From: an uncultured Bacteroidia bacterium
Lineage (GTDB): Bacteria > Bacteroidota > Bacteroidia > Bacteroidales > Prolixibacteraceae
Length of the DNA stretch: 39,346 nucleotides
Direction: 5' to 3'
Assembly (NCBI GenBank): GCA_903927965.1
Contig: CAIYPA010000147.1
Coordinates: forward strand, 1 to 39,346
Within the stretch, counting starts at the first letter, position 1, and each line of letters opens with the position of its first letter. The translations under genes were made by a program, and so were the position numbers. Below the pieces are notes generated by a model that did not search any database, was not told the origin of the DNA, and saw only the letters and a list, made by a program, of their open reading frames with translations. Of the stretch, positions 1 to 39,346 are shown piece by piece.

Positions 1-662
1 CCGGCTTCCCACTCCTCTGCGCTGTGTTCCCAGTCGCCATCAAACCACCATAAATCGGGTTTGAACATGGCGTTGATCTCTTTGATCTGTCCCTGACAAA
101 AGGCCCTGAAACGGTTCCAACGGTCATAGTCAGCTTCAAGTTTGTACTTTGAACTGTCTTTAAGGAATCCTGGATAATTGGGGTCGGTCCAGTCGATCAG
201 CGAAAAGTAAGCCCCGCATTTGATGTTCCGTTTGCGCAACTCCTCAAAGAAAGGTTTGATCATATCACGTTTGGCAGGTGTGGCCTTTACAATACTCAGA
301 TTGTTCATTTTCGTATCGTACATCGCAACCCCATCGTGGTGTTTGGTCGTAATCACCGAATAGCGTGCCCCACTCTCCTTGATCAGGTCGGCCCAGTAAG
401 CAGGGTCGTACTTCTTCAACGTGAAGCCATTGAGCTGCTTCATGTAATCGGCATGACTGATTTTCTTGTTGTGAAAACTCCACGACTCATCGATGCCATC
501 AACGGCGTATATCCCCGCATGGATAAATATCCCCAGTTTGGCATCGGCAAACCATTGCATCTTTTCCTTCTGCACAGCCTGATCAATTTTGGGCTGTGCA
601 TATCCAGGCAAGAATCCTGAAAAGATGAAGACCAATAATAAAACCCTTCTTATCATACTCAT
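1..662 (-). CDS. Alpha-L-fucosidase, GH29, partial (C-terminus beyond left edge)
   Basis: Seen: 220 N-terminal residues with a signal peptide (hydrophobic to about residue 22, ending GYAQ), then GH29 features: GIFIHAGIY around residues 44-52, KHHDG at 107-111 and WWFDGDW at 205-211. Known: in GH29 the Asp of the WFDG motif is the retaining nucleophile, here D208. The enzyme removes alpha-L-fucose from glycans, probably in the periplasm. Odd: the usual HWG motif reads HAG. The start ATG at 662 was chosen because it gives a complete signal peptide; a second ATG two codons later is possible. It lies 16 nt downstream of the GH2 gene on the same strand, so the two are very likely co-transcribed. 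The acid/base residue is outside the window, so subfamily cannot be given. Confidence 0.93.
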   Translation of the reverse strand, partial: MSMIRRVLLLVFIFSGFLPGYAQPKIDQAVQKEKMQWFADAKLGIFIHAGIYAVDGIDESWSFHNKKISHADYMKQLNGFTLKKYDPAYWADLIKESGARYSVITTKHHDGVAMYDTKMNNLSIVKATPAKRDMIKPFFEELRKRNIKCGAYFSLIDWTDPNYPGFLKDSSKYKLEADYDRWNRFRAFCQGQIKEINAMFKPDLWWFDGDWEHSAEEWEA

Positions 663-678
663 TTTCAGTTAATTGATT

Positions 679-2964
679 TTAAAGGATCGAATATTCGAAA
701 ATATTGACCCCATTTTGCATAGTGATGACGTTTACAACCAGTAATACGATAACAATCAGGGCGATCACGAAAAACAAAAACCTGAATCCAAATTTTGGCC
801 AACCTCTCCTTTTGCGTTTAAAGGACTGGATAAACAGAAAGGGTAAACTGATGACACAAATGACACAGAATGGAATAATCCCGATGCGGAAAAACCAGAT
901 CAAAGGTTTGATCCATCCATTTGCCGGATAAATCCAGACACATTGATCCACAATCGTTTTGTCGTTGCTTTTGGCGACTGCCTTAATCCGGTTGTTCCCT
1001 TTTGTCAGCTTCACAGCTTTCCACCTGAATATCTTATCATTGGAAGTCAATGAACCCATTGGTTTCTCATTGACAAATAACTCGACAGATGCAAGATTGG
1101 AATAAACTGTCACATCAGCCTCATTGTTTTCGTGGATCTTAAACCGCTTGTCGTTGAGGTGGATCATCGGTTCCGGGTTCCAGTTCACTTTGTAGAGATA
1201 AAAGGCGTCCTTTTTCGTCTGCCGGTCATAGGTCACCATCCCTTTGTCGTTCATACCGGCTTCATCGCCTTCGTTGCGGAAATCGGCACTGAAGTCGAAC
1301 ATGTTCCAGACGAAGGTGCCCCAGATAAACGGACGTTCGTTGATAACCTTCCAGCTTTGTTCGTGGTATTGTGCCTGCCACTCCTCAGGATGCCATGGGT
1401 GGAACATCGGGAAAGGCCTTACGGGACGGTATTCGTGCTGACGGATGCTTGCACCTGCCCCATATTCGCTGATGGCAATGGGAAGCCTGGGATATTTTTT
1501 GTGAAACTGGTCGGCCCATTTCCCCAGATCGTCAGGAGTCCCATAATACCAGCCAAAGTATTTGTTCCAGGCCATTACATCGGTCTGAAAGTTCAATTCG
1601 TCTTTATCGGGCAGAAGGGAGGCAGCGGTAACCAACCGGGTCGGATCTTCCTTTTTTGCCAGGGTCACCAGTTCCTTGACCAAAGGTGTCGGGCTTCCAG
1701 CTTTTGGATTGCTTAATTCGTTGAAAACACCCCAGAAACAGATCGAAGGGTGGTTGTAGTTTTGGCGGATCAGCTCCTTTAACTGTTGTTTCGCATTCTC
1801 GTCGAATTGAGGAGTATTCGAATAACCACCGATCATACTCCCCACAAATGGGATTTCGGCCCAGACCACCATCCCTGCGGAATCGCAAAGCGAATAAAAA
1901 TAACCCGATTGCTGATAATGGGCAAGACGTAAGGAATTCACACCCATTTCTTTAATTAATTGCATATCCAAACGATGGTCTTCTTCGGTCAAGGCTGATC
2001 CCTTTTCTTTCTTGTCCTGGTGCCTGCTAACGCCATGCAAAGCCAAATGATTGTTGTTCAGGAAGAACCCCTTTTCAGGATCGACATTGAAACTTCGCAA
2101 GCCGATGGATTGTACCACCTCGTCGATTAATTTAGCCCCTGAAAACAATTGGACTTTTACCTGATACAAATAAGGTGAAGCCGTCCCATTCCACAATTTA
2201 GGATTGGCAATTATGATCTTTTGTTGCCCATCGGCATCCTTTCCTGCCGGGATGGTCAAATCTGAATTTTGCCTGACAACCAGGTTCCTTTCCTTGTCGA
2301 ACATCGAAGTCAAAACGGTAACAACCTCATCTTTGCCGCTTCCATTGCTCAGTTTATCCGTAATTTCAAGAATGGCTTCGGCGTCGGTAATTTTTGCCTG
2401 TTTGATGTAAACACCCGGCGATGCATAATCAAGAGGTGTAATACATACCGGTTCCATCACAAGCAGGTGAACCGGACGGTAAATCCCTCCATACTGGTTA
2501 AAGTCGCCACCCAAAGGCAAAATATCGTCATGCTTGAGGTTGTCAACTTTAACAACAATAGAATTTTCTTCGCCAACCTTTGCCAAAGTGGTTATTTCAT
2601 AAACAAATGCCGAATATCCCCCGCGATGCTGGCCAAGATGCACACCATTCAGATAGACATCTGCAACGGTATGGACGCCCTCGAATTTTAGGAACAACCG
2701 CTTCCCCAAATATTTTTTGTCGATGTTCAGTTTCTTTGAGTAGGTGCCAACTCCCCGGTAGTATTCGAAACCGGATTGGGCATCCTTGCTATTCCACGTA
2801 TGGGGAAGGTTGACCAATTCATTGATCGAATCGCCCAAATATGAAAACCCTTTGAAATTCCAGTCATTATTCATGTTCTCGACAAAACGGGGCTGACCCA
2901 TAACGTGATTGGACAAGCTAAAAACCAGCAGTGTGAAAAACAAGGTTCCAACAATTGTTTTCAT
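679..2964 (-). CDS. Exported glycoside hydrolase family 2 (beta-galactosidase-like) with C-terminal membrane hairpin
   Basis: Seen: 761 residues. A signal peptide (1-24) is followed by the GH2 sugar-binding jelly roll (about 25-175, with VNLPHTWN and DVYLNGVHLGQHRGGY), an immunoglobulin-like domain (about 180-290) and a TIM barrel (about 295-600). The acid/base is E416 in WGVFNEL and the nucleophile E500 in AISEYGAG, as known for GH2. Residues about 605-680 look like a further beta-sandwich. Odd: the tail has two hydrophobic segments, about 686-713 and 727-747, separated by a basic loop (KRKRRGW), so the enzyme is predicted to be anchored in the inner membrane facing the periplasm; GH2 enzymes normally lack this. 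Substrate is not certain: beta-galactoside, glucuronide and mannoside are all possible in GH2. It sits in an operon between the sulfatase and the fucosidase. Confidence 0.93.
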   Translation of the reverse strand: MKTIVGTLFFTLLVFSLSNHVMGQPRFVENMNNDWNFKGFSYLGDSINELVNLPHTWNSKDAQSGFEYYRGVGTYSKKLNIDKKYLGKRLFLKFEGVHTVADVYLNGVHLGQHRGGYSAFVYEITTLAKVGEENSIVVKVDNLKHDDILPLGGDFNQYGGIYRPVHLLVMEPVCITPLDYASPGVYIKQAKITDAEAILEITDKLSNGSGKDEVVTVLTSMFDKERNLVVRQNSDLTIPAGKDADGQQKIIIANPKLWNGTASPYLYQVKVQLFSGAKLIDEVVQSIGLRSFNVDPEKGFFLNNNHLALHGVSRHQDKKEKGSALTEEDHRLDMQLIKEMGVNSLRLAHYQQSGYFYSLCDSAGMVVWAEIPFVGSMIGGYSNTPQFDENAKQQLKELIRQNYNHPSICFWGVFNELSNPKAGSPTPLVKELVTLAKKEDPTRLVTAASLLPDKDELNFQTDVMAWNKYFGWYYGTPDDLGKWADQFHKKYPRLPIAISEYGAGASIRQHEYRPVRPFPMFHPWHPEEWQAQYHEQSWKVINERPFIWGTFVWNMFDFSADFRNEGDEAGMNDKGMVTYDRQTKKDAFYLYKVNWNPEPMIHLNDKRFKIHENNEADVTVYSNLASVELFVNEKPMGSLTSNDKIFRWKAVKLTKGNNRIKAVAKSNDKTIVDQCVWIYPANGWIKPLIWFFRIGIIPFCVICVISLPFLFIQSFKRKRRGWPKFGFRFLFFVIALIVIVLLVVNVITMQNGVNIFEYSIL

Positions 2965-3025
2965 TATTTAATGTGTTAAATGTTAATTAGTTGTATGTCG
3001 AATAATGAAGTGAAATTATAAAAAT

Positions 3026-4444
3026 TCAATTCAGATTTCCCGGTTCCCTGCGGTTTTTACCTAGGTTCTTTGTCAGGTCATCACCAAGGTCCTCACGGGC
3101 ATCGGCAGCAATTTTCTCAAGGTCGGCAACAATCTCGGGATAGGTCTCCTTCACATTGTACCGCTCCCCCGGATCGCGCCTAAGGTCATACAATCCGCCA
3201 TCCGAATTGAAGTTCTCGTTGACCGGTCCGGGCATCCCATCTTTCCCCGGTGCAAAACCTTCGTATGTACGTCCCGGATGGGGGAAAACCAATTTCCAGT
3301 TGCCGTTACTGACCGCTTCGAGGCTGTTTTTCCGGTAATAGTAGAGGAAACTTTTACGTGGGTTGGCATCCATATTTCCTTTCATGAGCTCGATGATGTT
3401 GACTCCGTCTATCCTGCGTTCTGGAAGCGGGGCACCGGCAATTCCTGCAAGGGTTGGAAGAATGTCAATCCCTGAAACAAGTTTATTGCAAACAATCCCC
3501 TCAGGGATCACCCCTTTCCAATACATGAGGCAAGGGACACGCTGTCCACCTTCAAAACTGGTCCCTTTTCCTTCGCGTAATCCACCTGCACTCCCTGCAT
3601 GGTTGCCATAGTTGAGCCACGGACCATTGTCGGAAGTAAAGATAACAAGTGTGTTGTTTTCAATCTTCATCTCTTCGAGAACATCCATCACCTGTCCAAC
3701 GCTCCAGTCGATCTCCATCATCACATCGCCATACAAACCTTGCTGCGATTTGCCTTTGAACTTATCGGATACGGCAAGTGGGACATGAGGGAGTGGATGG
3801 GCAAGGTAAAGAAAAAACGGGTCCGTTTTGTGCTGCTGAATAAAATGGACTGCCCTTTCGGTAAATTGTGTCGTGAACTGTGAATTGTCGGGATTCGTGG
3901 CAACCACTTTGTCCCCTTCGATCAAAGGCAAAGGTGGATAGTAATTTTTGGATGTAGGGTGGTTTGGCGACATATCGTGCGAATAGGGAATCCCAAAATA
4001 TTCGTCGAACCCATTGTGAGTAGGTAAAAATTGGGTCTGGCAACCAAGGTGCCATTTCCCGAAAGCAGCCGTCGCATACCCTTTTTTCTTGAGAACTTCT
4101 GCGATGGTCATCTCTTCACTGTTTATACCAATCTTCGCAGTATGATCGAGTGCCCCGGCAAAGCCAACCCTGTTCGGATAGCATCCTGTAAGCAGACCTG
4201 CCCTCGAAGCACTGCATACCGCCTGGGGCGAGTAATAATGGGAGAAAAAGACCCCCTTTTTAGCCATCCTGTCGAGATTGGGTGTGCGGTAACCGGTTGC
4301 CCCGGTGATCGTAAGGTCTCCATAACCCATATCATCGAGGTAGATCACGACAAAGTTGACCGGTTTGGCCGGCTGGGCACTGAAAGCTGGAGAGCCGGCA
4401 CCAAGCGCAGCCAGTGCCGCTGTAAAAGGGAGTATCGGTTGCAT
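3026..4444 (-). CDS. Exported S1-family (arylsulfatase-type) sulfatase
   Basis: Seen: 472 residues with an N-terminal signal peptide (about 1-23, ending FSAQ), the metal-site pair D37-D38 (IYLDDMGYGD), the sulfatase signature CSASRAGLLTG with C77, GKWHLG at 129-134, and the second metal motif SDNG with D272 and N273. Known: C77 in the CxAxR motif must be converted to formylglycine by a maturase; the enzyme then hydrolyses sulfate esters in the periplasm. Inference: it desulfates a glycan that the adjacent GH2 and GH29 enzymes cut further. It is the first gene of a three-gene minus-strand operon, 61 nt before GH2, and has a promoter at 4469-4500. No Shine-Dalgarno sequence is obvious, which is normal here. 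The exact sulfated sugar cannot be read from the sequence. Confidence 0.94.
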   Translation of the reverse strand: MQPILPFTAALAALGAGSPAFSAQPAKPVNFVVIYLDDMGYGDLTITGATGYRTPNLDRMAKKGVFFSHYYSPQAVCSASRAGLLTGCYPNRVGFAGALDHTAKIGINSEEMTIAEVLKKKGYATAAFGKWHLGCQTQFLPTHNGFDEYFGIPYSHDMSPNHPTSKNYYPPLPLIEGDKVVATNPDNSQFTTQFTERAVHFIQQHKTDPFFLYLAHPLPHVPLAVSDKFKGKSQQGLYGDVMMEIDWSVGQVMDVLEEMKIENNTLVIFTSDNGPWLNYGNHAGSAGGLREGKGTSFEGGQRVPCLMYWKGVIPEGIVCNKLVSGIDILPTLAGIAGAPLPERRIDGVNIIELMKGNMDANPRKSFLYYYRKNSLEAVSNGNWKLVFPHPGRTYEGFAPGKDGMPGPVNENFNSDGGLYDLRRDPGERYNVKETYPEIVADLEKIAADAREDLGDDLTKNLGKNRREPGNLN

Positions 4445-4468
4445 ATCGTGTAATTTGGTTTTTCAGGG

Positions 4469-4500
4469 TAAAGCTAGACTTTTAATCCGAGATAAACAAA
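4469..4500 (-). promoter_or_regulatory. Bacteroidota-type promoter of the sulfatase-GH2-GH29 operon
   Basis: On the minus strand, TTTG (4497-4500) is followed after exactly 20 nt by TAGCTTTA (4469-4476). This matches the Bacteroidota -33 TTTG and -7 TAnnTTTG pattern with one mismatch. Transcription would start near 4462, leaving a leader of about 18 nt before the ATG at 4444. Confidence 0.55.
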
Positions 4501-4510
4501 GAAGTCAGAA

Positions 4511-4678
4511 CACGATTACTGGATTTCAGGATGGGCAAGATTTGATAAGTGCTAGGAGAAAAATTTTGAGTTCGCATATAATGTTTTACTAAGTTGATAA
4601 CTAATGCTGAAATCGTACAAATCCTGAAATCCTTTTCAGACATATTGAAAATAAATGTGTAAATTAGCATGAATCGTG
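4511..4678. repeat. Nested inverted repeat upstream of the GxxExxY gene
   Basis: Seen: GGATTTCAGGAT (4521-4532) is perfectly inverted as ATCCTGAAATCC (4621-4632), 88 nt apart. An outer pair, CACGATT (4511-4517) and AATCGTG (4672-4678), is also inverted. The span lies between the sulfatase operon promoter and the GxxExxY gene and has no convincing coding frame. It may be a small non-coding mobile palindrome or its remnant. Confidence 0.55.
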
Positions 4679-4718
4679 TAAATCAAGAAATCATTTAATC
4701 TTGTTTAAATTTACTATT

Positions 4719-5135
4719 ATGGAAACAAAAATTATTAGGGACGAAAATGCGATCAATGCATTAACTCGCAGGATTATAGGTTGCGCTATGATTGTTCATG
4801 GAACTTTAGGGAATGGTTTTCAGGAAGTTATTTATCAAAGGGCGTTGGCAATTGAACTTCAACATGAGGGATTAAGCTACGAAAGGGAAAAGGAGATGCA
4901 AATTATGTATCGTGGAGAGAATATTGGTACACGGCGTGTCGATTTTTTTGTTGAAGAACTGGTTATGGTTGAGCTCAAAGCCATTGAGCAGCTTTTGCCT
5001 GTCCACAAAGCGCAAGCCATCAATTATTGCGAAGCCTATCACATTGCAGACGGTCTGTTGCTCAATTTTGGAGCAACAAGTTTGGATTTTAAACGGGTGT
5101 ATAATAAAAATCTTGTCCATCCTTCAATCAAGTAA
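4719..5135 (+). CDS. GxxExxY family protein
   Basis: Seen: 138 residues. The family-naming motif is present as GFQEVIY in the segment GNGFQEVIYQRALAIEL; later come RRVDFFVE and VELKAIEQL, which fit the D...ExK pattern of a PD-(D/E)xK nuclease-like fold. Known: GxxExxY proteins are widespread in Bacteroidota and other bacteria, often as isolated single genes in intergenic, repeat-rich places; their function is not established. The ATG at 4719 was preferred over a TTG six codons upstream because METK is a natural start. The gene is convergent with the gluconolactonase (19 nt between the ends) and follows an inverted repeat. Nuclease activity is an inference from the fold only. Confidence 0.88.
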   Translation: METKIIRDENAINALTRRIIGCAMIVHGTLGNGFQEVIYQRALAIELQHEGLSYEREKEMQIMYRGENIGTRRVDFFVEELVMVELKAIEQLLPVHKAQAINYCEAYHIADGLLLNFGATSLDFKRVYNKNLVHPSIK

Positions 5136-5154
5136 TCATGTTCAGATAATTTGA

Positions 5155-6111
5155 TCATTCCACCCCTTTTACCTTCATCCTGATCCCATAAACCGACTTT
5201 GAAGCGGTGATAAAAAGTAGGTGACGATCCTTTCCACCAAAGCAAACATTGGCAGTCCAGTTTTCTGGAATTGGGATATTGATCAGTTTGACACCTGAAG
5301 GATCAAAAATCGTAACACCTTTGCCCGAAAGATAGACATTTCCCTTGTTGTCGATGGTCATTCCATCGGAACCAATCCCTGTAAAAAGTGTTTTGTGGGA
5401 GAGCGACCCATCTTTTTCAATGGAATACTTCCAGATTTTACCATCCTTAATATCAGATATATACAATAATTTACCATTGGGTGTGCCGATGATCCCGTTG
5501 GGCTGTTTCATATCGGTAACCACCCTGACCAACTTCGTGGCTCCCGGTGCCAGATAATAAACATGCTCGCCATCCTGCTCCGATGCTTGATGGTCCCACC
5601 AGGAACGCTTGTAAAACGGGTCGGTGAGGTAGATCCCTCCATTGGGTGCAATCCACAAATCGTTGGGACCATTCAGCTTCTTCCCTTCAAAGTCTTTGAC
5701 CAGCACTGTAACTTTTCCATCGGGGGCAATCGACCACAATTCATCTTTTTCGTCAGAACAACTGATCAGGTTCCCTTTTTTATCAAAATACATTCCGTTG
5801 GCACGTCCAAAACTTTCGCCGAACTGTGATAATTTATTTTGGGTTGACCACTTCCATATCCGGTTATTTGGCTGATCGGTAAAGAAAATATTCCCTTTTG
5901 CATCGCAGGCTGGTCCTTCTGTAAAACCAAAATCGCCCGCCAATTTTTCGGGTTTTGCACCTTTTGCAATCAGTTTCTCCTCATTCGATTGGGCAAATGT
6001 GTCATTTTGAATCATTAACAAAAAAGCCAGGGAGAAAACTATCCGGAATGCAGGAAGGATAGAACGTTGGATAAGGGATAAATCAAAGGTCCTAATTTTT
6101 TGTGCCGACAT
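5155..6111 (-). CDS. Exported SMP-30/gluconolactonase/LRE family protein
   Basis: Seen: 318 residues from the ATG at 6111. A hydrophobic segment (about 25-41, ending DTFAQ) indicates export. A six-bladed propeller of the SMP-30 type follows. Family metal-site motifs are present: FTEGP (E65), NGPNDL (about 147-152, substrate loop), QPNG (N205) and GSDGM (D249). Known: these enzymes are divalent-metal lactonases acting on sugar lactones. An in-frame TTG at 6135 would lengthen the protein by 8 residues, but it overlaps a TAATTTTG promoter box, so the ATG is preferred. Inference: it may process an oxidised sugar lactone linked to the neighbouring glycan operon, though it has its own promoter. Substrate is unknown. 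Confidence 0.88.
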   Translation of the reverse strand: MSAQKIRTFDLSLIQRSILPAFRIVFSLAFLLMIQNDTFAQSNEEKLIAKGAKPEKLAGDFGFTEGPACDAKGNIFFTDQPNNRIWKWSTQNKLSQFGESFGRANGMYFDKKGNLISCSDEKDELWSIAPDGKVTVLVKDFEGKKLNGPNDLWIAPNGGIYLTDPFYKRSWWDHQASEQDGEHVYYLAPGATKLVRVVTDMKQPNGIIGTPNGKLLYISDIKDGKIWKYSIEKDGSLSHKTLFTGIGSDGMTIDNKGNVYLSGKGVTIFDPSGVKLINIPIPENWTANVCFGGKDRHLLFITASKSVYGIRMKVKGVE

Positions 6112-6132
6112 GATATTTGAATTAGTTTGCTT

Positions 6133-6140
6133 CAAAATTA
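6133..6140 (-). promoter_or_regulatory. -7 element of the gluconolactonase promoter
   Basis: Minus-strand TAATTTTG is a perfect TAnnTTTG box. Transcription would begin about 6126, some 15 nt before the ATG at 6111. No TTG was seen at the usual -33 distance, which lowers confidence. Confidence 0.45.
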
Positions 6141-6166
6141 CCCGAATTTATCAATTTTTCATTCAG

Positions 6167-6201
6167 TTTGAGCGGAATTTTGACAAATGAATTTAACTTT
6201 G
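6167..6201 (+). promoter_or_regulatory. Bacteroidota-type promoter upstream of the Lys-rich small protein
   Basis: TTTG (6167-6170) and TAACTTTG (6194-6201) lie 23 nt apart, slightly wider than usual. It faces away from the gluconolactonase promoter. The predicted leader to the ATG at 6272 is about 65 nt. Confidence 0.45.
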
Positions 6202-6271
6202 CATTAAACGCAATGCGTTTGGAATAGTGACCAGATTTTTTTGAATTACTCATTAATAAAATTTATCAGCT

Positions 6272-6376
6272 ATGTCAAAAGAGAAAAGTGCAGTAAAAGA
6301 GACAAAAAAAGAGCCCGAAAAAAACCTGAAGGAAAAAAGGGCAGAGAAAAAGGCAAAACGTGATGCAAAAAGGTAA
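6272..6376 (+). CDS. 34-residue Lys/Glu-rich small protein
   Basis: Seen: an ATG-to-TAA frame of 34 residues beginning MSKEKSAVKETKK and ending KKAKRDAKR. About 40 percent of residues are Lys, with many Glu, Ala and Arg and no hydrophobic core, so it is expected to be disordered or a single highly charged helix. A perfect -7 box lies upstream and a hairpin at 6512-6543 downstream. I do not recognise a family with confidence. A basic nucleic-acid-binding or ribosome-associated role is possible, since it lies just before an RNA helicase gene, but this is a guess. It could also be a chance frame in A-rich DNA. Confidence 0.5.
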   Translation: MSKEKSAVKETKKEPEKNLKEKRAEKKAKRDAKR

Positions 6377-6511
6377 AATTTATTAATGATTACCTTTTGA
6401 TTTGCTTACTGTGATGTTGCTGGCTATTGGCTTCCGGCAACTGGCTTGAATTGTATTATAAGATTAATTTTTTCTCCGAAATTTTCATCCAAAAACTTTG
6501 GGGAAGTTACA

Positions 6512-6543
6512 GATCCGACAGGTTTCCTAAAACCAGTCGGATC
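6512..6543 (+). terminator. Strong hairpin, probable terminator
   Basis: GATCCGAC and GTCGGATC (8 bp) enclose one A/A mismatch, then GGTTT paired with AAACC, with a 4-nt loop. The T-rich sequence TTATTGTATTT follows. It lies between the small Lys-rich gene and the helicase promoter. The rest of the gene-less stretch 6377-6678 shows only the helicase promoter. Confidence 0.6.
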
Positions 6544-6622
6544 TTATTGTATTTAGGGCAATAGTCCTTCGCCATACCGGAAAACATAGGGTTTCCATCT
6601 TCCAAAGTGATAATTCGATTAA

Positions 6623-6655
6623 TTGTCAGTATTTAAGTGAATAGCATTACCTTTG
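6623..6655 (+). promoter_or_regulatory. Bacteroidota-type promoter of the RNA helicase gene
   Basis: TTG (6623-6625) and TACCTTTG (6648-6655) are spaced by 22 nt. The predicted leader is very short, about 16 nt before the GTG start at 6679. Confidence 0.5.
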
Positions 6656-6678
6656 CAGCGAATTAATAGCACAATAAA

Positions 6679-8025
6679 GTGATTTTTGAGGAATTAAATT
6701 TAAACAGTCAGCTGTTAAAGGCATTGGCCGATCTGGAATTTGTCAACCCTACCCCAATACAGGAGAAAGCCTTTCCGGTTGTGATGTCGGGAAAAGATGT
6801 GATCGGGATCGCCCAGACCGGAACAGGGAAAACGTTGGCCTATCTGCTCCCCTTGTTAAGGCAGTTCACTTTTTCGAACCAGAAAGATCCGCGCATCCTC
6901 ATCCTGGTACCAACGCGTGAATTGGTTTTACAGGTTGTTGAAGAGATCCGCAAGCTGACAACTTACATGTCGGTACGTGTTGTTGGAATATATGGCGGCA
7001 CAAATATCAACAACCAGAAACAGGAGCTCTATGAGGGGCTTGATATTCTGGTAGCCAATCCCGGAAGGCTTGTCGATCTTGCGATGACAGGAATCCTTCG
7101 GTTAAAATCAATTCAAAAAATGGTCATCGACGAGGTGGACGAGATGCTCAACCTCGGTTTTCGGACCCAGTTGATCAGCCTTATGGAGATTATCCCACCC
7201 AAACGGCAGAACCTTATGTTTAGCGCCACCCTTACCGAAGATGTGGAGCGGTTGATTGCCGACTTCTTTTCAAATACAAGTAAAATTGAGATTGCGCCAC
7301 AAGGTACACCGATCAAAAAAATTGTCCAATCGGTTTATCTTATACCCAATTACCATACAAAGGTCAATTTACTGGAATTGTTATTGACTGAAAATAAAGA
7401 CCTTAACAAAGTTCTGGTTTTTGTAAACACAAAAAAGACAGCCGACCGGTTGTACGAGAAAATCAGTGCCACTTTCCCTGAACAAATAGGTGTCCTTCAC
7501 TCAAATAAATCGCAGAACTTCAGGATCAATGCGTTAAAGAACTTTGAGGAGGGAATTTATCGTGTTTTGGTGACAACCGATATCGTGGCTCGTGGACTTG
7601 ACATCAACAATGTTTCGCATGTGATCAACCTTGAGATGGCCCAAACACCCGGTGATTATGTCAACAGGAATGGCCGTACCGGAAGGGCTGATAAAGAGGG
7701 TGTTGCAATCTCATTTGTCAGTGAATGGGAAAAACAATATCTGATTGAAGCAGAGGAATTTATGAGCATGGTCATCCCTGTTGAACCTCTCCCATCCAAT
7801 CTTGAAATATCAAATGTTTTTACGGAAGAAGAGAACCCAACCAACCTGTTTGATAAAAATTACCTCAACTCTTCAACGATAAAGGGGTCACAAGGTGCTT
7901 TTCATGAGAAAAAGGTGAAGAACCAGAAAGTCAACCTGGGTGGACCCGGACGCAGGAACCCCAAATTTGGAAAACAAAAGGTGCAACCAGTGCCCATTGT
8001 AAAACCGCCGAAGTTTAAGTTTTAA
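6679..8025 (+). CDS. DEAD-box family ATP-dependent RNA helicase (DEVD variant)
   Basis: Seen: 448 residues with both RecA-like domains. The Q motif is NPTPIQ (about 23-28), motif I AQTGTGKT (45-52), then PTRELVLQV, NPGRL, motif II D151-E152-V153-D154, motif III SAT, VLVFVNTKK, TTDIVARGLD and motif VI RNGRTGR. The C-terminal tail is basic and Gly/Pro/Lys-rich, ending KPPKFKF. Known: such enzymes unwind short RNA duplexes in ribosome assembly, mRNA turnover and cold adaptation. Odd: DEVD replaces DEAD, a substitution that keeps the three acidic residues, and motif VI reads NRNGRTGR rather than HRIGRTGR. The start is GTG, supported by the promoter 24 nt upstream. Confidence 0.95.
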   Translation: MIFEELNLNSQLLKALADLEFVNPTPIQEKAFPVVMSGKDVIGIAQTGTGKTLAYLLPLLRQFTFSNQKDPRILILVPTRELVLQVVEEIRKLTTYMSVRVVGIYGGTNINNQKQELYEGLDILVANPGRLVDLAMTGILRLKSIQKMVIDEVDEMLNLGFRTQLISLMEIIPPKRQNLMFSATLTEDVERLIADFFSNTSKIEIAPQGTPIKKIVQSVYLIPNYHTKVNLLELLLTENKDLNKVLVFVNTKKTADRLYEKISATFPEQIGVLHSNKSQNFRINALKNFEEGIYRVLVTTDIVARGLDINNVSHVINLEMAQTPGDYVNRNGRTGRADKEGVAISFVSEWEKQYLIEAEEFMSMVIPVEPLPSNLEISNVFTEEENPTNLFDKNYLNSSTIKGSQGAFHEKKVKNQKVNLGGPGRRNPKFGKQKVQPVPIVKPPKFKF

Positions 8026-8061
8026 GCGTAGGGCAGGGAGCTTGGGGCAGGGATATGAAAT

Positions 8062-8093
8062 AATGAAAGAATGAAGGAATGAAAGAATGGAGA
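8062..8093 (+). repeat. Tandem 8-bp repeat running into the VF530 start codon
   Basis: Units AATGAAAG, AATGAAGG, AATGAAAG and AATGGAGA follow each other without gaps. The start codon at 8087 lies inside the fourth unit. A change in unit number would alter the leader of the VF530 gene. Confidence 0.6.
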
Positions 8094-8305
8094 TGCAGAA
8101 AAACAATCCGTTACACGGAAAAACGCTTGAGATGATACTCAAGGAATTGGTGAACCATTATGGATGGGAAGAGTTGGGCAACAGGATCAGGATCAACTGC
8201 TTTATCAGCGATCCCAGTATCCGTTCGAGCCTGAAATTTTTACGCAAAACCCAATGGGCACGGGACAAAGTTGAACAGCTTTATCTTGAGACTTTTGATT
8301 TATAG
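8087..8305 (+). CDS. VF530 family (DUF2132) small DNA-binding protein
   Basis: Seen: 72 residues containing the family signatures [31 protein letters not shown] and [13 protein letters not shown]. Known: VF530 proteins are single compact domains related to double-stranded-DNA-binding folds; their physiological role is not established. A second ATG at 8093 (MQKNN) is also a possible start. The gene follows the RNA helicase by 61 nt on the same strand and ends by overlapping the last 25 nt of the convergent nucleotidyltransferase gene. Confidence 0.9.
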
Positions 8306-9396
8306 CTCTTTAAATGATCAAGGTACCATTTGGGGTTGCCAATGCGATTGAAAATCGACCTGCGGATATTCCGGTCGTAGATTGCCCGAAAAATGTAATT
8401 TACAGAATTGCCAAATCTAAACAAAAGATACAGGAAACCATTTGAGAAATGCGACCACCCGGAATGGTCAATCTTATAGTAAACCCGCCAAAGAAATAGC
8501 TTTGTCCGCCAATTTGACTGAAAGGATAATGATCCCGGATGACCAAGAAGTTGATCTGCCAAGGCAAGGTTTACGTTCATCCGATGAAAAGAAACCCCAT
8601 AAGCTTTCACCGCATCCAGAGGACTTTCTCTTCCTGATAACAACAAAAGGTCATAAATCTGACGAAAAAATACCTTTCCATAATAGTGTCCTTTATCATT
8701 GACCTGAACGTTCAAAATATTGAGAACAATTTGATGAAAATCGCTCAAAACAGCAGCTTTACAGGGCATATTCAACATCCTGACGGTTTTAAAAAAGAGC
8801 TCAATATCCATAGTTTTAAAAAAGGAGGAAATAAAAACCTGCCGGTGAAGTTCAACTGCCGCCATCTTGTCATTGTTGATAAGCCGAGGGTAATGCCTAT
8901 TGATTTTCAGGCTATTGGGGTCAAACTTAACAATTGGGACGTATCCTTTTAAGATTAAGATTTCCGCAGCCCTTACCAAATCGTATTCTACCACAAGTAT
9001 ATCAATATCCCCAACCTGCCGTTCACCAATATCGTCATATAAACCATCCAAAAGGTGGCCAACCCCTTTTAAAAATATTGGGATAATCCCATGCTGGTTA
9101 AGCAATTCAGTGATCTCATAGGCCTGTTCAATCAGTTGATGGTTGCGTTCGCGGTTCAGCGATGTGAACTCCTCCATGTATTCCACCAAATCGGTTGGCA
9201 GTTCCTGTAAAAGTCCGGCCTGCCTCAACTGAACATACAACGCGCTGAAAACGATCTGGTCGGTGCTGACCCACACCACTTGTTCCCAAACTACCGAACC
9301 GGAAAGGATCACCTTCCTTACTTCTTCCGTTCGCTCAGGACAATGACCCAAGGATAGGCATTTGCCAATGAAAAACAGTGCTTCTTTATAGGTCAT
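8281..9396 (-). CDS. Nucleotidyltransferase family protein (NTP_transf_5-like)
   Basis: Seen: 371 residues from the ATG at 9396. The central motif has [16 protein letters not shown] then [12 protein letters not shown], which fits the LKG...R..DiDiL signature of this nucleotidyltransferase family, with the DID acids as likely metal ligands. The C-terminal half is helical with no clear motif. Known: family members occur in RiPP clusters, including some lasso-peptide loci beside HPr-kinase-like genes, where they are thought to modify the peptide or a phosphate on it. The ATG overlaps the stop of the kinase gene by 11 nt, so translation is probably coupled; an upstream TTG at 9414 is less likely. 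Function here is inferred from context. Confidence 0.82.
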
Positions 9397-10525
9397 CCCG
9401 AAATAGTTTGTCAATCGTCTCCAACATCAATTTGTTGTCCGAATAGGTCAATTGGTAACAGGGAATTTTAAGGAACCAGTCCAAAAAACGGGAAGCATTC
9501 TCCTGAATCGGCGAAATCCATGAATCGGGCACCAGAAGCTTAAAAGCAGTATCCTGGGCCATCTCTTGAATTGTCAAACCACTGTTATTCTTGTATTTGA
9601 CAAAGACAAGTGCTTTGCAGGGATAACTTATTGATTGATTTTCAAACTGATGAAGTGGGGGCAAATACCTGACTGTTTTGTCCAATCCCTGATAATAAAA
9701 TTCTTTTGCAGATGCCAATTGCGGATAAATGGGAATCAAATAATCAAGCGCATTTTTCTTCACTGAAATGGCAGCAGGAAAAAAGAATACCTCAGAAGAA
9801 CGCCCATCTACTGGAACGAAATCATCTGCGAGCAGATCAAATCCATTGGCCATTAGTAAAGCCGAAATGGTGCTTTTCCCACTACCGGAACCGCCTAAAA
9901 ATAACATACATTGGTCCCCCTTGGCCATGGCCGAAGCATGGAAAACGCCCAGCCAATCCTTATCACACTTCCCATAAATCAGGTTGAGCAGTTCCATCGA
10001 AAATTTTCCGGTGAAGTAATTTATATTTTCAGGTTTCCATTGCCCAATTACTGTCCCATTTACCCTTAATATCGTTAACTCCTTATCTAGGAAAACCTGA
10101 ATTTGATGGTCTGCACAACGATTTGTAACTTCCTCAAGATTTGCTATTTTGGGATGGATCAAAAATTCTAACTCCTCAGTTTCGTATTCAACTGAATAGA
10201 TTGAACCTTTGATCAGATAATTTTTACGTGAAGAAAACTTTTCAGGAATTGTTATTTGGACAGAATGGTCAATGGACTCCAGTTCGAGATTAGGTTTATA
10301 TTCCTGTATTTCAATAAGATGAGTTATTTCGTCCACAAATTGTGTTGCCCTGGATTTTGGAAGGCCATAAGATTTGCGGCACAGAATTATGGTTTCCTCA
10401 CGGGTTAGCCCATCGCCAATCATTTTGATAACATCAAATGCCGGTATTTCTACAAGCATATACCGGTTGCTCCGTTCAAGCCATACTATTTTCTTGTGTA
10501 CAACTGAGCGTTCTAAATAGTTCAC
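9386..10525 (-). CDS. PqqD-like domain fused to HPr-kinase-like P-loop domain
   Basis: Seen: 379 residues with a GTG start. Residues 1-80 (VEIPAFDVIKMIGDG, then FVDEITHLIE) match a PqqD/RRE-type fold, the winged-helix domain that binds RiPP leader peptides. Residues about 165-379 form an HPrK-like kinase: H196 in VFHASA, Walker A GGSGSGKST at 211-219 with K217, and LLADDFVPVDG with D234-D235. Between them is a beta-rich segment. Known: HPr-kinase-like enzymes in lasso-peptide clusters phosphorylate the precursor. Inference: the N-terminal domain recruits one of the small peptides encoded 34 nt upstream and the kinase domain modifies it. It overlaps the nucleotidyltransferase start. The PqqD call is by pattern only; the kinase call is firm. 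Confidence 0.83.
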   Translation of the reverse strand: MNYLERSVVHKKIVWLERSNRYMLVEIPAFDVIKMIGDGLTREETIILCRKSYGLPKSRATQFVDEITHLIEIQEYKPNLELESIDHSVQITIPEKFSSRKNYLIKGSIYSVEYETEELEFLIHPKIANLEEVTNRCADHQIQVFLDKELTILRVNGTVIGQWKPENINYFTGKFSMELLNLIYGKCDKDWLGVFHASAMAKGDQCMLFLGGSGSGKSTISALLMANGFDLLADDFVPVDGRSSEVFFFPAAISVKKNALDYLIPIYPQLASAKEFYYQGLDKTVRYLPPLHQFENQSISYPCKALVFVKYKNNSGLTIQEMAQDTAFKLLVPDSWISPIQENASRFLDWFLKIPCYQLTYSDNKLMLETIDKLFRDDL

Positions 10526-10559
10526 AGGGTAATTTTACATTTTTGCAAATAATGTCCGG

Positions 10560-10712
10560 CTAAAAACTTTTTGCCTGGGCTTCCTTAGGTGACAACAGAA
10601 TAATGGCGGCTGCAGCCGTAAAAGCAGCATATTTCCCAGCTTTTTTCAGGGCCTCCTTGCGGGAAATATTTATCCTTTTTTTTGCTTCACTTCCTTCTTT
10701 CTTCGTTTTCAT
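10560..10712 (-). CDS. Small peptide A, conserved leader with short tail (candidate precursor)
   Basis: Seen: 50 residues. After a charged, Lys-rich N-terminus comes ISRKEALKKAGKY (16-28), a hydrophobic stretch AAFTAAAAIILL (29-40), and SPKEAQA (41-47), leaving only KSF at the end. The layout is that of a signal peptide with an Ala-x-Ala cleavage site, and the SRKEALK part resembles a Tat motif with RK in place of RR. It is a paralogue of peptide B at 10917-11096: over 30 codons from RKEAL to AQA only two differ in amino acid. The gene lies 34 nt upstream of the PqqD-HPrK fusion gene on the same strand. It may be the substrate of that enzyme. The three-residue tail could be a reduced core. 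I know no named family. Confidence 0.72.
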   Translation of the reverse strand: MKTKKEGSEAKKRINISRKEALKKAGKYAAFTAAAAIILLSPKEAQAKSF

Positions 10713-10873
10713 AACTTCAAATTTATATCCATTCTCCGTTTATAAACTGCTTTGGCAGAAACGCCGATAAAAATAGTTTTTTTACTGATAAAATACGAAT
10801 AAGGAATATAAATTAATGTTGTCAGATGACATTACCGATAGGGAGTCTCCATTATCTGCTTGAATATAATACA

Positions 10874-10901
10874 GAAGGGACGCAATTCCTTGCGTCCCTT
10901 C
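10874..10901 (-). terminator. 12-bp hairpin between the two small peptide genes
   Basis: GAAGGGACGCAA and TTGCGTCCCTTC form a perfect 12-bp stem with the 4-nt loop TTCC. On the minus strand it starts 16 nt after the stop codon of peptide B, and a moderately T-rich stretch follows. It may stop most transcripts after peptide B, or protect its 3' end, giving peptide B in excess over the enzymes. No other feature was seen in 10713-10916. Confidence 0.65.
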
Positions 10902-10916
10902 GTGTAAAACGATAAT

Positions 10917-11096
10917 TCAATAACCAGCCCCCCTACCATCAGGAGTCGTGCTGTCTGCCTGTGCCTGCTTGGGCGACATCAGGATGATGGCCGCAGCAGC
11001 CGTAAACGCCGCATATTTCCCCGCTTTTTTTAGGGCCTCCTTCCGCGTAATGTTTAATTCCTTTTTTACTTCTTTTTCTTCTGTGTTGATTTTCAT
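10917..11096 (-). CDS. Small peptide B, conserved leader with 12-residue tail (candidate precursor)
   Basis: Seen: 59 residues. The layout matches peptide A: charged N-terminus, ITRKEALKKAGKY (16-28), AAFTAAAAIILM (29-40) and SPKQAQA (41-47), then the tail DSTTPDGRGAGY. Cleavage after AQA would release this 12-mer, which is polar and Gly-rich with Ser, Thr and Tyr side chains open to modification. Compared with peptide A, 12 of 30 leader codons differ silently and 2 differ in amino acid, so the leader is under strong purifying selection while the tails share nothing. It is the first gene of the minus-strand cluster with peptide A, the PqqD-HPrK fusion and the nucleotidyltransferase. A plain secreted small protein remains an alternative. 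Confidence 0.76.
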   Translation of the reverse strand: MKINTEEKEVKKELNITRKEALKKAGKYAAFTAAAAIILMSPKQAQADSTTPDGRGAGY

Positions 11097-11142
11097 ATCT
11101 TTAGTATTTTTTATTATTTATTATTTCCCTTCTTCGGTGGCT

Positions 11143-11181
11143 GAGCGGAGCCCCGCTCTCTCTGCTTAATTTTCAAATCCA
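11143..11181 (-). promoter_or_regulatory. Possible -7 box and leader hairpin upstream of peptide B
   Basis: Minus-strand TGGATTTG (11174-11181) matches TAnnTTTG with one mismatch. The predicted leader of about 70 nt contains a GC-rich hairpin, GAGCGG paired with CCGCTC (11143-11158). No clear -33 element was found. Confidence 0.3.
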
Positions 11182-11200
11182 GTCTATTTAAAAATTTAAC

Positions 11201-11281
11201 TCATAGGAACATAAGGTTAACACATAGGCACATAGCTTACTTTTATATCCATTTTCAAATTGACCAATTGACCAATTTTCA
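11201..11281. repeat. Short repetitive intergenic motifs
   Basis: Seen: related units CATAGGAACATAAGG and CACATAGGCACATAG (about 11202-11236), and a TTGACCAA pair (11260-11275) flanked by direct copies of ATTTTCAAAT. They resemble the single arm of an intergenic palindrome, but no matching second arm was found nearby. Confidence 0.4.
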
Positions 11282-11312
11282 AATCATTCTTTATGCTCCT
11301 CGCCCCGCGCCT

Positions 11313-14300
11313 TTACTTCCGTTTCCAACTGAACTTCTTCGTCTCGATTCCCTTTCCCGATTCTACCTTCAACAGATAAACACCTGTGGCACAATTGTTC
11401 AGTGCAATTGTGTTTTCAATTTGTGCCGAAAGATCCGATGTGGCGACCAGTTTTCCGTTCATGTCGAAAACCATGGCCTTTGCAGGAAGGTCGAAATTGC
11501 CAATGATCCTGACCAAATGTTGTTCGGGGATTGGGATTACCTTAAATTCGTTGAGCAAACTTTCGTCAATTGCAGATACGATTTCGATTGTATGGAGGTA
11601 GAACCTTCCTGTCCCGTTGCTTGCAGCTTCCAGCGACACCTTATAAACGCTGTTGGCTTCGTCCAAACATGTGAATGTTGATGTCCCCTTGTCCTCAAGG
11701 TAAACCTTGTATCCTGATGGGAGGTTGTCAGCCATGGCCTTAAAGGTAACCGTGGCGCCCTTATCGGCAACAAGACCAACAGGGACCACCATGCTTTCGA
11801 GGTTGTTGTTGGGCAATGCCTGAACCGTAAAGTCAACACCATTGTCTTCTATCAACCTGGTAAACAAGCTAAAAGAAGAATCGGTACCATTGAACAAACC
11901 TGCATCTTTGCCCGGGTCAAGCCCTTTTGTCGCACCGCCAAAGTATTGGACGGTTGTCCCTAATATCCCGTTGCCGTCATCCACGGTCAATTGAATGGTC
12001 GGAATGTCCACAGTGGCAGCCTTGAAAGCTGAAGAAACGTTGGATTTCATGGCAGTGGTAAAACTGATGCTACCGCCACCTGTTTTTGCCTTGACAAAGA
12101 ACCCCTCGCCGGGGGCCAATTTAAGCCCATCGGCTCCCAAAACAGGGCTATAACCTTTAGCAGCAACATCCCCTATATTTGAAACATAGATGGCCAGGTA
12201 ACTTGGATCGAGCTGTGTTGTATTTGCCGTATTTGGCTCAATGAATTTTGCGATGTCCAAAGCACTTGGGTATGGGTTGCCGATCAGGTTCCAGCCGTCA
12301 CCCGTTTTAGTGACCGGAATGTTAATGTTTGCAGCCGCCAGTGTCCCTTTAAAGGTCAGCTTGCCGTTATCGGTAGCAGGCCCACTTCCTGTGCCTGTTC
12401 CGGCACCATCTGCACGCATCACCTGAAAACCTTTGGCCGGAGAGCCAAACTGGCCTGTGTTGGCTCCCGCAACTTTGTAATAGTCCCATTTTCCGGTCCC
12501 TTCGAGCCAGGGAGCGAGTGCATAATTGGTTGTGTTCCTCGCTATCAGGTTGTTATTGGCAGGAAGGACAAAACTGGCGACCGTTTCACCTGCGGTTGCG
12601 GCCGGCGAAATCAAATGCCAAAGATTGCCCGATACATAACGCTCAACAGTCCCCGGGACACCTGCCGTGCCATTGATCAAAGCACCGGTTCCATCGGCAG
12701 CAGCAGAAGCGGACTGGACAACCAGGCCTGTAATGCCGGCATTGTTGGTCAATGTCCCGTTTACGGTAAGGGCTTTGCCAGCAGCGATGGTTACGGTTCC
12801 ACCGGTTTGGATGGTCAGGTCCTTGCAAACCGCCGGGGTGGCAGGCAACTGGCTGACCACCGGAAAATTGGTAATCCCGACACTGGGAACAATTGCATTG
12901 TCGGTTGCCGTGGGGACTGCGTTTCCGTTCCAATTTCCGGCAGTATTCCAGTCGGTGCCTTCGGAGCCGTCCCAGGTAAGGGTTGGGATTCCAATACCGG
13001 TCAATGCAAAAGTGTATGGATTTTTAGTGGTATCCTGGTTGGCAAACGAGACCGTTGCGGTTTTTGCACCTCCGCTTGTGGGGGCGAAACGGACCGTAAA
13101 AGTAGCCGACGAACCGTTGGCAACCGTTGTGGGATTGTCGCCCTGGAAACTGAACAAGCTGGCATCGGTCCCGGTGATCGTGAAATCTCCCAGCGTAGAG
13201 GTGGACGTTCCTGTGTTTTCGATCGTAAAAACCACATCGGTATTGGTAGAAGTGGTTTGGCTGCCAAAATCATAAGTTCCTGATTCATCTGCAATTGCTG
13301 TTGCGCCTTGTTTGACATCCATTTCGGGGGCAAGCACTATTTCATGAATATAATAAGGATAATTCCTGGTGTTATTGTAGTAGGCGATCCCGACACCCGA
13401 AGCCGTATTGACCATCGACGCATATTCGCCTGTCATTCCGGTTGCGTCCAAGGTTACAGGTGTGCCCCAGGCCGATCCTGTGGCATTGCCGGCTTTTGCA
13501 TATTTTAAAGCCCGGTTGGTAGCATCATAATAAGCAATGGCCGGATTTCCGCCTACGGTTTGCAACGAGTTATATTGCCCCACATAGCCCACAGCATCCA
13601 CGGTAACGGGCGTGCCCCAAGTGGTCCCATCTGCCTGGCTTGCCATAACAAATTTTAAATCCATAGAACTATCATCATAATAGGCAACGGCCGGATTTCC
13701 ATTTACAATTTGCATTGAAGTATATGGCCCCACCCAGCTCGTTGCGTCTAATATAACCGGAGTTCCCCAGGTTGCCCCATCGGTACCGGTTGCCCTAACA
13801 TATTTTAACCTGCCTTGTCCACCAGAAATTACATACGCAATTGCCGGATTTCCGTTCACGATTTGCAGTGAAGGGTATTGCCCCACAGTACCAGTTGCTT
13901 CCACCGTAACGGGCGTACCCCAGGTTGTGCCGCCTGCATCGGTTGCCCGAACATATTTTAAATCGTAGTTTGTATTATCGTAATACGCAATTGCGGGGTA
14001 TCCGGTCACGTTTTGTAATGAAGCGTATTTCCCCACATCGCCTGTTGCATCCACCGTAACGGGGGTTCCCCAGGCTGTGCCCGTGGCATCGGTTGCCCGT
14101 ACATATTTAAGATCGAGGTTTGTTACATCGTAATAGGCAATGGAAGGGAAACCGTTGATGTTCCGGATGGAAGTGTATTGCCCCACGTCGCCCGTTGCGT
14201 CTATCGTAACCGGTGTTCCCCAGGCTGCCCCACTGGAACTTGTGGCCCTGACATATTTCAAATCTTCATTGGCCACATCGTAATAGGCAATGGCAGGGTT

Positions 14301-15605
14301 GCCGTTTATGATCTCCGATGAAAGATGCTGCCCGGTGTTTTGTTTAATATAACCATCAGCACCCCAGGTTGTTCCATCGGCATCGGTTGCCTTAACATAT
14401 TTTAAATCCTTGTTTGTGCTATCATAAAATGAAACTGCCGGGGTTCCGTTTACTACTTGAACAGAAGGGAAAGCGTAAACACTACCGTTTTTGTTCAAAC
14501 CTTTTTGAGAACCCCAGGCTGATCCGTTGGCATTGGTTGCTCTTATATATATTATAGAAGAACCATCATAATAAACAATTGCCGGATAGCCGTTTACAAT
14601 TTGCAAAGAAGGATTATATAGGTTAAAAGTGCTAGTAGCGACAGCAACTTCCGCACCCCAGGCAGATCCGTTGGCATCGGTGGCCCTTGCATAAAATACA
14701 TTAAAATTAACTAAACATTTTCTAAAACTTGTACTATAATATGGTCTTAAATAAGCAATAGCGGGATTGCCGTTCACGATTTGCAAGGAAGCATGAGCTC
14801 CGTAATTGGGGCAATTGCGACCAGAAGGGTTAGTAGTTATTGTCCCCCATGCTGTCCCGGTGGCATCGGTTGCCCTTGCAAATTTTAATTTTCCGTTTCC
14901 AACATCATAATAGGCAATGGCCGGATTGCCGTTTGCAACCTGCATCGAGGCATCTTTCCCCACATTGCCGGTAGCATCCACAGAAACGGGTGTCCCCCAG
15001 GCCGTTGCGTTGGCATCGGTTGCCCTTATGTATTTTAAATCGCCGTTTGTAACATCATAATAGGCTATTGCCGGATTGCCGCTTACGATTTGCATGGAGG
15101 TGTATTGCCCCACATCGCCGGTCACATCCAACGCAACGGGTGTCCCCCAGGTTGTCCCATCGGCATCGCTGGCGACCGCAAATTTTAAATCCTGATTGGT
15201 CACATCGTAATAGGCAATGGCGGGGTAGCCGTTTACAACCAGCAGCGAAGTATATTGCCCCACATTGTCGGCAGCATCAACCGTAACGGGCGTTCCCCAG
15301 GCAGTCCCATCGGCATCGGTTGCCCTTACGAATTTTAAATCGCCGTTTGTGGCATCATAATAGGCAATGGCCGGATTGCCGTTAACTACGCACTGCGTGG
15401 AGTACTGTCCCAGGTCGCCACCTTCGTCGGTCACAGGTTCTGCCGGCACCGGCGTGCCCCAGGTTTGTCCATTTGCGCTGCCTAAACCAAATGCCACGAA
15501 CATCAGCGTCATTAGTAAAACCATTTTGAATTGCATTCCCGTTCCCGGAGCTGCAACCTGAAATGGAATTAAATTGTTCTGTTTTTTGGAAATTACATTT
15601 TTCAT
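11313..15605 (-). CDS. Giant secreted T9SS cargo protein with 14-fold propeller-like repeats
   Basis: Seen: 1430 residues from ATG 15605. A hydrophobic export segment (about 28-45) ends SANGQ. About 14 tandem repeats of about 48 residues (roughly 65-755) carry NGNPAIAYYD, DLKYVRATDADG and WGTPV. A choice-of-anchor-D-like Ig domain follows (760-870), then WDGSEGTDWNTAGNW (about 878) and a beta-solenoid. From about 985 to the end lies a module shared with the 2289-residue protein, including a type A T9SS sorting domain (last 75 residues, ending KKFSWKRK). Known: that domain directs export across the outer membrane, is cut, and the cargo is attached to the surface. Inference: a surface adhesin or binding protein. 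Upstream frame to 15761 is rejected because it starts before repeated non-coding DNA; ATG 15536 is an alternative start. Confidence 0.9.
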   Translation of the reverse strand: MKNVISKKQNNLIPFQVAAPGTGMQFKMVLLMTLMFVAFGLGSANGQTWGTPVPAEPVTDEGGDLGQYSTQCVVNGNPAIAYYDATNGDLKFVRATDADGTAWGTPVTVDAADNVGQYTSLLVVNGYPAIAYYDVTNQDLKFAVASDADGTTWGTPVALDVTGDVGQYTSMQIVSGNPAIAYYDVTNGDLKYIRATDANATAWGTPVSVDATGNVGKDASMQVANGNPAIAYYDVGNGKLKFARATDATGTAWGTITTNPSGRNCPNYGAHASLQIVNGNPAIAYLRPYYSTSFRKCLVNFNVFYARATDANGSAWGAEVAVATSTFNLYNPSLQIVNGYPAIVYYDGSSIIYIRATNANGSAWGSQKGLNKNGSVYAFPSVQVVNGTPAVSFYDSTNKDLKYVKATDADGTTWGADGYIKQNTGQHLSSEIINGNPAIAYYDVANEDLKYVRATSSSGAAWGTPVTIDATGDVGQYTSIRNINGFPSIAYYDVTNLDLKYVRATDATGTAWGTPVTVDATGDVGKYASLQNVTGYPAIAYYDNTNYDLKYVRATDAGGTTWGTPVTVEATGTVGQYPSLQIVNGNPAIAYVISGGQGRLKYVRATGTDGATWGTPVILDATSWVGPYTSMQIVNGNPAVAYYDDSSMDLKFVMASQADGTTWGTPVTVDAVGYVGQYNSLQTVGGNPAIAYYDATNRALKYAKAGNATGSAWGTPVTLDATGMTGEYASMVNTASGVGIAYYNNTRNYPYYIHEIVLAPEMDVKQGATAIADESGTYDFGSQTTSTNTDVVFTIENTGTSTSTLGDFTITGTDASLFSFQGDNPTTVANGSSATFTVRFAPTSGGAKTATVSFANQDTTKNPYTFALTGIGIPTLTWDGSEGTDWNTAGNWNGNAVPTATDNAIVPSVGITNFPVVSQLPATPAVCKDLTIQTGGTVTIAAGKALTVNGTLTNNAGITGLVVQSASAAADGTGALINGTAGVPGTVERYVSGNLWHLISPAATAGETVASFVLPANNNLIARNTTNYALAPWLEGTGKWDYYKVAGANTGQFGSPAKGFQVMRADGAGTGTGSGPATDNGKLTFKGTLAAANINIPVTKTGDGWNLIGNPYPSALDIAKFIEPNTANTTQLDPSYLAIYVSNIGDVAAKGYSPVLGADGLKLAPGEGFFVKAKTGGGSISFTTAMKSNVSSAFKAATVDIPTIQLTVDDGNGILGTTVQYFGGATKGLDPGKDAGLFNGTDSSFSLFTRLIEDNGVDFTVQALPNNNLESMVVPVGLVADKGATVTFKAMADNLPSGYKVYLEDKGTSTFTCLDEANSVYKVSLEAASNGTGRFYLHTIEIVSAIDESLLNEFKVIPIPEQHLVRIIGNFDLPAKAMVFDMNGKLVATSDLSAQIENTIALNNCATGVYLLKVESGKGIETKKFSWKRK
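13330..15420 (-). repeat. In-gene tandem repeat array, period about 144 nt
   Basis: Thirteen clear copies and one decayed final copy code for units of about 48 residues. Copies differ from each other mostly at silent positions, while AIAYYD, LKYVRAT and W-G are kept. Copies corresponding to about 14340-14850 are the most divergent, and one carries an inserted segment with two Cys-containing turns. Confidence 0.85.
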
Positions 15606-15679
15606 AGAATTATAAATTGAATTGGTAAAATTTTCTGAACCAAAATTTGGGGAAATATTATTTAGCTCCAAATTTTCAG

Positions 15680-15730
15680 GGGGTACAAAAAGGGTACATT
15701 TGGGCACATTTGGGGTACAAAAAGGGTACA
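15680..15730. repeat. Pair of 19-bp direct repeats upstream of the propeller protein
   Basis: GGGGTACAAAAAGGGTACA occurs at 15680-15698 and again, identical, at 15712-15730, with a start-to-start distance of 32 bp (three helical turns). The pair sits 75-125 nt before the ATG at 15605 and could be an operator for two bound proteins. Between here and 16047 no gene is seen; a fragment near 15849-15868 (CGCTAAGG...TTTGCGG) resembles the palindrome at 16048-16200. Confidence 0.65.
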
Positions 15731-16047
15731 AGTCGGGGTGTTTAGTTAAAATTAAGGCCAAGGCCGGTTTAGGGGGAAAATGGCGTCTTTTTTTTCAGAT
15801 TTTGGAGGATCAACGAAAAGTTTGTTTTTCTGCTTTTTCCATTCAAACGCTAAGGTTTTCTTTGCGGAAGTAGGCTGTTTTTAGGAAATATGGTTTTTAA
15901 AACCTTATTTTCTTTATTTCAATCTTAGTAACTAAATATGAGTACTTTGAACATGATCTTATTCCCTTATTGTCAAGCAATTATGCTTACGATCCATCAC
16001 AGGTTTGGATATATCCGGAGAAGAGCAGACATGTGCGTAATTGGTAA

Positions 16048-16200
16048 GAGGATGTCCAAAAAGGTAATTTTACCGCAAAGATCGCTAAGGTTTCGCAAAG
16101 GTACGCAAAGATAAAATACAGTGATTTAATACTTTGCGTATCTTTGCGTTTTAACTTTGCGTAACTTTGCGGTGAAATTTCTGACTTTTTAGACACCCTC
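16048..16200. repeat. 153-bp imperfect palindrome, MITE-like intergenic element
   Basis: Seen: the outer ends GAGGATGTCC (16048-16057) and GACACCCTC (16192-16200) are inverted copies with mismatches. Inside, ACCGCAAAG, CTAAGG, CGCAAAGG and ACGCAAAGAT on the left arm mirror ATCTTTGCG, CTTTGCG and CTTTGCGGT on the right arm, so each arm is about 65 nt. It has no transposase and would fold into a long hairpin. It lies in the gene-less stretch 15606-16280, upstream of the propeller protein and downstream of the sensor kinase. Such palindromes are commonly dispersed in Bacteroidota genomes. A 69-residue reading frame through it is not a gene. Confidence 0.8.
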
Positions 16201-16280
16201 CTACATTTTCAAATTCCATCCATGTCAATCCGTCCGATCCGTGTCATCATGTTCCATTGCCAGTAGCCAGCCGCCAGTTG

Positions 16281-18470
16281 CTAACCGCCATGTACGATCT
16301 GATGATAGAGTTCAGCGTTGGAGGCAAAGGCTGCATCGCTGATTTGTTGTTTGATTGCTTTGATATTTTCGGATTCGCAGGGGATTTCATCTAAAACCTG
16401 CAAGACATCGGAAACCTCGTGGACTTCGATATTTTTCAACCGATCGAAAAAAGGTCTTAACAGTGCTTTTTCATCCTGTGTCAATCTAGTTTTTGGGTTA
16501 TCTTTTGTTCCGGATTGCACTTGCACAGGATTGATATTGCCATTTAAGGTAAAAGTGAAAAGTACACCGTCACCCACATTTTGAGTCCCGATTTTCTGCC
16601 CATGCGCTTCGATTGCCATTCTGCAAAAGGTTAAGCCGAGGCCGGTGGAGTGGGAGGAGCCATTGCCTGGTTTCCCGAACTGCCGGTATTTGTCAAAAAC
16701 ATAGGGGATCGCTTCATCAGGAATAGGTTCCCCAAAGTTCTTAATGCCAATGGTTACCTCGTTATCGCACGATTTATGGGCCAAAACATCGATGCTCCGG
16801 TTTTGGGGCGAAAACCGGATTGCATTTGCCAACAGGTTGTCAAGCACACGCACAATGACCTCTTTATCAGCAAGTACCAGGTAGTCATCAAAATGAAAGT
16901 GCAATTCCAGGTTTTTCTCCTTCAGGCTGACTTCCTGACCTGTCTTTACTTCTTCGAGCATGTTGCGCAGGGAATGGAGTTCTTTGTTGAGCCTGAATTC
17001 GGTATTCTCATATTTTTCCACGTCCAGCATGTTCGTGATCAACTGCATCATTTTCCGTGCAGGTTGGTTCATGGCCTGGTTGCCGGGGCTGTGCATGATT
17101 TGGCTCAACGGATTTTTCAAATCGTGGACCAAAGCGTGGGTGAGCGATTCTTTAAAGTGGTCCAATTTTTCGAGGCGTTCGTACTGTTCCATGATTTTTC
17201 CGGATTGCGCCACTATTTCCTCCTTTTGTTTGAACAGTACCGTTTTTTGATTTAGAATGTAAAGCAATCCAATGATGATAACCATGCAAGCAATTAATAG
17301 ACAGGCAATCACGATATTCCGCCTGAAAACCTCCGTATTTTTCAAATCGAGCATGGTTTTTTGATACTCGATCTCCTTTTGGTTTTGTTCGGTTTGATAT
17401 TTCCTGTCGAGTTCCGAAATCTTGTTCCAATTTTCCTGACTAAGCATTTCGGCCCTTGTGCTGGCTTCAATATGCTGATATTCAAGCGCATTTTTGTAAT
17501 CTTTCTTTTCGATGTAGGATAGGCGCAAAATATTCGCTGCGGTGGATTTATAGATCAGGATATTCAAATCCATAGCCATCTGGTAAGCTTTTAAGCCCAT
17601 CCCGATTGCATTTTCATATTGTTTCCGATCAAACCAGGTCCGTGCAATGTTGATATAATAGTTTGGAATATCAATTTTGTAATTGATTTTTTCTGCCAGG
17701 TCAATTGCTTTGTTAAAATAATCAATTGCTTGATTATCTCTATTATGCTGTCGGTAGTACGCTCCAAGTACATTCAAACAACTCAATTTTGTACGATTGT
17801 CGTTTTTAAGATCTGAAATCATTAGTGCCGAATCGGCATAAGTCTTACACAACTTAAAGTAATCATCAGGTGTGCTCTTTTCCAGATCGAATTCGTTTTG
17901 AAACGGAATCTTTGTCAACTTGAATTTTGGATGGGTATGCTCGGTAAGTTGATAAAAAGTTGAACTGATATGCTCGTACAATTCAGGGTACTGTTGACTG
18001 ACTTTGTTCATATGGGCAAAATCTTTCGACATGTACAAATACAATAAACTTTGGTCGAGAAGCCCAATACAACGGTTTAAGTCGCCAATCTGATAAAGAG
18101 AGGTTATTTTGCAGGAAATTAAATTGTTTTTTTCAGCAATTTCCAGGGCCTGGAACAGGTATTTATTTGATTCGTCGTATTTTCCGCTGAGTTTTACAAT
18201 ATTGCCCAGATTGATCAGAATTTTACATTGTAAATCGTAATCCTCCACAGGCAATGAAATTTTCTGGATCTGAACAGCACTATTAAATGCGCTATCGATG
18301 TTATAATCAATCAGATTGTACGATAAATCGATTAATTGCGGAATGTTGCCGGCTGTTTTGGGGATTTTTTTGAATTCCACCAACAATGAATCGGATTGTG
18401 CAGTCAAATGCCCAATCAACACAATTAGTTGAATTACTAGCAAAAGTAAAACTCTGTTCCTGATTCTCAT
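16281..18470 (-). CDS. TPR-containing sensor histidine kinase
   Basis: Seen: 729 residues. Signal peptide (1-24), TPR-like helical repeats in the periplasm (about 40-370), one membrane helix (386-405), coiled coil (about 408-440), a HisKA-type dimerisation domain with phospho-acceptor H449 in HALVHDLKNPL, and an ATPase domain (about 505-642) with N box NLLANAIRF, G1 region PIPDEAIPYVFDKYRQ and GLGLTFC. Odd: about 85 extra residues follow the ATPase domain (645-729), acidic and helical, with no known motif to me. Known: such kinases phosphorylate a partner regulator after a signal from the periplasm. The regulator gene is 47 nt upstream on the same strand. Inference: the pair may control the flanking T9SS proteins. 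Confidence 0.93.
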   Translation of the reverse strand: MRIRNRVLLLLVIQLIVLIGHLTAQSDSLLVEFKKIPKTAGNIPQLIDLSYNLIDYNIDSAFNSAVQIQKISLPVEDYDLQCKILINLGNIVKLSGKYDESNKYLFQALEIAEKNNLISCKITSLYQIGDLNRCIGLLDQSLLYLYMSKDFAHMNKVSQQYPELYEHISSTFYQLTEHTHPKFKLTKIPFQNEFDLEKSTPDDYFKLCKTYADSALMISDLKNDNRTKLSCLNVLGAYYRQHNRDNQAIDYFNKAIDLAEKINYKIDIPNYYINIARTWFDRKQYENAIGMGLKAYQMAMDLNILIYKSTAANILRLSYIEKKDYKNALEYQHIEASTRAEMLSQENWNKISELDRKYQTEQNQKEIEYQKTMLDLKNTEVFRRNIVIACLLIACMVIIIGLLYILNQKTVLFKQKEEIVAQSGKIMEQYERLEKLDHFKESLTHALVHDLKNPLSQIMHSPGNQAMNQPARKMMQLITNMLDVEKYENTEFRLNKELHSLRNMLEEVKTGQEVSLKEKNLELHFHFDDYLVLADKEVIVRVLDNLLANAIRFSPQNRSIDVLAHKSCDNEVTIGIKNFGEPIPDEAIPYVFDKYRQFGKPGNGSSHSTGLGLTFCRMAIEAHGQKIGTQNVGDGVLFTFTLNGNINPVQVQSGTKDNPKTRLTQDEKALLRPFFDRLKNIEVHEVSDVLQVLDEIPCESENIKAIKQQISDAAFASNAELYHQIVHGG

Positions 18471-18486
18471 TTGTTAGTTTGAATGA

Positions 18487-18517
18487 TTTCCAATTTCCAA
18501 TTTCCAATTTCCAATTT
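18487..18517. repeat. Tandem 7-bp repeat between regulator and kinase genes
   Basis: Four complete CCAATTT units plus a partial unit fill the gap immediately after the stop codon of the response regulator and before the kinase start (GGAAATT on the coding strand). Unit-number changes would change the spacing between the two genes, which may affect coupled translation. Confidence 0.75.
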
Positions 18518-19405
18518 CTAATCAATTTCCTTGATAAAATTGTATAGCGAATCATCTGAATTTAAACCAAACTTCTTTTTCAACCGTTGCCTTGCTTTTT
18601 TTAACGTGTTGTCATTTTTTTTTGTGATGGCGATCATTTCGTTCGTGGTCATATCCAATTTTAAAAATGCGCACAATTCGGTTTCGTTGTTGCTCAGGCT
18701 GGGAAAGCGTTTGTGCAGGTTGGTGAAAAAAGAGGGGTGTACTTTTTCAAAGTGGTTTTCAAATTCTTCCCAATTTAGGGTTGCGGTATTTACTTTCAAG
18801 CTGGAAATGATATTTACCAGCTTTTTTTCATCTGCTGTATCCACAAGTTCACCCAGGTTTTGTAACTCTTTGATCAGCAACTCGATATTTTTGTTGTTGT
18901 AGATCAGCCTGATTTTCGAGGCTGTCAATGCCCGGTGATCGATTTCCATTTCATGGGTAACCTCTTCGAGTTTGTGTTGAATAATTTCCTTTTCCAGTCT
19001 CACTATTTTTTGTTGTTCCAACCGCAACCTGATCATGGAATTTACACGGGCCTCAATTTCAATGGGATCGTAGGGCTTTCTGATAAAGTCGTTCGCGCCA
19101 GTTTCAAGGGCAGTCCTCAGATTTTCGACGCTTGTCATTTTACCTGTAGCCACAATGATGGGAATATCTTTGATATCGTCACTAGCCCTGATAATTTTAA
19201 TGGCCTCCATCCCGTCCATTTCAGGCATATCCCAGTCCATGATGATGGCATCTGGCAGGTGCTTCAATGTTTGCTCAACTGCGCTCTTTCCATTGGATGC
19301 GACAAACGCCCTGTAAATTTCAGGGTTCAGTGCCTCAAACAAGTTTTTGATATTCTGAGGTTCGTCGTCAACCAGCAGGACTTTAAATTTATGAGTAGTA
19401 TCCAT
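18518..19405 (-). CDS. Response regulator, REC domain with coiled coil and C-terminal LuxR-like HTH
   Basis: Seen: 295 residues from ATG 19405. Receiver domain (about 7-125): acidic pair D13-D14, phospho-acceptor D57 in IIMDWDMPEMDG, T87 and K110. A coiled-coil stretch (about 130-165) leads to a helical C-terminal region (about 210-295) with FFTNLHKRFPSLSNNETELCAFLKLDMTTNEMIAI in part, a DNA-binding helix-turn-helix of the type often found at the end of Bacteroidota TPR regulators. Known: phosphorylation of D57 changes oligomer state and DNA binding. The TTG start at 19429 was rejected in favour of the ATG. It is encoded directly upstream of its likely kinase, with a promoter at 19445-19475. 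Confidence 0.92.
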   Translation of the reverse strand: MDTTHKFKVLLVDDEPQNIKNLFEALNPEIYRAFVASNGKSAVEQTLKHLPDAIIMDWDMPEMDGMEAIKIIRASDDIKDIPIIVATGKMTSVENLRTALETGANDFIRKPYDPIEIEARVNSMIRLRLEQQKIVRLEKEIIQHKLEEVTHEMEIDHRALTASKIRLIYNNKNIELLIKELQNLGELVDTADEKKLVNIISSLKVNTATLNWEEFENHFEKVHPSFFTNLHKRFPSLSNNETELCAFLKLDMTTNEMIAITKKNDNTLKKARQRLKKKFGLNSDDSLYNFIKEID

Positions 19406-19444
19406 TTTGAAACGGTTCTTACATTCCAATTGCGTTAGCTACTA

Positions 19445-19475
19445 CAAAGAAATAACTAAAACATCAAAAAACAAG
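19445..19475 (-). promoter_or_regulatory. Likely promoter of the two-component operon
   Basis: On the minus strand CTTG (19472-19475) is followed after 19 nt by TTTCTTTG (19445-19452), one mismatch from TAnnTTTG. The leader to the ATG at 19405 would be about 33 nt. Confidence 0.4.
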
Positions 19476-19586
19476 TAAAAACGATTTCAGAACAAAAAAA
19501 TAAAACAAAAGTAGTTGGATATATTTCAGACGTTTAGGAGATCCTCCTTCCGGATTTTCAAATTTTTAGATTGCACCATTTCCAAA

Positions 19587-22500
19587 TCATTTCCGGATCA
19601 TCATTTTTATAGTTTGGGTCGTGCCTTTATCTTTTACATTCAGCATATACAAACCGGATTTAAGGTTAGGGAGGCCAATGATATTAAGGCTACCCGCACC
19701 CAAGGTTTTAAAGAGTATTACACGTCCTGATGTATCAAAAAGCGTTGCTTCAGCATTACTTCCCACCTCGCCAATTAGATGGATTTCCTTATTGCCCTTG
19801 GCATAGGCAGTCAACTTACCAGGAAGATTATGATCTTCCAATCCGCTGATAATGTCGGAAGTATGAAGGAAGAAACGATCGGAACTGGCTGTATTTGCAG
19901 CCAACGCAGCTTTGTATTCATTTTTAGAAAGGTCAGTAAATGTATTCGTTAGCTTATCCTCCAAAATTACCCTGCAACCAGCTTCCAGATTGGCAGTTTC
20001 TGCCGTAAATACCACCTCTCCAGCTGTTTTCAAATCAATTCCTACCGGTATTACCAATTTATCGTAATGGTTTGTTGGCAGACACTGTAACTGGAATTCG
20101 ACACCATTGTCCTCGACAAGTTTTGTGTAAAGTGAAAATGATGGGTCGGCTTTAAAAATTCCGGCATCGTATCCAACATCAAGGCCTTCATGCATACCGC
20201 CAATGAATTTTATTTCAGTGGCAACATGGATATCATTTACAGTGGCAACAAGTTTAATGGAGGGATAAGTTGTCAATGCTGACTTAAACGAAGTTGTTGG
20301 CTGATGCACCTGCATATCTTTCGTAAAACTTAAGGTCCCGCTGGTCGTCTTCACAAAGAATCCCTGACCCACCTGAGCATATGTCGCACCTGAACTACTA
20401 TTGACTACAAGATAACTTTTTGCAACATCGTCCCAAAAGTAGGCAGCTGTATAATTGGGATCAATTGTCGGGACCAATCTACCCGAGTTGTAGGTTAAGA
20501 AACTGTTTACCCCACTGCTTATCTGAATTGAAGAGGTATAAGGATTTCCAATACAGTTCCAACCTGATGCTACGGATGGCAAAGTTGTTCCGCCGTTCAA
20601 GGCACCCTGAAACTTTAGGGTGAGCCCATTGTCCAAAATTGTGCGAACCAGATAACCTTTTCCGGCCCCAAGAAGTGTTGATTGGTTGATGTTGTCTGTA
20701 AAATAACTGTTCCAGGCATTTCCTGATGTACTGTAATCCGTCATACCATAGGTATAAGTTGACCCGGGCAATGGAGTGGTTAAAATTGGGATATCCAGAT
20801 TGTTATTCAGGAAACTCCAGATGGTTTGGTCTGCCGGAACACCGATCAGGTGCCATTTGTCATAGGTCATATCCCGCTCAACAGTTGCTGGGGCAGAGGA
20901 ACTCCCCCAAATAATTAACGACCCGGTACCGGCGGAGTTGGACCTGATGGTTAACCCATCTATACCCCCGTCGTTAACGACTGTTCCTGAAACCGTGACC
21001 TGCTTGTCGGTAGGAATTTCCAGTTTCCTGCCACTGTTGATGGTAAGTGTACTTGATACTGTGGTCAAGGAATTGTTTGTGAAGGTCACACCTGCTGCAT
21101 TATCAATGGTCAGGTTATAAATTTTATTGTCAAGGAACTCGCTATTCCCAATGGTTTGGGCTGAACCCCCTGCATAAACGAAGGTAGGAGTATGGGTGTT
21201 TGCATCCAATTTACCCGAAGTTGCAGTGAGCGTATTCAACAACTTCAAAGTGCCATTTAACGTTACGTTGGCTGAATTGTCCACTTCAAGGTTATAGACC
21301 AGATCATTGTAGAATGTAGTGGCTGGAATGGCCTGGGCTGTGGCCCCGCCAAATTTGACAGTAGCGTTTGTTGCAGAAGCGTCAATAAACCCGGAAGTTT
21401 TACTGATTGCTCCATTGATACCGAGGATTGGATCGAACAAAGTCAAATTCCCGCTGGTAAGTGTAAGCGCACCGTCAACATTTATGGTTTTGTGCAAATG
21501 GACTCCACTTGTATTGCTGATGGTAAGGTTTTTAAAAGCAATCGTTGACAAGTCCGCACCCAAAACTGCCTGCAACTGTGACCCATTCATTGTAATTGTT
21601 GTTCCTGTTGTTGGCGTAAAAGTACCTTCATTGTCAAAATCACCGGCAACCGAATGGTCGAAAGCCCCGGTCGCAAAAGTTGAACCGGTTCCGATGATCA
21701 ACGATCCTCCAATAGTTAAGGCAGCACCCGCTGTTACAGAGGCTGTTCCGGAAGTTGTCAGGTTTCCATGAAGGCTAAGGGGAGCCCAGGGCATTGTTTT
21801 CGTTCCACTGCCACTTAAAGTAAGATTGTGATAATGGGGTGATCCATCGGGCAATAATACTGTCTGGTCCCCACCGTTGTACTCTACCGTTGCTCCAAAA
21901 ACATCGGCGTACCATTTGCCAGCCAATGTTCCGGTTTTGGAAATGGTACCAGCTATTTTCATCACACTGTTTGTTTGGTTGGTGATATCGGCCACATTGT
22001 CTGCATCACTGTAAATTTGCACATTGTTAAATCTGGCATTCCCTGAAATCGTCGTATTTTTCCGGTTAAAGATTACAGTACTTGTTCCCGGGTCGTTGCC
22101 CAATGAGTTTTGGTCTTCCCAGCCCCCGCTTAAAGTGTTTTGTATTGTTAGTGTATTGTCTCCCATGGTCAAAATGCCGCCATTTTCAATGCTAATTGTA
22201 TTAATGGTCGTATTTCCCGTTGGTAGTACCGGATCGTTTGGTGTGGTGGCTCCATCCGGTATAATAACATGGCTCAGCTCAGTTGGAATTCCAACACCAC
22301 CATATGGAAGTGTCCAGTTGGCTGCACTTCCCCAGACACTGGATTCGGATCCATTCCAGGTAAAATAATCCACACCATAATCACGTAATGCAAAGATGGT
22401 CCTCCAAGCGTGTGTAACCGGTATTTGGATAAAATAATCGATGGGTACACTTGAAAGCCCGATATAATTATTGGTGTAATCATAATTGGCCCGGCCATGT

Positions 22501-25500
22501 TCATCGGAAGCATTAGCGCCACCTTCAATATCATAATCCATGGTCGTTAATTTTTGCTCTGAATTTACGTGAAATGGACTATTGCTGCTCGTCAATTCGG
22601 ATTCCAGATAATGAAAGTTGGCCGTAACAAAGCAATTGCTTCCACCAGTAGGGACAATTTCGTAGGTCCTTCTTACGGCATCATTGATGATATCGTCTGA
22701 TTTTTTTGTGTTATTAGGCGAGGTCCCTATTGTAATTGTGACTAAAAGGGCAGTTGGCATTGTGCCAGTTGTAAGTGAAACAGTGGTATATTGATGTCCA
22801 AATGTATAAGGCGTATTTGCCACAATGGTTGCCCTTTTTACCGTTCCGGTAACATCGCCAATTCCGATTGTGGTAGCGGTAGAGCCCATATTCAACAAAT
22901 AGGAGCTCAAATAATCTGTAATCGTTGTACCCGGGTAATTGGTATAACTTCGGGTCATTTCCAATAACCCTTTGGTGGCTGAAGGGTTGGAAGCAGCTAA
23001 ATTCAATATGCCATTTAAAGTGATATCACTTCCTGCTGTAACACCACCTGCCCCGTTAATCGTCATGTTATTCACTGCTGTACCTCCAAAAAAAGTAGCA
23101 GGCAAAGCAATGGAAGAAGCATTTGCAAAAACGAAGTTGGCAGAACCATTGCTTGCATCAACCGATCCACCACCACTTGTTGGGGAACTTCCCGAAATGG
23201 TGAGGGTATTGGCACCAACAGTCAATGTCCCGGAAGTTAAGGCAAGTGTTCCTGCAACACTTACATCACCCCCTAAAGCGATTCCGCTTGAACGGTTTAA
23301 AGTTAAGTTATTCAATGTTAAAGCCGGTAAAGTTGTGCTTGCTGTACCACCGAAGGTGAGGCTTGAAGTTGCTCCACCCGTTAGGGAACCCGAAGTTTTG
23401 GTGATTGCCCCATTCAACGTCAAGGTATTTGCCCCGATGGCCAATGCCCCACTTGTTAGAGTAAGAGTCTGTGAAACAATTAAATTGTCATTCAATGTAA
23501 GGCCGTAGCTGTTGTTTAAAGTTAGACCGTCAATTGTATTGCTGACAAATGCACCTGTGGGGATGATTTGCGCCGAGGTTCCTGCAAAAACAACCGTAGA
23601 AGAAGTGGCTGTTGCATTTATCTGGGCACCATTTGAAAATGTAACGTCTTTGTTTATTGTAAGTTGATGCCCATTGGTAACCAGTTTGTATGTGTTTTGG
23701 GCATTGGTGATCGTGCCAACTGTCCTGTTCTGGTCCAATACACAATGGTTAACAGGACTTGCGGCAAAAGTAATATCTGCACCTGCCGGGGGCACTTCGG
23801 CTGGAAGCCAATTCGAAGCTGTGTTAAAATCGGTACTTCCTGAACTGCCATACCACACATAACTATTCGACTCCAAAGCACCCATTTTTGGTATTGTTGG
23901 TCGGGTGAGGCCTGCATAATCGGTCGTAATTCCTGTACCCGTAATGCCTGGCAGTACAGCAGAAGTAGCATAATTTGACGCGGAAGTGCCACCTGCCGTC
24001 GTAAATTGTGGGTCAATATTCAAACTGTGTGCATCACCACCGGTAGCTGTTTTCAATGTTGCAAGTGTTTTGTCTGCACCAACATAGGCCACAGTAACAC
24101 CTGCCGATCCCGTCCAATAATCATTGTAATCACTAGTCAAGCCTGCATTTCCGACTGCTTTTAAGTAAAAGGCATAATGTTTTCCGGTTCCGCCGTTGCG
24201 GGCATTAAAAAACACATTGTTCCTGAAATCGCGAGTAGATGTATTGTATTGGTTATTAAACGCAGCAGTGGTTGAACCACCTGAAGTTACAGTACCTCCG
24301 ATGTAAATCGAATTAAACAAAATACTTCTGGCCAATGAAGCGTTGCTTTCGTCCCAAATCCCGTTTATAATATAACCACCTGCAATCCCAACTCCCAGAT
24401 TGACAATGTTGTTCGCACAGGCAAAAGTTCCTCCTGCAAGCTCAATTCCTTCAATATCGGATAAATTATCGGATGAAGCAATTGAAAGGGAGTGGATAAA
24501 ATTATCGGAAATCGCATGTGTCCCAGCGATTGGTCCGCTGTAATATATCCCACTGACATATACTTTTGCAGTGGCACTTGCGTTTGAAAGATTTGAAACC
24601 GTATTCCCTGTAATGGTTTGTGTCGTTCCTGCAGTTGTACTTGATTGGGTGATACCAGTTACGGAAGCTGCTGACCCTCCAGAAGATTGCTTGCTATAAG
24701 ACTTTAAATCCTTGACAGTGTTGTTCTGAATTGTATTTGTTCCGGCAATCACTGCGATGCCCCTTGTGCGCGACAATGAAATAAGACCGGAGTAGTTATT
24801 GGTCAAATTGGCTACTATATTTCCGGTAATGATATTTGTACCGGAAGCCGAATTGCAATACAGACCATAAACATCCTGCTTTAACAGTGATGAATCAGCC
24901 GCAGAACTCACCTGAATACTATTGGCGGTGCTGAGGCTTCCAATTAAATTATTGCTAAGTGTAGTTGTTCCGGAATTTCCCCTAACATAAACCGATTCAA
25001 ATCCATGGGAATAATATTTGGAACCGACCGTTGTGATTGAACCAATGTTGTTCCCTGTGATGTTCACCGTTCCGATACTGTTGTTGATCATTCCGTGCGA
25101 TGTGGAATAATTATTGGATTGTCCGTCGAATATTACCGATGGTATTGAGGTATAGCCGACGCCTCCGGTAAGACCTGTAAAACCAATTACAACACCACCG
25201 CTTATTTCTGCGGTTGCAGTAGCCGAAGTTGTGCTTCCGGATACCGAAAAAGTTACCGTTGGAGCGGTTGTATAACCACTTCCACCGTTAAGTAGTTTAA
25301 TTGACGAAACAGCTCCTCCAGTCAACGTAGCAGTAGCTACGGCCACAGGTGTTGAGCTGATAATGGACCCAGAACCAGTTGTTGCCCCTATTGTATTACC
25401 AGTAACATCAAAATTGCCGGAATAAAGGAAAATGCCATCCCATGGGTTATCTTCAGTACTACTGTAATCCATGTGGGAGATGACATTGTTTGAAATGTTT

Positions 25501-26456
25501 GTGGCCGTACCAGACCCAGCGTAAGCGTAAATAGCGCAGTAATAGACTGCATAAGGTGCTTTAAAAGACCAGGTTCCTGCGCACGAAGGTGCATTGCCCC
25601 CAATATAATTGCCGGTGATTGTATGTTCGTTTGTCGTGCTTATGCGTATCGCATTATAGGATAAAGCATTGGCAGTTGGAACAAATGTTGTGGTCTCATA
25701 GATGCTGTTGCCTGAAATTGTAAAACCAACAGAAGCACTGTTGATATTGATCGAGTTTGAACTGACGCTTGTTTGAAAAGTATCGTAAATATTGTTGTTC
25801 CGGATAATGCCGCCATTGTTTTCGCGGCCTCCTGTACCTGAAGAAAGGATGGCATTATAGGGTCTGTTGCCACCTGAGCAGGTAAGGTTGCAATTTTCGA
25901 TGGTGTTGTTATCGTTTCCATTACCGAGGCTACTTCCGCCAAAACTGACGATACCCATTGCCGAACTCGCGGAAGAACCTGTTAAATAGCAATATCTTAC
26001 AATGTTGTTTTCGGCTGAATTTAAAAAACGGACGGTTGCAGCACCATTTCCGGTACTTGTTCCTATAATGGTCAAACTTTTTGTTGAACCTGTCTGATCG
26101 ATCCTACCATCAATCGTTACATTGTCAGCTCCATTCAGGTCAATTAAGGCAAAGTTGCCAAAAGTTGGTGCGAGCGTGGTAGCGGTAATGCTAAAAGTGC
26201 CTTTGGGATAAATCAGCACAGAAGTGTAGCTTGCCGAGCCTGTTCCGCTTGCGTTAAGTACTGCCGAAGCGGTCTCTGTTGTGCTTCCCGTAATTTGAAG
26301 GATAACCTGTCCTTGAACAGCTCCACTGTTAATCGCTGCAAAGGCAAGTTGCAACGTTGAATAATTGGCACCTCCTCCACCAACAGTTTTGGTTGTTTGC
26401 CCCTGGGCTATTCCGACCCAAAGCAATAAAACCGTTAAAAAAAGGCGTGATTTCAT
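19587..26456 (-). CDS. Giant secreted T9SS beta-helix surface protein
   Basis: Seen: 2289 residues. Signal peptide (1-19, ending AQGQ). A right-handed parallel beta-helix with many short Asn/Gly-rich turns (about 30-860: NTIENCNL, NNIYDTF, ITGNYIGG, ISNNVISHM). Then several WxGSxGSTDFNTASNW-type segments and solenoid repeats (about 870-1850) with TLTLTSGAL, ANTLTLNG and KTSG. From about 1858 to the end is the module shared with the 1430-residue protein (WHLIG, GWNCIGNPY, GQGFFVK, EDNGVEF), ending with a type A T9SS sorting domain. Known: such proteins are exported by T9SS to the cell surface. Inference: adhesion or polysaccharide binding; a pectate-lyase-like fold is possible but no catalytic residues were identified. 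Confidence 0.92.
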   Translation of the reverse strand: MKSRLFLTVLLLWVGIAQGQTTKTVGGGGANYSTLQLAFAAINSGAVQGQVILQITGSTTETASAVLNASGTGSASYTSVLIYPKGTFSITATTLAPTFGNFALIDLNGADNVTIDGRIDQTGSTKSLTIIGTSTGNGAATVRFLNSAENNIVRYCYLTGSSASSAMGIVSFGGSSLGNGNDNNTIENCNLTCSGGNRPYNAILSSGTGGRENNGGIIRNNNIYDTFQTSVSSNSININSASVGFTISGNSIYETTTFVPTANALSYNAIRISTTNEHTITGNYIGGNAPSCAGTWSFKAPYAVYYCAIYAYAGSGTATNISNNVISHMDYSSTEDNPWDGIFLYSGNFDVTGNTIGATTGSGSIISSTPVAVATATLTGGAVSSIKLLNGGSGYTTAPTVTFSVSGSTTSATATAEISGGVVIGFTGLTGGVGYTSIPSVIFDGQSNNYSTSHGMINNSIGTVNITGNNIGSITTVGSKYYSHGFESVYVRGNSGTTTLSNNLIGSLSTANSIQVSSAADSSLLKQDVYGLYCNSASGTNIITGNIVANLTNNYSGLISLSRTRGIAVIAGTNTIQNNTVKDLKSYSKQSSGGSAASVTGITQSSTTAGTTQTITGNTVSNLSNASATAKVYVSGIYYSGPIAGTHAISDNFIHSLSIASSDNLSDIEGIELAGGTFACANNIVNLGVGIAGGYIINGIWDESNASLARSILFNSIYIGGTVTSGGSTTAAFNNQYNTSTRDFRNNVFFNARNGGTGKHYAFYLKAVGNAGLTSDYNDYWTGSAGVTVAYVGADKTLATLKTATGGDAHSLNIDPQFTTAGGTSASNYATSAVLPGITGTGITTDYAGLTRPTIPKMGALESNSYVWYGSSGSTDFNTASNWLPAEVPPAGADITFAASPVNHCVLDQNRTVGTITNAQNTYKLVTNGHQLTINKDVTFSNGAQINATATSSTVVFAGTSAQIIPTGAFVSNTIDGLTLNNSYGLTLNDNLIVSQTLTLTSGALAIGANTLTLNGAITKTSGSLTGGATSSLTFGGTASTTLPALTLNNLTLNRSSGIALGGDVSVAGTLALTSGTLTVGANTLTISGSSPTSGGGSVDASNGSANFVFANASSIALPATFFGGTAVNNMTINGAGGVTAGSDITLNGILNLAASNPSATKGLLEMTRSYTNYPGTTITDYLSSYLLNMGSTATTIGIGDVTGTVKRATIVANTPYTFGHQYTTVSLTTGTMPTALLVTITIGTSPNNTKKSDDIINDAVRRTYEIVPTGGSNCFVTANFHYLESELTSSNSPFHVNSEQKLTTMDYDIEGGANASDEHGRANYDYTNNYIGLSSVPIDYFIQIPVTHAWRTIFALRDYGVDYFTWNGSESSVWGSAANWTLPYGGVGIPTELSHVIIPDGATTPNDPVLPTGNTTINTISIENGGILTMGDNTLTIQNTLSGGWEDQNSLGNDPGTSTVIFNRKNTTISGNARFNNVQIYSDADNVADITNQTNSVMKIAGTISKTGTLAGKWYADVFGATVEYNGGDQTVLLPDGSPHYHNLTLSGSGTKTMPWAPLSLHGNLTTSGTASVTAGAALTIGGSLIIGTGSTFATGAFDHSVAGDFDNEGTFTPTTGTTITMNGSQLQAVLGADLSTIAFKNLTISNTSGVHLHKTINVDGALTLTSGNLTLFDPILGINGAISKTSGFIDASATNATVKFGGATAQAIPATTFYNDLVYNLEVDNSANVTLNGTLKLLNTLTATSGKLDANTHTPTFVYAGGSAQTIGNSEFLDNKIYNLTIDNAAGVTFTNNSLTTVSSTLTINSGRKLEIPTDKQVTVSGTVVNDGGIDGLTIRSNSAGTGSLIIWGSSSAPATVERDMTYDKWHLIGVPADQTIWSFLNNNLDIPILTTPLPGSTYTYGMTDYSTSGNAWNSYFTDNINQSTLLGAGKGYLVRTILDNGLTLKFQGALNGGTTLPSVASGWNCIGNPYTSSIQISSGVNSFLTYNSGRLVPTIDPNYTAAYFWDDVAKSYLVVNSSSGATYAQVGQGFFVKTTSGTLSFTKDMQVHQPTTSFKSALTTYPSIKLVATVNDIHVATEIKFIGGMHEGLDVGYDAGIFKADPSFSLYTKLVEDNGVEFQLQCLPTNHYDKLVIPVGIDLKTAGEVVFTAETANLEAGCRVILEDKLTNTFTDLSKNEYKAALAANTASSDRFFLHTSDIISGLEDHNLPGKLTAYAKGNKEIHLIGEVGSNAEATLFDTSGRVILFKTLGAGSLNIIGLPNLKSGLYMLNVKDKGTTQTIKMMIRK

Positions 26457-26763
26457 AATGTATTGATTTATATCTAGTTGTCAATAATTGCAAAAGAAAC
26501 TATTCATTTGATTTTCATTTGAGTGCCGAAATAGAATCTTAAGAATCACAAAAATACAAAAAAACCAAGGTAAGGATAGATTATATGTAAAATATATTTT
26601 GCAGTTGACTACACTTGTCCCTAGATGGATTTAGGGTTCAAAGATGATTTTTTTGGTAAAACATCACAAAAAGGAGAATAAATCAAGATCTTAGGATGGG
26701 TTCCATATTGATTTTGGGCCGGTCGAAACATGCGATGTAGCTCTTATACTCACAACCCAATAA
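26457..26763. other. Gene-less stretch between the beta-helix protein and the DUF3820 operon
   Basis: Must hold the promoter of the giant protein. The best candidate on the minus strand is TTCTTTTG near 26490-26497, with one mismatch to the -7 consensus and no -33 element. Nothing else was recognised. Confidence 0.5.
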
Positions 26764-27231
26764 TTATAATCTATCAACCTCTTCTGAATAGTCGAACTGC
26801 AAATCTTCGTGAAGTATCAATATGGCCTTTTTGATCCGTTGAACCTGTCGGAGATACATATTCTTAATTACCAGGTTACTACGAAACGGGCTTTCTTTTT
26901 TGAATTTCCTGCAGAAATAGATCAGCAATTCTACTTCCGACCGTTTTTGACCGGAATAACGGATACGCTGATTCGTGTAGTTCAATATTTTTCGCAGGCT
27001 TTTCTTCGTCAGATAGGGCGACGACCAGCTCAATTCGCCAAACAGCTGATCGATTTCCAATTTAATTGTACGGATAAATTCCGGTTCGTCATCGGCCTCA
27101 AAAAGGAGGTAGGTCAGCAATTCCTTGTTCTCCTTTTTATACTTTGCCAACCGTAGGCACAAATCAGGCAGGTCGTTCAACGGAACATTTTGTAAGCCCC
27201 TTTTCAACTCGCTTAAAGAAACCGTTTTCAT
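26764..27231 (-). CDS. Conserved hypothetical protein, 155 residues
   Basis: Seen: an all-helical, Lys/Glu/Leu-rich protein with no signal peptide and no membrane segment. It starts MKTVSLSELKRGLQNVP and contains WSSPYLTKKSLRKILNYTNQRIR in part and a basic central region (YFCRKFKKE). It begins 5 nt after the stop of the DUF3820 gene on the same strand, so the pair forms an operon and is likely translated together. I do not recognise a function. The composition suggests a cytoplasmic helical-repeat or nucleic-acid-associated protein, but no motif proves it. Confidence 0.75.
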   Translation of the reverse strand: MKTVSLSELKRGLQNVPLNDLPDLCLRLAKYKKENKELLTYLLFEADDEPEFIRTIKLEIDQLFGELSWSSPYLTKKSLRKILNYTNQRIRYSGQKRSEVELLIYFCRKFKKESPFRSNLVIKNMYLRQVQRIKKAILILHEDLQFDYSEEVDRL

Positions 27232-27236
27232 AGGGC

Positions 27237-27458
27237 CTATTTGTTTTTCTTCAATGGATCGAGCAGATACTCAAGCCCGTTCAATTTTATCTCATAAATG
27301 GTCTGCAATTGGATTCCAAGTGTCCCTTTTGGGAAACCTTTCTGCTCAAACCATTCAAGGTATGAAACAGGAAGATTGCACAACAAATTGCCTTTAAATC
27401 GCCCGAATGGCATACGGATTTGAACAAGTTGCAACAATAGATTGGGATCTGGCGCCAT
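27237..27458 (-). CDS. DUF3820 family protein
   Basis: Seen: 73 residues starting at the ATG at 27458. The family pattern is clear: MPFGRFKG, LPVSYLEWF, QKGFPKGTLG, YEIKLNGLEYL. Known: DUF3820 proteins are small and widespread in Bacteroidota and Proteobacteria; one related group is annotated as a quorum-sensing-regulated factor, but the molecular function is unknown. The open frame extends upstream to 27551, but the family normally begins a few residues before MPFG, so the shorter start is chosen. Operon partner of the 155-residue gene, 5 nt apart. Divergent from the dihydroorotate dehydrogenase-like gene. Confidence 0.87.
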   Translation of the reverse strand: MAPDPNLLLQLVQIRMPFGRFKGNLLCNLPVSYLEWFEQKGFPKGTLGIQLQTIYEIKLNGLEYLLDPLKKNK

Positions 27459-27623
27459 CACATGGATTGATTCTAAATTAGATTCAAAAATAGTGCTTTT
27501 ATCAACAGCCCCAATCTTTTCACCAAAAATGAAGGAAAAATTAAGAAACAATTTTACTTTTACAATGGTTATTGTCTTTATAAAACCAAATTCAAAAAAA
27601 TCAAAATATAAAACTCAATAGGA

Positions 27624-28613
27624 ATGGCTGATTTATCTACGAATTATTTGGGGCTTCAACTTAAAAATCCGATTGTTGTTGGAAGTAGCGGACTTACAGA
27701 TTCTGTTGCGAAGATTAAAAATCTTGAAGCAGCAGGTGCCGGGGCAGTAGTGCTGAAATCACTCTTTGAAGAAGAGATCATCATGGAAATGGAAGAAACG
27801 ATCCATACGATGACCAACCGGCATTTTGTGTTCCCCGAAACTATGGATTATATGCAAACAGTTGTCAAAGAGGATATTCTGACGAATTATCTTGAAATGA
27901 TTACCGGGGCAAAAAAGGCTGTTCAGATTCCGGTTATTGCAAGCATCAATTGTATCAGTTCCCAAAAATGGACGAGTTTTGCAAAGGAAATTGAAAAAGC
28001 AGGAGCCGATGCATTGGAGCTCAACCTGTTTTTTCTACCCTCCGACAATCAAAGGGGCGAGAAAGAGATTATTGAAGCGACTCTTGAAATTATTGCCAAG
28101 GTAAAATCGAGCATAAAGATTCCTATTGCTCTCAAAATCAGTCCATATCAAACCAATGTTATTCGTTATGTTGAGCAAATCGATCAAGCCGGAGTTGAAG
28201 GAATCGTTCTTTTTAACCGTTCCTGGATGCCGGATATCGATATTCACAATTTTGTGCTCAATTCAGGTTTTGTACTGAGTTCACCTTCCGATCTGGGAAA
28301 TACTTTGCGTTGGGTCTCCATCATTTCGGGGCGAGTGATCTGCGATGTTGCGGCCTCAACCGGGGTTCACGATACTGCCGCGCTTATCAAGCAGTTACTG
28401 GCGGGTGCCCAAATTACTCAGGTGGTCTCTACATTATACCATAACGATCTTACACAAATCAGGAAGATGACCGATGAACTTTCGAAATGGATGGATGAGA
28501 ATGAATTTGAGACCATTGGTGATTTCAGGGGACGTTTGAGCCGGGCCAACAGTGGGAATCCTGCTGCCTGGGAAAGGGTCCAGTTTATGAAACACTTCCG
28601 CAATTTTATTTGA
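27624..28613 (+). CDS. Dihydroorotate dehydrogenase-like FMN protein (not a clear PyrD)
   Basis: Seen: 329 residues with a TIM-barrel layout of the DHOD family: LKNPIVVGSSGL at the N-terminus, GAGAVVLKSLFEEE, PVIASINC (about 103-110), ADALELN (128-134), IPIALKISP (about 165-175) and a C-terminal phosphate-binding part. Known: true PyrD enzymes carry an N-x-SCPN-type segment after ELN with the catalytic Cys or Ser; here it reads ELNLFFLPSDNQRGE, lacking that base. So this is a paralogue, often annotated dihydroorotate dehydrogenase-like, probably a flavin oxidoreductase with another substrate. The start ATG at 27624 gives the natural MADLSTNYLGL. Single gene, followed by a repeat. Confidence 0.88.
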   Translation: MADLSTNYLGLQLKNPIVVGSSGLTDSVAKIKNLEAAGAGAVVLKSLFEEEIIMEMEETIHTMTNRHFVFPETMDYMQTVVKEDILTNYLEMITGAKKAVQIPVIASINCISSQKWTSFAKEIEKAGADALELNLFFLPSDNQRGEKEIIEATLEIIAKVKSSIKIPIALKISPYQTNVIRYVEQIDQAGVEGIVLFNRSWMPDIDIHNFVLNSGFVLSSPSDLGNTLRWVSIISGRVICDVAASTGVHDTAALIKQLLAGAQITQVVSTLYHNDLTQIRKMTDELSKWMDENEFETIGDFRGRLSRANSGNPAAWERVQFMKHFRNFI

Positions 28614-28614
28614 A

Positions 28615-28651
28615 GATCTCCCCCTTTCTTAAAAGGAGGCAGGGGGGATTT
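28615..28651. repeat. C/G-rich imperfect palindrome after the DHOD-like gene
   Basis: CTCCCCCTTTCTTAAAAGG and its partner AGGCAGGGGGGAT form an imperfect hairpin two bases after the stop codon. It may act as terminator. A second inverted repeat, CCACATCC (28727-28734) with GGATGTGG (28751-28758), lies in the same gene-less stretch 28614-28978, which otherwise shows no gene. Confidence 0.5.
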
Positions 28652-28978
28652 ATGTACATCTATCAATATTTCAACATATTACAAAGAATTAATATAAATC
28701 CATTCTTGTTCACTTTTCCCAAAATCCCACATCCCGCTTTGAAAAAAAGAGGATGTGGAGATCCTTCAAATTTTACCTATCTATCTCAACACTCTTCCCT
28801 ACCTATTTTGGTGAATCTATCTAAATTCACCTGTCAAAAATTCATATCCCCCGGTAATCATAATGCCAAAATGTCGGTCGCCAGAATTGGCAGGTATTTT
28901 GAGCCAACGGTACCGATAACTGTAGTTTTCTAATTGACTATTGTTACCTGTTGGATCATAAACTAAAAAATCGAAATA

Positions 28979-31570
28979 ATGAACTTTGACAATTTTACAA
29001 TTAAAGCACAGGAAGCTGTAAATCATTCTGTTAAAATAGCAGAAGGAAACAATCAGCAAGCCATTGAAACAGGCCATCTCCTTAAAGGATTGATGGTCAA
29101 CGCCGAAAGTGTTACTGGATTCCTGCTCAAAAAACTGGGTGTTAACATTCCCATCTTTACGACAGCACTTGACAAAATTATCCAAAGCTATCCCAAAGTT
29201 ACAGGCGGGGAGAACTACCTATCCTCGGCTTCAAATTCAGCCATCCAGAGGGCAACCTCGATTTCCCAGAAAATGGGCGATCAGTATGTCTCCGTTGAAC
29301 ACCTTTTGCTTGGACTTTTGGAAGGCAGCGATGCCGTGAGCCGATTGATGAAAGACAGCGGCATGGGACGAAAAGAGTTGGAAGAGGCCATTAAAGCATT
29401 GCGAAAGGGCTCAAAGGTTGACAGTCAGACGGCAGAAGATACATTTAATTCATTGAACCGTTATGCCGTAAACCTCAACGAAAGGGCTAGATCAGGGAAA
29501 CTCGATCCAGTAATTGGCCGCGATGAAGAGATTCGCAGGGTGTTGCAGATCTTGTCGCGCCGTACAAAAAATAATCCCATCCTGATCGGTGAACCGGGAA
29601 CCGGAAAAACAGCCATTGTTGAAGGTCTGGCACAACGTATCGTGCGCGGTGACGTGCCGGAAAATCTGAAAAACAAACAAGTCTTTTCGCTGGACATGGG
29701 GGCGTTGATTGCCGGGGCAAAATACAAGGGTGAATTCGAAGAACGTTTGAAAGCGGTGATCAACGAAGTGATCCAGGCAGAGGGGGACGTGATCCTGTTT
29801 ATCGACGAAATACATACCCTGGTAGGAGCCGGTAAAAGCGAAGGGGCAATGGATGCCGCCAATATTTTAAAGCCTGCTCTTGCACGTGGAGATTTGAGGG
29901 CTGTAGGAGCTACAACATTGAGCGAATACCAGAAATATTTCGAGAAAGATAAAGCTTTGGAACGCCGTTTTCAGTTGGTGATGGTCGATGAACCGGATAC
30001 ATTAAGTGCAATATCGATCCTGCGCGGATTGAAGGAAAGGTACGAGAACCACCACAAAGTGAGGATCAAAGACGATGCGATCATTGCAGCGGTTGAGCTT
30101 TCGCAGCGCTACATTACCGAAAGGTTCCTGCCAGACAAAGCGATCGACCTGATGGACGAAGCGGCTGCCAAACTGCGCATGGAGATGGATTCACTTCCTG
30201 AAGAACTCGACGAAATTGAACGCAAACTGACCCAGCTTGAGATTGAACGCGCTGCCATTCAACGTGAAAACGATACTTCCAAACTGTCGAAACTTGAAGA
30301 GGAGATTGCAAACCTTAAGGACGAGCAGTCGAAATTCAGGGCATCATGGCAAGCTGAAAAAGAATTGATCGAGAACATTCAATATGAGAAACAAGAAATC
30401 GAAAACTTGAATGTCCAGGCCGATCAGGCTGAACGTCAGGGTGAATATGGGCTGGTTGCAGAAATCCGTTACGGAAAAATCAAGGATGGGGAAGCTGAAA
30501 TTGAACGGCTTCACAAAGAACTGATCCAATTGCAGGCTGGGAAATCCCTTATCAAAGAAGAGGTTGATGCAGAGGATATTGCAGATGTTGTTGCACGGTG
30601 GACCGGAATCCCTGTGAGGAAGATGCTGCAAAGCGAACGTGAAAAGCTGTTGCATCTCGAAGATGAATTGCACCAACGCGTTATAGGTCAGGATGAGGCC
30701 ATTGCAGCTGTTGCGGATGCGGTCAGGCGATCGCGTGCCGGATTGCAGGACGACAAACGCCCTATCGGTTCATTTATCTTCCTGGGCACAACAGGTGTAG
30801 GCAAGACCGAGCTTGCGAAAGCATTGGCTGAATATCTGTTCGACGATGAAAATATGATGACGCGTATCGATATGTCGGAATATCAGGAGAAATTTTCAGT
30901 TACCCGTTTGATCGGTTCGCCTCCCGGATATGTAGGTTACGATGAAGGTGGGCAGCTGACAGAGGCGGTAAGGCGGAAACCTTATTCGGTGGTATTGTTC
31001 GACGAAATAGAAAAAGCACACCCCGATGTTTTCAATGTGTTGTTGCAGGTTCTGGATGATGGACGCCTCACCGACAACAAAGGGAGGACTGTCAATTTTA
31101 AGAATACAATCATCATCATGACCTCCAACATCGGATCCCAGATTATCAGGGAACGATTCTCACACCTTACAGAGGCTAACAGGTCGAAGGTGATCGAAAA
31201 CCTGAGAAGCGAACTTTTCGAGTTGCTGAAACAGAGCATCAGGCCAGAATTTTTGAACAGGATTGATGAAGTCATCATGTTTACTCCGTTGACACGTAAA
31301 GAGATACACGATATTGTGCGGTTACAGTTTGCTATTGTTGCCGAAAGGTTGAAGAAAAGCGGGTATGAAACGACCATCACGGAAGATGCCATTAACTGGA
31401 TTGCAGAGGAGGGTTACGATCCTCAATTTGGTGCCCGTCCGGTAAAACGGGTCATGCAGAGGTTCCTTCTGAACGATTTGTCGAAGGATATCCTCGCAGG
31501 GAAAGTATCATCCAATCATCCGATTGTTATTGACCTGAAAGATGGGAAATTGGTTTTTGTAAGTGAATAG
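28979..31570 (+). CDS. clpB: ClpB disaggregase chaperone
   Basis: Seen: 863 residues, full length for the family. N-terminal Clp-N domain (1-145), first AAA+ module with Walker A G204-T211 (GEPGTGKT) and [14 protein letters not shown], the middle coiled-coil domain (about 405-525, Glu/Lys-rich heptads), second AAA+ module with Walker A G603-T610 (GTTGVGKT) and [20 protein letters not shown], and the C-terminal domain with FLNRIDEVI and [12 protein letters not shown]. Known: ClpB hexamers use ATP to thread aggregated proteins and work with DnaK. It is stand-alone, has no protease-docking loop as in ClpA or ClpX, and sits in its own unit. No heat-shock operator (CIRCE) was seen upstream. Confidence 0.98.
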
Positions 31571-31590
31571 TAATTAACCTTTTGAGTCCT

Positions 31591-31728
31591 CTCCGAAAGG
31601 CCCTCTTCTGCCACAAAGACACAAGGACACTAAGGCTACACAAAGGATATAGTGCTAATATTTAATTCTTTGTGAAACCTTAGTGCCTTAGATTCTTTGT
31701 GGCATTTTTTGTTTATATCTTTTCGGAG
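31591..31728. repeat. 138-bp nested palindrome, MITE-like and possible bidirectional terminator
   Basis: Seen: outer ends CTCCGAAAG (31591-31599) and CTTTTCGGAG (31719-31728) are inverted; inner ends TGCCACAAAG (31609-31618) and CTTTGTGGCA (31695-31704) are perfectly inverted, and six T follow at 31705-31710. CACTAAGG and CCTTAGTG mirror each other inside. It sits between the convergent clpB and the antitoxin-like gene, so it can end both transcripts. Its arm pattern (C-C-R-CAAAG, CTAAGG, CAAAGG) is like the element at 16048-16200. Confidence 0.75.
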
Positions 31729-31738
31729 TGACACAATA

Positions 31739-31987
31739 CTATTTTCTCGGAGGCCATGCTTTTGCCCTTATTTGGTCAATATCTATTACATGATCTTTCC
31801 ATATCCCAGCCAATTCGAAAAAATCCCCATTTTTCTTAGGAAATGGTATGAATTTTTCCTCTACCCGATTTGTATCCTCCTCGAATTGAACGGGTTCAAT
31901 ATTTGTAACAAAGTTTAAACTCTTCACAAATTCAATGAAGGATAAACCTTCCTGGGTCTCTTTCACTGTTATTACGTATTGTAACAT
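31739..31987 (-). CDS. Orphan antitoxin-like small protein
   Basis: Seen: 82 residues, acidic N-terminal half (VKETQEGLSFIEFVKSL) and a C-terminal FFELAGIWKDHVIDIDQIRAKAWPPRK-like tail, of which the pattern FxLAGIW...IxxxQIRxKAWP recurs in many Bacteroidota proteins annotated as antitoxin-like or addiction-module components. Known: in that class the tail binds a partner toxin. Here no toxin gene is next to it: downstream is a palindrome, upstream an intergenic region. It may be a solitary regulator or a relic. Genuine coding is likely because of the C-terminal pattern and a clear ATG start. Confidence 0.6.
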   Translation of the reverse strand: MLQYVITVKETQEGLSFIEFVKSLNFVTNIEPVQFEEDTNRVEEKFIPFPKKNGDFFELAGIWKDHVIDIDQIRAKAWPPRK

Positions 31988-32076
31988 ATTGATAGGAATT
32001 ATCTGTATTAATCTCGTGTATAATATATCTTAACAAATATACAAAAAGTTCACGATAAAATGCAAGTTCATTCAAT

Positions 32077-32084
32077 TACCTTTG
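32077..32084 (+). promoter_or_regulatory. -7 box upstream of the EamA gene
   Basis: TACCTTTG is a perfect TAnnTTTG box 92 nt before the ATG at 32177. No TTG is at the usual -33 distance. The start site would be near 32091. Confidence 0.4.
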
Positions 32085-32176
32085 CGCCGCCTTATTAAAG
32101 TACAGGATTTTAAAAAAAGTATATCCTTGCTGACTTCTTTAACAGATTAGAGGGGGCAGGGATTAATAAATAATAA

Positions 32177-33127
32177 ATGAAACAATCAAAAATACAGGGG
32201 CATGTGGCGATGTTGTTTACTTCGCTCATCTTTGCAGTGAACATCCCCGTTTCAAAGAACCTCATGCCGGGATGGATGTCGCCTATCGGTTTGACCTATT
32301 CCCGTTTTGCATTTGCAGCCATTGCATTTTGGACGCTTTCGTTGTTCGTTAAATATGAGAAGGTTACAAGAAAGGATATGGGGATTCTTTTCCTCGGTTC
32401 GTTATTGGGGGTTGGGGTCAATCAGGCTGCCTTTATCAACGGACTACAGCTCACTTCATCCACAAATGCCTCCATCGTCATCACAGGTACACCCATCTTG
32501 GTGATGATCATCTCATTTTTTATTCTCAAAGAGCCGATTACCTATAAAAAATCGGGCGGTGTATTGCTTGGATTAATAGGGGTATTGACCGTTATTTTGG
32601 GCTCGGATATTCCAGGTTCTGGTCGGGAAGCCTCGTTCCTGGGAGATTTATTGTGCCTGTTCAGCAGCCTTTCCTATGCTTTCTTTCTTGTTCTTACCCG
32701 TGGTATTTCAAAGCGTTACAGTTCCGTCACGATTATGAAATGGATGTTCCTTTTTTCTTCCTTGCTGTTTTTCCCTTTTGGTTTTAAAGATGTTGTTACT
32801 TCCCATCTTTTCGCAACCGGGACTTTGACAGCCTGGAGCAGCTACGCCTATCTCCTGTTTGGTGCCACATTCCTCACCTATCTTTTGATCCCTGTTGCGC
32901 AAAGGCAACTCCGGCCAACAACGATTGGGATGTACAATTATTTGCTACCTCTCGTTGCTTCATTTATTGCTGTAATGTGGGGGTTTGACAAGTTCTCCTG
33001 GCTGAACCCTTTGGCTGCCGTTCTTATTTTTTCGGGGGTCTATTTTGTAACTACCAGTAAATCGCGTGAAGATGTGGAACGTGAGCGGCTAAAGTTATTG
33101 GAAGAGGTAGAATTGGTAAAAAAATAG
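32177..33127 (+). CDS. EamA/DMT-family permease
   Basis: Seen: 316 residues, mostly hydrophobic with about ten predicted membrane helices arranged as two EamA halves (about 8-140 and 155-290). Motifs include SRFAFAAIAFW, TSSTNASIVITGTPILVMIISFFIL and, in the second half, PVAQRQLRPTTIGMYNYLLPLVA in part. The C-terminus is a short charged tail with Glu/Lys repeats. Known: DMT/EamA permeases move metabolites such as amino acids, purines or sugar derivatives across the inner membrane; specificity cannot be read from sequence. It follows clpB, separated by the palindrome and the antitoxin-like gene, and ends in a hairpin terminator shared with the convergent SusC/D operon. Confidence 0.93.
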   Translation: MKQSKIQGHVAMLFTSLIFAVNIPVSKNLMPGWMSPIGLTYSRFAFAAIAFWTLSLFVKYEKVTRKDMGILFLGSLLGVGVNQAAFINGLQLTSSTNASIVITGTPILVMIISFFILKEPITYKKSGGVLLGLIGVLTVILGSDIPGSGREASFLGDLLCLFSSLSYAFFLVLTRGISKRYSSVTIMKWMFLFSSLLFFPFGFKDVVTSHLFATGTLTAWSSYAYLLFGATFLTYLLIPVAQRQLRPTTIGMYNYLLPLVASFIAVMWGFDKFSWLNPLAAVLIFSGVYFVTTSKSREDVERERLKLLEEVELVKK

Positions 33128-33155
33128 GTGGATAACCTAAGCTACCCACCTTTTA
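33126..33155. terminator. Bidirectional terminator between EamA gene and DUF1735 gene
   Basis: AGGTGG (33126-33131) and CCACCT (33146-33151) form the stem, with the loop between, and TTTTATTT follows. On the other strand AAAA precedes the stem. The convergent genes are only 46 nt apart. Confidence 0.6.
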
Positions 33156-33173
33156 TTTGTGATTGTTTCAGAA

Positions 33174-34145
33174 TCAATAGTGTGAAGGATTTTCATCCTG
33201 CCACTCATTAATTCCATCCCGGACTCTGTTCCGGAAGGTGAGTGTATCCGTACAATGGTATGTGAAATTGGTGACCGGATCGGTGTACTTGTACTTCAGG
33301 AAGATTTTCCTGTCCTGCAACAATTTAGGCTTGTTGAATACACATGCCCCATCGGATGAAATGACATAAGTGGAACCTGTTACACTGCTGATGGCGACGT
33401 CAGTCCCGTTAAGGGTAAGCAACATTTCAGGTTTCCCAGTTACCTGATCCAGAAACCCGGGAGCATTCAGCGAATTTGGAGAATTGGTCGTCAATGTCCA
33501 GACCTTAGGCTCTGGCATCGGTACGGCAGTATAATACTTGAGAGTCGTATCGGCCTTTGCAGGTCTGTTAACAAGGGCAGAACCGCCATGCCAGTATTTG
33601 CCAAAGAGCATATTGTCATACCTTAATCCGATTACAGCATAACGTTTTGCTGCAAGAATCGTATCAGCATCCGCGGCAGTAATCCGGAATGGCAGCACGT
33701 AAGTCGCCACTTTGGTAGCAGGATCGCCAAGAAAAATTGCCGAGTCGGGCTTGATCACAACCGATCCCATATGCTGTCCTGCCTTGATAACCATTGTATT
33801 GGCACTACTTATGGTGTAGTAGTTGGACGGCAGTTGAAGGAACGAAGTAACAGTGGAGACCGGATCCTTAATATAACCATTGGCAGCAGTCTTGAAGATC
33901 GCAAGCGTCGCAGCCGAAACCAGCGTTCCATCGAACGTAAACGTCACATTTCTATCCCTGGTATTTTCGGTTACTCCACCAAGGGTGGCTCCTACCTCGA
34001 TTTTCATGCCTTCACCTACGACAAAGGTTCTGACATCCGTCTGGTACGGGAAGTAGATTCCTGATACAATGTAATCCGTAATATAATCCGGGTAGCAAGC
34101 AACCATTGCCACCGTGAGAATAATAAAAGTTAAGAACTTCTTCAT
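33174..34145 (-). CDS. DUF1735-containing lipoprotein of a SusC/D-type locus
   Basis: Seen: 323 residues from ATG 34145. Lipoprotein signal MKKFLTFIILTVAMVAC with acylated Cys17. N-terminal DUF1735 (BT_3987-like) part: IYFPYQTDVRTF, then VGATLGGVTENTRDRNVTFTFD in part and later AGQHMGSVVI. The C-terminal half fits the DUF4361-like domain, with LLQDRKIFLKYKYTD near the end. Known: such outer-membrane lipoproteins accompany SusC/D pairs and are thought to help bind glycan at the surface. It is the last gene of the SusC-SusD-lipoprotein order, 19 nt after SusD. An upstream in-frame ATG at 34190 overlaps susD and lacks the signal, so it was rejected. Confidence 0.88.
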   Translation of the reverse strand: MKKFLTFIILTVAMVACYPDYITDYIVSGIYFPYQTDVRTFVVGEGMKIEVGATLGGVTENTRDRNVTFTFDGTLVSAATLAIFKTAANGYIKDPVSTVTSFLQLPSNYYTISSANTMVIKAGQHMGSVVIKPDSAIFLGDPATKVATYVLPFRITAADADTILAAKRYAVIGLRYDNMLFGKYWHGGSALVNRPAKADTTLKYYTAVPMPEPKVWTLTTNSPNSLNAPGFLDQVTGKPEMLLTLNGTDVAISSVTGSTYVISSDGACVFNKPKLLQDRKIFLKYKYTDPVTNFTYHCTDTLTFRNRVRDGINEWQDENPSHY

Positions 34146-34164
34146 AATTTTTTTATTTATAAAT

Positions 34165-36009
34165 TTAATTCCATGATTGCCATCCATCATTCTGTACCAG
34201 ATTACTCATCCTCATGATTTCATTGTAAGGAATGGGATTGTATGGAGATGGGAAGTCACGTTTCTCAACCTCAAAGTTAAGATCATAAGTAAACGTTGGT
34301 GTTGCCGAATTCTTCGTGATATTTGCGCCGTGCACGGGTAAATTGATCACCGATTTCCAATTGGCATCCGTAGTCCAGCGGCGAAGATCATAAAACCTAG
34401 TTCCTTCGAAACAGGTTTCAATCCTTCGTTCATTTTTGACCAGAGCATCAAATGTAGCCTCGGTTGACTGAGCATCAAGATAAGGATCGACAGCAGGTAA
34501 ACCGTTCGTATTATCATAGGTTTTCCTGACGCGCAACAGTTTAAGCGCAGCCTTGGGCGTCATTCCGTAAAGAGCGGTGTTTGGATCCTTGGTAACATGG
34601 TTGGCTGCTTCGGCAAATGCCAGGATCATGTGGGACCACCTGATCAGGAATTTGGAGTGCGGAGCAGTCGCAGGGCTTGATGCAGTCGGATTCCATCCCA
34701 TGAAAATGTATTTTTTTATGTGATAGTTGGTACGACTGTTGGTTGTTTTGGTCCCTGCTGCATCTGCACCAATATCCGTCGAAGTTAACCCGGTATTCCA
34801 GTTTCCGAAAGTGTACATCACCGCACCGGTATTGTTCAGTTTGGCTTGTGCCTGGTTGTGGAAAATGATGGAATAGAACCTTGGATCCCTTCCGGCATAA
34901 GGATTCGCCGGATTGTAAAGACTTAAAGGATCCGTGATCGGGTAACCGTTGGCCATCGGAAACGAATTGACAAGTTCCTGGGTTGCACCGAGTTCCCCAG
35001 TTGAACTACCACCGAAACCGCCAGGGTAGAACATTTTTTCCATGCTGGTGTTTCCTGTGTTGTAGCGGGTTGTCATGACGATTTCAGCCGAATTTGGATT
35101 GGTCCATACAACTCCGGCAGTTGGGCTGAAACTGTTGGTATTTCCTGCAACAGCATCAGTTGTCATCTTGAAATTGATGACTTTCATGGCATTGGAGGCA
35201 GCACTGTCCCAACGGGCTGTAACATTGCCTGGATTAAACCTCGGGCTTGCCCAGGTGAGGTAAGTCAATGCTTTCATTGCTTTGGCAGAAATTCCGTCAA
35301 ACCGTCCCCAGTATTTTCCGCCGGCATAAACCCTGTCGGCAACAACCGGAACCAGATAATCCCTGTGTGCAATGGGAAGATACTTATAGGCCGAATCGCA
35401 ATCAGCAATGATCTGTGCAACACACTCATCGTATGTATTTCTGGCCAAATTGACAACATCGTCCGTACCATATACTTCCTTTACAATCGGGAATCCCAAC
35501 ATTTGGCCATTAGCTGCTTTTCCTCCGAACTTCTGGAGAAGATCCAGCTCAAACCAGGCGCGAAGTGCAAATGCCTCACCCTGAAGCCTGTTTCTTACCA
35601 TATCATTCCATTTGGCGTTGAACACAAACTTTGTATTGTAACCACGCCCGTCCTTAAGGAACAGGTTACAATTCCTGATGGCTTTGTAATTGCGGTCCCA
35701 GTAAGTCTGGAATGGATCGAGACTGGTAGGCATGGCATTTAGCGCATACCTCCGTAGAACATGCGTTGAATTGGTAAGTACAGCGTCATCCGTTGCTCCA
35801 TCAAGATAAGCGCCTTCATTGTCATTGTAGTTTCTGACGTTTGAATTTACCTGGTCATAGCACCACCCGATAAGTCCCTGTACCAACAGTTCATTTTTCC
35901 AGAGAAGTTCATCATCGTAGTTTCCATTGGGATAGGGCGTCAGGAAATTCTGACATGAAGCCAGAAAGAATACAATGAGACTAATTCCTATTATTTTTTT
36001 CGTCTTCAT
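34165..36009 (-). CDS. SusD/RagB-family starch-binding-like outer-membrane lipoprotein
   Basis: Seen: 614 residues from ATG 36009. Lipoprotein signal ends FFLASC with acylated Cys19. Typical SusD features: NFLTPYPNGNYDDELLWKN near the N-terminus in part, TPR-like helices (about 60-250), YKAIRNCNLFL, RGEAFALRAWFELDLLQKFGG-like segment (LQGEAFALRAWFELDLLQ in part), late ETCFEGTRFYDLRRW (about 535-550), and a C-terminus with YNPIPYNEIMRMSNLVQN. Known: SusD forms the lid over the SusC channel and binds glycan. It starts 12 nt after the SusC stop. An ATG at 36018 is possible but gives a longer tail before the signal. Target glycan is unknown. Confidence 0.94.
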   Translation of the reverse strand: MKTKKIIGISLIVFFLASCQNFLTPYPNGNYDDELLWKNELLVQGLIGWCYDQVNSNVRNYNDNEGAYLDGATDDAVLTNSTHVLRRYALNAMPTSLDPFQTYWDRNYKAIRNCNLFLKDGRGYNTKFVFNAKWNDMVRNRLQGEAFALRAWFELDLLQKFGGKAANGQMLGFPIVKEVYGTDDVVNLARNTYDECVAQIIADCDSAYKYLPIAHRDYLVPVVADRVYAGGKYWGRFDGISAKAMKALTYLTWASPRFNPGNVTARWDSAASNAMKVINFKMTTDAVAGNTNSFSPTAGVVWTNPNSAEIVMTTRYNTGNTSMEKMFYPGGFGGSSTGELGATQELVNSFPMANGYPITDPLSLYNPANPYAGRDPRFYSIIFHNQAQAKLNNTGAVMYTFGNWNTGLTSTDIGADAAGTKTTNSRTNYHIKKYIFMGWNPTASSPATAPHSKFLIRWSHMILAFAEAANHVTKDPNTALYGMTPKAALKLLRVRKTYDNTNGLPAVDPYLDAQSTEATFDALVKNERRIETCFEGTRFYDLRRWTTDANWKSVINLPVHGANITKNSATPTFTYDLNFEVEKRDFPSPYNPIPYNEIMRMSNLVQNDGWQSWN

Positions 36010-36021
36010 AATTAGCATAAA

Positions 36022-39000
36022 TTAGAAATTGAATTTTACTCCTGCTGTGACGGTTTTGAATAACGGATAAACCGTTACTCCGGAATTTATGGATTCAGGA
36101 TCAACATCCTTAATTTTAGAAAAAGTTAATAGGTTTGCTCCCCTGACATATACTTTTATACCGCTGCTACCCATGAACTGAACCATTTTTGCAGGTATGG
36201 TGTAAGACAACTCCACATTCTGGATTTTGAAATAATCTCCTTTTTGTAGCCAGAAATTGGATGAAACGAAGTTGTTGTTCACTTTATAATAAGTAAGTCT
36301 TGGATAGGCCCCGCCAGCATTGTTAAGCACAAAGTTTGAATAGTTGTAGTCACCCCAGCCGTTCCAGTAATAAGGATTGGTCAGTGCAATGTCATAAAAA
36401 GCCCTGCCATTTCCAAGGACAAACAGTTCGAAGCCTTTGTATTTTAATGTAGCATTGATGCCATAATACAAGCGCGGTGAGGAATGGCCAATCATAGACT
36501 GGTCATTGTCATCAATTACACCGTCCCCGTTATTGTCAGCATATTTAAGGTCGCCTACGCTCAGAACATTATCATAGATCTGAGGTACCACGAGCGTTTC
36601 AGCACTTGTCTGGAACTTTCCAATATAGGTCTGACCGAATATGGCATCAGTGGCTTTGCCTGTTCTGTTCTGATAATCAAACCTGTAATTGGGCTGATCA
36701 TAGACATTCCTGATTCCCTTGGTTGCAGTTGCATTTACGCCCACAGTATATTTAAACTCTCCGATTTTATCAGAATACTGAAGATCGGCAGTAAATGAAT
36801 TGTAGGTGCTCCGGGCATAGTTTTGATATGGCCTTCCACCAGAGAGACCTGCAACATATGGAATGATATTGCTCAGCTGAGCAACAACACCATCATTGAT
36901 CCAGTGCCAGTAAGTAAAATCAAACGATAGCTTATTGTGAAGTAAAACAGCATCAAAACCAATATTCAATTCAGTCCTCTTTTCCCATGACAAATCCTGG
37001 TTTCCAACCCTTTGTAGGGAAGTCCTACGCACTCCCGTTTCCTGTGTACTTCCAAACCATTGGTTAGCCGAATAGGGGCCGAAAGCGCTGCCACTGGCAT
37101 CCTGTGCAAAACGTGTCTCATCATAATGAGGGAAGAGGAAAGTTTCGTTGCCGATGGTGCCGTATTGTGCACGTAATTTAAGGAAATTGATAAAATGTAT
37201 ATTCGTCATGAATGCCTCATCCGACAAAATCCAGTTTGCACCAACTGATGGAAACAAATTGAATCTTTTGGTTTTGGCAAAGCTGGAAGAACCGGAATAA
37301 TTCAGTACGGCCTGTAATGAATATTTATCCTTGTAAGTATAGGAGGAAGAGGAGACGTAAGTGAGCTGCCTGAAAGGCTCCTCAACGCCATTGATAAACG
37401 TTTTACAAAGGTATCCTGTAAGCACGGACTGGATATCGTGTACCCCGAAAGATCTGTCATAGCTGAGTGCCTCATAGACAGAGTAACGTTGGAAGTAATA
37501 GTCCATGAGTTTGTTATTACCTGACATCTGAGACAAGGTATGCGATGAAGACCTTATAATCGTATCTTTCGCAGTCTTGGGTGAGATAGAGGGTACATAA
37601 GCGATATAGTCGTTATTTTTACCAATCCTGACCAGGTTATGGACATTGATGCCGAGGTAGGTACTCGATTTCAGACCTTTGATGATATTGCCCATATCAT
37701 AATTCAGCGAAGCATTCACTACACCCGTGCGGCCCCTGTCGGTGTAATACCCCTGGCCGGTAAGATTTCCAATTGGATTGCCCAGCGGGTAACCACTTGC
37801 AATTCCATAAGGATTACCACTGGCATAATTAACGAAAGAGTTGTTGATACCGTAATAGGGCACCTTTTCAGCAGTTTGTGTAGCTGCATATACCGGATTT
37901 GCGATAGGTGGCAGGAGATTCATGTCGCTAAGGACCGATGGCAATTCAATTAAACTCAAGGTGTTATTTCCTGTTCCCTCATCAGTGTAAGTTGCATAAT
38001 AACCGTAATTCGGTGAACGTCGGAAAGTTTGGTTTCCATAGAAGCTAAATTTCACATTAAGCTGATCATTGATTTTAACAGTTGCGTTTTGTCGTACGGT
38101 AATGTTTGTATAATCAGCTTTAGCACCCATATTGTAGATATCGCCCTCATTTGCAAACCCTAGATAGGAGAAATATTGTACGTTTTCGTTGCCACCCGAT
38201 GCAGTAAGGTTCACCCTCGACATAGGTTTGATATTCTTCAGCATCATATCCCTGTAGTTGACATTGGGATAACGGAGGCTGTTGGGATCGTTTTTGGCAT
38301 ACTCATCGATTGAAGCCTGAGGGTACAAGGGACTAATACCGCTATTGGTCCTTGCCTGGTTATTCAGGTTGGCATAATCAACACCGGAGGTCCACCCAGG
38401 CATCCGGTCTATCGAACTTACACCGTTCTCTACATCAACAGCAAGCATTTTTTCGTTTTTCACGCCATGCTTTGTCGTGATGACAAGGGCACCGCCGTTG
38501 GCCTGTGGTCCGAACATTGCCGTTGACAATATTCCTTTCACCCATGTTGCCGATTCAATTTCAGCAGCGTCAAGTGGTGCTTCCTGAAGGTCAACAGGCA
38601 TTCCGTCCACAATGATCATCGGCATGTTGCTGAATTTATCGGTTGCTCCATAAGCATTGCTAATACCAGTATAGTTTTGAAGCCCTTCGAGCGGACTTAA
38701 ACCCGGTGAACCATCCTGTTCACGGATATCAAATCCGGAAGTCATTCCTGTGAGCGTATTGCGGATATCAACCGTTGGATATCTTTCAAATCTTGATCCG
38801 GCTACAACTACTTCTGGGCCTGTAAGTCTTCGTTTTTTGAGTGAAGTAAATGGCATCTGTACCAGGTCACCAGAAGTCATCTGATATTTGGATTTTGTAA
38901 GCTTAACCGTATTATTGGCAACAAGGCTACGTGCGATATTGACAGACGGTTCAAATGGAGGGATGGTCACGGTTACCACATCTTCAGCATATGCTTTAAA

Positions 39001-39237
39001 TTTCACCGAACCAGTCATATCCGTTTCCGTATGAATGATCCCTTCACCAACAACTACATTTGCATTTGGAACAGGTGCATTTGCTTCGTCAACCACTTTA
39101 ATGGTAATGTCGATCAATTGCCTGACTTTCTTCGCTTTTTGAGGACCCTGAGCTAGTGCTGTTGCGGCAAACATCAGACAGACGAGCAATAATCCGGCAG
39201 TTGTAATTTTCTGATAGAATATATTAAGTAATCTCAT
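36022..39237 (-). CDS. SusC/RagA-family TonB-dependent receptor
   Basis: Seen: 1071 residues from ATG 39237. Signal peptide (about 1-29, ending TALAQ). A carboxypeptidase-regulatory-like domain (about 40-100) with IKVVDEANAPVPNANVVVGE in part. Plug (about 130-260) with VVAGSRFERYPTVDIRNTL, MIIVDGMPVD, AEIESATWVKG and NGGALVITTKHG; then a 22-strand barrel ending LFKTVTAGVKFNF. Known: SusC moves glycan fragments across the outer membrane with TonB energy. Odd: the usual VVVGYG...LTGSVS plug signature is replaced by KKRRLTGPEVVVAGSRFERYP, so it belongs to a divergent SusC branch. It lies 12 nt before SusD. The start was preferred over ATG 39267, which lacks a signal at the end. Confidence 0.94.
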   Translation of the reverse strand: MRLLNIFYQKITTAGLLLVCLMFAATALAQGPQKAKKVRQLIDITIKVVDEANAPVPNANVVVGEGIIHTETDMTGSVKFKAYAEDVVTVTIPPFEPSVNIARSLVANNTVKLTKSKYQMTSGDLVQMPFTSLKKRRLTGPEVVVAGSRFERYPTVDIRNTLTGMTSGFDIREQDGSPGLSPLEGLQNYTGISNAYGATDKFSNMPMIIVDGMPVDLQEAPLDAAEIESATWVKGILSTAMFGPQANGGALVITTKHGVKNEKMLAVDVENGVSSIDRMPGWTSGVDYANLNNQARTNSGISPLYPQASIDEYAKNDPNSLRYPNVNYRDMMLKNIKPMSRVNLTASGGNENVQYFSYLGFANEGDIYNMGAKADYTNITVRQNATVKINDQLNVKFSFYGNQTFRRSPNYGYYATYTDEGTGNNTLSLIELPSVLSDMNLLPPIANPVYAATQTAEKVPYYGINNSFVNYASGNPYGIASGYPLGNPIGNLTGQGYYTDRGRTGVVNASLNYDMGNIIKGLKSSTYLGINVHNLVRIGKNNDYIAYVPSISPKTAKDTIIRSSSHTLSQMSGNNKLMDYYFQRYSVYEALSYDRSFGVHDIQSVLTGYLCKTFINGVEEPFRQLTYVSSSSYTYKDKYSLQAVLNYSGSSSFAKTKRFNLFPSVGANWILSDEAFMTNIHFINFLKLRAQYGTIGNETFLFPHYDETRFAQDASGSAFGPYSANQWFGSTQETGVRRTSLQRVGNQDLSWEKRTELNIGFDAVLLHNKLSFDFTYWHWINDGVVAQLSNIIPYVAGLSGGRPYQNYARSTYNSFTADLQYSDKIGEFKYTVGVNATATKGIRNVYDQPNYRFDYQNRTGKATDAIFGQTYIGKFQTSAETLVVPQIYDNVLSVGDLKYADNNGDGVIDDNDQSMIGHSSPRLYYGINATLKYKGFELFVLGNGRAFYDIALTNPYYWNGWGDYNYSNFVLNNAGGAYPRLTYYKVNNNFVSSNFWLQKGDYFKIQNVELSYTIPAKMVQFMGSSGIKVYVRGANLLTFSKIKDVDPESINSGVTVYPLFKTVTAGVKFNF

Positions 39238-39260
39238 ATACTTTATTTTTAGAAGTAAGG

Positions 39261-39346
39261 TTACCAAACAGGATTGGGAACAAAATTTTTCATCTTCAAT
39301 GCATCAGAGTTGTTGAAGGGCAGATAATACATCTGTGGCTTCCAGA
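39261..39346 (-). CDS. C-terminal end of a SusD/RagB-family protein (partial)
   Basis: Seen: 27 residues before the stop, reading WKPQMYYLPFNNSDAL then KMKNFVPNPVW. The YxLP...N..lv.NPxW ending is the typical C-terminus of SusD-family proteins. The stop lies 23 nt upstream of the SusC ATG, so another SusD, and most likely its own SusC, precedes on the same strand outside the window. This suggests two SusC/D pairs in series. Confidence 0.75.
   Translation of the reverse strand, partial: WKPQMYYLPFNNSDALKMKNFVPNPVW

Follow-up and report, generated by a model that had tools for sequence, protein, structure and literature searches.

The window analyzed here, a 39,346-nt stretch of a Prolixibacteraceae contig, contains four genes on the minus strand in the order peptide B (10917..11096; 59 residues), peptide A (10560..10712; 50 residues), an RRE (PqqD-like) domain fused to an HprK/PEPCK-like kinase (9386..10525; 379 residues; TIGR04352, AF2 and Foldseek matches) and a nucleotidyltransferase-fold protein (NTP_transf_5, PF14907; 8281..9414). 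A first-pass annotation had proposed four same-strand genes in this order, and all lie at the positions it gave. It had also described an overlap between the nucleotidyltransferase (NTase) ATG and the kinase stop. Indeed, the likely start, which fits the relatives, is the ATG at 9394-9396, within the 3' end of the kinase gene; a longer, 377-residue NTase frame opens at a TTG. The grouping of peptide B with the other three genes was not retained, as peptide B instead pairs with the gene upstream, lying 216 nt downstream of the gene for a 1482-residue T9SS cargo protein (11313..15761, minus strand). A strong hairpin at about 10874-10901 (10874..10901, minus strand; 12-bp stem, 4-nt loop) divides peptide B from peptide A, the fusion and the NTase. 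It has a terminator-like placement and may terminate transcription; the minimum free energy of a 76-nt stretch is -29.2 kcal/mol (z = -6.4, 200 shuffles). No RNA family was found in the window at the gathering threshold.

Peptides A and B are members of a conserved family of 83 distinct sequences with the leader pattern R-K-E-A-I/L-K-K-x-G...A-x-A, followed by a short tail in which a Ser comes early and a Trp, Phe or Tyr late. The peptide B leader ends in AQA and its tail is DSTTPDGRGAGY; peptide A has a full leader and a tail of three residues (KSF). Paralogs of peptide B on contigs C23, C537 and C256 share 86, 80 and 76% identity with it. M1, R18 and A21 are invariant in the A2 alignment of 56 peptides, and tail length varies. 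Of 46 paralog comparisons, 12 saturated ones were removed, and the remaining 34 (dS under 2) gave dN/dS values of 0 to 0.54, with 23 of the 34 falling at 0.10-0.25. Because dN/dS is low for the peptides, and because the fusion and NTase align over 49 and 37 sequences, the four genes are more than chance ORFs, and the paralogy suggested for the two peptides extends to a leader-plus-tail family under purifying selection.

Among the 82 parsed peptides, a Ser is found within the first three tail residues in 62 (within-tail shuffles: mean 29.5, maximum 42) and an aromatic residue within the last four in 66 (mean 23.8, maximum 37). A script that favors A-x-A assigned such a site in 62 of the 82, and all 82 contain a hydrophobic segment (best 15-residue Kyte-Doolittle mean, 0.93-2.33). 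The tail and leader counts omit the broken or cut copies on C456 and C99 and a peptide-like ORF on C360, the latter of which extends into a CRISPR array. Judged by sequence, the peptides resemble precursors made of a leader and a tail, and the leader itself has the composition of a Sec signal peptide: basic n-region, hydrophobic core and A-x-A. The S-R-K-E-A-I-K motif also brought the Tat motif, S-R-R-x-F-L-K, into consideration. Its second position is mostly Lys, or else R, G, A or E, and Tat targeting was rejected because the first Arg alone is invariant. A second peptide class (class II) is divergent from the fusion, carries mostly long Gly/His/Asn-rich tails and has no cargo gene upstream.

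The fusion was predicted by AF2 with a pLDDT of 93.6. Its N-terminal residues 1-78 (10292..10525, minus strand) are predicted to form a βββ-ααα fold (E3-8, E11-16, E21-26, H27-37, H42-53 and H57-76). Foldseek matched the model to PEPCK (best E 3.9e-6), HprK (9.5e-4) and TbiB1 (0.015); the TbiB1-leader complexes 5v1u and 5v1v align with a TM score of 0.70 on the target (E 0.015 and 0.022) and superimpose with rmsds of 2.3 and 2.1 Å over 73 columns. Thus, the PqqD-like N-terminal domain put forward in the annotation is recovered as a predicted RRE/PqqD fold, and the absence of a winged helix from residues 1-80, which the annotation had named as evidence against itself, was not seen, a winged helix being predicted. 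By sequence, Pfam PqqD gave no match to the fusion, a TfuB1 profile matched weakly (E 0.09) and a search of solved structures returned weak matches only, mostly to P-loops.

The kinase part (residues 99-379; 9389..10231, minus strand) has W191, H196, G216, K217, D234, D235, K256 and Y361 invariant in an alignment of 49 rows. Lasso-peptide kinases share a His-Lys-Asp-Asp motif, according to the available part of PMC9266682, and H196, K217, D234 and D235 correspond to it in type and order as judged from the motif description rather than from an alignment to PadeK or ThcoK. With these residues and the predicted PEPCK/HprK-like fold, the assignment of an HPrK-like kinase domain stands. The fusion was not classed as an HprK-related kinase A (TIGR04352 HprK_rel_A): it resembles that family in its C-terminal half, matching profile positions 98-280, but differs in its fused N-terminal RRE, and its score, 67.7 bits, is far under the cut-off of 200. 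A match in Dongia deserti (L163, 25% identity) lies, by eye, among polysaccharide genes. Together, the modeled domains make the fusion look built to hold a peptide leader and phosphorylate the peptide.

The NTase matches PF14907 with an E value of 6.8e-29 (101.6 bits; cut-off 31.2) and is a member of this family. Its invariant residues include K116, G117, R132, D136, D138, E188 and H190 (37 rows). The AF2 model (pLDDT 92.8) matched NTase-fold proteins including MenAT1, TM1012, LnuA and FKRP, and a sequence search of solved structures gave two chance-level matches only. The gene directly follows 52 of 77 fusion genes and is absent from that position in 21; the other four fusions lie at contig ends. 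The NTase is thus an accessory of the system and not a constant part of it.

We found the fusion in 39 of 40 peptide-bearing genomes and 13 of 100 others among 140 family-level genomes (Fisher 3e-22), although some family-level peptide matches are weak, with E values down to 0.01. In the order sample, 14 of 17 peptide genomes carry the fusion, as do 14 of 14 in which the peptide match has E<1e-14, and in the phylum sample the same 5 of 395 genomes have both. The three genome sets overlap slightly and the cross-species counts are not phylogenetically independent. The annotation had held that peptides widespread without the enzymes would speak against it; this was not seen, the fusion being missing from 1 of 40 peptide genomes at the family level and 3 of 17 at the order level, all three weak matches. 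A peptide lies within 1.5 kb of 46 of 77 fusions, the combination of conserved leader and variable core beside enzymes that marks a RiPP.

Leader length follows the fusion clade. Of the 13 genomes with only clade-I fusions, 12 carry the long leader form alone, the 13th being unclassified by the script, and 27 of 29 genomes with only large-clade fusions carry the short form alone. Four genomes combine a large-clade fusion with a second one, from clade I (G000, G086) or the basal clade (G004, G110), and three of the four have both leader forms. The large clade comprises 45 rows (support 97/88); clade I is a 14-row clade (100/97) plus the weakly placed G420/G237 and G096 (59/0). One G064 peptide is long-form by script and short-form by eye, and the counts follow the script. 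The class, clade and genome lists behind the leader, clade, tail and module counts were entered by hand.

The cargo next to peptide B matches TIGR04183 (E 1.3e-9; 37.9 bits, cut-off 23) and PF18962 (31.6 bits, cut-off 27), and through TIGR04183 it is a type A cargo with a Por_Secre_tail C-terminal sorting domain (CTD), located at 11331..11534 (minus strand) in a whole-genome scan. The paralogs of peptide B are linked to genes of the same kind. The 89 peptide matches, drawn from two sets, include 70 with a same-strand, non-peptide ORF directly upstream, a few of which are short and may be spurious; 64 of the 70 encode T9SS cargo (39 of 44 and 25 of 26; TIGR04183 E<=0.01). Upstream of the other 19 lie an opposite-strand gene (15 cases, 13 of them the fusion), another peptide (two) or a contig end (two). 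Several families, differing in their peptides, show the same linkage. Divergence of the peptides also tracks that of the neighboring CTDs in the same genome (r 0.62 over 25 pairs from 6 genomes; none of 5000 within-genome permutations reached this value); G000 taken alone gives r 0.98, a value reached in 140 of 5000 permutations.

Preceding the CTD is a module (11565..12626, minus strand) common to peptide-paired cargos, which scores 371.8 bits in the local cargo with a profile that includes its own row and 346.9 bits with one built solely on other genomes. NCBIfam and Pfam gave no match to the module of this cargo at E<=0.01. All seven peptide-paired cargos of the source genome carry it: a peptide lies behind 7 of 14 module-bearing CTD genes compared with 0 of 20 module-less ones (Fisher 6e-4), with the C360 gene kept among the seven and with just 421 and 230 nt of downstream sequence to inspect for the module-less C376 and C60 genes. 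Of the seven module-bearing genes without an adjoining peptide, one is at a contig end. C60b and C304 look like one gene split by the assembly. Within the family, the module search took in 138 of the 140 family-level genomes, all listed genomes being treated as among these. The module was also found in 17 of 86 genomes without a fusion match and gave no match in the 11 genomes that have the second peptide class alone; the class I list counts G084 and G097 even though the ORF directly upstream of the peptide there is not a CTD gene.

The closest chemical analogies are to tailored lasso peptides. Kinases or NTases act on paeninodin (PadeK), on the substrates of ThcoK and SyanK and on pseudomycoidin (PsmK/PsmN), for which host glycosylation after nucleotidylation was left open (PMC9266682, available part). 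Like these systems, the present one has an HprK-like kinase with His, Lys, Asp and Asp of corresponding type and order, predicted RRE-type leader binding and a short precursor, as well as an annotated nucleotidyltransferase like that of the pseudomycoidin cluster. Unlike them, its RRE is fused to the kinase, its leader resembles a signal peptide, its precursors are scattered behind T9SS cargo genes, and a B2 protease, an Asn-synthetase-like cyclase and an ABC exporter are not regular parts. We saw no lasso cyclase or transglutaminase-like protease by eye among the ORFs of the window, nor among the 22 most widespread neighbor clusters at 80 fusion loci (range, 6 kb), where 24 of 342 clusters reach three loci. 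The annotation's statement that cyclase, protease, radical-SAM enzyme and transporter are absent holds within the window; elsewhere none recurs widely near the fusion, although MsbA-like ABC and subtilase-like proteins each occur, by eye, near 3 of 80 loci. For the export step that it proposed, no exporter is regular at the loci, and the leader itself looks Sec-signal-like. Lasso cluster membership was rejected on the same absence of cyclase and protease. By eye, the source genome has a separate lasso-like cluster on C91.

Other systems share single features. DUF2063/DUF2282 RRE systems, described in the available part of PMC12710340, likewise have precursors with a Sec signal peptide but belong to other enzyme and precursor families. 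In Flavobacterium johnsoniae, T9SS type B cargo genes are linked to genes for PorP/SprF shuttle proteins (PMC12618676, available part); there, as here, a cargo gene has a dedicated partner gene, and one partner is common to orphan cargos, but the present CTD is of type A, and instead of an outer-membrane protein the cargo is partnered by a peptide (about 50-110 residues) together with a kinase. In Porphyromonas gingivalis, the PorU sortase attaches type A cargo to A-LPS via a linking sugar that bears a seryl group (PMC13086638 and PMC7468200, available parts). The source genome resembles P. gingivalis in combining type A CTD cargo with a PorU homolog (1143 bits; cut-off 420). We know of no peptide in the PorU-A-LPS linkage and hypothesize that the peptide could serve as a PorU acceptor.

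On balance, we favor the view that Bacteroidota have a conserved peptide-modification system coupled to T9SS, of which this locus is one copy. In it, the kinase, often with the NTase, would modify a Sec-exported peptide serving the neighboring cargo. This view draws on features computed here, namely the predicted fold, the invariant catalytic-type residues, co-occurrence, leader-clade matching and the cargo and module linkage. In such a scheme, a short precursor encoded near a giant T9SS cargo would be gripped by its conserved leader in the cytoplasm by the modeled RRE domain, and the kinase domain would phosphorylate a tail Ser or Thr, most likely the Ser right after A-x-A. Where present, the NTase-fold enzyme may then place a nucleotidyl, sugar or alditol-phosphate group on that phosphate, a step modeled on the apparent role of PsmN in pseudomycoidin (PMC9266682, available part). 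Export of the modified tail would be by Sec, with trimming by signal peptidase, which would account for the lack of a regular protease, cyclase or exporter at the locus. Outside, as gene linkage suggests, the tail may be what the PorU reaction uses as acceptor or anchor for module-bearing cargos, or it may serve them by binding. Taken to its full extent, as an undescribed T9SS branch in which a phosphorylated and decorated Ser-Pro-rich tail is the acceptor or anchor that PorU joins to, or that binds, the module-bearing giant cargo, the scheme is advanced tentatively and is, in our estimate, rather unlikely to be right in every part. Weighing against the favored view are the three-residue tail of peptide A, the TIGR04352 score far below cut-off, the 21 of 77 fusions without an NTase directly downstream and the 31 of 77 without a peptide within 1.5 kb, and the 13 of 52 fusion-bearing family-level genomes in which no peptide was matched. 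Also against it are the module in fusion-less genomes and the unpaired half of module-bearing CTD genes in the source genome. The cargo role is not the whole story, because genes of the second peptide class do not follow cargo genes, and the module was not found in genomes with that class alone. A variant, possible though doubtful, is that the NTase is FKRP-like and uses a CDP donor to load the phosphopeptide with an alditol phosphate or sugar phosphate, giving a phosphoglycan-linked peptide. PsmN is required for one or two hexoses on phospho-Ser (PMC9266682, available part), and FKRP structures are among the weak Foldseek matches (E about 0.07-0.45), but MenAT1, TM1012 and LnuA rank higher and all matches are at the fold level only.

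The peptide may also be modified and yet be an ordinary secreted RiPP, a signal or antimicrobial, its cargo adjacency reflecting co-expression with a secretion programme or block duplication. An RRE and a kinase of the kind seen in lasso tailoring, the cargo-free class II peptides and the resemblance of the source genome's cargo-peptide pairs to co-duplicated blocks are consistent with this. We nevertheless think it unlikely, given that the linkage recurs in families with different peptides and involves only module-bearing cargos in the source genome, that the short tails are patterned (early Ser, aromatic end) and not strongly diversified, and that, by eye, any apparent dedicated protease, exporter or immunity gene in the listed clusters is confined to at most 3 of 80 fusion loci. 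HprK is a kinase/phosphorylase that acts on a small protein, HPr, and the kinase part of the fusion resembles it; combined with the hydrophobic segment of every parsed peptide, this would fit a membrane-held adaptor or regulator through which the fusion tunes T9SS cargo by reversible phosphorylation. Such a role is improbable in view of the RRE domain, which suggests that a leader is bound so that the peptide can be modified, the A-x-A and short tail, which suggest cleavage and export, and the PF14907 NTase, which suits terminal modification better than a switch. That the small ORFs are spurious signal-peptide-like frames beside enzymes belonging to something else could be argued from the hydrophobic leader, the KSF tail and the weakest peptide matches, but peptide-fusion adjacency in many genomes adds to the co-occurrence and purifying selection that already contradict it, and we consider it extremely improbable.

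A literature search found no description of the peptide-fusion system in titles and abstract openings among the matches listed, and no paper in the searched literature named type IX secretion together with PqqD, or T9SS with HPr kinase. The word "kinase" does not occur in the available main text of PMC7470986 and PMC12710340, and the mentions of kinase, PqqD and RRE in the available part of PMC10352776 concern a histidine kinase and a radical-SAM extension. What is new in this analysis is the T9SS cargo context of the peptides and the pre-CTD module linkage, which suggests an undescribed way to finish or anchor T9SS-exported proteins. To our knowledge, surface anchoring of type A cargo is understood in few Bacteroidota, with sugar linkers in oral species. 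If the scheme in its full extent is correct, a genetically encoded linker would take the place of the Porphyromonas sugar linker, and a gene-encoded, enzyme-modified peptide travelling with cargo and kinase would be a testable alternative to sugar linkers, joining two topics, T9SS and RRE/HprK-like peptide modification, that are unpaired in the searched literature. Even without a cargo role, an RRE-HprK-like fusion with its own signal-peptide-like precursors stands out among RiPP-like systems for its simplicity, and it can readily be mined with the profiles of module and peptide.

The peptide locus lies on the minus strand and comprises peptide B (10917-11096), peptide A (10560-10712), a 379-residue fusion of a PqqD-like domain (RRE) with an HprK/PEPCK-like kinase (9386-10525) and a 377-residue nucleotidyltransferase-fold protein (NTase; 8281-9414). 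The gene positions proposed in the first-pass annotation were borne out, as was the overlapping NTase start, with the ATG that fits the NTase relatives falling within the 3′ end of the fusion gene. The NTase belongs to NTP_transf_5 (PF14907; 101.6 bits, cut-off 31.2). The C-terminal part of the fusion is HprK-like, its scores against TIGR04352 (67.7 bits) and PF07475 (19.9 bits) being under the respective cut-offs of 200 and 33.3, while peptides A and B had only sub-threshold matches in Pfam and NCBIfam (best E 0.015) and fall in no family of either. A hairpin (~10874-10901, z -6.4) separates B from A; therefore, B may be the end of one transcript and A-fusion-NTase the next. The gene for a 1482-residue type IX secretion system (T9SS) cargo (11313-15761, minus strand; TIGR04183, E 1.3e-9) is located 216 nt ahead of peptide B. 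At the other end of the locus, a convergent gene (8087-8305, plus strand) encodes a 72-residue VF530-type DNA-binding protein (PF09905, E 1.4e-35) and overlaps the 3′ end of the NTase gene by 25 nt.

The first-pass annotation had suggested surveying fusion neighbourhoods in Bacteroidota for the small peptides, and this survey revealed co-occurrence of peptide and fusion at family, order and phylum level. Peptides were gathered from fetched neighbourhoods by iterated profile search (62 matches, fragments counted). Among 140 family genomes, 40 contained the peptide (E≤0.01) and 52 the fusion (E≤1e-10); 39 of the 40 peptide genomes also had a fusion (Fisher 3e-22), G002 being the sole exception, and 13 fusion genomes had no peptide match. 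The order sample (393 genomes) contained 21 with the fusion (E≤1e-15) and 17 with the peptide (E≤1e-4). All 14 genomes with a peptide at E<1e-14 also had a fusion, and the three peptide genomes without one (G194, G462 and G522) gave weak matches in frames of 255-473 residues. In the phylum sample, the same 5 of 395 genomes have both. A search of the named collection found 16 loci, 14 of them close relatives with 45-60% identity to the query; these come from metagenome-assembled genomes, several titled Prolixibacteraceae, and from Gaoshiqia sediminis A06, Sunxiuqinia dokdonensis DH1 and Maribellus maritimus 5E3, all three Prolixibacteraceae.

The peptide leaders share the motif R-[KR]-[ED]-A-[IL]-K-K-x-G followed by a hydrophobic run up to about A-x-A, which precedes 62 of 82 parsed tails (the parsing script prefers A-x-A). 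The tails have a median length of 13 residues, and 81/82 contain Ser or Thr. Ser is found among the first three tail residues in 62/82, against a mean of 29.5 and a maximum of 42 over 2000 tail shuffles, and an aromatic residue among the last four in 66/82 (mean 23.8 and maximum 37 after shuffling); both patterns are real. Paralog dN/dS values range from 0 to 0.54, with 23 of 34 comparisons at 0.10-0.25 after 12 saturated ones were dropped. The tail of peptide A, KSF, is far shorter than in its relatives, and peptide A may be a copy in the course of tail loss. The basic start and hydrophobic core of the leader (best 15-residue Kyte-Doolittle mean 0.93-2.33) are compatible with a Sec signal peptide, and from this make-up we infer that the peptide would be exported by Sec. 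Sec-signal precursors, like the signal-peptide-like leaders here, are on record for the DUF2063/DUF2282 RRE systems (PMC12710340).

The AlphaFold2 model of the fusion, based on an alignment of 49 sequences from our own loci, has a pLDDT of 93.6 and a pTM of 0.90. Residues 1-76 are predicted to fold as β-β-β-α-α-α and match leader-bound TbiB1 (5v1u, rmsd 2.3 Å, E 0.015; 5v1v, rmsd 2.1 Å, E 0.022; TM 0.70 on the target), upholding the PqqD-like N-terminal fold first proposed from sequence. The leader also tracks the fusion. On a tree of 75 fusions, 12 of the 13 genomes with only clade-I fusions carry long-form (GKYAA-like) leaders only, the thirteenth being unclassified by the script, while 27 of 29 with only large-clade fusions carry short-form leaders only (Fisher 1e-7, uncorrected for kinship). 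The within-genome comparison is the better test: four genomes combine a large-clade fusion with a second type, clade-I in the source genome (G000) and G086 and basal-clade in G004 and G110, and both leader forms are present in G000, G086 and G004, with one form in G110. The predicted fold and this leader-clade matching suggest that the RRE likely binds the leader.

The rest of the fusion model resembles PEPCK and HprK, and the residues invariant across the 49 sequences include H196, K217, D234 and D235. Lasso-peptide tailoring kinases have a common His-Lys-Asp-Asp motif required for activity, and one of these, PsmK, phosphorylates the C-terminal Ser of pseudomycoidin (PMC9266682). By homology, the kinase part of the fusion likely phosphorylates the peptide tail. 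The NTase model (pLDDT 92.8) matches NTase folds including MenAT1, TM1012, LnuA and, weakly, FKRP. In the pseudomycoidin pathway the annotated nucleotidyltransferase PsmN is required for the addition of one or two hexoses to the phosphorylated Ser, for which that review leaves room for a host glycosyltransferase acting after nucleotidylation (PMC9266682). For the NTase studied here, the candidate additions are NMP, hexose and alditol phosphate. The source genome also contains other loci with NTP_transf_5 proteins, in which the remaining genes were identified by eye: a separate lasso-like cluster (C91:30000-49000) with two Asn-synthetase-like genes and HprK-like, sulfotransferase-like, PqqD-like, B2-like, ABC transporter and NTP_transf_5 genes; consecutive PqqD-like, NTP_transf_5, ABC transporter, HprK-like and S24/S26-like genes on C548 (L027:6350-10844); and a RiPP-like locus on C360 (L028:6945-14107) with two radical-SAM-like proteins, two peptides of 53-65 residues and an NTP_transf_5 protein whose N-terminus resembles a signal peptidase.

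The peptides are closely linked to T9SS cargo genes. TIGR04183, the C-terminal sorting domain (CTD) profile, was found (E≤0.01) in 39 of 44 same-strand genes immediately 5′ of a peptide in the first set and in 25 of 26 in the second (order, phylum and the source genome's own C360 loci), with gaps mostly <120 nt and extremes of a 41-nt overlap and 418 nt. Cargo was also the commonest neighbour cluster within 6 kb of the fusion (35 of 80 loci, fragments counted), and 38 of its 41 members matched the CTD profile; when contigs are tallied directly rather than by cluster, 36 of 78 with a fusion have a CTD neighbour. Among the 22 clusters inspected, the next in rank, at ≤8 loci each, were by eye sensor kinases, class II peptides and syntenic housekeeping genes, and MsbA-like ABC and subtilase-like proteins occur at 3 fusion loci each. 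The NTase is immediately 3′ of 52 of 77 fusion genes, with 4 more cut by contig ends and 21 lacking it there, and a peptide is ≤1.5 kb away for 46/77. In G615 and in G837, a single fusion-NTase locus is accompanied by six dispersed peptide matches. Two peptide classes can be distinguished: class I peptides are downstream of a cargo gene and have mostly short tails, while class II peptides are divergent beside the fusion, with no cargo upstream and mostly long, Gly/His/Asn-rich tails. Class II is the main fact that a purely cargo-centred model leaves unexplained.

The source genome (7.57 Mb, 584 contigs) has two fusions, on the window contig and C106, five long-form and two short-form peptides, 34 TIGR04183 places in a whole-genome scan and one PorU sortase (1143 bits, cut-off 420). 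Outside the window, peptide matches are found on C23, C537 and C256; C304 and C571 each have a more divergent one, and C99 and C456 have broken or cut copies (the broken gene of C456 at L022:3989-4141). All five intact copies are downstream of a gene ending in a T9SS CTD, with gaps of 85-418 nt.

Peptide-paired cargos share a module before the CTD (11565-12626 in the window), with the conserved motif WNxIGNPYTSA...LDPGYDAG...VEDNGVDF...LEDK. A profile of 389 positions, built from 33 peptide-paired cargos, none from the source genome, scored 14 of its 34 CTD proteins at 82-428 bits and left 20 at <23 bits or unscored. A peptide lies behind 7 of the 14 module-bearing genes versus 0 of the 20 module-less ones (Fisher 6e-4), with little downstream DNA to inspect for one and two of these genes, respectively. 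The module is present (E≤1e-30) in 52 of 138 family genomes, namely in 35/52 of those with the fusion versus 17/86 of the others. It occurs in 31/32 class I genomes and 0/11 class-II-only genomes, the class I figure being partly by construction because many profile seeds come from those genomes, which does not apply to the 7/14 versus 0/20 test. Within genomes, peptide and CTD of a pair co-diverge (25 pairs, r 0.62, a value reached in none of 5000 within-genome permutations), as expected if a cargo and its peptide move together. Searched against Pfam, the module gave no hit; against NCBIfam, 2/26 rows weakly matched a regulator and the others gave nothing. The module is a candidate new domain family.

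This gene linkage suggests that the peptide may have a role at the cargo. In Porphyromonas gingivalis the cargo anchor is described as 2-N-seryl, 3-N-acetylglucuronamide (PMC13086638), and type B cargo of F. johnsoniae uses dedicated, gene-linked shuttles (PMC12618676); a modified peptide acting as cargo partner or acceptor would, if true, be a third solution, and a cargo role would represent a new kind of T9SS finishing. The RRE, HprK-like kinase, NTP_transf_5 protein and T9SS cargo are all of known kinds. In the literature searched, which left most subscription journals outside, we found no description of their combination, the peptide family or the cargo module, nor any joining of "type IX secretion" with "PqqD" or of "T9SS" with "HPr kinase". 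We file the system as a form of RiPP-like peptide tailoring not previously described in that literature.

The window encodes a second module-bearing T9SS protein, of 2289 residues (19587-26456, minus strand; 392.6 bits), with no peptide gene in the 900 nt behind it; this protein is perhaps served by peptides in trans. At the end of C360, a CRISPR-like array (L228:6497-7725; 19 copies of a 30-nt repeat, spacing 64-67 nt) starts ~220 nt past a T9SS gene that carries the module, and a peptide-like ORF extends into the array.
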